Notes: a model not told the origin generated them from the letters alone. A stretch of 61,135 bases of DNA from Chloroflexota bacterium (GCA_012719135.1 JAAYAW010000074.1:1-61135), one strand, 5' to 3'. Positions 1 through 61,135 are shown, numbered from the stretch's first letter. A program made the numbers and translations.

Positions 1-348
1 AGGTGCTCTACCCTCTCGACGCCCCGCCGTCTCCGACAGACCGCCTCCAGTGCATTGATCATTCTACGTCATCCGGGCCGCACCGTCAAGTCCGACCTTT
101 TCACTGTTTCCTGATCCTGCACCCCGGGAGACCCGACACTCTCGTGCACCGTTCTCGCCCAGTGCGCGTGGCACTCCACTCTCGGATCCCGCCTTGCGGT
201 GACCCAACGCTTTGGCCACGTCTCATCCGAGCGATGTTCAAGTGCTCAGAGGTTCGTCAGCGAGGTTTCCCCTCGCCTGCCTCCCCGTCATGCCCGTTCA
301 TTGCACGAGCACAACGGGGCGGGATGATACACGCATGTCAGAAGCCTG
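1..348. other. Gene-free stretch at window start
   Basis: I see no convincing gene here. The reading frames that are open look like chance high-GC frames: they lack a ribosome binding site and a recognisable product. A small hairpin (GCGAGG, 5-nt loop, CCTCGC) lies at 260-276 and could sit in the 3' untranslated region of recR, but no T tract follows it on the minus strand. Confidence 0.5.
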
Positions 349-948
349 TCAAATCAGCCTGCGACCTGCAAGAGCCTCCGAGAGTGTCATACGATCAGCG
401 TACTCCAGGTCTCCACCTCGTGGCAATCCCAGGGCAAGACGCGTAACCGACACGCCGTACGGCTGAGCCAGTCGCGAGATGTAGATCGCGGTGGCGTCAC
501 CCTCCAGAGTTGGGTTCGTCGCCAGGATGATCTCCCGGATGCCGTCCTCTCGTACGCGCGCGAGCAGGGGCTCGATGCGAAGCTCGTCCGGACCGATGCG
601 TTCCATGGGCGAGATATGGCCGTGCAGCACATGGTAGAGCCCATGAAAGTTGCCGGTGTTCTCTATCGCAACCACGTCGAGTGGCTCCTCAACCACACAG
701 ATCGTCTGATGATCGCGCCGGTCGTCAGTGCAGATTGCGCATGGGTCGGTTTCGCTGATGTTGCAGCATCGCGAGCACATGATAGTCTGGCGATGCAGCG
801 CGGCCACCGCCTCGGCCAGTACCGCAGCCTCCTCCTCCCCCGCCCTCAGCAGATGGTAGGTGAGCCGAGACGCCGTCTTTGGACCAATGCCCGGCAGCCG
901 GCTCAGGGCATCAATCAGCCGGTCTACCGCCCTGGGCATGGACGCCAT
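349..948 (-). CDS. recR: Recombination mediator RecR
   Basis: The 199-residue product has the full RecR layout and the usual length. A helix-hairpin-helix (LPGIGPKTASR, residues 18-28) comes first. A four-cysteine zinc finger follows (C58-x2-C61, C70-x2-C73). A Toprim domain starts around ICVVEEPLDV. RecR acts with RecO, and RecF in some species, to load RecA on gapped single-stranded DNA in the cytoplasm. The start codon overlaps the stop of the preceding ybaB by one base (TGATG), which points to translational coupling in a dnaX-ybaB-recR operon, a widely conserved order. Identification is firm. Confidence 0.97.
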   Translation of the reverse strand: MASMPRAVDRLIDALSRLPGIGPKTASRLTYHLLRAGEEEAAVLAEAVAALHRQTIMCSRCCNISETDPCAICTDDRRDHQTICVVEEPLDVVAIENTGNFHGLYHVLHGHISPMERIGPDELRIEPLLARVREDGIREIILATNPTLEGDATAIYISRLAQPYGVSVTRLALGLPRGGDLEYADRMTLSEALAGRRLI

Positions 949-1301
949 CAGATCAGACCACCCACATTCAGACCCGCCGTGAAGGGGCTCATGCGCTCCT
1001 GGGTGAGCTGAGTCACCTTGGCATGCGCCTCCTGGAACGCGGCGACAATCAGGTCCTGGAGCATCTCGACATCATCAGGATCCAGCACATCGGGGCGAAT
1101 GGATATCGCGCGCACTTCTTGCCCGCCGGTCATCTCGATGGTCACGGCTCCGCCACCCACGGTCGCGGTAACCGTTTCCTGCTCCAGATCCGCCTGAGCC
1201 TGCTCCATCTGTGCCTGCAAGGCTTCGAGTTGCTTCATCATATCGTTAGGCCGCCCTGCCGCCTGCGGCGCTCTGAACCTGGCCTTACCCTTACTTGCCA
1301 T
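948..1301 (-). CDS. ybaB: YbaB/EbfC nucleoid-associated protein
   Basis: This 117-residue protein matches the YbaB/EbfC family: small, with an N-terminal amphipathic helix rich in Q/E (MMKQLEALQAQMEQAQADL), then the central strand region with GGGAVTIEMTG, and a helical C-terminus. Family members are dimeric DNA-binding proteins that coat the nucleoid; their exact role is unsettled. An N-terminal extension rich in K/R/A (first about 15 residues) precedes the family core. It lies between dnaX and recR and overlaps recR by one base, as in many bacteria. Confidence 0.93.
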   Translation of the reverse strand: MASKGKARFRAPQAAGRPNDMMKQLEALQAQMEQAQADLEQETVTATVGGGAVTIEMTGGQEVRAISIRPDVLDPDDVEMLQDLIVAAFQEAHAKVTQLTQERMSPFTAGLNVGGLI

Positions 1302-1321
1302 CGCGTATCCTCCCGATCCTA

Positions 1322-3214
1322 CTATGACTCGTCTTCGGCCAAATCAACCCGCGTCACCTGTCCGCCCCGCTGCTCCAACGCTTTGACCGCGGGGTGATTG
1401 AGTAGCTCCTGCTCGCGCTGTTTACGGCGATCCATCCGCGAGAACAGGTGTTCATCCTGTGCGGGCTCGTTACGGGAACGATCCGAGATGCCCTTCTCGT
1501 GTACGCACTGAATCCGGCAGGGCGCCTCAAGCAGTTCGCTCATCACCCGTTCCACAGAGAGTGCGCGCTTTTCCTCGCCGAGCGTATCACGATGAAAGGG
1601 CGATTCACACCCCAACACGACCACGTCCCCCGACACTCGTACCGGATACGTGCTGCGCAGGATCGCCTGCAGACTGCGGTCCACCGCACCCATCCGGCTA
1701 ATGATCTGGCTCCACTTGCCCTGTACCCACGCTAGCGAGATCGGCTCAACCTCATCGACCGCGGCGCGTTCAGGCGGTTCCTCCACCCTCGCAGGCTCAG
1801 AATCCTCCTCATCAGAGCCGATCGTGGCGGGTTCGGCCTCTGGCGTTGGCTCCGGCCCGTCTGATGCCTGCTCGTGTTCTGCGATCGTCATCGCTTCGGT
1901 ATCCGGTGCCCCGGCGCCAACCGCAGCGAGAGAGACAGACGTAGCCGGCTTTTCCCCCTCGCCCTGGGTAACCGCGCCAGCCGCGGGCCTTCCCTCGGGG
2001 CTGGCGCCCCGCTCGACGCCCGCATCGCTCTCCGCGGACTCTGGTGCCCCGGCGGGCGCGTATGCGGCCGAGGGCAGATCTGTGGCCGTCTGATCGGCAA
2101 CCCGTCTAGCGCCGGCACTCACGGTCGACGCCGTGATCGTCTCCACCAGCGCCACCTCAAGGGGGAGTTCCGTGCGAATCGCGTTCCTCAACGCCTGGGC
2201 GGCATCGGTGAACGATCGAATGGCCTGAAGCAAGAACGATGCATCGAATCCGGGTGCGCCCGTCAGGGTCCGCAGGGCGTCCACCGTGGCGGGCCCGAGC
2301 GACGATAGCGTGTCGTCGCAACCTGCGCTCAGAAGGAGCATCCCGCGCAATTGGTCCAGCACTTCGCCGATGAACTGCCGTGGATCTGCTCCCTGGTCCA
2401 GGGCCTGGTTGATGAGGCGCAGGCCGGTGCCAGCGTCCGCCGAGAGCATGGCCGCGATCATACGGGTCACGAGCTCAGCCGGCGCCGCTCCCAGCAGATG
2501 CTGCACGAGGTCTAGATCAACGGAGCCCTCGGCATATCCAGCGATGTGCTCGAGCAGGCTCTCGGCGTCGCGGAAGCTGCCCGAGGCACGGCGAGCTATG
2601 TACTCGAGCGCCTCCGTACTGACACGCAGGTTCTCCCCCGCGCAAATGTGCTCCAGCTTGGCTCGCAGAACACCCACGGACGCGCGCCTGAAATCGAATC
2701 TCTGGCAGCGCGATAGAATGGTATCCAGCAGGCGATGCGGCTCAGTCGTGCAGAGGATAAAGATCACATGGGGGGGAGGCTCCTCCAGGGTCTTGAGAAG
2801 CGCATTGGAGGCCTCCTTGGTGAGCATATGGACTTCGTCGATCACATAGACCTTGTACCGCGCCTCATGGGGCACGAAACCCACCCGTTCGCGCAACTCT
2901 CGAATCTCATCGATGCCCCGATTCGAAGCTGCGTCGATCTCCATCAGGTCCAGCGAGCGGCCGGAGGTGATGCGCGTGCACATCTCGCACACGTTACAGG
3001 GAGGGTTGTCCGTCTCCCCGACGCAGTTCACCGCCTTGGCCATGATCCGCGCCATGGACGTCTTGCCGGTCCCCCTCAGACCTGTGAAAAGGTACGCATG
3101 TCCCACGCGCCCGGCGCGGATCTGGCTCCTGAGCGTGGTGGTGATGTGATCCTGGCCCATCACGTCGTCAAAGGTCTGGCTGCGCCAGCGGTTGTAGAGA
3201 GCTTGCGAGGTCAT
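1322..3214 (-). CDS. dnaX: DNA polymerase III subunits gamma/tau
   Basis: This 630-residue protein is the clamp-loader ATPase of the replicative polymerase. It begins MTSQALYNRWRSQTFDDVMG, the classic DnaX N-terminus. It then has a Walker A motif (GLRGTGKTS, residues 45-53), a four-cysteine zinc module near residues 64-80, Walker B (VYVIDEVHML) and the SRC motif (SRCQRFDFR). The second half is an acidic, Pro/Ala/Glu-rich linker followed by a C-terminal domain expected to contact DnaE. I chose the ATG at 3212-3214 because AAAGGAT precedes it at good spacing and the family consensus starts there; the frame is open for 27 more codons upstream. No clear slippery sequence for a gamma form was noticed. 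Confidence 0.96.
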   Translation of the reverse strand: MTSQALYNRWRSQTFDDVMGQDHITTTLRSQIRAGRVGHAYLFTGLRGTGKTSMARIMAKAVNCVGETDNPPCNVCEMCTRITSGRSLDLMEIDAASNRGIDEIRELRERVGFVPHEARYKVYVIDEVHMLTKEASNALLKTLEEPPPHVIFILCTTEPHRLLDTILSRCQRFDFRRASVGVLRAKLEHICAGENLRVSTEALEYIARRASGSFRDAESLLEHIAGYAEGSVDLDLVQHLLGAAPAELVTRMIAAMLSADAGTGLRLINQALDQGADPRQFIGEVLDQLRGMLLLSAGCDDTLSSLGPATVDALRTLTGAPGFDASFLLQAIRSFTDAAQALRNAIRTELPLEVALVETITASTVSAGARRVADQTATDLPSAAYAPAGAPESAESDAGVERGASPEGRPAAGAVTQGEGEKPATSVSLAAVGAGAPDTEAMTIAEHEQASDGPEPTPEAEPATIGSDEEDSEPARVEEPPERAAVDEVEPISLAWVQGKWSQIISRMGAVDRSLQAILRSTYPVRVSGDVVVLGCESPFHRDTLGEEKRALSVERVMSELLEAPCRIQCVHEKGISDRSRNEPAQDEHLFSRMDRRKQREQELLNHPAVKALEQRGGQVTRVDLAEDES

Positions 3215-3329
3215 AACGGGGCTATCCTTTGCGGGACACGAACTCCAAGGTCTGCTTCCCGGCCAGAGTGTATCATGGGCCAGCCATGGAGACAAGCACC
3301 CGCCCGGGTCAGCATCACCACTACGTGAG

Positions 3330-3363
3330 ACAGCGCTGAACGCGGGTACGCGCTCAGCGCTGT
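3330..3363 (-). terminator. Strong hairpin after transketolase operon
   Basis: A 10-bp perfect stem (ACAGCGCTGA/TCAGCGCTGT) encloses an inner CGCG-GGTA-CGCG stem. It lies just downstream of the transketolase B stop. No T tract follows on the minus strand, so it may protect or pause rather than act as a classic intrinsic terminator. Confidence 0.5.
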
Positions 3364-3384
3364 GAGTTCGGTCGCCCGCTCCGT

Positions 3385-4323
3385 CTAGTGCGAAAGCGCT
3401 CCAGCCACCGAAGAGGCTATGCCATCAGGCGTGAGCCCGTGCTTCTCCAGCAGTTCGTCAGCCACGGCCGACTCGCCAAATACGTCTCGAGTGCCCAGCC
3501 TCAGCAGGCGGGGACCGCCACCGACCTCCGCCATCGCCTCGGCGACGGCGCCCCCAAGGCCGCCGATGATGCTGTGCTCCTCTACCGTCACGACGAGGCG
3601 CCGGCGCATCGCCTCATGAACGGATGCCACATCCAGGGGCTTGATGGTCGACATGTTCACCACAGCAGCGGAGATACCCTCCTGAGCCAGCTTTTCCGCT
3701 GCATCCACTGCCGCCGCCACCATGTGGCCGCAGGCCAGGATGGCCACGTCATCGCCGTCGCGCAACCATTTGGCGCGCCCCAGTTCGAAAACGTAATCCT
3801 CCGGCAACACGTCGGGCACGGGATACCGCCCCAATCGCAGGTAGATCGGGCCATCGAGTTGCCCCGCCGCAGCCAGAGTCATCGCCCGAGTCTCCACGCC
3901 GTCGGCAGGGACGAGCACCGTCATCTTGGGCAGCGCCCTCATAAGGGCGATATCCTCCAGCGACTGATGGCTGGCGCCATCCGGTCCCTGGGTAAGACCC
4001 GCACTCGAACCCGCGAGCACCACGTGCAGCCTCGGATAACAGATCTGAATCCGGATCTGGTCATAGCAGTGCGCCGTGATGAACATCGCAAAGGTGTTCA
4101 CAAAGGGCACCATGCCGCTCGCAGAGAGGCCCGCCGCGGTACTCACCATATCCATCTCGGCGATTCCCATATCCACGAATCTCTCTGGGAACGCATCGCG
4201 AAAGAGAACCGATCGCGTGGACTTGAAGAGATCTGCATCCAGTACTGCAACGCGATCGTTCCTCTGGCCAGCCTCTACCAGGGCTTCGCCGTAGACTATC
4301 CGGGTTTCTCTTTTCTCGCTCAA
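3385..4323 (-). CDS. Transketolase C-terminal subunit
   Basis: The 312-residue product carries the pyrimidine-binding and C-terminal domains of transketolase. It resembles the second half of split transketolases: a core from KRETRIVYGEAL through the DMGIAEMDMV glutamate that activates thiamine diphosphate, and a C-terminal domain ending near the GLGGAVAEAMAE helix. The start is TTG at 4321-4323, preceded by CAGGAGGC. It begins one base after the stop of the N-terminal subunit, so the two are translationally coupled and almost certainly form one enzyme. Transketolase moves two-carbon units between sugar phosphates in the non-oxidative pentose phosphate pathway. Split forms are sometimes recruited to other sugar pathways, so the exact substrate is not proven. 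Confidence 0.9.
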   Translation of the reverse strand: MSEKRETRIVYGEALVEAGQRNDRVAVLDADLFKSTRSVLFRDAFPERFVDMGIAEMDMVSTAAGLSASGMVPFVNTFAMFITAHCYDQIRIQICYPRLHVVLAGSSAGLTQGPDGASHQSLEDIALMRALPKMTVLVPADGVETRAMTLAAAGQLDGPIYLRLGRYPVPDVLPEDYVFELGRAKWLRDGDDVAILACGHMVAAAVDAAEKLAQEGISAAVVNMSTIKPLDVASVHEAMRRRLVVTVEEHSIIGGLGGAVAEAMAEVGGGPRLLRLGTRDVFGESAVADELLEKHGLTPDGIASSVAGALSH

Positions 4324-4324
4324 C

Positions 4325-5167
4325 CTAAGCCTCCTGCACAGCGCGGGGAGATTCGAGTGCCGCCAGCGCCTCGGCCACCTGCTCGGGCGAAAGCGCCGCG
4401 TTGTGGTATTCGGGCCTGTTCTCCATAAAGGGGACCCCTTTGCCCTTGATCGTGCGTGCGATGATCAGGCAGGGGGCATCGACCGTCTCGTGAGCCCAAT
4501 CGAGCGCCTCGCACAGCTCGGCCATGTTGTGCCCATCGATCTCACGGACATGCCATCCGAATGCTTGAAAACGCGCATCCAGGCCGCCGAGGTCCTTCCC
4601 GCAGTAGGACGTATCCATCGCCTTGAGGCCGTTGCGATCCAGGATGGCTGTCACATTGCCGAGACACTGCGTCGCCGCCGTGCGAACCGCCTCCCAGATC
4701 TGCCCTTCCTGCGACTCGCCGTCGCCTATCAGGCAGAACACGTCATACTGGATCCCCCTCATACGACCCGCGAGAGCCATGCCATTGGCAAAGGAGAGGC
4801 CCTGCCCCAGCGAGCCAGTGCAGCCCTCGATGCCCGGGAGCAGGTGCGCCGCTGGATGCCCCTGCAGCCGCGTACCCAGCCTCTTGAGAGTCGCCAGCTC
4901 GGCCATCGGGAAGACGCCGCGCATGGCCAGCGCCACGTACTGGGCGGGAACACAGTGCCCCTTGCTCATGATGAACCGGTCGCGCTCGGGCCAGTCAGGC
5001 CGAGCCGGATCGTAGCGCATCCGGTAAAAGTAGAGCGCCGTGACGATGTCCGTCGCGGACAGCGACCCACCAAAGTGGTGAGCCTTGTTCGCGCCCATCA
5101 TCTTGACGATCTCACGGCGCATCTCTACGGCGCGCGCCTCCAGCGCCTCCAGATCACGAACCACCAT
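4325..5167 (-). CDS. Transketolase N-terminal subunit
   Basis: This 280-residue protein is the thiamine-diphosphate-binding half of a split transketolase. The motif GDGESQEGQIWEA is the GDG-x-EG-x-WEA signature, followed by the Asn of ILDRNGLKA that ligates magnesium. SKGHC and HFGGSLSATDIV are also typical of the family. The ATG at 5165-5167 is chosen because AGAGGAGGA lies just upstream, although the frame is open further up. It is followed after one base by the C-terminal half, so both subunits should be made in equal amounts. Confidence 0.92.
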   Translation of the reverse strand: MVVRDLEALEARAVEMRREIVKMMGANKAHHFGGSLSATDIVTALYFYRMRYDPARPDWPERDRFIMSKGHCVPAQYVALAMRGVFPMAELATLKRLGTRLQGHPAAHLLPGIEGCTGSLGQGLSFANGMALAGRMRGIQYDVFCLIGDGESQEGQIWEAVRTAATQCLGNVTAILDRNGLKAMDTSYCGKDLGGLDARFQAFGWHVREIDGHNMAELCEALDWAHETVDAPCLIIARTIKGKGVPFMENRPEYHNAALSPEQVAEALAALESPRAVQEA

Positions 5168-5282
5168 TCGTCCTCCTCTTTGCAGCCTACGGCTGGACTC
5201 TATGCGTCCAGCCGCGACAGTGTTCACTCGTATCTCTCGCACTGCAGAGCGCCTTGACAGCACAACGACACACAAACATCGC

Positions 5283-7301
5283 TTAGCTGGGAGATGCCTC
5301 CTGGTCGCTCTCGGTAAACAGATCTGCATAGTCGGCAGGAAGCATATCCTCCGGCTGGGCCCCCAAGATGGCGAGCAACTCCCCAATGAGGCCCGCTTTT
5401 CTGATGGCATCCTGCTGCGACCAGGTGCGGCTCTTGACCTCCACGAACGGCCCCGCCACCTTTGGCTCCTTCACGCAATCCAGATTCACAGCAAAGTCAA
5501 GCCCCTTGTAGCGAATATGGTACCGTTCCCTGTGCTTGACAATCTCAACCTCCTGCTCTGGCGCAAAGTACTCGCGATAGAAGCGGAGGCTGCGATCGGC
5601 TGTAGCGGTGTAGCGTGACCGACTCAGCACAACGCTATGCTCGTACTCGGCCTCCTTGGCAGGCCCGGTAAGCGTCAGGTTGTAGATGGGCTGGATGGTC
5701 CCATCGGGCATCAGAACCTGATCCTCACGATAGCGAAGCCTCTGGGGCCCTCGCCCATCGAACAGAAAGTAGGTATCGTACTGGTCGCGAGACGTGTGCG
5801 CGACCTGGTGCACTTCGGGATGATCAAGCCCGCGCCGGAATAGCTCCTCATCCCTGAGGGCCCCCTTGGCCTGCACCTCAAAAGTCTCGCGCTGCTCCAG
5901 AGGCGCGATATCCACAAGCTTGTCCAGGATGGCCGCCTCGCGCTGGACAAAGAAGCTGGTGATCTCGTTGGCGAGATCCTGCGCACGATCGAGCGTACGT
6001 TCCAGATCCACCGTCATCACGTGCCCGTCTCGAACCACATTCCGTCCATTCACGTAGACGTGACGCACGTCGCTGGCCTTGCTCGTATACACCAGCCTCG
6101 AGTACACGCTCCTCGGCGTCGTGGCAAAGAAGGGCCGTGTGTGTAGGGCATCACCCCTCACAACGATGATGTCGGCGCGCTTGCCCGGCTCCAGCGAGCC
6201 AATCAGATGATCCATCCCTATCGCCTTGGCGCCCTCGATAGTCGCCATGGCGAGGGCGTCAGCAGCAGGCACGGCTACCGGGCTGTTCGTCGCTACTTTG
6301 GGCAGGAGAGCCGCCAATCGCAGTTCCTCGAACATATCTAGATCGTTGTTACTGGCACATCCGTCCGTTCCGATACCAACGTGTACGCCACGGCGCAGCA
6401 TCTCCGTCACGGGAGCGATCCCGCTGGAGAGCTTGAGGTTGGACGTCGGATTATGCGCCACCCCCACGCCATAACGCGCCATGAGCAAGATCTCTTCAGT
6501 GTTCACGTGCACGCAGTGCGCCGCGATCAGGGGATGCTCCAGAATGCCCTGTTCCTCTAGCCATCGCACCGGTCGCAAAGCCGTCTCCGACACAAGCGAT
6601 TCGGCCTCATCAAGAGTCTCTGAAACGTGGATGAGCTGGGGAACGCCCGCTTCTTCAGCGATGGCATGCGAAGCCTGGAGGAGCTCCGGGGTCGTCATAT
6701 AGATCGAGTGCGGTGCCGGGACTGCCCTGATGAGCTCGTGCCCCCGCCAGTGATCGACAAAATCCTGGCAGTAGCGGATGCTCTCATCATAGCTGGCCGC
6801 ATCCGGCGTGGGGTACTTGGCGATCGTCTCGCCGCAGATCGCGCGCATTCCCGCCTCTGCGGCAGACCAGGCTACCTCTTCCTCGAAGTAGTACATGTCC
6901 ACGAAGCAGGTCGTACCCCCCCGAAGCATCTCCGCACAGGCCAGTGACGTGCCGAGAAAAGAGAATTCGGGGGTAACATGCTGGCGTTCCACTGGCAGGA
7001 TATACCCGTGCAGCCATACATCCAGGCGCAGGTCATCTGCGAGGCCCCTCAGCAGGCTCATCGGAGCGTGCGAGTGCGTATTCACTAACCCCGGAAGAAT
7101 GAGGTCGCCCTCGCAGTGAACGATTTCGCCGGCTGAGTACTGTTCCATGAGCTCGGCCGCTTCGGCCACCGCCACGATCTCGCGACCCCGAACCGCCACA
7201 GCGCCGGACTCGATCACCGCGCGCCGAGCATCCATCGTGATCACAGTGCCACCAACCAGAAGCAGATCGACTTCCTGGCGGTGCTGGCCGTCGCTGTCCA
7301 T
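5283..7301 (-). CDS. MtaD-type deaminase fused to a CYTH domain
   Basis: This is a 672-residue two-domain protein. Residues 1-450 are an amidohydrolase of the MTA/S-adenosylhomocysteine deaminase (MtaD/TrzN) type. The metal ligands are visible: H76-x-H78 in NTHSHAPMSLLRG, H225 in HVSE, H262 in AHCVHV, and D312 in GTDGCASNND. Residues about 474-647 form a CYTH (CyaB/thiamine triphosphatase-like) domain, with FEVQAKG replacing the usual ExExK, DQYDTYF, LRYRED, EVEIVKHRERY and FVEVKSR. The N-terminal half should deaminate methylthioadenosine or SAH in methionine salvage. The CYTH half would bind a triphosphorylated or polyphosphate ligand. The start ATG at 7299-7301 follows GGAGG. The usual MtaD is only about 430-450 residues, so the extra domain is a real extension. 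Confidence 0.85.
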   Translation of the reverse strand: MDSDGQHRQEVDLLLVGGTVITMDARRAVIESGAVAVRGREIVAVAEAAELMEQYSAGEIVHCEGDLILPGLVNTHSHAPMSLLRGLADDLRLDVWLHGYILPVERQHVTPEFSFLGTSLACAEMLRGGTTCFVDMYYFEEEVAWSAAEAGMRAICGETIAKYPTPDAASYDESIRYCQDFVDHWRGHELIRAVPAPHSIYMTTPELLQASHAIAEEAGVPQLIHVSETLDEAESLVSETALRPVRWLEEQGILEHPLIAAHCVHVNTEEILLMARYGVGVAHNPTSNLKLSSGIAPVTEMLRRGVHVGIGTDGCASNNDLDMFEELRLAALLPKVATNSPVAVPAADALAMATIEGAKAIGMDHLIGSLEPGKRADIIVVRGDALHTRPFFATTPRSVYSRLVYTSKASDVRHVYVNGRNVVRDGHVMTVDLERTLDRAQDLANEITSFFVQREAAILDKLVDIAPLEQRETFEVQAKGALRDEELFRRGLDHPEVHQVAHTSRDQYDTYFLFDGRGPQRLRYREDQVLMPDGTIQPIYNLTLTGPAKEAEYEHSVVLSRSRYTATADRSLRFYREYFAPEQEVEIVKHRERYHIRYKGLDFAVNLDCVKEPKVAGPFVEVKSRTWSQQDAIRKAGLIGELLAILGAQPEDMLPADYADLFTESDQEASPS

Positions 7302-7331
7302 ACTCACACCTCCGCCCGCTGACCCTAAGCG

Positions 7332-7360
7332 ATTATAGCAGGAGTGCCGCAGCGGGCCAA
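7332..7360 (-). promoter_or_regulatory. Sigma70-type promoter for mtaD-CYTH
   Basis: On the minus strand TTGGCC (7355-7360) and a perfect TATAAT (7332-7337) are separated by 17 bases, about 30 bases upstream of the gene start. Confidence 0.65.
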
Positions 7361-7379
7361 AGCACTCCATGTCCGGCAG

Positions 7380-7408
7380 TTGGCCGTCCGCATCCTCGGT
7401 GATATAGT
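7380..7408 (+). promoter_or_regulatory. Sigma70-type promoter for parvulin lipoprotein
   Basis: TTGGCC (7380-7385) and TATAGT (7403-7408) are 17 bases apart, about 50 bases before the lipoprotein start and divergent from the mtaD promoter. Confidence 0.6.
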
Positions 7409-7461
7409 AACTCGAACGGACACGAAGCAATATGTCAAGCACAAGCCCTGAAAGGTGATCC

Positions 7462-8550
7462 ATGAGACATGCTCCCCTTGTGCGCCTGGTCGCCATACTG
7501 ACGCTACTCCTGCTCGCCGTAGCCTGTCGTCCCGATTCAGGGAGCGGGACCACCGCCGATCCTGCGGCTAGTGCGGAGTCGACATCCGCAGTCACACCGA
7601 CAACCACGCAGGTTCCCGCCTCCAGCGAGACCACGCAACAGCCCTCGACGCCAGAGGAGTCTTCCGGGAGCCCGACGCTCGCAGAGCAGACCCTGGCTCG
7701 GGCTCCTGCGATCGACGAGGCCCTTGGCAGGATCGCCGTACCGCAGGAGGGCGATCTGGCTGCCACCGTCAATGGCGAGGAAATCACGATGGAGCGGCTC
7801 CGCGCCTACATGCGCCTGCGCATGGAAAACCTCTCCAGCCAATACGGCATCGACTGGACCCAATCCGAATCGGAGAGCGTGCTCTCGCAGCTCCAGGCCG
7901 AGGTACTGGAGCAGCTCATCGAGATGGCCCTGATAAGGCAGGGAGCCGATCAGGCGGGTGTCATCGCGGATCCGGCCGAGCTGGCGGGCCTCACCTTTGA
8001 GGTCCAGCAGAGCATTCTGCAGAGTCAGGGCTTTGAGAGCTGGGAGCAATACCTGAGCGCCATGGGCCTGAGCGATCAGGAGTTCACGAGCATACTGGAG
8101 GAATCGCTGTTGGTTAACGCGCTCGTCGAAGATCAGGATGCCCCAAGCGAGGCCGAGCAGGTGCATGCCCGCCACATCCTCGTCACGGATCCGGATCTGG
8201 CCGAGGATCTGGCCACACAACTCGCCGCGGACGCGGACTTTGCCGAGCTTGCTGCCGCGAACTCTGTGGATACCAGCACGGCAAGCAACGGGGGCGACTT
8301 GGGCTGGTTCCCTCGCGGCATCATGGTCCCCGAGTTCGAGGACGCCGCCTTTGGCCTTGCCCCCGGAGAGCGAAGCGCAGTGATCCCGACGAGCTACGGC
8401 TATCACATCATCGAGGTGCTGGAGACGGGCACGCGCGAACTGAGCCTGCCCCACCGGCAGCAGATGCAGCAGATCGCCTTCATGGATTGGCTGGAGAAGG
8501 CGCGGGCAGAAGCGGAAATAGAACGATACATCCTCGAGGCTGTGGGTTGA
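7462..8550 (+). CDS. Parvulin-type PPIase lipoprotein (PrsA/SurA-like)
   Basis: This 362-residue protein begins with a signal peptide and lipobox (LLLLAVAC), so it should be a lipid-anchored exported chaperone. After a Ser/Thr/Pro-rich linker (about residues 25-80), residues 95-205 resemble the SurA/PrsA N-terminal helical domain (NGEEITMERLRAYMRLRM). Residues about 225-325 form the parvulin PPIase domain: HARHILV, then SNGGDLGWFPRG, and a C-terminal SYGYHIIEV. It would help fold secreted proteins outside the membrane by isomerising prolyl bonds. It has its own promoter and is followed by a strong hairpin, so it looks monocistronic. Confidence 0.9.
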   Translation: MRHAPLVRLVAILTLLLLAVACRPDSGSGTTADPAASAESTSAVTPTTTQVPASSETTQQPSTPEESSGSPTLAEQTLARAPAIDEALGRIAVPQEGDLAATVNGEEITMERLRAYMRLRMENLSSQYGIDWTQSESESVLSQLQAEVLEQLIEMALIRQGADQAGVIADPAELAGLTFEVQQSILQSQGFESWEQYLSAMGLSDQEFTSILEESLLVNALVEDQDAPSEAEQVHARHILVTDPDLAEDLATQLAADADFAELAAANSVDTSTASNGGDLGWFPRGIMVPEFEDAAFGLAPGERSAVIPTSYGYHIIEVLETGTRELSLPHRQQMQQIAFMDWLEKARAEAEIERYILEAVG

Positions 8551-8570
8551 TCCACGTACGGGAGACAGCA

Positions 8571-8601
8571 AAGGGCCGGGGGGCGCAGCCACCCGGCCCT
8601 T
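8571..8601. terminator. Bidirectional intrinsic terminator
   Basis: A perfect 10-bp stem (AAGGGCCGGG/CCCGGCCCTT) with an 11-base loop lies between two convergent genes, the parvulin lipoprotein and the LmbE-like deacetylase. CGTCTT follows on the plus strand. Confidence 0.75.
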
Positions 8602-8623
8602 CGTCTTGCTGTACCTTCTGCCG

Positions 8624-9322
8624 CTATCCCGTCACGATGCGCTTGAATGCCTCTGCATAGGCGAAGCCGTGCGGCTCGCCCGTCTCGCGAGCCATCTGGC
8701 GGACTCGCTCCTCCACGGCATCTGCGCGATCACGCAGTTGGCTGACGTGCTGTCGCAGAGACCGGCACCGTGTGTCGATGGAATCGGTGACGTCCTCCCA
8801 GTAGTCTGCACTACCGGTCCAGAACAGGTATACCTCCTGGACTCGCCAGGGCTCCGTCCCGTTGAGTTGTTCTGGATAGAGATGCCAGGCATGCGAACCT
8901 CGCGCCGCGTCCAGCGCCGCAAAGCCGGCCGCCCGATGATCGGGATGGAGTTGATACGGGCGCCACGGGTCGATCGTCACCAGCGCATGCGGGCGCTGCG
9001 CACGGATGATGCCACACAGCCTGCGCCGCAGAGCCAGGTCATTGACGAGCATCCCATCGGGGTATCTGAGGAACGTGACGCTGTGGACGCCCAGAATACG
9101 TGCCGCGGCACGCTGCTCTTGTTCGCGAATGGCCGCGATCTCGCTGGGATGCACCAGACGGTCCCGGTTGCCCTGATCGCCGCTCGTTAGGAGCAAGTAG
9201 TCGACCTGCTGTCCCTGCGCAGCCCATTTGGCCATGGTCCCGGCGCAGCCGAACTCTGGGTCATCTGGATGGGCCGCGATCACCAGGACACGTCTCTGTT
9301 CTCCGCTCTCAGCTGCTGACAT
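8624..9322 (-). CDS. PIG-L/LmbE-family deacetylase
   Basis: This 232-residue protein has the LmbE signature AAHPDDPEFGCAGT (metal ligands His and Asp) near residues 17-30 and a second HPDH motif at about 127-130. The family contains zinc-dependent N-acetylglucosamine deacetylases such as MshB and BshB, as well as antibiotic-pathway enzymes. The substrate here cannot be told from sequence: bacillithiol or mycothiol precursors are possible, but no pathway partner is adjacent. The ATG at 9320-9322 has GAGGAG upstream. An MFS transporter gene lies directly upstream on the same strand, 24 bases away, so the two may be co-transcribed. Confidence 0.85.
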   Translation of the reverse strand: MSAAESGEQRRVLVIAAHPDDPEFGCAGTMAKWAAQGQQVDYLLLTSGDQGNRDRLVHPSEIAAIREQEQRAAARILGVHSVTFLRYPDGMLVNDLALRRRLCGIIRAQRPHALVTIDPWRPYQLHPDHRAAGFAALDAARGSHAWHLYPEQLNGTEPWRVQEVYLFWTGSADYWEDVTDSIDTRCRSLRQHVSQLRDRADAVEERVRQMARETGEPHGFAYAEAFKRIVTG

Positions 9323-9346
9323 CGTAGCTCAACTCCTCATGATAGA

Positions 9347-10696
9347 TCATACAACTCCGCCCTTTCCCGGCCGCAGGGCACCCAGCCCCTTGCGCACGCC
9401 CTGCCACGTAAGACGCTCCTTTTCCACTGGGAAAACCCAGAACATCAAAACCCCGATGAGCCGCATGGCCCCTCCAACAACGAGCGCGTTACGCACGCCA
9501 ATCAAGCCGGCGAGCGCCACGCCCGCAATCGGGCAGACAAAAGCGCCGAGGTTCATGACCATGCTATAGAACGCAATCCCGGTGTGGCGTCGCACCGTCG
9601 GGATGCTGCGCATAAAGATCAGGCTATGGTTGAGATCCACGCCCGGGATAAAGAGATGCCCGAGCAGGCCGATAACCAGCAGAATCGAGAGGTGTGGCAG
9701 CGCCGCGACAAGCAGGGGATAGGCCGCAACAAAGGGCAGCGCCAACAAAAGTGCAGGGGAATCCCCCATCCGTTGATTCACCCTGCGCCAGAGCCAGTAC
9801 CCCAGCACAACGCCCACGTGGACGAGCGCCGTGTGCAGACCAATCCAGCTGTCAGCCGCACCCAGTTCCTTCACGTAGAACACGATATAGAGCGGTCCGA
9901 TCATCCAGGCACCCAGGTTGTAGACCAGGGTATTCACGGTCAGCCGGGCCAGCTGCGGGCTCTCCGCCATCGCCTCCCGAATCCCGCGCGTCAGCGGCAC
10001 ACGGGGGTGGATCACAGGCGTCTCGGTTGGGGCCGGATCGGGCACCCGCACGCCTGCTACGAGCAGGACGCTGACCAGCCCGCCAGCCAGGCCGAAGACA
10101 TACAGCCACTGGTAGTTGGTTGGAAAGGTACCGGCGTCGAGCGCGAGCCCGAGTAAATAGGTCAGTATCGCGATCGTCGCGCTGCTCAGGATGCTTCGCG
10201 ACGCGAATACCCGTGCCCTGTGTCTCTCCGGGATAACGTCCGCGAGGAGTGGGTTCCAGCCGGTCGAGAAAAAGACCGACGGAATGGACATCGCCACCAA
10301 AACCGCAACCGAGGCTTCCGCCACACCCTGCGAGGCAAAGAAGGGCATCACGGCCAGGGCCAAATAGCCGATACGCGCGCCAAAAAGGCTCCACACCACC
10401 AAAGACCGGTACGTGGCGCGGCGCTCAAGAATCTGTCCTGCTGGCAGAAACAGAAAGACGGCCACCAGGGCAGGAAGCGACGAAAGGAGCCCCACCAGGG
10501 TCGCGGAGCCTCCGGCTCGCAGCACAAACGTGCTGTTGAATGACGAGGCGGCCGCCAGAATGGCCGCAAACACGACTTCGCCGTACAAAAGAACGATGTT
10601 CCGTTCCTCTACCGTGCGAGGTCGCGGTAGCCGGCGCCAGATTCGAGCAATCGTGTCCCTCAGATCAACACCCCCAGCAGACGTGATCGAAAGCAC
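9347..10696 (-). CDS. Major facilitator superfamily transporter
   Basis: This 449-residue integral membrane protein has about twelve hydrophobic segments and MFS-like loops, such as PAGQILERRATYRSLV between helices 2 and 3. A cytoplasmic N-terminal stretch (DTIARIWRRLPRPRTVEE) precedes the first helix. The GTG at 10694-10696 is used as the start but the ribosome binding site is poor, so the true start may lie further in. A TATACT box sits just upstream on the minus strand. Substrate and direction of transport are unknown. It precedes the LmbE-like deacetylase, so a role in exporting or importing an amino-sugar conjugate is possible but unproven. Confidence 0.75.
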   Translation of the reverse strand: MLSITSAGGVDLRDTIARIWRRLPRPRTVEERNIVLLYGEVVFAAILAAASSFNSTFVLRAGGSATLVGLLSSLPALVAVFLFLPAGQILERRATYRSLVVWSLFGARIGYLALAVMPFFASQGVAEASVAVLVAMSIPSVFFSTGWNPLLADVIPERHRARVFASRSILSSATIAILTYLLGLALDAGTFPTNYQWLYVFGLAGGLVSVLLVAGVRVPDPAPTETPVIHPRVPLTRGIREAMAESPQLARLTVNTLVYNLGAWMIGPLYIVFYVKELGAADSWIGLHTALVHVGVVLGYWLWRRVNQRMGDSPALLLALPFVAAYPLLVAALPHLSILLVIGLLGHLFIPGVDLNHSLIFMRSIPTVRRHTGIAFYSMVMNLGAFVCPIAGVALAGLIGVRNALVVGGAMRLIGVLMFWVFPVEKERLTWQGVRKGLGALRPGKGGVV

Positions 10697-10778
10697 AACG
10701 GTGCCAGTATAACACCGGTGCGCGCGTTGGGAAACCCGGTTCCTGCAAGACAGGCCACGTGCTTGACTACTCGGTTAC

Positions 10779-10807
10779 TTGGTTGGCTCTGATGGGCATG
10801 CTATAAT
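10779..10807 (+). promoter_or_regulatory. Sigma70-type promoter for proBA
   Basis: TTGGTT (10779-10784) and a perfect TATAAT (10802-10807) are separated by 17 bases, about 30 bases before the proB start. Confidence 0.7.
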
Positions 10808-10836
10808 CTACTGGATTCCGTGGGGGATGGTCGCCG

Positions 10837-11955
10837 ATGGAAAGCACGAAACGCGGCTGGGGAAGGATCGTCGTCAAGGTCGGCACAAGCACTTTGACGG
10901 CGGGGACCCCCCGCCTGAATCCACCGAGAATGGTGTCTCTGGCTCGCCAGATTCGCGAGCTGACCGATCGGGGCGCGGCGGTCATACTGGTCACATCGGG
11001 CGCTCAGCAAGCAGGGCGCGAGCACCTCAATCCCTCTGGCCAGCACAAGAGCATCCCCTTTAAGCAGATGCTCGCTGCCGTTGGTCAGAGCCGCCTCATG
11101 AGCCTCTGGGAGCGCTACTTTGAACTCTATGACCTCACCGTGGCTCAGATTCTGCTCACGCGCCAGGACATTGAGGACCGCCTGCGATACCTGAACGTCC
11201 GCGATACCTTCAACGGGCTCCTGCAGCGCGGTATCGTCCCGGTGATCAACGAGAACGATGCTGTCGCAACCGACGAAATCCGAGTGGGCGAGAACGACAG
11301 CCTCGCCGCCATGGTCGCCAATCTCATCGAAGCTGACTTGCTCATCCTGCTCACAGATACTGACGGGCTCTACACCGCCGACCCCTCCGAGGACCCCGCC
11401 GCGCGCCTCATCGAACGCGTACAGACGATCGATGAAGGCATCTACCAGTTGGCGCACGGCAGCCGCTCCGGCATGGGCAGCGGGGGCATGTACACCAAGA
11501 TAGCGGCCGCAGAGATCGCTGTCCATAGCGGCACCACCGTCGCCATCGCCAACGGGAGCCGCGAGAACGTGCTGGCCGGACTGCTGGATGGAGCCGTCCC
11601 GGCCACCTGGTTTCCCGTTCACATCACACCGGCAGAGGGCCGGCAGCGATGGATGCTCGCCCAGTCGGTAATACCAGGTACGGTGTACATCGACGACGGA
11701 GCCTGCCAGGCTCTCACAGAACTGGGCCGGAGTCTACTGCCCGTCGGCATCCATCGAGTCGAGGGAACGTTCTCCCGTGGCGAGATCATCTCTGTGCGGA
11801 ACGGATCCGGTCGCGAGATCGCCCGTGGGCTGGCCAACTACGGCTCTGACGATCTTCAACGGATCATGGGTCAACAGTCCGGGCGACATGCGGACATTCT
11901 GGGCTATGACTATGGGCCCGAGTTCATCCATCGCAACAACATGGCGGTCATCTAG
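10837..11955 (+). CDS. proB: Glutamate 5-kinase
   Basis: This 372-residue protein phosphorylates glutamate to glutamyl-5-phosphate, the first step of proline synthesis. The amino-acid-kinase domain shows VVKVGTSTLT near the N-terminus, VTSGAQQAGRE, and NENDAVATDEIRVGENDSLA. GSGGMYTKIAAAEIA is the usual downstream signature. Residues about 280-360 form a C-terminal PUA domain (IHRVEGTFSRGEIISV), as in E. coli ProB of similar length. It is followed 40 bases later by proA and preceded by a clear promoter, giving a two-gene proline operon. Feedback inhibition by proline is expected from the family. Confidence 0.97.
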   Translation: MESTKRGWGRIVVKVGTSTLTAGTPRLNPPRMVSLARQIRELTDRGAAVILVTSGAQQAGREHLNPSGQHKSIPFKQMLAAVGQSRLMSLWERYFELYDLTVAQILLTRQDIEDRLRYLNVRDTFNGLLQRGIVPVINENDAVATDEIRVGENDSLAAMVANLIEADLLILLTDTDGLYTADPSEDPAARLIERVQTIDEGIYQLAHGSRSGMGSGGMYTKIAAAEIAVHSGTTVAIANGSRENVLAGLLDGAVPATWFPVHITPAEGRQRWMLAQSVIPGTVYIDDGACQALTELGRSLLPVGIHRVEGTFSRGEIISVRNGSGREIARGLANYGSDDLQRIMGQQSGRHADILGYDYGPEFIHRNNMAVI

Positions 11956-11995
11956 GGCACAGGGCCAACGGCGTCGTCCATAGAAGGAGCATGAT

Positions 11996-13267
11996 ATGAG
12001 TGCGGACATCCGAGAGATGGCGGTTCGGGCGCGGGAAGCGGGCAAGCAACTGGCGCTGGCGCCTGCTCCGGCTAGAGCGGCGGCGCTGGAAGAGATCGCC
12101 CGTCGCCTGGAGGGGATAGGCGAGCCGCTTTGGGAAGCGAACCGGTCGGACGTCACGCAGGCCAGCGCCACGGGCATCCCACCCGCCTTGCTCGACCGAG
12201 CGACGCTCAATCCGGATCGACTCAACGCCATGGTCTCCGGATGCCGGTCGGTCGCCGCCCTACCTGATCCCATTGGTCAGGTGTTCGACGCATCCACCCG
12301 TCCCAACGGGCTGAGGATGGCCAAGCGACGCGTGCCCCTGGGCGTCATGGCCGTCATATTCGAATCCCGCCCGAACGTGACGATTGAGATCAGCAGCCTC
12401 GGCATAAAGACCGCGAACAGCGTCATCCTGCGAGGTGGCAAGGAAAGCCTCCATACGAACACGATCCTGACTGAGCTCGTGAGAGGAGCCTGCCGTGATG
12501 GTGGCCTGCCGGAGGATGCCGTCCAACTGGTGACGTCCACCGATCGGGCGTTGGTCCCCGAACTTCTGCACATGGATGACCTGATCGACATCGTGATACC
12601 GCGCGGGCGCCAGCAACTGCAAGACCTGGTCCGGGAGCACGCCCGCATGCCCGTAGTGTATGGCGGCATCGGGGTCTGCCACCTGTATGTGGACGAATCC
12701 GCAGACATTGGGCGCTCCGTGGCTGTGATCACCAACGCCAAGATACAGGCGCCTTCGGTGTGCAATGCGCTGGACACCATTCTTGTACATCGAGAGATCG
12801 CCGAGGTAGCAATCCCTCCCATCGTGCAGGACCTGATCGCCTCCGGCGTCACGGTTCGCTGTGATCCGACGGCGATGAGGCTGGCGGAGAGCGCTGGTCA
12901 CTCCGGCGAGCATCTGCTGGCGGCCACCGAGGATGATTTCGGCCGCGAGTTCCTCTCGCTGAACCTATCGATCCGAGTTGTCGAATCGATCGACCAGGCC
13001 ATCGCACACATCGCACGATATGGCACGAACCACTCGGATGGGATACTGACCGATAGCTACACCAACGCGAGCAAGTTCAAGGATGAAGTGGACTCAGCAG
13101 TTGTTTATGTCAACGCGAGCACGCGTTTTACCGACGGCGGGGAAATGGGCCTGGGTGCCGAGGTCGCCATCTCGACTCAACGGATGCATGCCCGCGGCCC
13201 ACTGGGTCTGCAGGAACTGACCACCTACAAGTGGATCGTCGAGGGCGATTACCATGTAAGGCCATAG
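11996..13267 (+). CDS. proA: Glutamate-5-semialdehyde dehydrogenase
   Basis: The 423-residue product is gamma-glutamyl phosphate reductase, which turns glutamyl-5-phosphate into glutamate semialdehyde with NADPH. Family features include VIFESRPNVTIEI, NSVILRGGKES, the catalytic cysteine in APSVCNALDT, and the C-terminal GAEVAISTQRMHARGP. Length is normal (E. coli 417). AGAAGGAGCA gives a strong ribosome binding site. It is the second gene of the proBA operon; no proC lies in the window. Confidence 0.97.
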   Translation: MSADIREMAVRAREAGKQLALAPAPARAAALEEIARRLEGIGEPLWEANRSDVTQASATGIPPALLDRATLNPDRLNAMVSGCRSVAALPDPIGQVFDASTRPNGLRMAKRRVPLGVMAVIFESRPNVTIEISSLGIKTANSVILRGGKESLHTNTILTELVRGACRDGGLPEDAVQLVTSTDRALVPELLHMDDLIDIVIPRGRQQLQDLVREHARMPVVYGGIGVCHLYVDESADIGRSVAVITNAKIQAPSVCNALDTILVHREIAEVAIPPIVQDLIASGVTVRCDPTAMRLAESAGHSGEHLLAATEDDFGREFLSLNLSIRVVESIDQAIAHIARYGTNHSDGILTDSYTNASKFKDEVDSAVVYVNASTRFTDGGEMGLGAEVAISTQRMHARGPLGLQELTTYKWIVEGDYHVRP

Positions 13268-13642
13268 GCCATCCGCTCTTCGGCCCGTCGGCGCGGCCCC
13301 CTGCCATCGTCGCTCCGCCGCAGTTCATACTCATCGCAGCCGGGCCATCGCTGCGCAGATAGGCCCTGGTACACGGTGCGCAAGGGCTCCGCTCACCAGC
13401 CTCGCGAACCGCCCCCGAAGTCATTCCGGCCCACGCCGGTCGCCCCAGCCCGGCGGGCCGTCGTCCCTCGTTCCGTTCTGGCAGCCGTGGCCGCCCCCTC
13501 TGACCGCTGATGCCCTTGACACATCACCACGCAGCGTACAGAATCTATGGGTACGATCATGCGGCAGGCCGCTTCGAGGCCAGGCGTCGGCGCCAAGCCC
13601 GTTTGGTTTGCCGCCTCACAATGCAGTGGAAAGGAGCGAACA
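13268..13642. other. Intergenic region between proA and oxidoreductase
   Basis: About 375 bases without a convincing gene. The only structure I can support is the promoter at 13516-13544. The frame in use downstream is open from 13547, but the real start is at 13643, where AAAGGAGCG precedes the ATG. Several open frames here are chance products of high GC. Confidence 0.5.
13516..13544 (+). promoter_or_regulatory. Sigma70-type promoter for Gfo/Idh operon
   Basis: A perfect TTGACA (13516-13521) is followed after 17 bases by CAGAAT (13539-13544). It is about 100 bases upstream of the oxidoreductase start, leaving a sizeable leader. Confidence 0.55.
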
Positions 13643-14854
13643 ATGAGTGACGCGTTGGGCGGCGCTACTGCCAGGCAAGTGGAGGAGCGGTTCCCCCGCA
13701 AGCTTCGCATGGGTATGGTGGGCGGCGGGCGAGGAGGCATGATTGGTGCCGTCCATCGCCGCGCGGCATTGCTGGATGGCGGCGTGGAACTCGTGGCGGG
13801 AGCCTTTAGCTCCACAGCCGAGAGATCGCTGGAAAGTGGTCGCGACCTCTATGTTCCTGAGGATCGAATCTATGGCTCCTGGGAGGAGATGCTCGAGGCT
13901 GAGTCCAGAATGCCGGCGGACAAACGCCTGGACTTTATCTCCGTTGTGACCCCCAACCATGTCCACTACCCCGTATCGCTGGCCTTTGCACAAGCCGGCT
14001 TTAACGTCGCCTGTGACAAGCCCCTGTGCCATACCGTCGAGCAGGCGATGGACCTGGTCCGAGCCGCGGAAGAAAACGACGTCGTCTTTGCCGTCACCTA
14101 CAACTACACCGGTTACCCGATGGTCAAACAGGCACGGGCCATGGTGGAGAACGGTGAACTGGGAGAGATTCGCAAGGTTATCGTAGAGTATCCCCAGGGA
14201 TGGCTGTCCGAGCGCGTTGAGGCAGACGGCCAGAAGCAGGCTTCCTGGCGCACCGATCCTGCTCGCTCAGGCATCGCCGGAGCCATCGGGGACATCGGCA
14301 GCCACTCGGAGAACCTGATGAGCTACATCACCGGCCTGCAGATCGAGGCCCTCTGTGCCGATATCACGACGTTTGTCCCAGGGCGTCCCCTGGACGACGA
14401 CGGTAATGTGCTGATGCGCTTTACCAACGGCGCGAGGGGCATCCTCCAGGTCTCGCAGGTCACGGTAGGAGAGGAGAACGCTCTCAAGATCCGCGTATGG
14501 GGAACCAAGGCCGGGATCCGTTGGGAGCAAGAGAACCCTAACTACCTGTACGTGGTCAGCAATACCGACCCGGAAAAGATCTACAAGCGAGGTAATGGCT
14601 ACCTGGTCGAGGCGGCCGCTGCCGCAAGCCGAATCCCGACCGGACACCCTGAGGGCTACTACGAGGCCTTTGCGAATATCTACGGGGCTTTCACGGACAC
14701 GATCAGGGCCAAGATCCTGGGCAAGACGCCGGACAAACTGGCCTGCGACTTCCCCGGGCCCAGAGTGGGTGCCCGCGGCGTGTACTTTATCCACAAGGTG
14801 GTTGAAAGCTCTGCTTCCGACGTCAAGTGGCTGCCGTACAACCCGCCCGTCTGA
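13643..14854 (+). CDS. Gfo/Idh/MocA-family oxidoreductase
   Basis: This 403-residue protein is an NAD(P)-dependent sugar or inositol dehydrogenase-like enzyme. The Rossmann fold begins with a glycine-rich [20 protein letters not shown] and CDKPLCHT follow; the Lys of the latter corresponds to the conserved EKP/DKP motif. The C-terminal half holds the substrate domain ([16 protein letters not shown]). The start ATG is picked from the AAAGGAG box. A TIM-barrel sugar isomerase follows 40 bases later, so the pair probably acts on one carbohydrate or cyclitol; the exact sugar cannot be read from sequence. Confidence 0.88.
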
Positions 14855-14894
14855 GCGCGGACTGGGTCGATCACTCACAGGATAGGAGCACAAC

Positions 14895-15893
14895 ATGGCC
14901 AGACCAGTAACGCTATTCACAGGGCAGTGGGCCGATCTCACGCTGGACACCGTGGCGGAGAAGGCCGCCAGCTTTGGATACGATGGGCTCGAACTGGCCT
15001 GCTGGGGAGATCATTTCGAGGTGGATCGCGCGCTCTCCGAGGATGGGTACATCAAGAGCCGCTGGGATATCTTACACAAGCATGGTCTCAACAGCTGGGC
15101 CATCAGCAACCACCTCGTCGGCCAGTGCGTCTGCGACGAACCCATTGACGCGAGGCACAAGGCCATCTTGCCTCCTCGGCTCTGGGGCGATGGGAATGCG
15201 GAAGGCGTCCGTCAGCGGGCGGCTCAGGAGCTTGCGGACACGGCCAGAGCGGCCAAGGCCTTTGGTGTGCCCGTCGTCAACGGTTTCACCGGCTCCAGCA
15301 TCTGGCGGCTGCTGTATTTCTTCCCCCCCACGGGGGACGATGCGATCGACGCCGGTTACAAGGATTTTGCAGATCGCTGGAATCCGATTCTGGACGTGTA
15401 CGATGAGATGGGCGTGCGGTTTGCACTCGAAGTGCATCCCACCGAGATCGCGTACGACATCGTGACAAGCAAGCGGGTGCTTCAGGCGCTGAACTACCGT
15501 GAGGCATTCGGGTTCAACTTTGATCCGAGCCACCTCATTTGGCAGGGCGTCGATCCGGTACGTTTCCTCCAGGAGTTCCCGGATCGCATCTACCACGTCC
15601 ACATGAAGGACTCTGCCGTCACGCTCGACGGTTACGCCAGCATCCTCAGCTCGCACATGAACTTTGGGTCGGCTCACCGCGGGTGGGACTTTCGCTCGCC
15701 CGGCCACGGTGACGTCAACTTTGAGGCCATCATCCGTGAGCTGAACAGGCTCAGCTACCAGGGTCCTCTCTCCGTCGAATGGGAGGACTCGGGCATGGAT
15801 CGCGAGTTCGGTGCCCGTGACGCTGCTGCCTTTGTACGCAAGGTCGACTTTCCCGCTTCGACAGTCGCCTTTGACTCGGCCTTTGGTGACTAG
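14895..15893 (+). CDS. Sugar phosphate isomerase/epimerase (TIM barrel)
   Basis: The 332-residue protein belongs to the xylose-isomerase-like / AP-endonuclease-2 TIM-barrel family. Metal-binding residues are visible in [13 protein letters not shown] (Glu), [12 protein letters not shown] (Asp and His), [10 protein letters not shown] (His), the HGDVNF region and [10 protein letters not shown] (Glu). Such enzymes isomerise or epimerise keto-sugars and cyclitols, or act as dehydratases in inositol catabolism. It follows the Gfo/Idh oxidoreductase closely with a good ribosome binding site (AGGATAGGAG) and ends at a strong terminator, so it is the last gene of a two-gene operon. Confidence 0.87.
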
Positions 15894-15913
15894 TCCGCAC
15901 CTGTGGATGCAAA

Positions 15914-15940
15914 AGGGCCGCCCCCGACGGGGGCGGCCCT
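15914..15940. terminator. Bidirectional intrinsic terminator
   Basis: A perfect 12-bp GC-rich stem (AGGGCCGCCCCC/GGGGGCGGCCCT) with a 3-base loop lies between convergent genes. GCTTGTCT follows on the plus strand and CTTTTGC on the minus strand. Confidence 0.85.
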
Positions 15941-15946
15941 GCTTGT

Positions 15947-18298
15947 CTACGACAACGAACGTCTCGTGCGTCTGCCCAGCAAAAGCCGGAAGAGCCGCCT
16001 CCTCAGCCGGTTGTAGGCCTGAACGGCCGCATCCCGGTCATAGAGAGAGATGTCGTTACGCCCGCCGTAGCGAGCTCGCACGTAGGCCCTCCCGATAGCA
16101 CTCACGTCATTCGCGACCATGCCACCAAAGGCACCGCGTCTCTCCAGCGCGCTCCCGAGAACCTGGAGGAACTCGGCCGGCGTCTGTCCGTTCTCCGGGT
16201 ACAACCCCAGCCAGGCAGCCCTCCGTGAGAGCACAGAATAGATGTGCCAGACCACTCTGCGAGGTTCGGCGAGACGTGAGGGCCGGTAGGGAATGCGTCC
16301 TGAGATGAACAGGAACACCGTTCCCGCCGATGCGGCGAGGAACAGGATCGCGCCAATTGCTCCCCACGGCAGCCGCCGGGAGGTAAGCTGCACATCCTGC
16401 TGCGGCATCTCGGGTAACGTGTAGGAGCGGTTCGCAGCGGAAAACTCGCGGGGAAGCTCCGTCGGAGTCGGCTCGAACTCTATCCAGCCGAGGCCCGGGA
16501 AGTAGACTTCGGCCCAGGCGTGTGCATTCTGCCCGGTAACGACCCATTTCTCCAGGATATAGTCATAAGTGCCCATGCCGTAGCCGGAAGCATACCGCGC
16601 GGCCACCCCGACGGACCGAAGCATAACGACCATGGCACTTGCCGAATAGTCGCAGTAGCCGCGCTGTGCCGTGAACAGAAAGTAGTCCACGATGTCCTGG
16701 TCCAGCGGGGGCGGAGCGATGTTCAGATCGTACGGGAACGTACGCAAATAAGCCTCGATGGCGCGGGCCTTGTCGTAGCGGGTGGTCGCTCCGGCGTGCT
16801 CCACAACTGACTGAGCCAGGTCGCGCACCCGTTGCGGAATCGACGGCAAGGCCAGATAGCGCTCGGCTACCCAATCCGCGTAGGCGCCCTGCGCCGCGGA
16901 AAGGTCGTCCTCCGTGGGCACCGGCACGCGAGACACGACCGTGTATTCATCTGCGTTCACCGCGAGAGCAACCAAGTCATCCTGATCGCGATACACAACG
17001 CCGAACTCGCTCTGAACCGTGATAGGCTCGTTCACAGCAAAGACAATGTTCCCTCGTACGTTCTTTAGGGAGAACGTCTGCGTGAGCACCTGGCTCGGAT
17101 AGATGGTGTCAGTCCACTGGGCTGACGATGCGAACTCTGCCGTTTGCCGCGAACTGGTGTCCCAGCCACTTCCCAGGTAGACATCATACGTGCGCTGGCG
17201 CCAATACCTCCGTTCAACCAGACGACGGGGATCCATGGAGCCGGTTGCCACCAACTGCTCGACTTTGTCCGGAGGTGGCGGTGGGGGATCAGTCGTACTG
17301 ACCCACATCACCGTGAGGTTCGAAACCTCGGAACCGAGACCGACGTCGTGAGGCAGCACGCCGAGCGCCATCTCTCTCCATGCCGGCCCTCCGCTCTCCT
17401 GCACCGGCGAACGCCCCGCAAAAGCCCGATCCAGGCTGTCATACCAGGACTCGAGCGTCGGACCGAACCGGTTCCAGAAGACATACACCGCCCGGTTGTA
17501 CGTCGTGTAGGGCGTCGCCACAGCCAACACCACCGCCAGGGCGGCTATCGCCGTTCCGGCCAGTAGTGAATCCCTGCGATACTCTCGAGATGAGTTGACG
17601 CCGAACCGCGACCAGATACCCTGAATGCGCTCCACGTGGGCGAAAGACAGAATCAGGAGCATGGCCGCGACAAAGACCTGCACATAGCCCAGAGCCTGAA
17701 ATGTGACCGCTGAGTTGGTAACCAGCGCCACACCAAGCGGCAACAGGGATGCCATCGGCCGGCCGTGGCGAAGCATCTCAAAGGTGGCATGCCATGCCAG
17801 TATCCAGATCGCCATGGACACGATGAACCAGAGCACGGTCACTTCCTCGCTGATCCCGCCCGAGCGCACGGACGTGAACCAAGATGCGACGGCCGCCGCA
17901 CTCTCCTGGGCCCTGGAGGCGACATGTTCAACAGTGTCCGCGAACGGGACCGATGATGGCGCATAGCCAAGCGTCACATACTCGAAGGCCCATCCCACCG
18001 CGGCGTAGAGGTCACGGATAACCACGCCGATACGAGGTAGCAGCCGGGTAGCATACTGAAGGGAATACGCAACGCCCAGTGCCAGGCCAAGTACTCTCCC
18101 GGGCCAGGCGGCGAGCGCGGATCGTGCCAGAATCACGGCCGAAAGAGATCCCCACAGCGCAGGGAAAAAGAGCCGGTCGGCATCCGGAACCCAGCCGGCC
18201 GTAATAACCCCCAAAGGCAGGCAGCTGATGGCCACAAAGAGAACTGAGTAGAGCAACCAATCAAAGGGTTCGCGGCGTTCCCGTGAGATGGCCGTCAT
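15947..18298 (-). CDS. Transglutaminase-like membrane protein (TgpA type)
   Basis: The 783-residue protein starts with about six to seven transmembrane segments (residues about 15-250). An extracytoplasmic transglutaminase-like domain follows: the catalytic Cys is in RGYCDYSASAM, the His in NAHAWAEVYFPG, and an acidic residue in WIEFEPTP takes the third position. One more membrane segment (AIGAILFLAASAGTVFLFI) and a C-terminal DUF4129-like cytoplasmic region with RAYVRARYGG complete it. Its ATG (18296-18298) overlaps the stop of the upstream DUF58 gene by four bases (ATGA). DUF58-transglutaminase pairs are often accompanied by a MoxR ATPase, but none is seen here. Likely role: protease or crosslinking activity at the cell envelope. 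Confidence 0.87.
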   Translation of the reverse strand: MTAISRERREPFDWLLYSVLFVAISCLPLGVITAGWVPDADRLFFPALWGSLSAVILARSALAAWPGRVLGLALGVAYSLQYATRLLPRIGVVIRDLYAAVGWAFEYVTLGYAPSSVPFADTVEHVASRAQESAAAVASWFTSVRSGGISEEVTVLWFIVSMAIWILAWHATFEMLRHGRPMASLLPLGVALVTNSAVTFQALGYVQVFVAAMLLILSFAHVERIQGIWSRFGVNSSREYRRDSLLAGTAIAALAVVLAVATPYTTYNRAVYVFWNRFGPTLESWYDSLDRAFAGRSPVQESGGPAWREMALGVLPHDVGLGSEVSNLTVMWVSTTDPPPPPPDKVEQLVATGSMDPRRLVERRYWRQRTYDVYLGSGWDTSSRQTAEFASSAQWTDTIYPSQVLTQTFSLKNVRGNIVFAVNEPITVQSEFGVVYRDQDDLVALAVNADEYTVVSRVPVPTEDDLSAAQGAYADWVAERYLALPSIPQRVRDLAQSVVEHAGATTRYDKARAIEAYLRTFPYDLNIAPPPLDQDIVDYFLFTAQRGYCDYSASAMVVMLRSVGVAARYASGYGMGTYDYILEKWVVTGQNAHAWAEVYFPGLGWIEFEPTPTELPREFSAANRSYTLPEMPQQDVQLTSRRLPWGAIGAILFLAASAGTVFLFISGRIPYRPSRLAEPRRVVWHIYSVLSRRAAWLGLYPENGQTPAEFLQVLGSALERRGAFGGMVANDVSAIGRAYVRARYGGRNDISLYDRDAAVQAYNRLRRRLFRLLLGRRTRRSLS

Positions 18299-19620
18299 CG
18301 CTGATCCCCCAGAGGTGCACCGACGGGAACCCACTCCCCCTGTGCCCTGGGATTCACCACCGTCACCCGACCGGTACCGAGAACCTGGAACTGCGGGTTC
18401 TGGTTGGGTCGAGTCTCGCGACGCAATCCCATTCCCTTTCGGATGACGTGCGCTGGGACCCGTAGATCGGCGAGAGCGCCTTGTACGCCTGTCACGGAGG
18501 CCCCGCCGCCAAAGCTGGCGCCATCGACCAGCATGACGCTCGGCGTGATTCCACGGGCCAAGAGCATGCCCAGGCCGTCAATCCACGCAGGATCCGCCGA
18601 CGCCGTGATGACAACCACGGATGTGTTGCGGTCCAGCAGCGGCATGGCCAGGTGCAACAGATGATGCAGCCCCACCTCCGACACGGCATAGACCGGAGCG
18701 AGAGCGCGGAGCAGTTCCCACAATTGATCATGGCCCTTGCCTGGCGGAACCAGAATGGGCTCCGCCGTATGACTGATGAGCCCGACAGCGCGATTCGCCT
18801 GAAGCATCTGCCCGGCGAGCGAGGAGGCTAGCACTACAGAGTATTCCTCGGTAGACTCCTCGCCACGGCCGGCGTGTGATCTTGCATCCATGTCGAGAAC
18901 GACCCACAGATCTCCCGAGGGCTCACGATCAAAGATCTTGACCTGCAGGTTCTCTGCGCCGGGCAACGAGCGCCGGGCGGTAGAACGCCAGTGAATCCAC
19001 TTGAGCGCATCGCCCCTGACATATGGGCGAGTCGAGGATGCGTTGGGAGTCGCCGCCAGGCTGCGAGCCGAGGCGCGTCCAGAACCCCGGTCTATACCCC
19101 GCTCCTCAAGCAGTTCTGGCAAATCCACAACCGGCGGGTATACCACAAAGGTGTCCGAGTGGCGATCGACGAGGCGCGCCTCAAAGAAGCCAAACGGGTC
19201 GCCCATGGTGACAACCAGCGGACCGAGTGTGTACACCCCACGCATCCGGCAGATACCCTGCGTTATCCACTGTTGTGACGAGCGAGGTCCCATGCCGACA
19301 GCACGGGTCGCATCATAGCCAAGCAGATCGCTATGCTCATGCACATGGGCCCAGAGAAGCGGCACCAGAGCATCGTTGTGCATAGTCCACCGCTCCTGAA
19401 TCACGTCGCCCACCTGAGCCCATCCGTAGCGCCTCAAGCGCTGAACGGACACACGGCGGGAAAGCGTTACGGCCCAGAGGTATGAGAGCAGCAGCGCGCC
19501 ACTCAGGGCCACGAGGACAAACAGGATCGCGCGCGCAGGTGAGAAAACCTGAAGCACCAGCAGGATCGCGACCAGAACGAGAGGCAGCCAGTAGCGTATG
19601 CGCACCGATCTTTCGAGCAT
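18295..19620 (-). CDS. DUF58 membrane-anchored protein
   Basis: The 441-residue protein has two N-terminal transmembrane segments (residues about 8-45) and a large soluble domain with the DUF58 signature YVRGDALKWIHWRSTAR. The region after the signature has a VWA-like character (DLWVVLDMDARSH). The ATG at 19618-19620 follows GGAGGATTGGG; the frame is open for 14 codons more. It overlaps the transglutaminase gene by four bases. DUF58 proteins commonly partner MoxR ATPases and transglutaminases in envelope-related systems; the molecular job is unknown. Confidence 0.85.
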   Translation of the reverse strand: MLERSVRIRYWLPLVLVAILLVLQVFSPARAILFVLVALSGALLLSYLWAVTLSRRVSVQRLRRYGWAQVGDVIQERWTMHNDALVPLLWAHVHEHSDLLGYDATRAVGMGPRSSQQWITQGICRMRGVYTLGPLVVTMGDPFGFFEARLVDRHSDTFVVYPPVVDLPELLEERGIDRGSGRASARSLAATPNASSTRPYVRGDALKWIHWRSTARRSLPGAENLQVKIFDREPSGDLWVVLDMDARSHAGRGEESTEEYSVVLASSLAGQMLQANRAVGLISHTAEPILVPPGKGHDQLWELLRALAPVYAVSEVGLHHLLHLAMPLLDRNTSVVVITASADPAWIDGLGMLLARGITPSVMLVDGASFGGGASVTGVQGALADLRVPAHVIRKGMGLRRETRPNQNPQFQVLGTGRVTVVNPRAQGEWVPVGAPLGDQR

Positions 19621-19702
19621 CCCAATCCTCCGCGAGCAGTATAACACGGCTGGCAGCCTCACGTCAGGGGTCAGCGCGCCAGAGCGTAGCAGAAAGCACG
19701 AG

Positions 19703-19732
19703 TTGACACAGTCGCACCCTGGCTCCTAGAAT
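19703..19732 (+). promoter_or_regulatory. Sigma70-type promoter for pfkA
   Basis: A perfect TTGACA (19703-19708) and TAGAAT (19727-19732) are separated by 18 bases, about 75 bases before the pfkA start. Confidence 0.7.
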
Positions 19733-19806
19733 GGAGCCGGCCGGGCTCCCGTGAGCGGCGCAGCGTCGCGGCCTGGCCCGACAACGATCGAATCCGGGGA
19801 GGGTTC

Positions 19807-20778
19807 ATGAGACAGATCGCCGTACTGACGAGCGGCGGCGATGCGCCGGGCATGAATGCCGCCATCCGAGCCGTGGTGCGTACAGCGAGCGCTGCCGGGT
19901 TACTCACCTACGGTGTTCAGGATGGATACGCCGGGCTGATCGACGATCGCATGGACCTCTTGGGTCGGCGGGACGTGGGCGGCATCATCCAGCGCGGCGG
20001 CACTATGCTGGGAAGCGCACGCTCGCAGGCCTTTTACGAGGAGGAGGGCCGTCGCGCAGCCATCGGCAATCTGGAGCGGCGCGGCATCGATGCCCTGGTG
20101 ATCATCGGAGGCAACGGTTCGCAGACCGGTTCTCTGGCACTCACAGAGATGGGCTTCCCGGTGGTCGGCATCGCCTCTACCATCGACAACGACCTGCTCG
20201 GTACCGATATCACCATCGGCGCCGATTCGGCCATCAACGTCGCTGTAGAGGCGATCGATCGGCTCAAGGTCACTGCAGAATCTCACCGACGCGGTTTCGT
20301 CGTCGAGACCATGGGGCGCGACTCTGGTTATGTCGCCCTCATGGCCGGGATCGCCGGTGGGGCCGAAGTGGTATGCATCCCCGAACAGGAGATTTCCCCG
20401 GAGCAGGTAGCTCGGGAGCTCGGGCTGGCCTTTGAGCGGGGCAAGCGACACGCGCTGGTCGTTGTGGCGGAGGGCGCGCAGCATGGCGCACAAGAGCTGT
20501 GGGACTACTGCGAGGAGCATCAGGCAGAAGTCGGGTTTACTCTCCGCCTGACGGTACTAGGACATGTTCAACGGGGGAGGACACCCACCGCGAGCGACCG
20601 GCTGCTGGGCACCCGGTTGGGCCAGGGGGCTGTCGATGCTCTGCTCGACGGCCAGACCGGCGTGCTCATCGGACTGTATAGTGACGAGATCATCCGTTCA
20701 GCCTTGAGCGACGTCGGCGGCAAGAAGCGCGGTGTGGATCCGGCGCTGCTCTCGCTGGCGCAGTCCATGTCCCGCTGA
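19807..20778 (+). CDS. pfkA: 6-phosphofructokinase
   Basis: The 323-residue protein aligns closely with E. coli PfkA. It has [25 protein letters not shown], the catalytic [10 protein letters not shown] (Asp127, Asp129) and [13 protein letters not shown]. It converts fructose 6-phosphate to the 1,6-bisphosphate in glycolysis. Residue 104 is Gly and residue 124 is Ser, which fits ATP rather than pyrophosphate use. The oddity is IGGNGSQTG: the magnesium-linked Asp103 of the usual GGDGS is Asn here. The rest of the site is intact, so it is probably active. It has its own promoter. The RNase H gene follows after about 95 bases. Confidence 0.93.
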
Positions 20779-20873
20779 CGTCCCTTCGGAGGACGTGCCG
20801 CCAGCCTGCCCGCCAGAGGCACAGTCGCGTCCCATGTGCGTGTCCCCACAGTGCCTATCGGAGGAGTGCGCCT

Positions 20874-21833
20874 GTGCCAGGAACAAGAGATCGCGTCGAG
20901 ATCTACACCGATGGTGGCTGTGATCCAAATCCGGGGCCCGGGGGATGGGGAGCCATCCTCGTGAGCGGTGATCGCACCAAGGAGATCAGCGGAGCCGAGG
21001 CGCACACCACCAACAACAGGATGGAGCTTACAGCCGCCATACGGGCCCTCGCGTTACTCAAGCGTCCCTGTGATATCACTCTCTTTACCGATTCCACCTA
21101 CCTTCGCGATGGCATCACACGCTGGAGTGCTCAGTGGAAAGCACGCGGGTGGCGCAAGGCGGACGGGTCTCCTGTGGAGAACATGGATCTCTGGCAGAGC
21201 CTCCAATCTGCCCAGGAACAGCACACCGTCGATTGGCGATGGATCAGAGGGCATCGAGGACATCGCTGGAACGAGCGGGCAGACGAACTGGCCACCAATG
21301 CGCGGCGGGCTCTGGCGGCCGAGGACGAAGGATCCGCCCGATTGGACGCCGTGGTCGCCAGCCAGGCCTCACGGCGCGGCGAGCCCCGGTATGACATCTA
21401 CGCCAGAGGCTGCGCCTTGGGCAATCCGGGACCGGGCGGATATGGCGCCATCATCGTACGTGCAGAGCGCTCGGTGCAACGCTCCGGTGGATGGCCGGTG
21501 GCATCCAGCAACGTCATGGATCTCTGGGCAATCATCTCGGCGCTGCAGAGCCTGCCTGAACCATCGCACGTGGTTATTCACACACCCTCCAAGTACGTGA
21601 TCGACGGAGCCTCGCGTTGGCTGCCGATCTGGGAGCGCTCCGGGTGGCGCACACAGGCGGGGCTCCCCGTCAAGAACCGGGAGTTGTGGGAAGAACTGAG
21701 CCAGGTTATGGGCGACCACGATATCGAATGGCATCACCTGGCGGCGGCTCAGAGCACTACAGAGTCAGAAGCCGCGCTGGCCTTGGCCCGTGAGGAGGCG
21801 TCCGCGCAAAAGGCCGCCTCCGCACAGAACTAG
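20874..21833 (+). CDS. Tandem RNase H protein, second domain degenerate
   Basis: The 319-residue protein contains two RNase HI domains. The first (residues 6-148) keeps the catalytic set: Asp13 in [12 protein letters not shown], Glu51 in NNRMELTAA, Asp73 in [10 protein letters not shown] and Asp137 in NERADELA. It should cleave RNA in RNA-DNA hybrids. The second (about 172-305) has the same fold signature ([20 protein letters not shown]) but the catalytic acids are replaced: Ala177, Asp216 in place of Glu, Pro238. It is therefore predicted inactive. The start is GTG, chosen from GGAGGAG upstream. Normal RNase HI is about 155 residues, so this is a fused duplication. Confidence 0.9.
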
Positions 21834-21860
21834 TCCTCATTTCGTCACATTAGGAGCACG

Positions 21861-22481
21861 ATGGCCAACATCATCACCGTCTCTCGCTTCCCGCTGCTGC
21901 TACTGATTGTCATTCTCTTGACGACTGCTTCTGCGGCTGCGCGGATGGCCTGCGTCCCGCTGATTCTGCTGTTGATCCTCCTGGACACCGTGGATGGGCT
22001 CGTGGCGCGCGCACGAAAGGAGGAGTCGCTGCTGGGCAGCGTTCTGGACATCATGGTTGATCGCTCGGTCGAGATCGTTCTGTGGATCGTCTTTGGCCAT
22101 CTTGGTCTTGTCCCCCTGGCCATTCCGCTCATCTTTGTCGTCAGGGGCACTGTGGTGGATTCGCTCCGCTCGATCGGGGTGCAAGAGGGCAAGACGCCTT
22201 TTGGCACAACGCAATCCGCTGTGGGCCGTTGGCTCGTGGCGAGCCCCTGGATGCGGAGCGGCTATGGCATCGCCAAGGCATCTGCCTTTATGCTTCTCGC
22301 GCTAACCAGCAGCCTGCTCCTCTCCGCCTCTGCCGGCTCGGGATCCCTGCAGACTGCCCAGGCATGGCACACGGCGGCTTTGCTCGTGTCATGGATCGCC
22401 ACGCTGTTCTGTGTGGTTCGTGGCCTGCCGGTTTTGGTCGAATCGATCGGCAGGCTGTCGGTCCCTTCCTCCCGCGGGTAA
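21861..22481 (+). CDS. CDP-alcohol phosphatidyltransferase
   Basis: This 206-residue membrane protein has the family motif D-x2-DG-x2-AR-x8-G-x3-D-x3-D, seen as LDTVDGLVARAR followed by GSVLDIMVDR. It has about five hydrophobic segments. Members transfer a phosphatidyl group from CDP-diacylglycerol to an alcohol such as glycerol phosphate or inositol phosphate. The exact head group cannot be called from the motif. It sits directly before a PatA/LpxL-like acyltransferase, 10 bases away, as in the actinobacterial PI synthase-PatA gene order, which hints at a phosphatidylinositol-type lipid. AGGAGCACG is the ribosome binding site. Confidence 0.85.
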   Translation: MANIITVSRFPLLLLIVILLTTASAAARMACVPLILLLILLDTVDGLVARARKEESLLGSVLDIMVDRSVEIVLWIVFGHLGLVPLAIPLIFVVRGTVVDSLRSIGVQEGKTPFGTTQSAVGRWLVASPWMRSGYGIAKASAFMLLALTSSLLLSASAGSGSLQTAQAWHTAALLVSWIATLFCVVRGLPVLVESIGRLSVPSSRG

Positions 22482-22491
22482 GGAGCACGAA

Positions 22492-23412
22492 ATGGAAGGA
22501 TCCGGGAGGACCGGGGCGGGAGCACCATGGATCATATTGGGCATAGTCCTGGCGCGCCTGCTGCCCAAGAAGCTGGGCTACTGGATCATACGCCAGGGAG
22601 CTCGCTTTGCCAGGCGCCGTAACCTGGTGCTGTTCGCCTTGCTTCGCGAGAACCTCGCCAGGGTGCGGCCCGAACTGGAGAACGAGGCGCTCGATAGCCT
22701 CGCGGAGCAAGCCGTTCTGGAGCTGGGCAAGACCTATTTCGACATGTTTCACCACTCGCGCAAAGCTTTGCTCGGCGAGCGGCTGCTGACACGCGACGAG
22801 TCCGAGTGGGCGCGCGCCCGCGCAGTGTTCGAGAGCCCGCGTGGCTGTATTGTGGTGGGAGCCCACATCGGAAACTACGACCTGGCAGCACAGTGGTTCG
22901 TAGCCAATGGATACGAGCTTCAGGCCCTCAGCCTTGCCGAGCCAGGCCGTGGAACACGGGTAGTCAACCGGGTCCGCAAAGACCGCGGGATGATCGTCAC
23001 ACCGATCTCTATCACTTCTCTGCGGGAGGCTGTCCGCCGCCTGCGTGCGGGCGGCGTCATCATCACGGGGGTCGATCGCCCAGCCAACTACGATGATCCC
23101 CCTGTGTCCTTTTTCGCCGAACCCGCTCCGCTGCCTCGCGGGCACATTCGGCTGGCGCTACAGACGGACGCGTGTGTCATGGTAGCCTATTGTGCTCGGC
23201 AGCCCGACGGCAAGTACCGCCTCCGCATCAAATCGCCAATTGAGATGGAACGCACGGGCGATCGCGAGATGGATATCGAGCGCAACACGCGGCGGGTGCT
23301 TTCACAGATCGAAGAGTGCATCCGTGAAGCTCCAGAGCATTGGGCCATGCTGCACCCAATCTGGAGAAAGCCAGGCGAGGCGTCATACCACCCGCTCAGC
23401 CGCGCTCGATGA
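22492..23412 (+). CDS. LpxL/PatA-family lipid acyltransferase
   Basis: The 306-residue protein matches the lysophospholipid acyltransferase family that includes LpxL/HtrB of lipid A synthesis and PatA of mycobacterial phosphatidylinositol mannosides. The catalytic HX4D motif is in VGAHIGNYDLAAQW. TGVDRPANYD and the C-terminal HWAMLHPIW are typical. The N-terminus has one hydrophobic segment that should hold it on the inner face of the membrane. The upstream CDP-alcohol transferase suggests acylation of a glycophospholipid rather than lipid A. The ATG at 22492 follows TAAGGAGCACGA. Its 3' end overlaps the convergent coiled-coil gene by 17 bases. Confidence 0.83.
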   Translation: MEGSGRTGAGAPWIILGIVLARLLPKKLGYWIIRQGARFARRRNLVLFALLRENLARVRPELENEALDSLAEQAVLELGKTYFDMFHHSRKALLGERLLTRDESEWARARAVFESPRGCIVVGAHIGNYDLAAQWFVANGYELQALSLAEPGRGTRVVNRVRKDRGMIVTPISITSLREAVRRLRAGGVIITGVDRPANYDDPPVSFFAEPAPLPRGHIRLALQTDACVMVAYCARQPDGKYRLRIKSPIEMERTGDREMDIERNTRRVLSQIEECIREAPEHWAMLHPIWRKPGEASYHPLSRAR

Positions 23413-26020
23413 TGTCCTGTGCCTCGCGCAGGTAGCGCAGCGCATCCTCAAAGCTGGCCGCGTTCTGCGCCATGCTCAGAGCGCTCATGGACTGGGCAAT
23501 GCACTCGTCGAGCACATCGAGTTCCTCCGAAGGACCGTCCTGCCGTATCTGGCCCGCCCGGCGCTGCGTGCGATCCAGCGCCGAAGTGATAGCGCGGAAC
23601 TCTTTGTTCAGCCGATCCAGAGCGGAGCGGAGTTGCTGCTCAGTGCCCGAGTAGACCTGGTGCGCCTCCTGGCCAACGCTGAGCGCTCGGCGCATCTCAT
23701 CGATGGCGATTTCGAGTGACTCCGCCGCCCGGCTGGAGGTCTGCGCCGCCAGCGCCCGTTCCCAGATCTCCTCTCCTGAGCCCAGAACCCAGCTGATCTG
23801 ATGCCACTGGCTGTCCTGAAGCAAGGTATGCAGCGCCGTGCGGCTTTTCTGCACGGACTGAGTGAGCTGTTGGAACTGGCGCTCGAGCGAGCTCAGCGTC
23901 TGCCGCCCGTCCGAAATCTGGGTTCGCGCCTCATCCATGCGCCTCTCCAGCTCCACTACTTGATGAGTCGCCAGCGTAGAAAGAGCGGCGGGGCTATCTA
24001 CCGCCTCCTCAGCCGCTGCACGCCAAGCCTCGTACTCGGCCGTAAGCAGCGATATATCCTCTCGAGGTAGCGGCTTTTCCAGCGGGTTCAGCCGCTGAAG
24101 CCGCTGCCAGCCCCGCTCGAGTCGCTTCTGCCCATCCTCGAGGAGCTTGCGGTAGTGTGCCAGATCGCCATCGTACGCCTCCAGCACGGCCTGCGCTTCC
24201 GCCAGCGTGCCCGGGAGCCACTGAAGCGCGGCGCGCTCGTAGTCGATCTGGGTGGGATCGTCCATCCCGTCTCGCTGAGTCTGAAACTCGAGGAGCCAGC
24301 TCTCGTACCGCTCCAACAGCTCCGGCAGCATGGTATCCCTCCGCGCGGCAAGGGCCGGGAGCGTGTTCTGTTCGAATGCCTCCAACCCCGTCTCCAGCTG
24401 CGAGCGCAGTCCCTGCACCCGCTCCAGGTCCACTTCCAGAGCGTCGATAGCATCGCGAGCCCGCTCATACCGGGATACCACCGTATCCAAGCTGTCCCGG
24501 ATAGCTGTCAGTCCGGACTGGCTCAGCGATCCCGCTTCCACAAACGACTGAGGCAGTTCGCTCCAGGCCGCATCCGCCTCGCCCACCAACGCCAGCGCGT
24601 CGCTCAAGGACTGTTGACGCGATGGGTGCCAATGCCTTCCGTATGCGGCCCAGCCGTCCGCCAGTCTCGCTCCCTTCTCCCTCAGCGCCTGCCGTGCCTC
24701 TGTGGACACTTGGTCCCGCCGCGCAAGCAGCGCTTGGGCTACCTCGGAACTGGCTTCCACCCCGGCAATGGCCTCGGTCAGCAGAGCGCTGGCCTGCTCC
24801 GCCAGAGTTGTTGCAGCCTGAAAGCCATGCCAGGATCCAGTCGACCTGAGGCCTTGAGCCTGCGACAGGGTGTCTCTTGCTTCAGCAAGGGCCGTGCGTG
24901 CCTCATCCAGATCCAGGCTCTTTAGCGCGTCGCCGCGATCCTCTACAGCGGCCTCGGCCTGCTCAACGAGGGCTGCACTGGCCCCCGTGGCTCGCTCACA
25001 GCGGGCCATCAGATCGTCCAGGGCTTGGAGTTCTCCGGAAATTGTCTTGCCAAGCGCCTCAAGCGTATCTGCTCCCTCTACCGCTCTGGCATAGGCCGCC
25101 GGGGTCGCCTCCATCAGAGTGGCGTCAAGCCCGGAGCTGCCCTCTGCGAGTTCAGACAGACGCGCGGCAACAGCCGGGTCCTGGGCGCCGCGCGCCTGCA
25201 ACTCCGCCCATCTCCTCTGGGCCGCAGCCACGCTGGCGCGAGCGGCGTCTGCTCCCGTCTGAGCCTGCGCGCGATTCTCGCGTATGGCGTCAAGAGCCTG
25301 CTCGGATCGCTGTATCGTCTCCTGCGCCATCACCAACTGCTGATCCGCTTGCGAGAGAGCATCCAGCGGGTCGGCAATCGTGCTAGACCGGATACCCTCT
25401 GTGGCCTGCCCCATGGCATTGTCCACAAGCGCCAGGTCATCGCCCAGCGCCTGGATATCCTGCGTGCCCGCCTGGACCTCAGCCTCCCACAGAGCATAGA
25501 GCCGCCGTATCTCTGCTCGTACCTCGGCCAAATCCGACTGCACGCGTTCGGGCACCGATTCCGCCAGAGTCTGCTGCTGCGCCAGTGCAGCCACGGTCTC
25601 CTCTGCCATGCCGATGCTGGCGTCCAGCCGAGTCCGGTCACCCCAGGCGCGAATGACCGCGAACAAAGGGCCCCACGCGCCAAAGACCAACACACGCCAG
25701 AGAGGTAGAACGGGCGTTGCGTGGCCGGCCACGAGATCGGCCTTCTCATTGACATCAGCCAGACGAGTCCCCAGTGATTGCAGCAGGTCTGCGGCCGCCA
25801 GGTCGATCGGCTCGTAACGCCCCGTGCGGGCCGCTTCCGGCCACAAGCCAGCCTGGACACGTTCAGCATCCACAAGGGCGCTGATGCGCGGCAGCACCGT
25901 CGTCACAAAGCCTCCTCTCCGATCAAGGAGGGCGGAGACGATCCGCAACGCAATCCAAGGCAGCAGGCATCCAGCAACGTACACCCCGATTGCGATCAGC
26001 AGCCACATCCACCATTCCAT
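23396..26020 (-). CDS. Large membrane-anchored coiled-coil protein
   Basis: I do not recognise a family for this 874-residue protein. Residues 3-34 are a hydrophobic anchor (MWLLIAIGVYVAGCLLPWI) and a second hydrophobic stretch lies near 105-125 (LWRVLVFGAWGPLFAVI). The remaining 730 residues are almost entirely Ala/Glu/Gln/Leu/Arg-rich heptad-like helix, with many short Pro or Gly breaks, like EzrA- or SMC-type spectrin rods. No enzymatic motif is visible. The start has AGGAGG upstream. A role as an envelope-attached scaffold or in cell shape or division is possible, but this is inference from architecture. It overlaps the end of the acyltransferase gene on the other strand by 17 bases. Confidence 0.75.
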   Translation of the reverse strand: MEWWMWLLIAIGVYVAGCLLPWIALRIVSALLDRRGGFVTTVLPRISALVDAERVQAGLWPEAARTGRYEPIDLAAADLLQSLGTRLADVNEKADLVAGHATPVLPLWRVLVFGAWGPLFAVIRAWGDRTRLDASIGMAEETVAALAQQQTLAESVPERVQSDLAEVRAEIRRLYALWEAEVQAGTQDIQALGDDLALVDNAMGQATEGIRSSTIADPLDALSQADQQLVMAQETIQRSEQALDAIRENRAQAQTGADAARASVAAAQRRWAELQARGAQDPAVAARLSELAEGSSGLDATLMEATPAAYARAVEGADTLEALGKTISGELQALDDLMARCERATGASAALVEQAEAAVEDRGDALKSLDLDEARTALAEARDTLSQAQGLRSTGSWHGFQAATTLAEQASALLTEAIAGVEASSEVAQALLARRDQVSTEARQALREKGARLADGWAAYGRHWHPSRQQSLSDALALVGEADAAWSELPQSFVEAGSLSQSGLTAIRDSLDTVVSRYERARDAIDALEVDLERVQGLRSQLETGLEAFEQNTLPALAARRDTMLPELLERYESWLLEFQTQRDGMDDPTQIDYERAALQWLPGTLAEAQAVLEAYDGDLAHYRKLLEDGQKRLERGWQRLQRLNPLEKPLPREDISLLTAEYEAWRAAAEEAVDSPAALSTLATHQVVELERRMDEARTQISDGRQTLSSLERQFQQLTQSVQKSRTALHTLLQDSQWHQISWVLGSGEEIWERALAAQTSSRAAESLEIAIDEMRRALSVGQEAHQVYSGTEQQLRSALDRLNKEFRAITSALDRTQRRAGQIRQDGPSEELDVLDECIAQSMSALSMAQNAASFEDALRYLREAQDIIERG

Positions 26021-26539
26021 TGCGCGCCTCCTCTATCCATCCGCTATGTACTGCAGTGAACTTGGCATTACCGGACAGCGCCTTGCGCGGCCGCATCCGT
26101 AGCCTGACCTCGTGGCCGCCCTGCGCCGTGACCCATCTGACCCGGGGCCCCGCGCACCACCGGTCGCGAACCTCCCCCTGACCCTCTCTTCGCCTCGGGA
26201 CCTCTCCGGGTGCCCTCTCCCAAAGCCATTCCAACAGGAGCAAACCCGGCCCTGCTGTTGCTCGTCCATGCCTGATGTACAAGGAGACGGGCAAGAGCGC
26301 ACGGACGTGGCAGCCGCCACAGAGTGCGCTCCGTGCCAGTGAATACACCATGTGATAGCCCAACCCACCTCTGCTTGTCAAGGCACGACGCGAAATGATC
26401 CGGGTACTTGGCCAGGCAGCACTTTGTGCTTATGATACGCCCACACGGTTAGGGATGGCTTGACCGTGCAGGTGCAACTGGTGATTGATCCACTGCGGCC
26501 GACGCCAAGCCTGGGCGCCGCTCCTGGAGGAATACCCAT
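26021..26539. other. 519-base intergenic region
   Basis: I see no gene here. The plus strand is pyrimidine-rich around 26165-26225. Searches by eye for SRP RNA, tmRNA and RNase P signatures found none. The one signal I support is the promoter at 26408-26436. Confidence 0.45.
26408..26436 (+). promoter_or_regulatory. Sigma70-type promoter for coiled-coil gene
   Basis: TTGGCC (26408-26413) and TATGAT (26431-26436) are 17 bases apart. The start codon is about 100 bases downstream. Confidence 0.55.
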
Positions 26540-27193
26540 ATGCCGCAAGACAAGTTCTGGGATGTTCTGTTCTCCCCATCGGTCTTGATCACGTTCATCG
26601 TTTGTGCTGCCATCGCCGGTGTGATCGTCTGGCTGAGGGGCAAATGGATCGGCCGCCGCCAGCAGCAGCAACTGGCCGAGCAGCGGCGTCAGCAGGAAGC
26701 CACCCTCGAACGCCTTCTCGAAGCAACCACCGCAGACAAGAGACAGGTCGTAGCCGAGTATGAGCAGGAGATCAAGGCGCGCGATGGCAGGATCTCCAGC
26801 CTTGAGCATCAGGTCGCGCGTCTGCGCGACAGGTTAACGGCAGGAGGGGTGATCGGCGTATTCGGTGGAGGCAAGCAGCGCGACGTCATAAGTGCACTGT
26901 TGCTGGAGAACGAGCAACTGCACGAACTCCTCGCGGCCAAGCAATCCGAGATGCGCGACCTCATGTCGGATATGACGGCCAGACTGATAGACAGGATGGA
27001 CGAGCAGGCCAAGGAGAGTGCCCGTGCGGTTCGGTACAAGCAGGCGCTGCTTTCTGCCTTCCTGGAACGCGAGGAAACGCGCCAACTGCTGAACAACATG
27101 CTCGCTAGCGGTGATGTACCACAGGAGGCTGAGGTGCGCGAACTACCCGAGGGGAATCCGCCACCTGTGGCTGACTCGACTACTCGTACCTAA
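26540..27193 (+). CDS. Single-pass membrane coiled-coil protein
   Basis: The 217-residue protein is unrecognised. It has one transmembrane segment (SVLITFIVCAAIAGVIVWL, residues 14-32), then a charged Gln/Glu/Arg-rich coiled coil to about residue 95, a Gly-rich break (TAGGVIGVFGGGKQRD), and a second helical region to about 190. The C-terminus is Pro/Thr-rich. GGAGGAATACCC is the ribosome binding site. It resembles an inner-membrane scaffold or a dimeric regulator with a cytoplasmic coiled coil. The 3' end overlaps the convergent ABC permease gene by 14 bases. Confidence 0.75.
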   Translation: MPQDKFWDVLFSPSVLITFIVCAAIAGVIVWLRGKWIGRRQQQQLAEQRRQQEATLERLLEATTADKRQVVAEYEQEIKARDGRISSLEHQVARLRDRLTAGGVIGVFGGGKQRDVISALLLENEQLHELLAAKQSEMRDLMSDMTARLIDRMDEQAKESARAVRYKQALLSAFLEREETRQLLNNMLASGDVPQEAEVRELPEGNPPPVADSTTRT

Positions 27194-28424
27194 GCGCGTC
27201 GATGGGATTCATCCGGGCTGCGCGCCGCGCCGGGTAGATCCCAAAGAAGAGGCCTACGGCCAGAGAAAAGCCCACGGCCAGGATAACCGATTCGACGGTA
27301 ACCACAGCTGAGAAGGTCCCAAGGCGGTTCACCAGCCGGGATACTCCCCATCCAAAGGCAATGCCGAGCAACCCGCCGATCACACTCAGGACGACCGACT
27401 CGATCAGGAACTGCACCAGCACATCCGCACTCCGTGCGCCGACGGCCTTACGTATACCGATCTCCCGCGTTCGCTCGGTGACGGACACCAGCATGATGTT
27501 CATGATGCCGATCCCGCCCACCAGAAGCGAGATGCCGGCGATTGCGGCCAAGAAAGTCGTCAGCACGCCGGTTATCTGGTCAAACACGCCCAGGACGTCC
27601 TGCTGAGAGGTCACGGTGAACTGGTCGTCTTCCTCCAGATAGGTGCCCTGCCGCTGGCGCAGCATATCGGTGATCTCCTGGATCACGTACTCGACGCTGT
27701 CCTCGTCGATTGCCGAAACGTACACCACGTCCACGGTTCGCTCACCCTGAGAGACAAACCGGCCAGGGAACAGCTTGTCATGCGCGGTTGAGAGGGGAAT
27801 GATGATCACCCTATCGCTCGATCCTCCGCCCATCCCCTGACCGCCCTTTTCCCGCAGCACGCCGATCACCTCAAAAGGCACGCCGTTGAGTCGAATCGAC
27901 AGACCTACGGCGCCGTCACGCCCGCCGATCAGCCGATCGGCTACGTCCGTCCCGATGACGGCCACCCGAGCGGAGACGGCATCGTCTCCGTCAGCGATAA
28001 AGCGTCCGTACTCGACAACCGCGTTGCGTACGATCTCGTAATCCGCGGTGGTGCCTTCGATCTGCACCATCATCGTTTCGGGGCCATAGTTCACGTCGAC
28101 TGTGCCGGAGACAATCGGTGCCACGGCAGAGATATGCGGCGCCAGCGCGATATCCTTCATGGCAAGCGCGTCCGCACGGGTGATCGGGGTGGATCGACCG
28201 CCTCCCATGCCCATTTCCATCATGCTGCCGGGAAACACGATCACGAGGTTGGAGCCGATATCCTGGATCTGCGAGGTGATGGCCGCTCGCGCCCCCTCAC
28301 CCACTGAGAGCAGGGCGATCACCGCACCAGTACCGATGATAATCCCGAGCATGGTCAGGAAGGAGCGCAGCTTGTTCGCCATCAGGCTCCGGAAGGACAT
28401 CCTCACGCTCTCCCAGATGCTCAT
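27180..28424 (-). CDS. MacB-like ABC transporter permease
   Basis: The 414-residue permease has the MacB topology: one N-terminal transmembrane segment (LRSFLTMLGIIIGTGAVIALL), a large extracytoplasmic MacB_PCD domain (about residues 45-270), and three C-terminal segments of the FtsX type (TFLAAIAGISLLVGGIGIMNI, VLSVIGGLLGIAFGWG, ILAVGFSLAVGLFFGIYPA). Together with the ATPase and the MacA-like adaptor upstream it should form a tripartite-style exporter. Substrate is unknown: such systems export antibiotics, peptides or lipids. It overlaps the ATPase gene by four bases (ATGA). Confidence 0.92.
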   Translation of the reverse strand: MSIWESVRMSFRSLMANKLRSFLTMLGIIIGTGAVIALLSVGEGARAAITSQIQDIGSNLVIVFPGSMMEMGMGGGRSTPITRADALAMKDIALAPHISAVAPIVSGTVDVNYGPETMMVQIEGTTADYEIVRNAVVEYGRFIADGDDAVSARVAVIGTDVADRLIGGRDGAVGLSIRLNGVPFEVIGVLREKGGQGMGGGSSDRVIIIPLSTAHDKLFPGRFVSQGERTVDVVYVSAIDEDSVEYVIQEITDMLRQRQGTYLEEDDQFTVTSQQDVLGVFDQITGVLTTFLAAIAGISLLVGGIGIMNIMLVSVTERTREIGIRKAVGARSADVLVQFLIESVVLSVIGGLLGIAFGWGVSRLVNRLGTFSAVVTVESVILAVGFSLAVGLFFGIYPARRAARMNPIDALRYE

Positions 28425-29146
28425 GGGAGACCCTCGGAGTGGACATCTGGCGAGGGGGCTTCCAGACGCTGAGTCACCGGCTGATCGTCTACCAGGCGGC
28501 CGTCCGCCAGCCGGATGATCCGATCGGTATACTGAGCGGTCTCGGCCGAGTGAGTGACATACACGACCGTAATGCCCTGCTCGCGGTTCAGACGCTGAAA
28601 GAGCCCAATGATCTCCAACCCCGTCTTGCTATCCAGATTCCCCGTGGGCTCGTCGGCCAAAATGATGTCGGGATCATTGATCAACGCTCGTGCGATCGCC
28701 ACCCGTTGTTGCTCTCCGCCCGAAAGCTGGTTCGGCCGATGAAAGATGCGGTCGCCAAGACCAACGCGCTGGAGAGCCCGTGTCGCTCGCTCGCGCCTGT
28801 CGCGGGCCCCGGCGTAAATGAGCGGCAACTCCACATTATCGATCGCGGGCGTTCGCCGGAGCAGGTTGTAGTTTTGAAAGACAAAACCAATCCGGCGATT
28901 GCGCACCCTCGCCAGTTCGTTCTCGCTGAGGGTGGACACATTCACACCGTCCAAATAGTAGGCACCGGAGCTGCTCTGATCGAGACAGCCCAAGATGTTC
29001 ATGAGCGTGCTCTTGCCGGATCCGGAAGGTCCCATGATCGCGGTCAGCTCACCGGCATCTATCTGTAGATCCACACCGTAGAGCGCCGTGACGACGACCT
29101 CACCCATCTGGTAGGCCTTGCCGATCTGCCGGAGATCAATCAGCAT
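28421..29146 (-). CDS. ABC transporter ATP-binding protein (LolD/MacB type)
   Basis: The 241-residue ATPase shows Walker A ([10 protein letters not shown]), the ABC signature ([15 protein letters not shown]), Walker B with D-loop ([16 protein letters not shown]) and the switch His in VTHSAETAQ. It belongs to the LolD/MacB/FtsE class. It would energise the adjacent MacB-like permease. It overlaps the adaptor gene by 11 bases and the permease gene by four, so the three are tightly coupled. Confidence 0.95.
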
Positions 29147-30617
29147 TCATGCCTTCCAACGCGTACTGGAACAGGCTCCCTCTGGGCCGGCTCACCACGA
29201 TCTCGTCGCCGACCTCAAGACCACTTGTGACGACACTGTACTCCACGTTAGTCGCCGCGATCTCGATGGGGATGCGAACGAGGCGCAGCCCTTCAAGGGC
29301 TTCCACGTAGCGACCGGCGCTGTCACGCCTGACGGCGCGGTTGGGGACCAGCAGGGCATCGTCCGCACGCATCACCACGATGTCCACCGCAGCCGTCATG
29401 TACGGTAACAGCTCAACCTCGGTCGGTTCCAGGTCGATGCGCACGTCAAAAACGACGATACCCTGGATACTGGTGCCCACAGCACCGATCGAGGCCACCG
29501 TGCCAGCGATCGGGCTCTCCGGATAGGCATCCAGCCGTACTTCGGCCTCCTGGCCCACGGCGATTCGACCGATGTCGATCTCATCGATGCTCAGAATGAC
29601 GTGGTACTTGGCCGCATCGATCAGAGTAATCACCGGGCTCCCGGCCGCGGCGGCGTCCCCCTCGAGAACGCTGATGCCGGCAACCATCCCCTCCGCCGGC
29701 GAGACCAGGGTCGCATCTTCCAGCCGGCTCGTCGCAATATCGACGGCCACCTGAGCCTGATCGACCTGCGCCTGAACCACAGCGATCTCCGCTGCGCTGG
29801 CGCCTGATCGCGCCTTGTCCGTATCGGCCTGGGTGCGCTGCAGCTGCGCCCTTGCGGAGGCCAGCTGGCCGAGGGCCTGATCCAGCTGCGCCTGCCCGGC
29901 AGCCACCTCGGCCTCCGAGGCGCCCGCCCGAAGCCTCTCGAGCTGCAGCTCTGAGATGGCCACGGCTTCCTCGCTACGGTTCACACTGGCCTGCGCCTGG
30001 TCGCAATCCGCGTCCGTGGCTCCTCTGCCCACGCGTCCGCAGATGGCATCGCGCTGTGCCTGAGCCCCCCAGAGCGCATTGCGCGCCTCCTCAACACTTC
30101 TCTCAGAGATCTCGATCTCCTCCGCAGAAGGCCCGGCAGTGACTCTCGCCAGGTTTGCGCGAGCGGCGGCCACGCCGGCCTCGGCGGTCTGAACCGCCGC
30201 GCTTGCCGCAGCCACAGTGGCATCCGCCGAACGCAGGTCCAGTTCGGAGGGACCTGCCGTCGTCCTGTCGAGTTGCGCCTGCGACACGGCCAAGGCGGCG
30301 TTCGCCTGCAACAAGTTGAGACGCAGGTCACGATCGTCCAGGCGTGCGAGGACCTCTCCTCTGGCAACCCTGTCCTGCTCGTCCACCAGAATCTCCGAAA
30401 CGATGCCGGACGCTCGAAAGGCCAGCCTCTGCGTACGTTCGGCACGGACGCTACCCGTCGCGCTCACGGAGGCGACGAATGGTCCTCTCTCGACGGGAGC
30501 AACCTCGATACCCTCGGGGTTCGACGCCGTGGCCTCGTTCGCGGGGCGAATCGCAACGTACCACACGGCAAACGCAGCCAGAGCCACCACAGCGATAGCC
30601 AGTACCCAGCGCTTCAT
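29136..30617 (-). CDS. HlyD/MacA-like periplasmic adaptor protein
   Basis: This 493-residue protein has an N-terminal membrane segment (VLAIAVVALAAFAVWYV) and a barrel-sandwich/lipoyl region split by an unusually long alpha-hairpin. The hairpin holds about four short repeats of the type T/R-A-G-P/A-S-E/A (TAGPSELDL, TAGPSAEEI, RAGASEAEV, RSGASAAEI). Beta-barrel and membrane-proximal domains follow (VVFDVRIDLEPTE). It is the adaptor of the MacAB-like exporter. The ATG at 30615-30617 is chosen because AGGGGAT precedes it; a TTG lies 7 codons further up. It is the first gene of the operon, behind the promoter and palindrome at 30696-30737. Confidence 0.88.
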   Translation of the reverse strand: MKRWVLAIAVVALAAFAVWYVAIRPANEATASNPEGIEVAPVERGPFVASVSATGSVRAERTQRLAFRASGIVSEILVDEQDRVARGEVLARLDDRDLRLNLLQANAALAVSQAQLDRTTAGPSELDLRSADATVAAASAAVQTAEAGVAAARANLARVTAGPSAEEIEISERSVEEARNALWGAQAQRDAICGRVGRGATDADCDQAQASVNRSEEAVAISELQLERLRAGASEAEVAAGQAQLDQALGQLASARAQLQRTQADTDKARSGASAAEIAVVQAQVDQAQVAVDIATSRLEDATLVSPAEGMVAGISVLEGDAAAAGSPVITLIDAAKYHVILSIDEIDIGRIAVGQEAEVRLDAYPESPIAGTVASIGAVGTSIQGIVVFDVRIDLEPTEVELLPYMTAAVDIVVMRADDALLVPNRAVRRDSAGRYVEALEGLRLVRIPIEIAATNVEYSVVTSGLEVGDEIVVSRPRGSLFQYALEGMNAD

Positions 30618-30695
30618 CAGTCTGTTATCCCCTAGCAAGATGGAGGTAGATGCATCGGCCGCAGCCCAGGCCTCGCACCGGTGGGCTGCGGTGAA

Positions 30696-30712
30696 AGTTA
30701 GCTGTGCTAACT
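30696..30712. promoter_or_regulatory. Palindromic operator for MacAB-like operon
   Basis: A perfect inverted repeat of 7-base arms around 3 bases, AGTTAGC-N3-GCTAACT, overlaps the -10 box of the macA promoter. Its TTAGC-N3-GCTAA core resembles MarR/SlyA-type sites. Binding there would block transcription. No regulator gene is adjacent. Confidence 0.6.
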
Positions 30713-30737
30713 ATACGGAGCATCCGTGCCCTGTCAA
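30710..30737 (-). promoter_or_regulatory. Sigma70-type promoter for MacAB-like operon
   Basis: On the minus strand a perfect TTGACA (30732-30737) and TATAGT (30710-30715) are 16 bases apart. The -10 box overlaps the inverted repeat at 30696-30712. Confidence 0.7.
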
Positions 30738-30801
30738 ATCGGCCTCACCGAGACCAACAAGACGCCCGATCCGTACAGCCCGCACAGTGCACGCCGGGCG
30801 G

Positions 30802-32151
30802 TCATCCGCTCTCCAGACGGCGAACGAGATCCTCCGCCAACCGAGACGGAGACGCCGCCAGCATTACCTGCCACCGCCCTGGCGTACCGGCCGGGGCGAT
30901 GCCGATCCAGGCACACTCCGGCGGGTAGCGGCGGCTCAGGACCACACCTGCAAGGGATAGCGCCAGCCCCAAGGGCACCAGAACCATCCCGGGCAGACGC
31001 CAGAAGGAAAGGACGCCGCCATGCTCGGCGGCCACGAGGATTGCGGCCCCATCCAGGTCCATCGTGCCCGCCTGGCCCGCTTCAACGCGATCAACAACGG
31101 TGCCCAGGCCCCCATCCAACGCCTCGACGATCAACCGGTCGCGAGCGCCCTGCCCGGGTACACGCATCAACCTCAGCACGATGCCCGCCTCCGGGACCGT
31201 CAGAACCGCTTCCTCGCCAGGGCCCAGGGCACCTCGATAGGTCGATACAGCCTGCCGATCGCCTGTCACGGGCACGAGAGCCAGCGGAGCACCCGACGGG
31301 CTCTCCGCCCAAAGGCGCACGGCAGGCACGGCGCGCGCCACACGGACCCAATAGCCGTCGTGAAAACGCCAGTGCGTGGACAGGGCCGGCAACTCGGCCT
31401 GATCTCCGCTCGCGCGGGTCCAGATCACTTTAGCCTGCACGCTGCTGCGAGCGCCTGCGTCCTCAACAGTGATCGCCTGCAACTGGACTGCACGGTTCAG
31501 CCTGTCGCTGAGGGATAGCGCCTCGCCGGCCATCAGGACCTGTGAACTCACGCTGTAGCCTCGCAGCAACACCGTCAGCAGGCCGAGCACGGCGATCAGC
31601 ATCCCTGCTGGCCGCGCCGCGGCGTACAACCTGCGGAGAGGTGCGGGCGCGAATACGGCCTGGCGCCGTAGAGAGCAATCGCCCGTGAGAGCAGTTGGCG
31701 CTCCGAGGGAGCAGCCGGCACGTCGCCAGACAGCGGACGCATCACCGAGGGCTGCACTCACGAGGCTCAAGGGTTCGCCGCCGCGCGTCAGCAGATCCAG
31801 TCCCCAGGAAAAGCTGGCCATCAAGCGCACGGACAGGGTCCCGGCCAGGGCGACCAACACGGCTCGCAGCATCCACGCGATCAGGGGGCTCATGCCATCC
31901 CACAGATAGCCCAATCCCGGCAGCAGCCCAGTCGCACGGTCCGTCGCCGTCTGCCTGGTATCCGGGTACAGGCCCACAAGCAGCACGAGCAGGAGCAGGA
32001 TAGCCCCCAACCCCGCTAGTAGACGCCGCGAGGTGAGGCCGCGTTCCAGCTGGTAGATGACGCGCCCGGCTGCAGTGGATCTCCGGTCTCCATCTGGCGC
32101 CCCAGCGCTGGCCTCTTCGCCGTCCAACCAGTGCACGACGAAAGGGCCCAT
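30802..32151 (-). CDS. ResB-like membrane protein (divergent)
   Basis: This protein of about 449 residues has a transmembrane segment after a charged N-terminus (LLAGLGAILLLLVLLVGLYP), a second and a third (LIAWMLRAVLVALAGTLSV; AGMLIAVLGLLTVLLRGYSV), a long extracytoplasmic region, and a last segment near the C-terminus (PGMVLVPLGLALSLAGVVLS) followed by RRYPPECAWIGI. That order and the C-terminal pattern recall ResB of cytochrome c biogenesis, but similarity is weak and no heme-handling partner is nearby. The start is uncertain: the ATG at 32149-32151 lies inside the terminator hairpin of the upstream gene and has no clear ribosome binding site. The frame is open to 32217. Confidence 0.5.
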   Translation of the reverse strand: MGPFVVHWLDGEEASAGAPDGDRRSTAAGRVIYQLERGLTSRRLLAGLGAILLLLVLLVGLYPDTRQTATDRATGLLPGLGYLWDGMSPLIAWMLRAVLVALAGTLSVRLMASFSWGLDLLTRGGEPLSLVSAALGDASAVWRRAGCSLGAPTALTGDCSLRRQAVFAPAPLRRLYAAARPAGMLIAVLGLLTVLLRGYSVSSQVLMAGEALSLSDRLNRAVQLQAITVEDAGARSSVQAKVIWTRASGDQAELPALSTHWRFHDGYWVRVARAVPAVRLWAESPSGAPLALVPVTGDRQAVSTYRGALGPGEEAVLTVPEAGIVLRLMRVPGQGARDRLIVEALDGGLGTVVDRVEAGQAGTMDLDGAAILVAAEHGGVLSFWRLPGMVLVPLGLALSLAGVVLSRRYPPECAWIGIAPAGTPGRWQVMLAASPSRLAEDLVRRLESG

Positions 32152-32172
32152 CTCGCCGCTACGAGATGGGCC
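32145..32172 (-). terminator. Intrinsic terminator after ThuA gene
   Basis: An 11-bp stem (GGCCCATCTCG/CGAGATGGGCC) with a 6-base loop is followed on the minus strand by CTTTCGTC. It sits 20 bases after the ThuA stop and covers the start region of the next gene. Confidence 0.8.
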
Positions 32173-32191
32173 ACGCGATACGGTGCCAGCC

Positions 32192-32938
32192 TTATTCGGC
32201 AACCTGGAAAGACTCATTCGGCTTGTAGTTGGCCGTGAGGCTCAGATCCGTGTAGGGGCCGGCAACCGGTGCAGCCCAGCGCACGGCGTTACGGATGACG
32301 AGCTGCACCTCCTCCTGGTAAAAGATGGGGAACGTCTCGTGCCCGGGCCGGAAGTAGAACACCTTGCCCTTGCCGCGGTGGAACGTAACCCCACTGCGAA
32401 AGACCTCCCCCCCCTGAAACCAGCTCACGAATACCGTCGAATCTGGCGTGGGGATATCAAAGTACTCACCGTACATCTCCACATGGGGTATCTCAAAGTA
32501 CTCCCCAAGCCCCGCGGTGATCGGGTGTCCGGGATCCGTCACCCAGAGCCGTTCCCGCTCGCCGGCCTCTCTCCACTTGAGGCTGCAGTTGGTCCCCATC
32601 ATGCGACGAAAAACCTTGGAGAGATGCCCCGAGTGCAGGACGATCAGGCCCATCCCGTTAAGGACGTGCTTCTGTACCCGATCCACGATATAGTCCTGAA
32701 CCTCGCCATGAGCCATGTGTCCCCACCAGATGAGCACGTCGGTGCCATCGAGGACCGCATCGGTGAGGCCGTGATCCGGCTGATCCAACGTCGCCGTTTG
32801 GGTGGCGATATCCACATCCTCGCTCAGGAACTTGGCGATCTGGCCATGTATCCCTTCGGGATACAGGTCCGCCACGACCTTGTCCGTCTTCTCGTGCCGG
32901 AACTCATTCCACACCGTGACCCGGATCTTGCCTGCCAT
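32192..32938 (-). CDS. ThuA-domain protein
   Basis: The 248-residue protein has a ThuA fold, related to class I glutamine amidotransferases: [39 protein letters not shown] and a C-terminal [16 protein letters not shown]. ThuA proteins are linked to trehalose and other sugar utilisation, but their reaction is not well defined. The catalytic Cys of true amidotransferases is absent in the region I can read. It has its own terminator and a clear ribosome binding site (GGAGGC). No sugar operon surrounds it. Confidence 0.8.
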
Positions 32939-33067
32939 TGCATTGCCTCCGTGTGTGCTCTGGTCTTAGGCGAAACGTTCCGCCACAACTGCAGTTGCTA
33001 GTCTAGGCGATCCCACCAGCCGCGGCAAGAGCCACGCGGCGTTGATGAGCCACGGTGTGGCCGCTCA

Positions 33068-33096
33068 TTGACAGGCATGCAGCGTCGCCCCATAAT
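33068..33096 (+). promoter_or_regulatory. Sigma70-type promoter for DprA-like gene
   Basis: A perfect TTGACA (33068-33073) and CATAAT (33091-33096) are separated by 17 bases. It places transcription start after the ATG at 33077, which argues for the downstream TTG start. Confidence 0.65.
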
Positions 33097-33124
33097 CGCA
33101 GGAGTAGAGAAAGGATGGAACGCT

Positions 33125-34222
33125 TTGGACGTACAGGAGAAGGCCTGCTGGCTGGCGCTGTTCGGCGCGAGCGAAGTCGATCGGGCAGCCGCCAAACGCG
33201 TCGTCTACAGGCTTGCGGTGGCAGAGCACACGCCGCTGAGCGTATGCGCAGGCAGATCGGCCGAGGATCTGGCACAGTTGCTCCCTGAGCTGAGCGCGGA
33301 GCAACTGGAGGCCTGGGAGAGAGCGCTTGCACATAGGGAGCCGAGCGAACAAATGCTCAGCGACTTGAGCTCCCAGGGCATGGATGTATTGACGCGCGCC
33401 GATATCGCATACCCCGAAAACCTCGCAGAGCGTCTGCCTGAGCCCTGGCTACCCTATGTGCTCTATTACCGAGGCAACGTGGATCTGATGGCCAGACCAT
33501 GCGTGTCCGTCGCCGGCACGGCCACCCCGAATGACGACGCCGCGCAGCTCGTGCGCACCCTCGCGGAGGTTCTCTCGCCTCTCCCATTGGTGCTTGCCGG
33601 CGGGTACTCTCAGGGCGTCGACCGGCTAATGCTCACGGAATCAGCTGCCCGCGCGGGAGGCACGATGGTCATGCTGCCCTTCGGTTTCGCCCACGCGGCG
33701 CCGATCCTCCGGGCGGGAGATCAGGCCGTCTCCAAAGGAGAGCGCCTGGAACTCAGCCCGTATGCGCCTGAGACGCCCTTTTCGCCGGCCCTGGGAACCG
33801 CGCGCACGCGTCTCGTCACAGCGTTGGCCGATGCCCTCGTGTTCGTTGATCCCGATGGCCAGGCCGAGGACTGGCCTGGCTATTCCGATCTGACAGCCCA
33901 CGGTGGACTTGCACTGATCCATGCCCCCAGTCAGGCGTCTCGCACTGCTGCCCAGGGATCCCCGGCCATCATAGCCTTCACGAACTCGATTGAGGCCCTG
34001 CAGAGGATCAGCCAGCATCTCGTGCTGGAAGAAGACGAGCCGGGTGTTGAGGAGATCGCCGTTGCGGCAGATACCGATGAAAGCCCGGATCAAGTCTATC
34101 GGTTCGCCGACGCCGCGTCTGCCATCGCGCGCCTGGAGGAGACGGGGCATGTTCCGGAGAAGCTGATCCGGCGCTTGCGTGAAGCGGAAAAACGCGGTAC
34201 GCTGAGTACGGACAACGAGTAA
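33125..34222 (+). CDS. Divergent DprA/Smf-like protein
   Basis: This 365-residue protein resembles DprA/Smf, the DNA-processing protein that binds single-stranded DNA in transformation. Seen features: YPENLAERLPEPWLPYVLYYRG, then VSVAGTATPNDDAAQLVRTL where DprA has its Rossmann VGSR, LVLAGGYSQGVDRLMLTES in place of SGLARGID, and GGTMVMLPFGF. The family core of RNR residues is weakly kept. A charged region and KLIRRLREAEKRGTL close the protein. I start at the TTG at 33125-33127 (AGAAAGGA upstream, promoter just before). An ATG at 33077 would add 16 codons but would lie inside the promoter. Function may have drifted from canonical DprA. Confidence 0.65.
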   Translation: MDVQEKACWLALFGASEVDRAAAKRVVYRLAVAEHTPLSVCAGRSAEDLAQLLPELSAEQLEAWERALAHREPSEQMLSDLSSQGMDVLTRADIAYPENLAERLPEPWLPYVLYYRGNVDLMARPCVSVAGTATPNDDAAQLVRTLAEVLSPLPLVLAGGYSQGVDRLMLTESAARAGGTMVMLPFGFAHAAPILRAGDQAVSKGERLELSPYAPETPFSPALGTARTRLVTALADALVFVDPDGQAEDWPGYSDLTAHGGLALIHAPSQASRTAAQGSPAIIAFTNSIEALQRISQHLVLEEDEPGVEEIAVAADTDESPDQVYRFADAASAIARLEETGHVPEKLIRRLREAEKRGTLSTDNE

Positions 34223-34269
34223 CCGCCGGTGTCTGATACATTACACAACTAAAAAGGAGACAAGTCGCC

Positions 34270-34929
34270 ATGGGCGATCGAGGTCTGCGCATTCGTGACC
34301 TTCAGGCACCGGTGGTTCAGGTGCCCGCGTGGCTCCGCCAGCTCTCTGCCGTTGTGATGACGGCGAGCGCCGCCGTGCTGTACGCCATTGTCTTGGGTGT
34401 TGCCATCTACCGCACGATCAGCGAGGGCGACCCGGTGTTCTCCGACATCATGACGCGCGCGGCTGCGGTCCTCAGTGGCATGGTAGGCGCTGTGGTAACC
34501 GCCGGCTTTGCACGAAGTGGCAAGGGCGTCTCGGTGCAGGTCGCGGGGGTGCGCCGCGACTTGGTGGGTGAGCCGATCGGATGGCTCAAGCGCAACTTTT
34601 ACGGGTTGGCGGATACCCTGGGGCTTCCCCTGCTCCCCGAGTTGGTGCTATGGACAGAGCCGGATCCAACCCACCAACCCGTCGGCGACCCGATTGGCGA
34701 GGCCCCGCCCTACGAGGTGGACGAGCCCACGGTCAACAAGACCTCGCTGATCCTATCGGTCCTCTACTTTGGGGTGTTTTTCTTCGTTGGCCTGGTGGCC
34801 TTTGTCACGAGCATCATCCGCCCAGAGGTTCCCGACCTCCTGACGAACTCCGCCTGGGTCTGGCTCGGTTCCATCGTTTCCTCTGGATACTCGTTCTTTG
34901 CGTTGGATTCCAGCACAACGGTGGTCTAG
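34270..34929 (+). CDS. Four-pass membrane protein, unknown
   Basis: I do not recognise this 219-residue protein. It has a short cytoplasmic N-terminus, then hydrophobic segments near residues 23-46 (SAVVMTASAAVLYAIVLGVA), 65-85 (AVLSGMVGAVVTAGFA), about 160-180 (ILSVLYFGVFFFVGLVAFV) and 195-212 (AWVWLGSIVSSGYSFFAL). A roughly 75-residue soluble loop sits between the second and third. An AAAAAGGAGAC ribosome binding site precedes the ATG. It lies downstream of the DprA-like gene on the same strand, 47 bases away, and may share its transcript. Confidence 0.7.
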   Translation: MGDRGLRIRDLQAPVVQVPAWLRQLSAVVMTASAAVLYAIVLGVAIYRTISEGDPVFSDIMTRAAAVLSGMVGAVVTAGFARSGKGVSVQVAGVRRDLVGEPIGWLKRNFYGLADTLGLPLLPELVLWTEPDPTHQPVGDPIGEAPPYEVDEPTVNKTSLILSVLYFGVFFFVGLVAFVTSIIRPEVPDLLTNSAWVWLGSIVSSGYSFFALDSSTTVV

Positions 34930-34957
34930 CAGATCCGCAAAGCGGATTTGCAGATCA

Positions 34958-35713
34958 TCAACCCGCGGGGTTGATCACGGTGCGCAGATAGGCGATTGGC
35001 ACCAGCGGTAATATGGCCAGCGCGAGCAGCGAGACTATCTTCGCCTCGTCACGAGCGCGCGTCTCCGGCGAGGGCCTTCCCAGCGCGCGGCTGACGATCG
35101 CCTCCCAGGTATTCGCCGCCAACACGATGCCGGCGACCAGGCGCACAAAAGTCACCACATCGTGCGCCGTTCGCACGCCAAAGGCATCGATGAGCGCGTC
35201 GACGTGATCCAGATTGGGCCGGGCGCCGCGCACCAGCGTCTCGCGGGCAAATTCGGCTACCGAGCGCTCCTGGGCAGGAGATACCGCGACCGGCTCCGTG
35301 GGCTGATCCTTTCGTAGAGCATCGCCACGCAGGCTGAGCCAGGCCAGAACTCGATCGGCCAGCGCTGGCGCCTCGTCAGCCCCATGTTGCAGCAACGCCG
35401 CCAGAACGGCATCGCTCAACGCTCCGGAGATCGCCGGGTTGCTCCGCATCATGGCCAGACGCTCCGGATGCCTCCAGAGGTCTCGAACCCACTCCAACAC
35501 ATGCCCAACGTTCACGAATGCAGGCCGGGCAAAGGTCCCCGTGCGCTCTTTAGCTCGCCCCACGGCACGCCTCGCATAGTGGACCGCGATCACTCCGGCC
35601 AGTGCGCCCATGGCCACGAGAAAGCCGTCTCTCCTCCGCACGTTCCTGACCTCCCGGGAGGCGGTATCGCGGGCCTTGAGCAGAACGCGCTCGCACCCGC
35701 AGCCGCCGACCAC
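34958..35713 (-). CDS. Membrane-associated protein, unknown
   Basis: This 251-residue protein has no family I can name. It has a hydrophobic N-terminal segment (GFLVAMGALAGVIAVHYA, about residues 30-48), a helical middle rich in Ala/Arg/Leu, and a C-terminal segment (IVSLLALAILPLVPIAYL) near the end. The GTG at 35711-35713 begins directly after the tyrS stop, so it is probably translated from the tyrS transcript. A later internal start, for example ATG at residue 35, cannot be excluded. A role in membrane or stress biology would be a guess. Confidence 0.55.
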   Translation of the reverse strand: MVGGCGCERVLLKARDTASREVRNVRRRDGFLVAMGALAGVIAVHYARRAVGRAKERTGTFARPAFVNVGHVLEWVRDLWRHPERLAMMRSNPAISGALSDAVLAALLQHGADEAPALADRVLAWLSLRGDALRKDQPTEPVAVSPAQERSVAEFARETLVRGARPNLDHVDALIDAFGVRTAHDVVTFVRLVAGIVLAANTWEAIVSRALGRPSPETRARDEAKIVSLLALAILPLVPIAYLRTVINPAG

Positions 35714-36937
35714 TCACGCAATGGCAATCCGATGGAACCGCTTCTTGCCGGCTCTCAGAAGGATCTCACTGTCCTGCAGGTCTTCCACGGTGATAACCCT
35801 GTCCAGATCGGCAACCTGCTGATCGTTAACATAGGCGCCCCCCTGCTGCACCAGCCGGCGCGCCTCGCTCTTGGAGGAGCAGAGGCCCGCGGTAACCAGC
35901 AGGTCGACGAGCGGGACACCTTCCGCCAACTCGGCCGCAGGCACCTGGGAGCTCGGAATCGCATCTCGATCACCCGCTCCCCCAAAGAGGGCCTTCGAGG
36001 CCTCGCGCGCCTGATCGGCAGCCTCATCACCGTGGGCTTGCCGCGTCACCTCGTAAGCCAGCACCGCCTTCGCCTCTCGCAGAGCCGCACCCTGCACCGA
36101 GCAGAGATCAGAGATCTGCTCCATAGGAAGGAAGGTATAGAGCCGCAGGAAACGCGCCACATCGGCATCCTCGACGTTGATCCAGTACTGGTAAAAGTCA
36201 TAGGGAGCCAGCAGCTCGGACTGGAGCCAGACAGCACCACTCGCCGACTTGCCCATCTTGGCGCCGGAGGAGGTAGTGAGAAGCGGGAACGTGAGAGCAA
36301 AGGTCTCCGCCCCCTCAATGCGCCGGATCAGATCCACACCAGCGAGGATATTGCCCCACTGATCGTTTCCACCCAACTGCAGTCTGCATCCGTAGGTTCT
36401 GTGGAGATGCAGGTAGTCGTATGCCTGCAGCAGCTGATAGTTGAACTCGATAAAGCTGAGCCCGCGCTCGTACCGCTGACGGTACGCCTCTGCCGCCAGC
36501 ATGCGGTTCACTGAGAAATGCTGGCCGATGTCGCGCAGGAAATCGATATAACCCAGCTGCATGAGCCAGTCAGCATTGTTGACGATGATGGCGCGGTCAC
36601 TATCGAACTCTATGTACGTGGACAGCTGCCTTCTGATAGCATCCACGTTGGAGCGGATGCTCTCAACGGTCATCAGCTGGCGCATCTCCGTACGGCCCGT
36701 GGGATCTCCGATCATGCCAGTACCGCCACCCACGAGAATGATTGGCCGGTGGCCCATCCGCTGGAGGTGGGCAACGGCCATCACGGTGAGGAGGCTCCCG
36801 GCGTGGAGGCTGGCTGCAGAGGGATCGTAGCCGATATAGAACGTCGTGGGCTGCTCAAGAGCCGCACGGAGACCGTCCTGGTCCGAGACCTGTTCTACGA
36901 ATCCTCTCTCCTGTAGCACATCCAGAGCGTTGGCCAT
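35714..36937 (-). CDS. tyrS: Tyrosyl-tRNA synthetase
   Basis: The 407-residue protein charges tRNA-Tyr. The class I active site is seen in FYIGYDPSAASLHAGSL (HAGS replacing HIGH, a known variant), LVGGGTGMIGDPTGR, the tyrosine-specific LQLGGNDQWGNI and KMGKS in place of KMSKS. Residues about 340-400 form an S4 RNA-binding domain (KSEARRLVQQGGAYVNDQQV). AGGTGAAGA precedes the ATG. A promoter lies just upstream at 36994-37022. It leads a two-gene unit with the unknown gene that follows. No T-box was seen for this gene. Confidence 0.96.
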   Translation of the reverse strand: MANALDVLQERGFVEQVSDQDGLRAALEQPTTFYIGYDPSAASLHAGSLLTVMAVAHLQRMGHRPIILVGGGTGMIGDPTGRTEMRQLMTVESIRSNVDAIRRQLSTYIEFDSDRAIIVNNADWLMQLGYIDFLRDIGQHFSVNRMLAAEAYRQRYERGLSFIEFNYQLLQAYDYLHLHRTYGCRLQLGGNDQWGNILAGVDLIRRIEGAETFALTFPLLTTSSGAKMGKSASGAVWLQSELLAPYDFYQYWINVEDADVARFLRLYTFLPMEQISDLCSVQGAALREAKAVLAYEVTRQAHGDEAADQAREASKALFGGAGDRDAIPSSQVPAAELAEGVPLVDLLVTAGLCSSKSEARRLVQQGGAYVNDQQVADLDRVITVEDLQDSEILLRAGKKRFHRIAIA

Positions 36938-36993
36938 TCTTCACCTCGCAGCTTGACGCGGCCCCCCTTCCGGGTAGCATGGGCCTGTCCACG

Positions 36994-37022
36994 ATACTAC
37001 CCGCCGGCCGGATGGCTGTCAA
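36994..37022 (-). promoter_or_regulatory. Sigma70-type promoter for tyrS
   Basis: On the minus strand a perfect TTGACA (37017-37022) and TAGTAT (36994-36999) are 17 bases apart, giving a short 5' leader before tyrS. Confidence 0.7.
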
Positions 37023-37091
37023 GTGCCTGCCGTGCCCGCCGCGTACCAGAGAGCACCACCGTCGCTCGGCGATTAGGAGGAGGGGCAGTTG

Positions 37092-37811
37092 GTGAGCGAG
37101 TTGGCCGTCATCGCGCTGATCGTCGTCGCCTCCGGGCTGATCCAGGGGATCACCGGGTTCGGCTTTGGCCTGTTTGCCATGGGCGCACTGGTGTTGGCCG
37201 TGCCGGTCAGGGATGCTACGGTCATCGTCGCCATCGTTACCCTCGGCAGTGCGTTGACCAACCTCGGGAGCGTTCGCGAGCATATTGATCTTCGCGAGGC
37301 TGCGCCCGTCGTCCTCCCCTCGATCCCGGCGACTATCGCCGGAGTCCTCCTCATCCCGTACATTCCGACGGCAACTCTCAAGGCCGGCGTCGCCGTGATG
37401 ATCATCGCCGGCTGCGCGGTGACTCTGTTCTCTCCCGGTGACAGGATCCTGACGAGGCCGAGACCGGCTGCCGATCTGGCGGGTCTCATCGGAGGACTGT
37501 TCGGCGGCGCGCTGAACATGGGGGGGCCTCCAGTGGTGCTCTACACGCTACTACGGGGCTGGGACAAGACGCAGTCCAAGGCCGTCATGTCCGTGTACTT
37601 CTGCGCTACAGGGGTGCTACGTGTCGCTCTTCATGTCGCCACAGGCGCCGCGACATGGCCGTTGATCCGCCTATCTCTCCTGCTCCTGGTGCCCGCGGTG
37701 CTCGCATCGTATCTCGGTGTCCGGGTGTTCCGCCGGCTCAGCACTCAGGCGTTCCGTTACGCTGCCACGGGCTTGCTCATCGCACTGGCAGCGAAGGTCC
37801 TCGCCGGCTGA
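37092..37811 (+). CDS. TauE/SafE (TSUP) family permease
   Basis: The 239-residue protein has about seven to eight hydrophobic segments and matches the TSUP family of sulfite/organosulfur exporters: QGITGFGFGLFAMGALVLAV at the N-terminus and GGLFGGALNMGGPPVVLYTL in the middle are the two repeated family motifs. The substrate in this family includes sulfite, sulfoacetate and others; here it is unknown. The GTG at 37092-37094 is preceded by TTAGGAGGAGG. It has no operon partner; a possible structured RNA follows it. Confidence 0.85.
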   Translation: MSELAVIALIVVASGLIQGITGFGFGLFAMGALVLAVPVRDATVIVAIVTLGSALTNLGSVREHIDLREAAPVVLPSIPATIAGVLLIPYIPTATLKAGVAVMIIAGCAVTLFSPGDRILTRPRPAADLAGLIGGLFGGALNMGGPPVVLYTLLRGWDKTQSKAVMSVYFCATGVLRVALHVATGAATWPLIRLSLLLLVPAVLASYLGVRVFRRLSTQAFRYAATGLLIALAAKVLAG

Positions 37812-37858
37812 CTCGCTACAACAGCAAGCTCTAGCCGGTGTGTTGGGTATGGTAGAGT

Positions 37859-37994
37859 CCTCGCTACTGTGAGGCGGCACGCCTACGGTTGAGGCCCGGA
37901 TGCAGCACGGTCCGGTTGGGCGGCCAGTCTCAGCCGGCGAGGATCTGGAAACTGGACAGGTGCTGTTCGGAGCGATCGCACCGGTCCCGAGCAG
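37859..37994 (+). ncRNA. Candidate structured RNA element
   Basis: The 136 bases fold by hand into a three-way junction: P1 CCTCGC (37859-37864) with GCGAGG (37937-37942); a small hairpin GGCG-GCA-CGCC (37873-37883); and a long arm CGGTTGAG (37886-37893) with CTCAGCCG (37929-37936) capped by GCCCGGA/TCCGG-TT-GGGC. A further hairpin pairs CTGTTCGG (37963-37970) with CCGAGCAG (37987-37994). I recognise no known riboswitch, 6S, SRP or RNase P signature. Strand and function are uncertain; it may be a 3' untranslated structure of the TauE gene. Confidence 0.35.
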
Positions 37995-38037
37995 AATCCA
38001 AGGGTGCGATTGCCCAGGGAGATTGACGAAAAACAAA

Positions 38038-38067
38038 GGGCTCGATGATTCATGAATCATCGAGCCC
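38038..38067 (-). terminator. Intrinsic terminator of tRNA-Asp
   Basis: A 30-base perfect palindrome lies just downstream of the tRNA on the minus strand and is followed by TTTGTTTTTC. This is a textbook intrinsic terminator. Confidence 0.9.
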
Positions 38068-38071
38068 CTGG

Positions 38072-38148
38072 TGGCGGAAGCGACGGGAATCGAACCCGCG
38101 ATCTTCGGCTTGACAGGCCGACGTGTTAGACCGCTACACTACGCCTCC
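38072..38148 (-). tRNA. tRNA-Asp (GTC)
   Basis: The minus strand folds as a tRNA: acceptor GGAGGCG pairs with CGCTTCC (one G-T pair), the D arm holds GTAGCGGTCTAACAC, the anticodon loop CCTGTCAAG carries GTC, and the T arm has GGGTTCGAATCCC. Discriminator G and encoded CCA follow. It reads Asp codons GAC/GAT. It has its own promoter upstream and a strong terminator, so it is a single-gene unit. Confidence 0.97.
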
Positions 38149-38158
38149 AACGAGGCCT

Positions 38159-38187
38159 ATGGTACCATATCCTCCTTGCCCTGTCAA
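38159..38187 (-). promoter_or_regulatory. Sigma70-type promoter for tRNA-Asp
   Basis: On the minus strand TTGACA (38182-38187) and TACCAT (38159-38164) are separated by 17 bases, a few bases upstream of the tRNA. Confidence 0.7.
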
Positions 38188-38313
38188 AAAAAGGCGTCAG
38201 ATAGTAGATGGCACAGCGCCCGAACGCACCGATCCTGCAACCCGCTGGCCCTGGCTGCGTAGAGAGAGATGCGTGTTCTGAGCGCGTGTACGTCTCAATC
38301 GGAGAAAGACATC

Positions 38314-39708
38314 GTGACGAGCATCACAGCAGAGCCGCTAGCCCCTGGAACACTGCTCAAGGGACGCTACGAGGTGGTGCGCCTGATCAAAGGCGGCGGC
38401 ATGTCATGGATCTACCAGGTGAATGAGCGCCGCAAGGACGCCACGACGCAGCTCTGGGCACTGAAGGAGTTGCGCATCGATTCGGACGACAACCATACCG
38501 TCGCCGAGGCGGAGGAGCTTTTCGAGCAGGAAGCCCATATCCTGGTTCACCTCTCCCATCCCAATTTGCCAAGGGTGGCAGCCTACTTTGCTCAGAGCCA
38601 GCGCTCCTATCTGGTGATGGAATACGTCCACGGCGAAACGTTGCAGGAACGGCTCACCGCTGCCAGAGCGCCGCTTCTGGAAAGCCAGGTGGTCGCGTGG
38701 GCCGTGCAGATCTGTGGCGTGCTTTCCTATCTGCACAACCAGAGCCCGCCGGTCATTTTCCGTGATATGAAGCCCAGCAACGTGATGGTTACCCCCGGCG
38801 GCGACATCAAACTCATCGATTTTGGCATCGCCCGCACCTACAAGGCCGGCAAACAGCGCGATACGATCAGCATGGGCTCGGAAAACTATGCGGCGCCGGA
38901 ACAATGGGGCCAGGAACAGACAGACGCCCGCTCCGATGTGTACGCCGTAGGCGCGACGATGTATCATCTCCTTGCGAACGAGCCGCCACTTCCCGCCTTT
39001 GTTCCGGGCGAGCGCGTCCCCTTGAGGCAGCGGAATCCTTCGGCATCTGAACGGGTGGATGCGATCATCTCCAAGGCCATGGCCCGTGATCGAAACGACC
39101 GTTACCAGACGGCTGAAGAGATGCGGCAGGCCCTGCTGAGGCTGCTCTCGCCCTGGGAACGCTTGCGTCTTGTCGGCGCACCGGGCTCGGCGGGCGGCCG
39201 CAACGCCGCATCAGCGATGCCGGCGCGCTCAGGCCAGGCACCGGATGAAAGAGCGGGCGCCGGGCGAACCGAGCGGGAACAGCCGGCCCAGCATATGCCG
39301 GTCTATTGCGCCGTGTGTGGTGCCGGGAACCGCCAGGGTGCTCAGTTTTGCTCTCGTTGCGGACACCCCATGGCGACAGCGCCGATGGCACGCTTATCCG
39401 TCGTCCGGCCGGCCGAACACGCGGGGCGCCGAATCGACTTGCCCGCGGCCTCCCTCATCGTGGGCCGCCGCTCGCCTGACCGCATCACGGATATCGACCT
39501 GGGCGCCCTCGATCCAAACGGCTACGTCTCGCGGCAGCATGCCAGAATGGAACGATCTGCAGGTATCTGGACCGTGGTCGATCTGGACAGCTCCAATGGC
39601 ACGTCCGTGAACGGCAGCCGCGTACCTCCCGGCCTGCCCGTCCGGCTGCGGGATGGCGACGTTGTGCGGATGGGACAGGTGGAATTACGGTTTGAGGAAG
39701 AACACTAG
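38314..39708 (+). CDS. Ser/Thr protein kinase with zinc ribbon and FHA
   Basis: The 464-residue cytoplasmic protein has a Hanks-type kinase domain (residues about 18-285): a glycine-rich loop IKGGGMSWIYQV, ATP-binding Lys in WALKEL, catalytic FRDMKPSNVM (Phe in place of the His of HRD), LIDFGIAR and YAAPEQWG. It is predicted active. A Pro/Ala/Arg linker leads to a zinc ribbon (YCAVCGAGN and FCSRCGHPM) and a C-terminal FHA domain (LIVGRRSP; GYVSRQHARME; SSNGTSVNG), which binds phosphothreonine. There is no membrane segment. The GTG at 38314-38316 is picked because GGAG lies at good spacing; an ATG at 38269 would add 15 residues. It leads the signalling island. Confidence 0.88.
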   Translation: MTSITAEPLAPGTLLKGRYEVVRLIKGGGMSWIYQVNERRKDATTQLWALKELRIDSDDNHTVAEAEELFEQEAHILVHLSHPNLPRVAAYFAQSQRSYLVMEYVHGETLQERLTAARAPLLESQVVAWAVQICGVLSYLHNQSPPVIFRDMKPSNVMVTPGGDIKLIDFGIARTYKAGKQRDTISMGSENYAAPEQWGQEQTDARSDVYAVGATMYHLLANEPPLPAFVPGERVPLRQRNPSASERVDAIISKAMARDRNDRYQTAEEMRQALLRLLSPWERLRLVGAPGSAGGRNAASAMPARSGQAPDERAGAGRTEREQPAQHMPVYCAVCGAGNRQGAQFCSRCGHPMATAPMARLSVVRPAEHAGRRIDLPAASLIVGRRSPDRITDIDLGALDPNGYVSRQHARMERSAGIWTVVDLDSSNGTSVNGSRVPPGLPVRLRDGDVVRMGQVELRFEEEH

Positions 39709-39733
39709 CGGTGCTCTGATGGGAGATGTGCCA

Positions 39734-40999
39734 ATGCCCTGTGCAAACTGCGGTCGCGAAAATCGTCCGGGAGCCGGTTACTGCGCGTGGTGCGGTGCCG
39801 CCCTGGACACACCGCTGCCTTTTGAACCTGAGGACGCGGAGGGCGAACCGGATTGGCGCGCACAGGGCGCCGTGACGCGCAAACTCCACCCCGAAGAGCT
39901 CGGCCTGGGGCGCTCTTTGGGGGTGGGAGATACCCTGGAGGGCCGGTACGAGGTGATGGAGCTCGTAACCGAGACACCGGATAATCGTGTTTACCGGGCG
40001 TTCGATCGCCTCCGCTGCCCGGGCTGCGGGCGAGTGACAGAGAGCGATCCGGTTCCGCCCTATTGCGAAGCCTGCGGAGCCCGAATGGACCCACCTGCGC
40101 CGGTGACCATTCTGGAGTACCTGTACCAGCGGCCCGAGAACTACGACGGTCACTTTGAGCACGCAGGGCGCGACTACTATGTCGTGATCGAGAGCCCGAG
40201 TCAGGCCGATCAGATCGTCCACGGCCCGGGGAAACGGCTCGTTTTCGGCAGCGCGACCCACGCCGGGTACCAGTACGATCACAATGAGGACTCGCTGGAC
40301 GCGCGCTTGTACGCCGATCATCGTGGCACGATGCTCGGTTACTTTGTGGTCGCCGACGGCGTGGGCGGCCAGCAGTCGGGAGAGGTGGCCAGCCAGTGCG
40401 CCATCGCGGCGGCCTGGCGCTCGCTCTATGAAGGTCTCTGGCAGGTCGCCTTCCGCGGCCAGGAGATCGATGAGGAGGATGCGCGCGTCGCCGTGGCCGA
40501 CGCCATCGCGGCGGCGAACGAAGCGGTGTTTGCCGAGCGAGAGTCACGCCACAGCGATATGACCACGACGATCACCTTGGCGATAGTTCTCGGGCGCCGG
40601 GTCTACGTGGGAAACTTGGGCGACAGCCGGACCTATCTCTGGGATGCCCAGGGCCTGCATCGCATCACCAAGGATCATTCTCTGGTTCAGCGATTAGTTG
40701 ACACCGGTCAGATCACGCCGGAACAGGTCTACACCCATCCGCGGCGGAACATCATATACCAGTCAGTGGGCGATCGCCGCGAGACCGAGCCCGATCTCTA
40801 CACCGCCGAGATTGGGCCGGATGCCCGACTGGTGCTCTGCAGCGACGGGCTTTGGGAGATGGTTCGGGATGAGGGCATCGAGGAGGTGCTCCTGGCGGAG
40901 CCGGACGCGCAACGCGCTGCCGACCGCCTTACCCAGAATGCACTCGTCGCTGGGGGTGCGGACAACATCGCCGTCATCATCGTTCAGATCGAGCACTAG
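39734..40999 (+). CDS. PP2C phosphatase with zinc ribbons and kinase-lobe remnant
   Basis: The 421-residue protein removes phosphate from Ser/Thr. The PP2C domain (about residues 165-420) keeps DHNEDSL, VADGVGGQQSGE, TTTITLAIV, VGNLGDSRTYL, CSDGLWEMV and GADNIAVIIVQ. In front are a zinc ribbon (CANCG and CAWCG) and a second ribbon (CPGCG and CEACG). Between them GDTLEGRYEVMELVTETP and VYRAFDRL read like the first strands of a Hanks kinase N-lobe, cut before its catalytic parts. It should oppose the neighbouring kinases. The ATG at 39734 has GGGAG at good spacing. It follows kinase 1 by 25 bases. Confidence 0.9.
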   Translation: MPCANCGRENRPGAGYCAWCGAALDTPLPFEPEDAEGEPDWRAQGAVTRKLHPEELGLGRSLGVGDTLEGRYEVMELVTETPDNRVYRAFDRLRCPGCGRVTESDPVPPYCEACGARMDPPAPVTILEYLYQRPENYDGHFEHAGRDYYVVIESPSQADQIVHGPGKRLVFGSATHAGYQYDHNEDSLDARLYADHRGTMLGYFVVADGVGGQQSGEVASQCAIAAAWRSLYEGLWQVAFRGQEIDEEDARVAVADAIAAANEAVFAERESRHSDMTTTITLAIVLGRRVYVGNLGDSRTYLWDAQGLHRITKDHSLVQRLVDTGQITPEQVYTHPRRNIIYQSVGDRRETEPDLYTAEIGPDARLVLCSDGLWEMVRDEGIEEVLLAEPDAQRAADRLTQNALVAGGADNIAVIIVQIEH

Positions 41000-41038
41000 G
41001 CGGGCCGAGCGCGGCGCAGCCCACAACAGGAGGTGGCA

Positions 41039-42307
41039 ATGGCAGGGGAACTACAACTCAGAATCTCGGTGAACAAGCAGCAGGTGCCGGTCACTCGGAC
41101 ACAGCAGCTGATCTATGTCCTCGTGTCTGCTCAACCGAGCCAGGTGATCGCTCGCACGCGAATGGGGCTGAACTTTGGCTTTGTCCTGGATCGAAGCGGA
41201 TCGATGCGCGGCTCCAAGATCGAGCGGCTAAAGGAGGCGGTGAGCCTGGCCGTCTCTCGAATGAACCCTGAGGACCGGTTGTCCGTCACGGTGTTTAACG
41301 ACAGTGCTCAGGTTCTTGCGGCCAGTGGTACGCTTGGGGAGCAACGTACCCTGGCGTCACGGGTGCGAGACCTCAGGGCCGGCGGTGGCACACAGATGGC
41401 CAGAGGCCTCTCTCTGGGCCTCCGAGAGGTGTTCCGTCACTACGATGAACAGCGCTCCAACCAGGTGCTGCTCCTCACTGACGGACAGACTTATGGAGAC
41501 GAATCTCAGTGCCTGAAGCTGGCCAGAGAAGCGGGCGAACACCATATCGCTATTCAGGCCCTCGGCCTGGGCGATGACTGGAACGAGGACCTGTTGGATC
41601 AGGTTGGCCAGCTGAGCGGCGGAGACTCTGACCTCGTGGAATCCGCCGATGAGATCGTCCCGCTATTTGCCCAGACGGTGGAGCGCTCCCAGAAGGCCAT
41701 CGTTCGGAACGCCCGCCTGACCCTTCGGCTGGTGCCGGGAGTCGTGCCCAGGCAGGTGTGGCAGGTCACTCCCCTGCTCGCGAACCTCGGGTACATGCCG
41801 ATCGGCGAGCATGATGTCCAGATCGATCTCGGAGAGCTGGATGCGGATCAGGGGAAAGCGGTGCTCATCGAACTGCTGCTCCCGCCTCGCCAGGCCGGCA
41901 GCTATCGAATCGCGCAGGCCCAGGTGAGCTATGACTTGCCGCTGCACAACCAGCTGGGCCTGGAGTCGCGCGAAGACATCATCGTGGGGTTCACGGGTGA
42001 CGCCCAGCTGGCGCGCCAGTATGACCCGGCAGTGATGAACCTGGTAGAGAAAGTGACGGCGTACAAGCTCCAGACGCGCGCGCTGGACGAGGCCCGCATG
42101 GGCAACGTCGCCGGCGCCACGCAGAAACTCCGCGCGGCGGCGACGCGGCTGCTCGAGTTAGGCGAGACCGGTCTGGCGCAGGCCGCCTCCGAAGAAGCCG
42201 ACAACCTGGAAAAGTCGGGACAAATGACTTCGGCGGGCACGAAAAAGCTGCGTTACCAGACGCGCAAGTTGACGCAAAAGCTTCCCGACCTCCCCGACGA
42301 CCACTGA
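41039..42307 (+). CDS. VWA-domain protein
   Basis: The 422-residue protein carries a von Willebrand factor A domain (about residues 40-215) with an intact metal-ion site: DRSGSMRGSK, GGTQMARG and LLTDGQTYGD. A beta-rich region follows, then a helical C-terminal part rich in Ala/Leu/Glu (GNVAGATQKLRAAATRLLEL). It has no signal peptide or membrane segment, so it acts in the cytoplasm. VWA domains with MIDAS bind protein partners in a divalent-metal-dependent manner. A VWA-PP2C-kinase grouping recalls the TerY-P type triads. Ribosome binding site AGGAGGTGG; the gene follows PP2C by 39 bases. Confidence 0.9.
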   Translation: MAGELQLRISVNKQQVPVTRTQQLIYVLVSAQPSQVIARTRMGLNFGFVLDRSGSMRGSKIERLKEAVSLAVSRMNPEDRLSVTVFNDSAQVLAASGTLGEQRTLASRVRDLRAGGGTQMARGLSLGLREVFRHYDEQRSNQVLLLTDGQTYGDESQCLKLAREAGEHHIAIQALGLGDDWNEDLLDQVGQLSGGDSDLVESADEIVPLFAQTVERSQKAIVRNARLTLRLVPGVVPRQVWQVTPLLANLGYMPIGEHDVQIDLGELDADQGKAVLIELLLPPRQAGSYRIAQAQVSYDLPLHNQLGLESREDIIVGFTGDAQLARQYDPAVMNLVEKVTAYKLQTRALDEARMGNVAGATQKLRAAATRLLELGETGLAQAASEEADNLEKSGQMTSAGTKKLRYQTRKLTQKLPDLPDDH

Positions 42308-42326
42308 GTACCAAAGGAGTTCCACC

Positions 42327-43421
42327 ATGAAATGTCAGAGCTGTGGAAGTACCGTTCAGGATGATGCCGTATACTGCGATCAATGTGGCGCTCGGCTCGA
42401 GACTGCGCCAACAACAAGCCAGACCTCGGCCCAGTTGCCCGTCGCGCCTCCGCCAGCGGACGCTGGGGCAATGAACGCCAACCTGTGCCCGGCGTGCGGC
42501 ACTGAGAACTTGCCGGGGGAGATGTTCTGTTCCGATTGTGGTACGCCTCTCCAGGCGCCGCTGCCGGAACCGGGGCTCGGTGTGGATGCTGCAGCGGGCA
42601 TCACGCCAACCGCGGAGACTGTGACAGAGGCGGCATCGGCAGTCACTGCGGAAGCAGAGGACGCTGGCAGCATGCCCTCTCCTGAATCGGCGGAAAGCGT
42701 CGCTGCCGTTGAGACCGCTCCGGCAGCGGTAACACCGGACCTGGCATGCACAGCCTGCGGGGCCAAGCTGGAGGCGGGTGATCTCTTCTGCCATGCATGC
42801 GGCTCCCGGGTGCAGTCGCCAGCGGCAACAGCTCCCGTCGCGCCCGAGCCAGCGGTCACCGCTGAGCAGGCTGCACAGACGGTGGCCTCCATCGCGGGGG
42901 CATCCGTACCGGCTGCCCCCGTTCAGGCCGACGTCTGCCCTGCCTGCGGCGCCCACGTGACGCCGGGGGAGGTCTTTTGCCAGTTCTGCGGCGCGGCTCT
43001 GATCTCCCATCCGCCGCAACCAACAGCAAGCGCACCCATCATGGCCACCAGTCCGGCGCCGGCCGCGGGCGCCAGCGGGACAACATCGGCGCACAGCGGT
43101 CCCGTGCTGATTGTCGCCGAGACAGGCACGGAACTGCCGCTTGCTCAAGGGACGGAGGCTCTGGTGGGTCGTGAGGACCCCTACACCAACGTCTACCCGG
43201 ACGTCGACCTGACGCCCTTTGGCGCTGAGGACAAGGGTGTATCTCGCCGCCACTTTAAGCTTACGCTGGCGGAGGGGCAGTACGCCGTACAGGACCTGGC
43301 CAGCACCAACTACACCTGGCTGAACCAGCAGCGGCTGCAGCCGAATGTGCCAGTATCCCTTAAGGACGGCGATGAGATCCGAGCCGGGCGCCTGAAGCTG
43401 GTGTTCCGGTCCCGTCCATGA
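42327..43421 (+). CDS. Four-zinc-ribbon FHA adaptor protein
   Basis: The 364-residue protein has four zinc ribbons of the double CxxC type: CQSCG/CDQCG, CPACG/CSDCG, CTACG/CHACG and CPACG/CQFCG. They are spaced by Ala/Pro/Thr-rich linkers. A C-terminal FHA domain (ALVGREDP; GVSRRHFKL; ASTNYTWLNQ; LKDGDEIRAG) should bind phosphothreonine. It has no catalytic or membrane part and looks like a soluble phospho-dependent adaptor. Zinc ribbons may mediate protein contacts among the island products, each of which, except the VWA protein, also carries ribbons. The final four bases overlap the next kinase gene. Confidence 0.87.
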   Translation: MKCQSCGSTVQDDAVYCDQCGARLETAPTTSQTSAQLPVAPPPADAGAMNANLCPACGTENLPGEMFCSDCGTPLQAPLPEPGLGVDAAAGITPTAETVTEAASAVTAEAEDAGSMPSPESAESVAAVETAPAAVTPDLACTACGAKLEAGDLFCHACGSRVQSPAATAPVAPEPAVTAEQAAQTVASIAGASVPAAPVQADVCPACGAHVTPGEVFCQFCGAALISHPPQPTASAPIMATSPAPAAGASGTTSAHSGPVLIVAETGTELPLAQGTEALVGREDPYTNVYPDVDLTPFGAEDKGVSRRHFKLTLAEGQYAVQDLASTNYTWLNQQRLQPNVPVSLKDGDEIRAGRLKLVFRSRP

Positions 43422-45292
43422 CGAACCTGTGCCCTCAGTGTGGCCATCCGATCCGCAGCGCGTCGCGGTTCTGCCCGCGCTGCGGTCTGCTGCTGAAGGA
43501 GCAACTGGAGCCCGGCGCTCTTCTCGGCAACGGTCGCTATCGCATCGTGCGCTCCATCTCCAAGGGAGGCATGGGCGCGGTGTATCTCGCCGAAGACCGG
43601 GGCGCCTTTGACCGCCTGTGCATCGCGAAACAGATGCTCGAATACTACGACCCCGGCGATCCGGAGGACCGGCTCAAGGCTCAGCAGCGCTTTGAGGACG
43701 AGGGACGGACGCTGGCCGGCCTGAGCCATCCGGGGATTCCGCGCATCTACAGTTTCTTGCAGGAAGCCGGACGCTTTTACATCGTAATGGAGTATGTTCG
43801 CGGCGAGAATCTAGCCGCGTTTACCACCCGAGAAGGTGATCGCGGCCCGATTCCCCCAATCCGCCGAATGCCGCGCGAGGAGATGGTCCGCCACACCATC
43901 CAAGTATGCCGCATACTGGAGTATCTGCACAACCCGCAGCGCCCTGTGGTGCACCAGGACATCAAGCCCGCCAACATCATCCTGGAGCCAGAGTCCGACG
44001 TCCGGCTGGTTGACTTTGGCACGGCCCGTCGACGCGATCATTCACAGCAGGGTCAGCCTGGAACGGATGACCGTTCCAGCATCTACGGCACGGCCGGGTA
44101 CGCGCCTCCGGAGCAATACCGCGGACTCCCCGAGCCCAAGTCGGATGTGTTCGCCCTCGCGGCCACAGCGTATCACGTTCTCACCGATGACGATCCTCAG
44201 GATCATCCCTTCACATGGCCCCGGCTCGATACGCTACCCCGCGAGCTCGCTCTGGCCTTGCAGCGTGCCCTGCGTAACAAGCCGGAGGAGCGCAGCACAG
44301 CGCAGGAGTTGCGTCAGGCGCTTGAGCCGATCAGCACGCCGCAACGCACGCTGGAGGTCTTTACGTTCCCGGGCAACGCGCAGATACGCACCGTGGGCGC
44401 CCTGCCCTCGCTGGCCGACGAGCACTGGGACGCGTCGCGCGGCTTTCTGTACCAGGGCGACTTCCAGCGCTGGCTCAGAGACATCAACCGGCTCGATCTC
44501 GTGATCGCCGCCGACGACATCGTTGCCAGGGAAGAAAACCGGGACGCAGGGCTCGAGCGGTTCCTGCACACCGTGGACCCGGGGCTCCCCGATCCCAAGA
44601 TCGTCGCGGATCCGGCGGAGATCGATCTGGGTGGCGTGGCGCGCGTCTCAGCCTTGACGGTTCGCGCCTCGCTGACCAACACCAGTCGCGGCTATGTCCT
44701 CGGCCAGGTTCAGTCTTCAGAGCCGTGGCTCGAAGTGCACCCGCCGCAGATGCACCTCTGGGCCGGCATTCCCTCGTACATGCGGATTCATGTGCGCGCT
44801 GAGGACCTTCCCTTCCGCGCCGAACAGAGTGGGACGATATCTGTGGCAGATCTGGAAGGGCAGTCTCTCGTCTCCATTCACGTCAAGGCCCACGTGTCGC
44901 TGGTGCGGGAGATGGGGCGCATCCTCTGGCGCGCTCTATCAGCCGCAGGCCCCCTGAGTTGGCGTTATGTCAAGAGAACCTGGGGAGCGCACAGCACGGC
45001 CTTCGCACGCGTCTCGCGTCCGTTTCGAAAGCAGCCGTGGCTGATCTGGCTCCTCTGGCTCCTGGTGAGCGCGGCAACGGGCATCCTCCTTACCTTCGCC
45101 ACTGATTCCGCCCCTCTGCCCTGGTCTGGCATCAGTCCCGCAAGCCAGGAGTGGGTTCAGATCGTTATGGGGGCCATCCTGCTGCCACCCCTCCTCCTGC
45201 TGATCCTCTGGCCAGCGGTGGTGGTCGCAAGCGTGTGTATAGCAGGCGTCGCGGGGGCGCTGGTGGGCGCCTTTCGTTCCTTCGTGCGCTGA
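43418..45292 (+). CDS. Membrane-anchored zinc-ribbon Ser/Thr kinase with Ig-like domain
   Basis: The 624-residue protein begins with a zinc ribbon (C5, C8, C19, C22). A Hanks kinase domain follows at about 40-305: SKGGMGAVYLAE, Lys71, HQD at 179-181 (Gln in place of Arg), IKPANI, DFG at 199-201 and YAPPEQY. Residues 335-395 form a helical segment also seen by eye in no other protein of the window. Residues about 395-490 are Ig-like (ADPAEIDLGGV; SSEPWLEVHP), resembling the repeats of the pseudokinase at 47860. Two C-terminal membrane segments (LIWLLWLLVSAATGILLTF; MGAILLPPLLLLILWPAVVV) anchor it. The start overlaps the FHA adaptor by four bases (ATGA). Confidence 0.88.
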   Translation: MTNLCPQCGHPIRSASRFCPRCGLLLKEQLEPGALLGNGRYRIVRSISKGGMGAVYLAEDRGAFDRLCIAKQMLEYYDPGDPEDRLKAQQRFEDEGRTLAGLSHPGIPRIYSFLQEAGRFYIVMEYVRGENLAAFTTREGDRGPIPPIRRMPREEMVRHTIQVCRILEYLHNPQRPVVHQDIKPANIILEPESDVRLVDFGTARRRDHSQQGQPGTDDRSSIYGTAGYAPPEQYRGLPEPKSDVFALAATAYHVLTDDDPQDHPFTWPRLDTLPRELALALQRALRNKPEERSTAQELRQALEPISTPQRTLEVFTFPGNAQIRTVGALPSLADEHWDASRGFLYQGDFQRWLRDINRLDLVIAADDIVAREENRDAGLERFLHTVDPGLPDPKIVADPAEIDLGGVARVSALTVRASLTNTSRGYVLGQVQSSEPWLEVHPPQMHLWAGIPSYMRIHVRAEDLPFRAEQSGTISVADLEGQSLVSIHVKAHVSLVREMGRILWRALSAAGPLSWRYVKRTWGAHSTAFARVSRPFRKQPWLIWLLWLLVSAATGILLTFATDSAPLPWSGISPASQEWVQIVMGAILLPPLLLLILWPAVVVASVCIAGVAGALVGAFRSFVR

Positions 45293-45299
45293 TACAAGA

Positions 45300-45327
45300 G
45301 GGCCGGCCGCAACAGGCAGGCCGGCCC
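45300..45327. terminator. Bidirectional hairpin between kinase and serS
   Basis: A 9-bp perfect stem (GGGCCGGCC/GGCCGGCCC) with a 10-base loop lies between the converging kinase and serS genes. No T tract follows on either strand. Confidence 0.6.
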
Positions 45328-45346
45328 CCATCATCATCCCTCCGGG

Positions 45347-46612
45347 CTAGATGCGCTCCACGCCCCCCATATACGGCCTCAGGACATCGGGTATAACAAT
45401 GTGCCCGTCGTCCGTCTGGTAGTTCTCCATGACGGCAATCAGCGTCCGCGGAAGGGCCACGCCCGAACCGTTCAGCGTGTGCACGTATTCGGGGCGTCCT
45501 CCCTCAGTACGGTACCGTATGTTGGCGCGGCGCGCCTGAAAGTCCTTAAAGTTGCTGCACGATGAGACCTCCAGCCACTCCTGGCAGCCGGCAGCCCATA
45601 CCTCCAGGTCGTACTTGACCGCCGCCGAAAAGGAGAGGTCGCCGGTGCACATTTGGACCACGCGATAGGGCAACTCAAGCCCCTTCAGCACGGCCTCCGC
45701 ATCGCGGATCAGCCCCTCCAGTTCGTCCATCGAGGTAGAAGGCTCCACGAACTTGACGAGTTCAACCTTGTCGAACTGATGCCCCCGCTTGATTCCGCGC
45801 GTATCCCGCCCTGCGGACATCTTTTCCCGCCGGAAGCAGGCGGTGTACGCGACGTGGTGGACGGGCAACTGAGCGGCGTCCAGGATCTCGTCCCGGTACA
45901 TATTCGTGACGGGTACCTCGGCGGTGGAAATGAACCAGAGGTCATCTTCCTGATCCACATAGACGTTGTCCGCGAACTTGGGCAGCTGGGCTGTGCCAAC
46001 CAGACAGTCACGCCTCACCATATAGGGCGGGTAGACCTCGGTGTACGTCTGCTGGGTGGTGTGTACGTCCAGCATGTAGCTAATGAGAGCGCGCTGAAGC
46101 CTCGCGCCCATGCCCTTGAGCAGATAGAAGCGGGAGCCAGATATCTTGACCCCCCGATCAAAGTCGATGATGTCCAGTGCAGGCCCAAGATCCCAGTGGG
46201 CTTTGGGCGCAAAGCCCAGTTCGGGCATCCCGCCCTCCTGGCGAACCACGATATTCTCACGCTCATCGCCCCCCACCGGCACACTGGCATCGGGAAGGTT
46301 AGGCACATGGAGCAGGGCCTCCTGAAGTTCCTCCTCGAGTGGCCCCAGATCGCCATCGAGCGTGGCGATCCGATTCGCCACGGCGCGCATCTCGCCGATG
46401 CGGAGTTCGCGTTCCTCACGGTCCTTGATTTGAGGGATCTGCTTGGACACGCGATTCCGCTCGGCCCGCAGGCTCTCTACCTCAACAAGTAGCGCCCGGC
46501 GACGGGAATCGAGCTCCAGGATGCGATCGATCGGTGCGTCGGTGGCGCCCAGGGCCGCCATGGCCTCGCGCACCACGGCGGTCTGCTCCCGAATCAGGGT
46601 CAGGTCGATCAT
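45347..46612 (-). CDS. serS: Seryl-tRNA synthetase
   Basis: The 421-residue protein charges tRNA-Ser. A long N-terminal coiled-coil arm (residues about 30-100) precedes the class II catalytic domain: motif 2 in FRREKMSAGRDTRG, motif 3 in NGSGVALPRTLIAVMENY. Length is normal. The ATG at 46610-46612 has GAGGAGG upstream. A long leader with a T-box and terminator lies in front, so expression should rise when uncharged tRNA-Ser accumulates. Confidence 0.97.
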   Translation of the reverse strand: MIDLTLIREQTAVVREAMAALGATDAPIDRILELDSRRRALLVEVESLRAERNRVSKQIPQIKDREERELRIGEMRAVANRIATLDGDLGPLEEELQEALLHVPNLPDASVPVGGDERENIVVRQEGGMPELGFAPKAHWDLGPALDIIDFDRGVKISGSRFYLLKGMGARLQRALISYMLDVHTTQQTYTEVYPPYMVRRDCLVGTAQLPKFADNVYVDQEDDLWFISTAEVPVTNMYRDEILDAAQLPVHHVAYTACFRREKMSAGRDTRGIKRGHQFDKVELVKFVEPSTSMDELEGLIRDAEAVLKGLELPYRVVQMCTGDLSFSAAVKYDLEVWAAGCQEWLEVSSCSNFKDFQARRANIRYRTEGGRPEYVHTLNGSGVALPRTLIAVMENYQTDDGHIVIPDVLRPYMGGVERI

Positions 46613-46641
46613 GGAGGACCTCCTCAGGCTGAAAGTCGTAA

Positions 46642-46905
46642 GGAAACGAAACGAGCACCGCCTCCGAAAGGACGCCGGTGCTCGTGCGTGGTGCCACCTC
46701 TCTTTACCTGCCCTCGTGAAGCAGGTCTCTTGGGCCCAGGGCCCTGGTTCGATATCGGGAACCAACCGGTGACGCTTTCGGGCGCTGCCCTTGTGCGCAC
46801 GGCTCCGGAGTGGATTTCGCCCCCTGGGGCTGTCGCCTCACACCAACCGGCGGCTCTCTGAATGCCCTCAGCGAGGTACTCGTCTCCCTCAACGCCTTGT
46901 TCAGT
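46642..46905 (-). promoter_or_regulatory. T-box riboswitch of serS (UCC specifier)
   Basis: The serS leader on the minus strand has the T-box order. Stem I includes an AG-bulge-like GAGGGAGACGAGTA and a TCAGAGAGCC loop. The specifier position reads AAA-TCC-ACTCC, with TCC (46812-46814) being a serine codon. The conserved T-box GGTGGCACCACG is at 46687-46698. A terminator stem CGAGCACCG/CGGTGCTCG (46652-46684) is followed by TTTCGTTT. Uncharged tRNA-Ser (GGA) pairing should favour the antiterminator and allow serS transcription. Confidence 0.9.
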
Positions 46906-46911
46906 TGATGA

Positions 46912-46940
46912 AAGCATATCCTGCGCATCCGGCGTTGTCA
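46912..46940 (-). promoter_or_regulatory. Sigma70-type promoter for T-box/serS
   Basis: On the minus strand TTGACA (46935-46940) and TATGCT (46912-46917) are 17 bases apart, directly before the T-box leader. Confidence 0.7.
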
Positions 46941-47041
46941 AGTTGCGCACAATGCCTCTCAGCGTGCCGCCTCACGGTGCCGCGCGAGACCGATTGGCGC
47001 ACCAATTCGCCCGGCACAGACGTAGATCTCTCTCGGATCCC

Positions 47042-47069
47042 TTGACAGGGTCCGATACTCCCCTATCAT
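47042..47069 (+). promoter_or_regulatory. Sigma70-type promoter for flavin-reductase gene
   Basis: TTGACA (47042-47047) and TATCAT (47064-47069) are 16 bases apart. The -35 box continues as TTGACAGGG. Confidence 0.65.
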
Positions 47070-47116
47070 GGCGCCAGAGGCGTACCACAGGTGTAGGACC
47101 ATCAGGGGAGGCATAG

Positions 47117-47635
47117 ATGCGGCGCGTTCCCGTACCATATGACTACCATCTCGGCAGGACGCTGGCCACGCTTGCCGATCCAGGGCTGCTCCTTGCCGCT
47201 ACCGATCGCAGCGGGCGAAGCAACGCGATGACCATCGGCTGGGGCACCGTCGGCATCGTCTGGGGCAAGGCCGTCTTTGTCGTGCTGGTGCGCCCCTCAC
47301 GGTTCACGTACGGCCTGATCAACGATGCCGGCGAATTCACGGTGAACGTGCCGACAGCGGAGATGCGGCACTGGGTAGGCTTCTGCGGCACGCGCAGCGG
47401 CAGGGACACGGACAAGTTCGCCGCTCTTGGGATACGCACGAGTCCCGGCGTACTGACCGGAACGGTGACCATCGACGCCTGCCCCATGGTTTACGAATGC
47501 CGCTCGCTCCATCACAACGAACTGATTCCGGCGAATCTGGATCCGGCCTACGAAGCGCGTTTCTACGGTGGAGAGGATTATCACCGGCTCTACTACGGCG
47601 AGATTTTGGGCGCCTACGCCGCACCGGACTACTAG
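47117..47635 (+). CDS. Flavin reductase-like protein
   Basis: The 172-residue protein matches the flavin reductase-like FMN-binding split-barrel family: NAMTIGWGTVGIVW (FMN-binding loop), RPSRFTYGLI, GEFTVNVPT and GFCGTRSGRDTDKF. Such proteins reduce flavins with NAD(P)H or supply electrons to partner oxygenases. No partner is adjacent. It has its own promoter and a ribosome binding site (GGGGAGGC). It lies alone between serS and the pseudokinase. Confidence 0.85.
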   Translation: MRRVPVPYDYHLGRTLATLADPGLLLAATDRSGRSNAMTIGWGTVGIVWGKAVFVVLVRPSRFTYGLINDAGEFTVNVPTAEMRHWVGFCGTRSGRDTDKFAALGIRTSPGVLTGTVTIDACPMVYECRSLHHNELIPANLDPAYEARFYGGEDYHRLYYGEILGAYAAPDY

Positions 47636-47763
47636 ACCCCGATCCCTGGCGAGCGGGAGACTGTGTATTCTGAGTATATTCTCCTGCCCGCCGCGGGCGC
47701 GCGAGCTCGTGCCCACCAGGCCCCATTATTGTTGATATCTGCACTCAAGAACGCGCTCGATGG

Positions 47764-47791
47764 TTGACAGGGCCAACCGCCGAGCTATAAT
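47764..47791 (+). promoter_or_regulatory. Sigma70-type promoter for pseudokinase gene
   Basis: TTGACA (47764-47769) and a perfect TATAAT (47786-47791) are 16 bases apart; the -35 box reads TTGACAGGGC. The start codon is about 70 bases downstream. Confidence 0.7.
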
Positions 47792-47859
47792 GGCACACAC
47801 CCCGAGGATACTCTGCGTGATGCGCCTCCGTTCGGCGCGACGCTCCGGCTGGATGTGGA

Positions 47860-50800
47860 ATGACTGACTATCGCCGCTGCCCCAAGTGCAACCAACCTAA
47901 TGATCCCGCGACGCACGCGTGCGTTTCCTGCGGCGCTGAGCTCCTGCGCCGCTGCCCGAACTGCGGCGCACTGCGCGCTTGGAACGTGGCCAGTTGCCCG
48001 AACTGCCAGGTGAACGCCGATGATCAGGCGCTCTTTACCGGCTTGTTCCAGGCGCCGCGCACAGGGACGCTCAGGAACCGCTACGTTATCCTCGAAACGC
48101 TTGCCAGTGGGCCTGTGAGTACCGTGTACCGTGCCTCGGATACCCGTGACGCCCAACGCCTGTATGCGATCAAGGAACTCTCGACCGTTTCCCTGTTCCG
48201 CGCAGATGAAAAAAGGGAGGCCGAGCAGGCGATTTCCGGAGATATCGCGCGCTGGTCTCAGGCGAGCCACGAAGGCATCGTACCGATTCTGGATAGCTTC
48301 CAGGATCGCGACCGGTATTATGTCGTGACCGAGTACGTGTACGGCTGGAGTCTAGACCAGATCCTCAACGATCCCTCCGTCCGTATCTCTCCCGATCTGG
48401 TGCGCAACTGGGGTTCACAGGTGTGCGATTTTCTGGCGTTTCTGCACGGTCTCGCTGAACCCATGCATGTTCCCTTTCTCAGTCCGGCGCATCTGATCGC
48501 CACGCCGGAGGGCAGGGTCGTTCTCGTCGGACACGGCCTCAGTTACCGCGTCCGCCCCGTAGGGTTCGGACCCTATGGCGGCATCCCCGGCTATGCCGCG
48601 CCAGATCTCGCTCAGCAGAGCCCCGATCCGCGCACGGACATCTTTAGCCTTGGTCGCGTGCTCTACGCGCTTCTGCTTGATCGCCCCCTGGAAAAGGGGC
48701 TCCCCCGCGGTCTGAGCCTGCAGCAGGCGGTGCCGGGAATCTCCACGCAACTCGTGCGCATCATTGCGCGGGCCGCCACCAGCCGTCGTGATCAGCGCTA
48801 TGGTTCCGTCGCCGAACTGCGCCAGGCCCTCTTTGATCCTGAACGCGAGGCGGGCCTTGCGGTTTCCGGCTGGTATGCTGCCTCGCGCACAGGGGCCGCA
48901 TCGCCCGGCCGTGCCGGGCGGGCGTCCAAAACAGCCGAAGGCGGCACGATGGAGGATCTCGGCTTCGCCCGTGACCCGCGATACGGCCGCCAGGAGAGCC
49001 AGGCGACGCCCGCCAAAGCCGCCCCCACGCAGGCTGCGGCTGTTCGGATGTCCGTCTACCCTGCCCGGATCGAGATACGCGACCAGGCGCCTCACGACTT
49101 GCGGCGACTGGTGCTGACCGTGCGCAACGCAGGTCAGGGAGACCTGGAGTTCAGGGTAGTTAGCCAGGTCTCCTGGATCAAGGCGCCCGCGAGGCTGGTC
49201 ACCCTGGCCCCTGAGAAGCAGGCCCGCGTCGTCCTGACGCTGAATCCGGCTTCTCTGCCAGGTGACAAGGTCGCGGAGCCGCGCGCGATCCTGGTCGAAT
49301 CCAACGCAGGACGCCAGTGGGTCCCGGCCACGGTCGAGATCAAGACCGCTCCAATGCTGCGCCCCGAGCCTCGAATCCTGGACTTTGGGCAAGTGCCGTC
49401 GGACGAGGGTCGGACGCTTGCGCTGACCATTCATAACGATGGGCGGCAGCGACTGGCCGGCCAGATCGTCTCTCGTGTGCCGTGGCTGAAGGCCAGCCCT
49501 GCAGACTTCGCACTCGCCGCCAACGAGAGCCGGGCCGTATCGGTGAGTGTCCTCCCGGAGAGGCTGCCAGCAGGACCCCAGAACGTCGCAGAAGCGCTGA
49601 TGGTAGACTCCAACGGAGGGCAGGCTCGAATCGGCGCGGAGGCCTGGGCGCCTAATCCCAGGATGGAGCTTGCGAGCGGCGTACTGGACTGGGGAGACAC
49701 TCAGGAAGGGGCCGCGATTCCCCTGGACGTCTCTGTGGTCAACTCCGGCGACGGGCAACTGATCGGGCATGCCCGCAGCCTGGTCCCGTGGCTTCGAGTC
49801 CAGCCCGAGAGCTGGCAGGTCGAGGCGGGCCAACGGACAACCCTGCGCGTGCTGGCCGATACCGCTGGCCTGAGTGACGGTCCTCTGCATCTGCCCCAAG
49901 CAGTCCGACTGCAATCCAACGGCGGCACGGCCATACTTGCCGCCCGGCTGCACATCAGAGCGCCCCGCCTTGAACTGGATTCCTCAACGCTGGACTTTGG
50001 CCAGGTATCCCTGGGTGGCAGTGCCTCGCGAGAGTTGACCATACGCAACGCCGGTTCTGCCCCGATGGAGGCAGTGATCAACAGCGCAGTCGATTGGATC
50101 TCACCGGCAGAGAGCGTCATCCGATGTGAACCCGGCGAGGCGCGCCGAGTGACCGTCACGGCTGCAACGGGGTCGGTCCCTGCTGGCGGGCGAATCGAGA
50201 TCTCGGCAGCCCTGCGAGTCGCATCGGGTACGGATCTCTTGCCGGTAGATGTGGCCATCGTCGTGCTGCAGCCCATGCTGGAGGTTGAGCCCGGCATCGT
50301 CGACTTTGGCTACCTGGAGCCGACGGTCCCTGGAAGCGTGGAGCTTGCCCTCCACAACACGGGCACCGGCGACCTGGCATGGTATGCCCAGACCGACGCC
50401 GAGTGGCTCGAGATTCGGCCGCAATCGGGGCGCTGCGAGGAAGGAAGCGCATCGTCTATCACCCTCACCGCCTATGCACTGGGCATGGAAGCGAGCGCGG
50501 ATACAGCGACGGCCATCCTGGCCATCTCCAGCGATGCCGGGCGCCTCAAGATCCCACTGCGCGTGGCCAAGGCCGCGCCACGTCTGGAGCCGGATCGGAC
50601 GTTCGTGGATCTCGGCACCAGCCGGAACCGTGAGGATGTGTCCGCCAGCGTTCGCCTGTTCAACCGGGGCCTCGGCTTATTGCGTGGCACTGCGATTTCA
50701 GATAGACTGTGGTTGGTGACAGGCAGGACGTCGCTCGAGTGCGACACGGGCCATTCAGTGGAACTCCAACTTCACACCGACATGGCCGAGTTCGCTGACG

Positions 50801-51174
50801 ACCTCTCTGAGGATCGCGGCATTGTAACCGTAGAGACGAACGGAGGCACCGTCGAGATCGACGTTCGGGTTCAGGTCGTGCGGACACCCGCTCTTGAGGA
50901 ACCGGAGCCCGTTATGCTAAAGAGGGCTGAAGGATCCTCGGCCTGGCAGGGCCGGCTGATCCTGCGGAATCAGGGCCTGGCCACGGCGCGTGTCGACATC
51001 ACCAGCACCGATCGCCGTTTGGGCGTCTCCCGGGAGCGTGTGGAGGTCAAGCCTGGCAAGAGCGTGCGTATCGGGGTAACCTGGGACGATGAGGCGTTTC
51101 TTCCGGATCCGAACCCAGCGTTGATGGTAACCTGCGAGTCCGATGAGTGGCGAATCTCGGTGTTGCAGCAGTAG
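47860..51174 (+). CDS. Zinc-ribbon pseudokinase with Ig-like repeats
   Basis: The 1104-residue protein starts with two zinc ribbons (C7/C10-C21/C24; C32/C35-C46/C49). Residues 74-325 have the shape of a Hanks kinase: Lys105 in YAIKEL is kept, but the catalytic loop reads FLSPAHLI (206-213) with no HRD, and DFG is replaced by VGHG (223-226). It is therefore a predicted pseudokinase. After a linker (330-396) about seven Ig-like repeats of about 100 residues follow (starts near 397, 498, 601, 702, 807, 908, and a divergent one near 1011), each with a strand such as RILDFGQV and an SNGG turn. No signal peptide or membrane segment is seen. Its Ig-like part resembles that of the membrane kinase at 43418. 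Confidence 0.87.
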   Translation: MTDYRRCPKCNQPNDPATHACVSCGAELLRRCPNCGALRAWNVASCPNCQVNADDQALFTGLFQAPRTGTLRNRYVILETLASGPVSTVYRASDTRDAQRLYAIKELSTVSLFRADEKREAEQAISGDIARWSQASHEGIVPILDSFQDRDRYYVVTEYVYGWSLDQILNDPSVRISPDLVRNWGSQVCDFLAFLHGLAEPMHVPFLSPAHLIATPEGRVVLVGHGLSYRVRPVGFGPYGGIPGYAAPDLAQQSPDPRTDIFSLGRVLYALLLDRPLEKGLPRGLSLQQAVPGISTQLVRIIARAATSRRDQRYGSVAELRQALFDPEREAGLAVSGWYAASRTGAASPGRAGRASKTAEGGTMEDLGFARDPRYGRQESQATPAKAAPTQAAAVRMSVYPARIEIRDQAPHDLRRLVLTVRNAGQGDLEFRVVSQVSWIKAPARLVTLAPEKQARVVLTLNPASLPGDKVAEPRAILVESNAGRQWVPATVEIKTAPMLRPEPRILDFGQVPSDEGRTLALTIHNDGRQRLAGQIVSRVPWLKASPADFALAANESRAVSVSVLPERLPAGPQNVAEALMVDSNGGQARIGAEAWAPNPRMELASGVLDWGDTQEGAAIPLDVSVVNSGDGQLIGHARSLVPWLRVQPESWQVEAGQRTTLRVLADTAGLSDGPLHLPQAVRLQSNGGTAILAARLHIRAPRLELDSSTLDFGQVSLGGSASRELTIRNAGSAPMEAVINSAVDWISPAESVIRCEPGEARRVTVTAATGSVPAGGRIEISAALRVASGTDLLPVDVAIVVLQPMLEVEPGIVDFGYLEPTVPGSVELALHNTGTGDLAWYAQTDAEWLEIRPQSGRCEEGSASSITLTAYALGMEASADTATAILAISSDAGRLKIPLRVAKAAPRLEPDRTFVDLGTSRNREDVSASVRLFNRGLGLLRGTAISDRLWLVTGRTSLECDTGHSVELQLHTDMAEFADDLSEDRGIVTVETNGGTVEIDVRVQVVRTPALEEPEPVMLKRAEGSSAWQGRLILRNQGLATARVDITSTDRRLGVSRERVEVKPGKSVRIGVTWDDEAFLPDPNPALMVTCESDEWRISVLQQ

Positions 51175-51237
51175 CATCCCACGTGGGAGCGCATCGAAGC
51201 ACAAGTCAACCATACCTGCACGCGAAGGAGCAAGGCG

Positions 51238-51525
51238 ATGAAGCTGCTGATGGCCATTGTACGCGACGATTATGCCGCTGACGTGAACTATGCATTGACC
51301 AACGAGGGCTTCAGTTCCACCCGCGTGAGCACGACGGGTGGCTTTTGGCGTCGCGGCAACGTGACATTCCTCATCGGTGTTGAGGATGCCCAGGTCGAGC
51401 AGGCCTTGAGCATTATTGACGCGAACGCCGGACCCGAGATAGACACGCGCAACGCGCCGGAGGGGCATCCCCCGCACCGGGCTACCGTCTTTGTGATCAA
51501 CACCGAGACCTTTGAGCGATACTGA
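51238..51525 (+). CDS. DarA/PstA-type cyclic-di-AMP receptor
   Basis: The 95-residue protein matches the PII-like c-di-AMP receptor family (DarA/PstA): MKLLMAIVRDDYA, the TTGGFWRRGNVTFLIGVE motif with the TGGF and GN turns that contact the ligand, and the C-terminal ATVFVINTE. These trimers bind cyclic di-AMP in the cytoplasm and pass the signal on to unknown partners. It sits 63 bases after the pseudokinase with its own ribosome binding site (GAAGGAGC), possibly in the same transcript. No c-di-AMP synthase is in the window. Confidence 0.9.
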   Translation: MKLLMAIVRDDYAADVNYALTNEGFSSTRVSTTGGFWRRGNVTFLIGVEDAQVEQALSIIDANAGPEIDTRNAPEGHPPHRATVFVINTETFERY

Positions 51526-51553
51526 CGCCCCATTTCGTCGCGTGAGGGCACAC

Positions 51554-52861
51554 CTACCCGCGGGGCGCGAACGGGCTATGCCAGCGCCCCGCGTCATCAA
51601 AGGGGAGCGCCATCGCGGTAGAGACCACAGCCAGATCCGGATTGGCCAGAACCTCGGGCAATAGTGCCTCGGATACGAGCAGGTACTCGAGATGCAGTGT
51701 GTCCTGGATGGCGACGAGCCGTAGATCCCCCGGTGATGTGTGCCGCTCGCGGAAGCCTGCAGCCTCCAGCGCCTCGCGATCGGTGGCATAGGCAAAGGGG
51801 ATCTTGCCCCTCTCCATGTTCCCGGAAGCCAGCACATTGGCGCGAACCGCGGGCCAGTCGATCTCCCGGACGAGCGCCTCTGTGGTAAAATCGGCCAGCC
51901 CCACACCAAGGGCGTTCCCATGGCTCGCTGGTGTGACGCGCAGCACCACAAGAGAGTGGATCTCCGGTGCCTCCGGCCACTCCGGCTCTGCGATCACCCT
52001 CTTCCGCCCGATCACATAGCAATCCATCCCCGTTCCGCTGATGTCTTTCCCGAGTAGCTCCACAAGGCCGATGTCAATCCGGTGAAAGGGTATTTTGGCG
52101 CTGAGCGACTTGGCATACCGCAGCAGATCGGGCTCGGCTCGGACGATCTCCTCCGGCCTCAGGCCGGTGAGCGAGGCCAAGCCACCTCGCGCGTTCTCCA
52201 CCAGGGCCAGCCCGGCCAGCACCGGCGCACGCTCGAATACGCAGGCCGCCACCTCAGGAATCAAGCTCGCCAGTCCCTGGTTGCCGAAACGGTGCATGGT
52301 CACCGCCTGCCGATGCTTTCCCATGCCGATGACCGCCATCTTGCAGAGCCCACTCTCTCGCTCCGCGTCAAAGCTCGTGTGCTTTTTGATGCGGTTCACC
52401 ACGATGATCCCTTGGGCCCGCGCGGCTTGAGCATCCAGATACACGGGTACGCCCGTAGCCAGCCTGCCGATCTGAACCACAGACATGTCCGAGCGGATCG
52501 GAGCGCCGATGGTTTGCTCATCTATCCCGAGGTCCGCCAGCAGCGCCCGCTGACCATCGGCTGTGCCCCCGCCGTGGCTTCCCATGGCCGGAAAGACAAA
52601 CGGCTTTCCTCCGCGGTCGCGGACGGCGCGCACGACCGTTCGGAGCACCGCTGGAAGTGTCGCAATTCCACGGCTTCCAGCCGTGATGGCGATCTCGTCG
52701 CCGGAGGTGATCCTTTCCAGTGCCCCGGTGCGCTCCAAAGCGGCCATCGTAGCCGCCTCAACATCAGAGAGTTCCGGCTGCCGCCACAGCTGCTGCACCA
52801 TGACCACTCGAACCGCGGAGAGATCCACACGGGATTCGATTAACGGCTGATCCGCGCTCAT
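51554..52861 (-). CDS. LarA-like (DUF2088) protein
   Basis: The 435-residue protein matches the nickel-dependent lactate racemase-like DUF2088 family: AGSRGIATLPAVLRT, PAMGSHGGGTADGQ, NRIKKHTSFDAERESGL and IGMGKHRQAVTMHRFG. Its function is likely tied to a 2-hydroxyacid or related substrate, but without the LarBCE maturation genes nearby the nickel-pincer cofactor cannot be assumed. CAGGAGGCGTG precedes the ATG. It is divergent from the dehydrogenase next to it. Confidence 0.8.
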   Translation of the reverse strand: MSADQPLIESRVDLSAVRVVMVQQLWRQPELSDVEAATMAALERTGALERITSGDEIAITAGSRGIATLPAVLRTVVRAVRDRGGKPFVFPAMGSHGGGTADGQRALLADLGIDEQTIGAPIRSDMSVVQIGRLATGVPVYLDAQAARAQGIIVVNRIKKHTSFDAERESGLCKMAVIGMGKHRQAVTMHRFGNQGLASLIPEVAACVFERAPVLAGLALVENARGGLASLTGLRPEEIVRAEPDLLRYAKSLSAKIPFHRIDIGLVELLGKDISGTGMDCYVIGRKRVIAEPEWPEAPEIHSLVVLRVTPASHGNALGVGLADFTTEALVREIDWPAVRANVLASGNMERGKIPFAYATDREALEAAGFRERHTSPGDLRLVAIQDTLHLEYLLVSEALLPEVLANPDLAVVSTAMALPFDDAGRWHSPFAPRG

Positions 52862-52939
52862 GCACGCCTCCTGGTGGGGCTACTTGGCTACGTTATCACA
52901 GCTTGTGCGGCTTGTCGATCATCCCGCGGCCACAGGCGG

Positions 52940-52968
52940 CTGACTGGCCCCGGCCCCTATGGTACAAT
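52940..52968 (+). promoter_or_regulatory. Sigma70-type promoter for dehydrogenase gene
   Basis: CTGACT (52940-52945) and TACAAT (52963-52968) are 17 bases apart. It lies at an in-frame ATG at 52959, which means the real start is downstream. Confidence 0.5.
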
Positions 52969-53000
52969 CAGCCTCAGATCTTGGCAGCGAGGTAAGACCA

Positions 53001-54053
53001 GTGGTTTACATACAGGCTGAGCATCTGAAGGTGTGCGTTGAGCGCGTGTTCACCGCTGCGGGCGTGCCTCGCGAGCGGGCTCTCCAGGTAGCAGAGTCCC
53101 TGGTCGAGAGCAATCTGGTGGGCCATGACTCTCACGGCGTGTTACGTGTGGGATCGTACATCGATGCGATCAGCAGCGGCAGCGTGGATCCGAACGCAGA
53201 AAGCGAGATCGTTCGGTCCAGCGCTACCACCGCCGTCATCGATGGGCGCCGTGGCCTGGGCATCATCGCCGGGCGCAAAGCCATGGCTCTGGCCATGGCC
53301 AAGGCCAAGGAGCACGACATCGGCATCGTCACGCTCCGAAACGTGGGGCACACGGGCCGGATGGGCGAATACGCGGTGCAAGCCGCCCGGGAGGGGTTCG
53401 TGTGCTCGATCATGGCGGCCGGACCTCGCGCGGGTGGCATGGTGGCTCCCTTTGGGGCGACCAGCCCAGCGTTCAACACGAACCCCATGAGTTGGGGTCT
53501 CCCGGCCAACTGCTATCCCGCCATCTATGTGGACTTTGCCACTTCCATGGCTGCCTGGGGCAAGATCCAAGCCGCCATCGATCGGGGTGACTCTATTCCG
53601 GAGGGCTGGCTCCTGGACGTCGATGGCCGCCCCACAACCGATCCGACGCGGATTCGGAACGGCGGCACGCTGGTTGCCTTTGGCCAGCACAAAGGCTCCG
53701 GCCTCGCGTTCCTGGTTGAGGCGCTGTGTGGCGCGCTATCAGGTGTCAGTTGCGCCCCCCTTGCCGATTATGCCGGCGAGTACGTGCTCCTCATGAGCGC
53801 GATTCGTGTGGAGGCGTTCCAGCCGCTGGATGCTTTTCGCACCCGCATCGACGGCCTGGTGGACGCCATCCACGCGGCTCGCAAGGCGGAGGGGGTAGCT
53901 GAGGTCTTTGCGCCGGGCGAGAAAGAGTGGCGCACCCGCGAGAAACGTCTGTGCGAGGGAATCGATGTCGCCGAAGCGGCCTGGGAGCGCATCGTCGCGG
54001 CAGGCGCCCGGTATGGGTGCCCGGTGAGCTTGCCCGCGCAGCCTTCAGAATGA
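53001..54053 (+). CDS. Type-2 malate/L-lactate dehydrogenase family protein
   Basis: The 350-residue protein is an NAD(P)-dependent oxidoreductase of the Ldh2/MDH2 family: HDSHGVLRVGSYIDAI (catalytic His), VIDGRRGLGIIAG, NVGHTGRMGEYAV, MVAPFGATSPAFNTNPMSW and QHKGSGLAFLVEALCGALSG. Enzymes of the family reduce or oxidise 2-oxoacids such as malate, lactate, ureidoglycolate or sulfolactate. The GTG at 53001-53003 is taken because GAGGTAAG precedes it and the promoter at 52940 excludes the upstream ATG. It precedes the DppA-like gene directly. Confidence 0.87.
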   Translation: MVYIQAEHLKVCVERVFTAAGVPRERALQVAESLVESNLVGHDSHGVLRVGSYIDAISSGSVDPNAESEIVRSSATTAVIDGRRGLGIIAGRKAMALAMAKAKEHDIGIVTLRNVGHTGRMGEYAVQAAREGFVCSIMAAGPRAGGMVAPFGATSPAFNTNPMSWGLPANCYPAIYVDFATSMAAWGKIQAAIDRGDSIPEGWLLDVDGRPTTDPTRIRNGGTLVAFGQHKGSGLAFLVEALCGALSGVSCAPLADYAGEYVLLMSAIRVEAFQPLDAFRTRIDGLVDAIHAARKAEGVAEVFAPGEKEWRTREKRLCEGIDVAEAAWERIVAAGARYGCPVSLPAQPSE

Positions 54054-54064
54054 GGGAGGGTATC

Positions 54065-54841
54065 GTGAAGATCTATGTCATCACCGACCTGGAGGGCGTG
54101 TCGGGCGTCGCCCGTTGGGATCAGACCGGGCCGGATCAGCCCGGATACGCTCAGGCCACGCGCCTCTTGACTGAAGAGGTGAGAGCCTGTGTCGCCGGGA
54201 TCCAGTCCGTAGAGCCCGGTGCCGACATCTGGGTCTGGGACGCGCACGGACCCGGGGCCATCGATTTTGAGCGTTTCCCCCGAGGTGCGCGGCTTATCAA
54301 TCGCGGCACGATCGAGCCCCCCTACTTTCTAGATTCTACGTTCGATGCGCTCTACTTTCTCGGGCAGCACGCGATGGCGGGGACACTGAACGGCACGCTG
54401 TGCCATACCTACTCCTCCGAAAGCATCGCCAGCTATCACATAAACGGCATCGAGTTGGGCGAGTTTGGCTGCCGTGCCGCGCTCGCCGGGACGATGGGGG
54501 TTCCCACGGTGTTCGTGAGCGGCGATGACGCTATGGATGCAGAGGCACGCGCTTTGGTGCCAGAGATCCGCGTCGCGCAGGTCAAGCAGGGTTTGGGGCG
54601 GCAACTGGCCCTGCACATGTCTCCCGAGGATGCCCGGGATCTCATTCGTGACGTCTCCGCCGAGGCGGCCACGGCAGCCGACAGCATTCCACCCTATGTG
54701 CTGCCAGGGCCGCCGTACTGCCAGGAGATCCGCGTTAGCGGGCGGTCGGACACGGCCTATCTCACGCGAGCCGGGTTCGTACAGCAGGATGCCGTCACGT
54801 TCGTCAAGCACGCCCAACGCCTTCAGGATCTCAACGTCTAG
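54065..54841 (+). CDS. DppA-like D-aminopeptidase
   Basis: The 258-residue protein fits the M55 family: the metal site is formed by Asp8 and Glu10 in TDLEGVSGV, His61 in WDAHGPG, His102 in GQHAM and Glu133 in ELGEFG, with His114 as likely nucleophile. DppA is a zinc-dependent, self-compartmentalising peptidase that trims D-amino-acid-containing peptides, often from cell walls. The GTG start at 54065 follows GAGGGAGGG; an ATG at 54050 would add five residues. It follows the dehydrogenase by 11 bases and ends at a strong hairpin. Confidence 0.88.
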   Translation: MKIYVITDLEGVSGVARWDQTGPDQPGYAQATRLLTEEVRACVAGIQSVEPGADIWVWDAHGPGAIDFERFPRGARLINRGTIEPPYFLDSTFDALYFLGQHAMAGTLNGTLCHTYSSESIASYHINGIELGEFGCRAALAGTMGVPTVFVSGDDAMDAEARALVPEIRVAQVKQGLGRQLALHMSPEDARDLIRDVSAEAATAADSIPPYVLPGPPYCQEIRVSGRSDTAYLTRAGFVQQDAVTFVKHAQRLQDLNV

Positions 54842-54850
54842 CACGCCCAG

Positions 54851-54873
54851 GGCCGCCGGCGGATCCGGCGGCC
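54851..54873 (+). terminator. Hairpin after DppA-like gene
   Basis: A 9-bp perfect stem (GGCCGCCGG/CCGGCGGCC) with a 5-base loop lies 10 bases after the stop codon. No U tract follows, so termination strength is uncertain. Confidence 0.55.
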
Positions 54874-54944
54874 GGGTCGTTAGCCAGCGCCGCCGTGCGC
54901 CAGGAATCTCAGCGCCCGGCGAGCGCGGAGAAAGGGGACATGAC

Positions 54945-56111
54945 ATGAATTACCGCAGATTCGGTTCACTGGGTTGGGAGGTATCGGCGTTGGGCTTTGG
55001 CGCTATGCGGCTGCCTACCTTGGGCGATCGCGACACGATCGATGAGCCCGAAGCCATCCGCATGATGCGTTATGCGATCGATCATGGTGTCAACTACCTG
55101 GACACAGCGTATCCGTATCACGGTGGCAACAGCGAGCGGGTCGTGGGCTTGGCCCTGCGGGATGGGTATCGCGAGCGAGTGCACCTGGCCACCAAGCTGC
55201 CCGTCGCTCAGGTGCGTTCCCCCGACGATTTCGACCGGCTGCTGGATCAGCAGCTTGAACGGCTTGGTACGGATTATGTCGACGTCTACCTGTTCCACGG
55301 GTTGAGAGCGCCCCGCTGGGACATCGTCCTGCAGCACCAACTGCTGGCACGAGCCGATCGTGCACTGGCGGACGGACGTGCAAGGCACATCGGCTTTTCC
55401 TTTCATGACAACTACGACGTCTTTGTGCAGATCCTGAATGGCTATGACAACTGGGCCATGTGCCAGATCCAGTACAACTACATGGGGGAGGATTTCCAGG
55501 CGGGCACCAGAGGACTGGAGCTGGCAGCCGGTCGGGGACTGGCCATGGTGATCATGGAGCCCCTCCTCGGAGGCCGCCTGGCGACCGCTCCGTCCGAGGT
55601 CCAGGCGATCTGGGATGCAGCACCCGCTCGCCGAACGCCGCCGGAGTGGGCCTTCTCCTGGCTGTGGAACAAGCCCGAGGTCTCGGTCGTTCTATCGGGG
55701 ATGAGCACCATGCAACAGGTGCAGGACAATGTGGCCTACGCCTCACTCTCGCGCACGGGCATGCTATCGAGCACCGATCTGGAAGCCATCGAACGTGCAC
55801 GCGACGCCTACAACAACCTCTGTCCCGTACCCTGCACGGGCTGCCGATACTGCATGCCCTGCCCGAACGGTGTGAGCATCCCCGAGGTGTTCGCGAGCTT
55901 TAACACGGGCGTTATGTACAACGATATGGATCATCCTCGCCGCGACTACAGTCGCATGCCTGAGGACCAGCGGGCGTCCAGTTGCGTCCAGTGCAGAGCC
56001 TGTGAGGCCCTCTGCCCGCAAGGCATCGAGATCAGTCAGTGGATGCCCATCATGCACGCCGTGTTGGGAGAGGGCGAGCCATTCGATCGGACGGTGTGCC
56101 CGCTGGTCTAG
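54945..56111 (+). CDS. Aldo/keto reductase with 4Fe-4S ferredoxin domain
   Basis: The 388-residue protein has an aldo/keto reductase barrel (residues about 1-280): DTAYPYHGGNSE with the catalytic Tyr, LATKLP with Lys, LFHGL with His. The C-terminus carries two cysteine clusters (CPVPCTGCRYCMPC and CVQCRACEALCP) typical of 4Fe-4S clusters. Members of this subfamily are found in anaerobes and are thought to couple redox enzymes to electron carriers. AAAGGGGACATGAC precedes the ATG. It follows the DppA-like gene by about 100 bases. Confidence 0.9.
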   Translation: MNYRRFGSLGWEVSALGFGAMRLPTLGDRDTIDEPEAIRMMRYAIDHGVNYLDTAYPYHGGNSERVVGLALRDGYRERVHLATKLPVAQVRSPDDFDRLLDQQLERLGTDYVDVYLFHGLRAPRWDIVLQHQLLARADRALADGRARHIGFSFHDNYDVFVQILNGYDNWAMCQIQYNYMGEDFQAGTRGLELAAGRGLAMVIMEPLLGGRLATAPSEVQAIWDAAPARRTPPEWAFSWLWNKPEVSVVLSGMSTMQQVQDNVAYASLSRTGMLSSTDLEAIERARDAYNNLCPVPCTGCRYCMPCPNGVSIPEVFASFNTGVMYNDMDHPRRDYSRMPEDQRASSCVQCRACEALCPQGIEISQWMPIMHAVLGEGEPFDRTVCPLV

Positions 56112-56118
56112 CCGCGGC

Positions 56119-56147
56119 TTGACGCTCTCCGTCGAGCCCGCTATTAT
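56119..56147 (+). promoter_or_regulatory. Sigma70-type promoter for inhibitor-subtilase operon
   Basis: TTGACG (56119-56124) and TATTAT (56142-56147) are 17 bases apart. The start codon is about 37 bases downstream. Confidence 0.65.
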
Positions 56148-56183
56148 CGCCGTGGCTCAAGAGCCATCATGGGGAGGTTGTGA

Positions 56184-56444
56184 ATGCCCAAAGTGGACCC
56201 GGGACTCAGGCAAGAGTGGAAGGACGCAGAAAGGAAGCAGTTCTCGCTGGTGGTAAGGGTGACCGGCGATCTGGACACGCGCAGCGAGACGCTCTCGGAT
56301 CTGGGCTGTCAGGTGAAGCGGGCCTTTCGGCTTACCAACTCCATCAGCCTGCGATGCACCGGAGCGACGGCGCTCACCCTCACCAGGCGCCCGTGGATCA
56401 CCCGCGTTGAAAGGGATTCGATCGTCAAGGCCCTTGGGAGCTAG
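56184..56444 (+). CDS. Small I9-like protein, possible subtilase partner
   Basis: I do not find a named family for this 86-residue protein. Its core (QFSLVVRVTGDLDTRSETL, LGCQVKRAFRL, SISLRCTG, WITRVERDSIVKAL) reads like a compact alpha/beta fold of the I9 / subtilisin propeptide type, and resembles the N-terminal prodomain of the next gene. If so it would act as a chaperone or inhibitor of the adjacent subtilase. No signal peptide is seen, and none is seen on the protease either. GGGGAGG is the ribosome binding site. The gene ends five bases before the protease start. Confidence 0.6.
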   Translation: MPKVDPGLRQEWKDAERKQFSLVVRVTGDLDTRSETLSDLGCQVKRAFRLTNSISLRCTGATALTLTRRPWITRVERDSIVKALGS

Positions 56445-56449
56445 TGGGC

Positions 56450-57691
56450 ATGTCAAACGCGCGCAAGTTGAGTGACGAACTGCTGGTGAGCCTCGGGCGG
56501 ACCGCCACGGACAGCCAGTTACCCGTTATCGTCCGCTATTCGCCGGATCGCGTTGTTATGAGGCATAGGGGACCCAGTATTCGAGGTGTCAGTGAGAGCT
56601 ACAACTTTCGGTTGGCGCCACTGACACACATGCATGCCACTCCGGAGGCGATCCGCACCCTTGAAGAGGATCCGGAGGTCCTGCGCATTTATCGTGATAT
56701 GCCTGTGCGTGCCTTCATGGATTCGGCAGGCCCCATCGTCCATGCGCCTCAGGTGCTCGATCTCGGATGGGATGGGTCAGGGGTGCGCGTGGCCATCATC
56801 GATACCGGCATCGATACAGACCACCCCGACTTTGCCGGTCGAATCGCGCAGACCGTCGACCTCGTAGGTGAGGGACCTGTTGATGAGAACGGGCACGGTA
56901 CCCATTGCGCCGGTATCGCGCTCGGATCAGGCACGGCGAGCGATGGACGGTTCCGTGGCGTGGCGCCAGGAGCCCTGCTCTACTCGGCCAAGGCACTTCA
57001 CCGCGACGGACAGGGCATGATGAGCGACGTCATGGCGGGCATCGAATGGGCCGTGGAGCAACAGGTACAGGTGATCAGTCTTTCGCTCGGAGGCTCGGGC
57101 AGCAGCGACGGGCATGACGCTCTCTCGGAAATGTGCGATGCCGCCGTAGAGAGCGGCGTCGTGGTCTGCGTGGCCGCCGGCAACGACGGCCCGGGCAGCT
57201 TTACCATCGGAGCGCCAGGCGCCGCAAGGCTGGTCATCACCGTGGGCGCCTCCACCGATGAGGACACAGTCGCCTCGTTTTCGTCCCGTGGGCCCACCGC
57301 GGATAACCGCGTCAAGCCGGACGTCGTGGCTCCAGGGCACCTGATCACCGCTACCCGAGCCGCCAGAACGTCACTGGGAATGCCCCAGGACGGCTACTAC
57401 ACAGAGTGTTCGGGGACAAGTATGGCGACGCCCCTCGTAGCGGGTCTGTGCGCCCTTCTGCTGCAGAAGGAACCCGTACTGACCCCCGCCCAGGTCAAGG
57501 CCCGCCTGATGAGCACCGCGGTGGACCTCGATGAGCATCCCTGCGTTCAGGGTCAAGGCCGTGTGGACGCGCTGAAAGCCATCGAGAACACCGGTGACGC
57601 GCCTGAGGACCCTGGCGAGGGTGGCTCGCCATCCAGGGGAGGCTGTCTGGTGCCCATGCTCGGGGTGTTCACCCGGATGAGGAAAAAGTAG
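56450..57691 (+). CDS. Subtilisin-like serine protease (S8 family)
   Basis: The 413-residue protein has the S8 catalytic triad: Asp118 in VAIIDTGIDTDHPDF, His149 in ENGHGTHCAGIA and Ser324 in CSGTSMATPLVAG, plus Asn245 in AAGNDGPG for the oxyanion hole. Residues about 22-90 resemble an I9-type prodomain (QLPVIVRYSPDRVV; PEAIRTLEEDPEVLRIYRD). There is no signal peptide, so it may act inside the cell or leave by an unknown route. A short C-terminal tail (GGCLVPMLGVFTRMRKK) follows. The ATG at 56450 has GGGAG upstream; the previous gene ends five bases before. Confidence 0.93.
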   Translation: MSNARKLSDELLVSLGRTATDSQLPVIVRYSPDRVVMRHRGPSIRGVSESYNFRLAPLTHMHATPEAIRTLEEDPEVLRIYRDMPVRAFMDSAGPIVHAPQVLDLGWDGSGVRVAIIDTGIDTDHPDFAGRIAQTVDLVGEGPVDENGHGTHCAGIALGSGTASDGRFRGVAPGALLYSAKALHRDGQGMMSDVMAGIEWAVEQQVQVISLSLGGSGSSDGHDALSEMCDAAVESGVVVCVAAGNDGPGSFTIGAPGAARLVITVGASTDEDTVASFSSRGPTADNRVKPDVVAPGHLITATRAARTSLGMPQDGYYTECSGTSMATPLVAGLCALLLQKEPVLTPAQVKARLMSTAVDLDEHPCVQGQGRVDALKAIENTGDAPEDPGEGGSPSRGGCLVPMLGVFTRMRKK

Positions 57692-57701
57692 GCTACCTTG
57701 C

Positions 57702-57722
57702 GGGGCCGGGCCTGCCGGCCCC
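57702..57722. terminator. Hairpin between subtilase and lipoprotein genes
   Basis: An 8-bp perfect stem (GGGGCCGG/CCGGCCCC) with a 5-base loop lies between two converging genes. It has no T tract on either strand. Confidence 0.45.
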
Positions 57723-57768
57723 GATCCCGTCGCCCCTGTGCGCTTGGCCTCCAGAGCGGGCCCGGGCG

Positions 57769-58296
57769 CTACTGCCCTTCGGTATGCTGGGGTATGGCCT
57801 GCGCAGGCAGGACCAGGCTCTCGATCAGCCGATCCACCGCGCCGGTGATGGGGGCATCCCCTCTATAGGTGACTCCCGGCTCGTACAACAACGCCAGCAC
57901 CTGGTTCGTGCCATAGTGCACCTCGTAGCCGCTGTTGCCGCCGCCATCTGGGGAGTCTTCAGGCTCCAGTCGCTGCAGTGTGGAGCAATCCAGCCCCTCA
58001 AGTTGAGAGAACAGCAACTCGATGCCCGCTGGGTCGGGGATTGCATCCCACTGGCCTTCGTTCACCAGCGTCCCGGAGATCGCGCCACGTCGCTCCAAAC
58101 GAACGCCCGATCGTGCGATGGTGTACGTCTCGCGCCACTGGAGCTCGGGCAGGATGGCGCCAGAGGATTGCGAGTAGACCACTGATGTGACGTCCCTGAG
58201 CACGCATGCCTGGCGACCACTAGAGCAACCGGAGAGTAAGAGCGCCAGGAGAGTCAGGATTCTCGGCCTCATGCGTTGCATCTGTGCCACCGACAT
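57769..58296 (-). CDS. Predicted lipoprotein, unknown
   Basis: The 175-residue protein has a short signal peptide and lipobox (LLALLLSGC), so it should be a lipid-anchored envelope protein. The rest shows beta-strand-like patches (ETYTIARSGVRLERRG; GYEVHYGTNQVLALLYE) but no family I recognise. The ATG at 58294-58296 is chosen because GGAGGG lies upstream; two further ATG codons lie 5 and 8 codons downstream. It is alone on its strand between the protease and the amidase genes. Confidence 0.7.
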   Translation of the reverse strand: MSVAQMQRMRPRILTLLALLLSGCSSGRQACVLRDVTSVVYSQSSGAILPELQWRETYTIARSGVRLERRGAISGTLVNEGQWDAIPDPAGIELLFSQLEGLDCSTLQRLEPEDSPDGGGNSGYEVHYGTNQVLALLYEPGVTYRGDAPITGAVDRLIESLVLPAQAIPQHTEGQ

Positions 58297-58380
58297 CGCG
58301 GGACCCTCCGCGCCCTGATAGAGTACCCAGCATAACAGTCCCACAGACAGACGGCGACACTCAGCCCGCTCGTGAACTCT

Positions 58381-59340
58381 CTAGACGGCTCCATCGGCTC
58401 CGGCCTCACCGCTCCCCTCTGCCTGCAACAGGCTCTCCATCTCGGCCAGGGAGTGCACCAGTGCATCCTTCTCGGGGCCGATCAGGAGGGCCTCAGCGTA
58501 CACCTGCACCAGATAGCGCTTGGACTGGATGTCCATGGGAACCTGATAGGTGAGTGGGCCGAGCAGACGCCTGCGCTCTGCATCCTGTGCCATCGGCGTG
58601 GCGTTGTTCGCTGGCGCAAAGTGGTGCCGGACCATTGCGGTCAGGTCCTCCCTAAGCTCGGCGAAAATTGCACCCGGCTCCTCGGCAGGCATCCGGCTGC
58701 GGTAGTAGCCCTCAATCCAGGAAGCAACCTGAGGAATGATCCAGTCTTTCGTCACCGCCCTGCCAGGGCAAGTCTTGCTGGAATAGTCGCGATGAAAGTT
58801 GAGGTTGGCGATATCCAGGCCGAGCTTTATGTGCAGGATCCCCAGAGCCGCGATGGTGTTTGCCAGGGTGGCCCCCGATGGGAGCTCTTCGTCATAGTTC
58901 CCCACCATCTCCAGATGCCGCGTTCCGGTGTTGTGCCCCAGGACGCCCACGCCGTCATAGCGAATGTCGCTAAAGAGCCAGATACCATCTTCAGCGACAA
59001 AGAGATGGGGGCCTGCGGTCCAGCCCTCTCGCAGTGTGCCATCGGTATCGCGCCAGAGTTGCTGTTCGTAGTAACGCTTCATCCCGTAGATCGTGCTTGA
59101 TCCCTGCCAGCTCTCACGCGTGGGCTTCCAGGTATGGTGCAGGAACACCTGGCTGGGAAATGGCTCGGGCATCGCCAATCCCTCGATGTAGCGCACGAAC
59201 TCATCGGCCGACATGACACGGCCGTCGATCTCCATGGGAGGCGATTTGATGGCGTGTTCTCGGATGGCTGCTGCGCCATCGACGGTCATGGGCTGTCGAA
59301 AGCCCCTGGAAGATGAGCGCCGTGCCCTGCTTGCCGCCAT
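58381..59340 (-). CDS. N-acetylmuramoyl-L-alanine amidase (amidase_2/PGRP type)
   Basis: The 319-residue protein cleaves the amide bond between MurNAc and the stem peptide of peptidoglycan. Zinc ligands are seen in FLHHTWKP (His68 and/or His69), and NFHRDYSSKTCPG (His183, Cys191), with a domain of PGRP type between. There is no signal peptide. The C-terminal 100 residues are helical (PEKDALVHSLAEMESLLQAE). GGAGGACACC gives the ribosome binding site; the upstream LysM-glycosidase stop is 11 bases away, so the two are translated as a unit. Confidence 0.85.
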   Translation of the reverse strand: MAASRARRSSSRGFRQPMTVDGAAAIREHAIKSPPMEIDGRVMSADEFVRYIEGLAMPEPFPSQVFLHHTWKPTRESWQGSSTIYGMKRYYEQQLWRDTDGTLREGWTAGPHLFVAEDGIWLFSDIRYDGVGVLGHNTGTRHLEMVGNYDEELPSGATLANTIAALGILHIKLGLDIANLNFHRDYSSKTCPGRAVTKDWIIPQVASWIEGYYRSRMPAEEPGAIFAELREDLTAMVRHHFAPANNATPMAQDAERRRLLGPLTYQVPMDIQSKRYLVQVYAEALLIGPEKDALVHSLAEMESLLQAEGSGEAGADGAV

Positions 59341-59351
59341 GGTGTCCTCCG

Positions 59352-60611
59352 CTACCGGTACCACCGATAGTCGTTCTGCAGTGCCGCCCGATAATCGGCA
59401 ACCACCTGCGTTTTTTTCGCAAAGCTCCAGATGTCCCCGGAATGCTGCTCCCAGCGGTACAGAATCATCGCCCGGATCTTCTGGTGGCTGGCGTCGGCAT
59501 TCCATGCGTTGATCTCCGCGTAGGCCTGCCGGATCCATCCACGGTTCACGTCCTCCCACGCGATGTTCTGGTTGGTCTCAGTGAGATAAACCGGCAGATG
59601 GCGCGATTCGGCCGGAATGGCCTCCATAAAGTCCTGATAGGTTCGGAACATACTGCGCCGCGCATGATACGGCACGCCCATGCGCGCCTCGCTGGCAAGG
59701 TTCGCCGGATTCCCATCGCGAGCATAGGTATGGATGGCGATACCATCCACCTTTCCAGAAATCAGGTCGAGCACCTGCCGGAAGTAGACAACCCAGTCAC
59801 CACCGCGGTTCTCCGGGTAGATAGTCTGTATGTTCCAGGGACCAATCGCAGCCATGACCACCTGGTCGTTCTGGTGCCCTGACCGGCTCTTGATAGCCGC
59901 ACGGCAGGCGAGATAGGCCTGTGAGTACTTTTGCGGCGTGATGATCTCGCCATTGGCCGCTCCCCCGGGCCTTTCTACCGCAAGGTTGGGCTCATTACCG
60001 ATCACCCAGATGTGGCAACCGGAGGATCGTTCCACAAAGTTCGCACAGCGCACCGCGAAATCCGCATACCGGGACGAGTAAGGGAGCGTTCCATTGGGTG
60101 AATACCCGTGGTTTAGCCGCACGATCACGCCATATCCCGAATCCGCCAGGTCAGCGTACGAGCTCGATCCCCAGTCGTTGGGATTGGATCCCAACGACTC
60201 GGTGACGAGAACCCAGCCACGGCGGCCCGCAGCAGCCATCAAGGACTCGCCGCCCCGATCGTGGATGCCAAAGAGATAGGGAGATTCCCCCTTAGGCAGA
60301 GGGCTCTTGCTTTTGGCCTCTGGCAGCCTCAGCACCTGACCGACGCTGATGACATTCGGATCCGTAATATCGTTATAGGCAGCGATCACGGCAGCCTTGG
60401 ACAGATCACCGTAATAGTCGCGTGCGATCGACGAAAGCGACTCCTTCGGCTTGACAACGTGCACGGCAAACTCCAGCCCCCAGTTGCCCAGCCAGTCGAG
60501 CAGTTGCTGGCGCATACGCGCGTCGAGCGTCTCGTTCAGAAAGGCCGCCTTCGCCGCTAACCTGCGCGCAACCTGCTCATCGACAACTGTCTCGATTTTG
60601 CGATCAGCCAT
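59352..60611 (-). CDS. LysM-domain glycoside hydrolase-like protein
   Basis: The 419-residue protein has an N-terminal helical region, a LysM domain (about residues 49-97: VHVVKPKESLSSIARDYYGD; LRLPEAK) that binds glycan chains, and a barrel-type domain (about 110-419). The two likely catalytic glutamates are Glu207 in VIGNEPNL and Glu345 in LTETNQN, as in clan GH-A enzymes. Substrate is unknown but LysM suggests a peptidoglycan or chitin-like polymer. No signal peptide is seen. It precedes the amidase gene by 11 bases. Confidence 0.82.
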   Translation of the reverse strand: MADRKIETVVDEQVARRLAAKAAFLNETLDARMRQQLLDWLGNWGLEFAVHVVKPKESLSSIARDYYGDLSKAAVIAAYNDITDPNVISVGQVLRLPEAKSKSPLPKGESPYLFGIHDRGGESLMAAAGRRGWVLVTESLGSNPNDWGSSSYADLADSGYGVIVRLNHGYSPNGTLPYSSRYADFAVRCANFVERSSGCHIWVIGNEPNLAVERPGGAANGEIITPQKYSQAYLACRAAIKSRSGHQNDQVVMAAIGPWNIQTIYPENRGGDWVVYFRQVLDLISGKVDGIAIHTYARDGNPANLASEARMGVPYHARRSMFRTYQDFMEAIPAESRHLPVYLTETNQNIAWEDVNRGWIRQAYAEINAWNADASHQKIRAMILYRWEQHSGDIWSFAKKTQVVADYRAALQNDYRWYR

Positions 60612-60667
60612 GCTCCTGCCGTACCTCCCCGCCTTCTCGTACCACGCACGCTCTAGGGCGCAGCGAC

Positions 60668-61135
60668 TCAGCGCAGCACACGCTCGTCGCCCACCCTGTG
60701 CGTGATCCTGCGGCGATCCATCTCTTCGAGAAAAGCGACCACATACTTGCGGCTCGCGCCAAAGAGATCTCTCACCTCCGCCACACTGAATGACCTTCCA
60801 GCTCCCATCTCCTTTAGCTGCCCGATCATCTGGTCCATCGCATCCGGCGTAAAGGTCACTCCGCCACTCAGACGCACAAGATCCCCTCGATCAACGAGAT
60901 ACTGGGCCAGTCGCTCACCCACCTCGGCCACGACATCGCTCCAGCCGGGCGGAGTATAGGGCTGGGCGCGGAACTGGTCCATGAGATCCGCGATCGCGCG
61001 CTCATCGCCGTCCGATAGTACTGCGCGGTGGCCGGCCAAGGCAACCACGTCGCCGGCCGGGGCCATTATTCCCTCCTGGTGGGCTCTGGCCAGCAGGCGA
61101 GATGCGAACTCGGCAGTTAGCCCCAGCCGACTGCG
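60668..61135 (-). CDS. selB: SelB C-terminal part (truncated by window)
   Basis: The frame runs open to the window edge, so only the last 155 residues or so of the protein are visible. They match the C-terminal winged-helix domains of the selenocysteine elongation factor SelB: VALAGHRAVLSDGD, and the last domain with GASRKYVVAFLEEMDRRRITHRVGDERVLR-type residues (RKY and RxGD motifs). SelB delivers Sec-tRNA to UGA codons with a SECIS hairpin. The GTPase part must lie beyond 61135. An internal ATG at 61064 should not be taken as the start. Confidence 0.82.
   Translation of the reverse strand, partial: RSRLGLTAEFASRLLARAHQEGIMAPAGDVVALAGHRAVLSDGDERAIADLMDQFRAQPYTPPGWSDVVAEVGERLAQYLVDRGDLVRLSGGVTFTPDAMDQMIGQLKEMGAGRSFSVAEVRDLFGASRKYVVAFLEEMDRRRITHRVGDERVLR

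Follow-up and report, generated by a model that had tools for sequence, protein, structure and literature searches.

The window is a stretch of 61,135 nucleotides from a Chloroflexota bacterium. Positions 47860-51174, on the + strand like the other features described here unless stated otherwise, encode a protein of 1104 amino acids, which we call PSK (seven-repeat pseudokinase). It starts with a double zinc ribbon (47878-48006, residues 7-49), followed by a pseudokinase domain (48067-48864, residues 70-335), which is recognised both by Pfam and in a structure model, then by a disordered linker, and finally by seven Ig-like repeats of the HYDIN/ASH type (49048-51171), which run to the C-terminus. 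The next gene, cdaR (51238-51525), encodes a short PII-like homologue of c-di-AMP receptors.

The zinc ribbons consist of two CxxC...CxxC units, and match the Pfam DZR family with 28.2 bits, against a cut-off of 27.3. In a wide alignment (A1), each of the eight cysteines is at least 90% conserved. There is no transmembrane segment in PSK: the best 19-residue Kyte-Doolittle mean is 1.54, compared to 2.6 in the membrane kinase encoded at 43418. An earlier note on this DNA described two zinc ribbons and the lack of a membrane segment, and was right on both.

The kinase domain matches PF00069 over residues 75-277 (E 1.5e-17). When modelled alone with AlphaFold it has a mean pLDDT of 91 and a pTM of 0.89, and the model has a TM-score of 0.77-0.78 against S. 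aureus PknB/Stk1. The fold is that of an ordinary kinase, and the C-lobe keeps its structural residues, namely APE, the αF Asp260 and Arg313. The catalytic loop, PMHVPFLSPAHL (48460-48495, residues 201-212), is occupied by a motif of the family's own, with consensus PLxxPFLxPxH. In the window copy this includes HVPFLSPAHL, in which Phe206 is at the position of the HRD Asp, Ser208 at that of the Lys, and His211 at that of the Asn. The DFG motif lies within VGHG (48526-48537, residues 223-226) and reads GHG. The αC Glu is also missing (Asp128 in the window copy, varied elsewhere), which an earlier note on this DNA did not mention.

The earlier note had reported a retained ATP lysine, together with loss of both HRD (reading FLSPAHLI) and DFG. 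The lysine is indeed present in the window copy, as Lys105 of β3, and loss of the HRD Asp is common to the family: it is Phe in all 14 orthologues from the same family (f1), and Glu in the two relatives from family f8, so that Asp is absent from 16/16. The Asn at HRD+5 is gone in all 16, and in every seven-repeat kinase. Loss of DFG is correct for the window copy but not as a general rule, since Asp is replaced by Gly in nine of the 14 family members and kept in five. No alternative catalytic Asp is conserved in the orthologue alignments. Because the HRD Asp is missing from all 16 orthologues, sequencing error or local decay can be ruled out, and the sequences indicate that the loss of catalysis is ancestral rather than local. 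Compared with the window copy, the family orthologues have a median identity of 45% over the kinase domain, 30% over the linker and 33-50% over the repeats. The kinase domain is comparable to the repeats, and is therefore not decaying. Both the kinase fold and a family-conserved loss of residues are found, which places PSK among the bacterial Ser/Thr pseudokinases in the broad sense. As a protein kinase it is very probably dead. The proposal that it is a degenerate pseudokinase which probably acts without catalysis is well supported by the ancestral loss, by a kinase domain as conserved as the repeats, and by the confident fold.

A dead protein kinase may still have a different activity, such as AMPylation of the SelO type or glutamylation of the SidJ type, both of which have precedents (PMC12599244), or it may be a nucleotide-binding switch. 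Lys105 is found in 11 of the 13 family members with sequence at this position, and Glu106 in all that have sequence there. Together with the DFG Asp in five of 14 members, the retention of Lys105 implies that nucleotide binding may persist in some of them. However, Lys105 is missing from two family members and both f8 orthologues, so there is no conserved set of putative ATP or metal ligands, and the αC Glu, the HRD Asp, the Asn and the window-copy DFG Asp are all absent. We consider an altered activity or a nucleotide switch to be improbable.

A role in anti-phage defence was also considered and rejected. The PADLOC matches (PD-T4-6 and mad6) span the kinase domain only and two ordinary kinases were matched as well, which means that these matches just signify "kinase".

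Of the 15 family genomes that were searched (G000-G014), 14 contain a full-length or near full-length orthologue of PSK, the exception being G003. Such orthologues are also present in two f8 genomes (G056 and G021), and in G036 the gene is divided over two contigs. The public records that match them are Anaerolineae/Chloroflexi MAGs. When 396 genomes from the class were scanned, 26 gave matches with E-values of 1e-40 or lower, and no relative was found in viral contigs. The distant members, from families f3, f13, f24 and f26, have a kinase followed by seven repeats whenever they are full length, and most of them begin with a zinc ribbon. Exactly seven repeats are found in the full-length members from six families, including relatives that keep the HRD Asp. 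This residue is retained in f24, f26, G026 (f13) and G036 (f23); outside f1 and f8 it has been lost to Cys in G016 and to Ala in G061.

Residue changes were counted on a kinase tree from which the motif columns had been left out. A branch with support 100/99 separates all the seven-repeat kinases from canonical kinases, and f1, f8 and G036 form a clade with support 100/95. The minimum number of changes is four for the HRD Asp, four for the DFG Asp, and one for the HRD+5 Asn. In the simplest story, the Asn would have changed early, and the catalytic Asp would then have been lost repeatedly within a conserved architecture. The architecture of zinc ribbons, kinase and exactly seven repeats is constant despite these four or more changes of the HRD Asp, so members that keep and members that lose the Asp can be compared directly.

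The phospho-signalling islands of the class repeatedly contain zinc-ribbon kinases whose catalytic residues are intact (43418-45292 in the window, and loci L054, L068 and L071), some of them with one or two Ig domains. The seven-repeat family may have arisen from such kinases.

The repeats occupy 49048-49350, 49351-49656, 49657-49962 and 49963-50271 (repeats 1-4; residues 397-497, 498-599, 600-701 and 702-804), and 50272-50574, 50575-50886 and 50887-51171 (repeats 5-7; residues 805-905, 906-1009 and 1010-1104). Where about seven had been suggested, both a repeat HMM and the AlphaFold model give exactly seven, with pairwise identities of 14-29%. They match PF22544 (HYDIN/VesB/CFA65-like Ig) with an E-value of 4.2e-22 and 78.7 bits, against a cut-off of 25.5, and have the same fold; both the curated score and the fold thus identify them as HYDIN-type Ig domains. 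The Ig domain of the 43418 membrane kinase scores 28.4 bits against an HMM built from the seven PSK repeats alone, while none of 200 shuffled sequences was listed as a match, and the suggested relationship between the two is therefore borne out. Two cysteines, C859 in repeat 5 and C961 in repeat 6, are invariant in all 16 orthologues.

The structure of the full protein was predicted using AlphaFold2 with a 12-sequence alignment. The mean pLDDT is 83, rising to approximately 90 for the kinase and for the repeats from the second onward, which are β-sandwiches. With a pTM of 0.37, the model does not define how the domains are placed relative to one another. A Foldseek search with the full model ranks ciliary central-apparatus chains first, namely 7som_D (E 3.7e-46), 7sqc and 9ijj, followed by S. 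aureus and M. tuberculosis PknB, which match the kinase part. The repeats resemble the ASH domains of these HYDIN/CFAP proteins in being tandem β-sandwiches of the same fold class, but identities are only about 10-19%, and PSK differs from the ciliary proteins in being bacterial and fused to a pseudokinase. The low overall TM-scores against the ciliary chains are explained by a domain arrangement that is different or uncertain.

The likeness to an axonemal scaffold raises the question of whether PSK is simply a housekeeping structural protein, with repeats that organise the envelope or a filament and a kinase domain that is a spacer or dimerisation module. Its fixed number of repeats, its near-consensus promoter and its lack of a membrane segment would all fit. 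On the other hand, the kinase domain is at least as conserved as most of the repeats, and the invariant, family-specific PFLxPxH loop points to a specific role for this surface. A purely structural function thus appears rather unlikely.

The linker at residues 345-394 has pLDDT values below 50 and is predicted to be disordered. It contains a short conserved motif, TMEDLGFARDPRYG (48946-48987, residues 363-376), which has the form [S/T]MxxxG[FY]xxDxR[FY]G in 14/14 family members (one of them with Pro instead of the S/T), amid an otherwise variable sequence. M364, G368, D372, R374 and G376 are invariant in the 14 genomes. The motif is a good candidate for a docking site. It is absent from seven-repeat kinases outside the family, and the genomes that have it are the same set as those with an adjacent PII-like gene. 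Each of the two has a single origin, on the branch leading to one family, so their agreement counts as one evolutionary event.

The PII-like gene in question is cdaR, whose product of 95 amino acids lacks a B'-loop and matches PF06153 (CdAMP_rec) with 75.3 bits, against a cut-off of 27. It is the next gene after that for PSK, on the same strand, in 14/14 family genomes; this figure is made up of 13 loci with downstream sequence, plus G006, where the gene is on a second contig right behind the C-terminus of PSK. The gap between the two genes ranges from an overlap of a few bases (G008) to about 285 bases (G013), and is 63 bases in the window, where neither a promoter-like nor a terminator-like site was found. 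The f8 pseudokinase has no adjacent cdaR. G003, the sole family genome without PSK, also has no short cdaR, but this MAG is 83% complete, and so one missing contig would explain both absences. Every family genome has one diadenylate cyclase, and one full-length CdAMP_rec protein elsewhere, except for G007 (short form only) and G006 (two full-length proteins). The gene following cdaR (51554-52861, - strand), whose product we take to be LarA/DUF2088-like, is conserved in several family genomes, likewise on the opposite strand, and is absent in G008.

Upstream of PSK there is a perfect sigma-70 promoter, TTGACA-16-TATAAT (47764-47791, 12/12 matches), 68 bases before the start codon. For the window as a whole, the expected number of sites with no more than one mismatch is 0.04. 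A site matching at 11 or 12 of the 12 positions is present 34-180 bases upstream of PSK in all 13 testable orthologues, compared to a background of roughly one per 10 kb elsewhere. The window has two further near-perfect sigma-70 promoters, at 47042-47069 (+), which is 48 bases before a flavin-reductase-like ORF at 47117, and at 30710-30737 (-).

The other candidate partners of PSK are in a Ser/Thr phospho-signalling island (38269-45292, +) of five genes, encoding an FHA kinase, a PP2C, a VWA protein, a zinc-ribbon FHA protein, and a zinc-ribbon kinase that has a single Ig domain as well as membrane segments. The earlier note had proposed that PSK is a scaffold of this island and could recruit its active kinases; in one form of this idea, the island kinases would phosphorylate PSK and the FHA proteins would dock onto it. 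There are zinc ribbons and related Ig domains on both sides, and there is a precedent in MviN, a dead kinase that recruits an FHA protein (PMC12599244). At the level of lineages, PSK co-occurs with the island in its closest form (VWA identity of at least 60%) in f1 and f8, so a functional link may exist; the island-type VWA gene is present in 12 of the 15 family genomes and both f8 genomes. PSK and the island are on the same contig in G000, G001 and G010, in the last case about 7 kb apart and in opposite orientation. Against this, the island recurs elsewhere as its own conserved block, with PSK outside it, and some genomes have the two at a distance from each other or on different contigs, for example G009, where the island is on contig C10 and PSK is 93 kb into the 203-kb contig C3. 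G036 has PSK but no island VWA at E 1e-50, and G012, a fragmented MAG, has PSK but no further match to PSK and no island VWA gene. FHA domains require phospho-Thr, and the S/T position of the linker motif is Thr in just 4/14 members, Ser in 9/14 and Pro in 1/14, which weakens the suggestion of FHA docking through this residue. We conclude that the association of PSK with the island holds at the level of lineages but not as a fixed gene block, and that a scaffold for the island is an unlikely, though not far-fetched, explanation. Recruitment of the active kinases is not well supported, the stable neighbour of PSK being cdaR, which the earlier note did not mention.

The island VWA and zinc-ribbon FHA proteins (41033-43421) resemble in layout the archaeal ArnB-ArnA pair, in which a vWA domain is combined with a β-sandwich and helices in one protein, and a zinc finger with FHA in the other (PMC6509490). 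The VWA protein also matches PDB 8s05 ("Conserved protein") over nearly its full length, with an E-value of 6.6e-19.

The explanation that we prefer is that PSK is a non-catalytic scaffold or adaptor, expressed together with cdaR and possibly gated by this c-di-AMP-sensor-like protein; as a whole we give it a probability of roughly 0.5. PSK is probably a signalling scaffold rather than an enzyme, because a dead kinase and seven cilium-like domains are made beside a relative of a c-di-AMP sensor. It would be a cytosolic, non-phosphorylating protein, with the zinc ribbon and dead kinase at the end of a seven-domain chain, connected to it via the disordered linker. Docking would take place on the kinase fold and on the linker motif, the chain would be a spacer that sets a fixed reach, and the zinc ribbons would be an additional binding or dimerising element. 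PSK and cdaR are probably co-transcribed from the strong promoter of PSK. CdaR, a short PII-like relative of PstA/DarA, is the best candidate for a partner and a possible ligand gate. That PSK as such is a scaffold or adaptor seems reasonably likely. A direct partnership with CdaR, suggested by the gene order, is somewhat less than an even bet. Control of PSK by c-di-AMP is doubtful on present sequence evidence, and it is equally doubtful that a c-di-AMP-sensing PII-like protein would bind the linker motif or the dead active site and control what PSK assembles.

Bacterial pseudokinases and bacterial ASH-type domains are each already known. To our knowledge, most bacterial pseudokinases have no known function. 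A literature search with incomplete coverage found no description of the architecture of PSK, nor of any bacterial pseudokinase paired or working with c-di-AMP or a homologue of its receptor. PSK shows that a cytosolic signalling protein of bacteria can carry a long tandem array of HYDIN-type domains, and its constant PII-like neighbour is a concrete and testable partner, with a possible connection to c-di-AMP. A scaffold gated by a second messenger, if true, would connect signalling by nucleotides with a rod-like protein such as those used in cilia.

The closest functional comparison is with MviN (ActPs3), which also has a degraded active site in a bacterial kinase fold and is thought to work by recruitment, in a genome that encodes an active Ser/Thr kinase and FHA proteins. 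In M. tuberculosis, PknB phosphorylates MviN, and FhaA is recruited as a result (PMC12599244). MviN is a membrane protein with a deletion in the activation loop and VALT in place of VAIK, whereas PSK is soluble, keeps Lys105 and a near-normal activation segment, and has zinc ribbons and seven Ig repeats. The hallmark of ActPs3 is the activation-loop deletion, with a membrane segment in many members (PMC12599244), and sequence alignment and hydropathy find neither in PSK. EssB/YukC, from type VII secretion, similarly uses a kinase fold as a non-catalytic scaffold, but it resides in the membrane, its activation loop is shortened and it is part of a secretion system, none of which applies to PSK. 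DLHK pseudokinases retain the HRD Asp and have a degraded β3 Lys (PMC12599244), which is the opposite pattern to PSK. CP1 pseudokinases are linked to a COG3899 ATPase domain (PMC12599244), and Pfam found no such domain in PSK. In GLW pseudokinases, GLW replaces HRD (PMC12599244), while the PSK loop reads PFLxP. PASTA kinases (PknB/Stk1) have PASTA repeats, a membrane segment and an active kinase, and PSK has none of these; no PASTA domain was found in it, and the score against NF033483 is 66.7 bits, with a cut-off of 450.

CdaR has the same PII-like core as the PstA/DarA receptors, which have a large B'-loop and bind c-di-AMP as trimers. It differs from them in its length (95 residues, against approximately 109) and in the missing B'-loop, and scores 75 bits against the NCBIfam DarA model, for which the cut-off is 140. 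Its core reads TRVSTTGGFWRRGNVT, compared to the PstA/DarA motif TKLxxxGGFLxxGNTT, with several contacts kept and others changed. Using the contact positions reported for S. aureus PstA (PMC4316997), T28, F36, N41 and G47 are retained in the window protein, and N24, R26 and L37 are changed; in four orthologues Asn41 is replaced by Tyr. The missing B'-loop, the changes at positions 24, 26 and 37, and the Asn41Tyr replacement make binding of c-di-AMP uncertain, and from its sequence CdaR may bind c-di-AMP, another ligand, or none. Close tandem pairs of CdAMP_rec genes, many of them consisting of a short and a longer form, also occur in other Anaerolineae families (G022, G024, G041, G057, G058 and G059).
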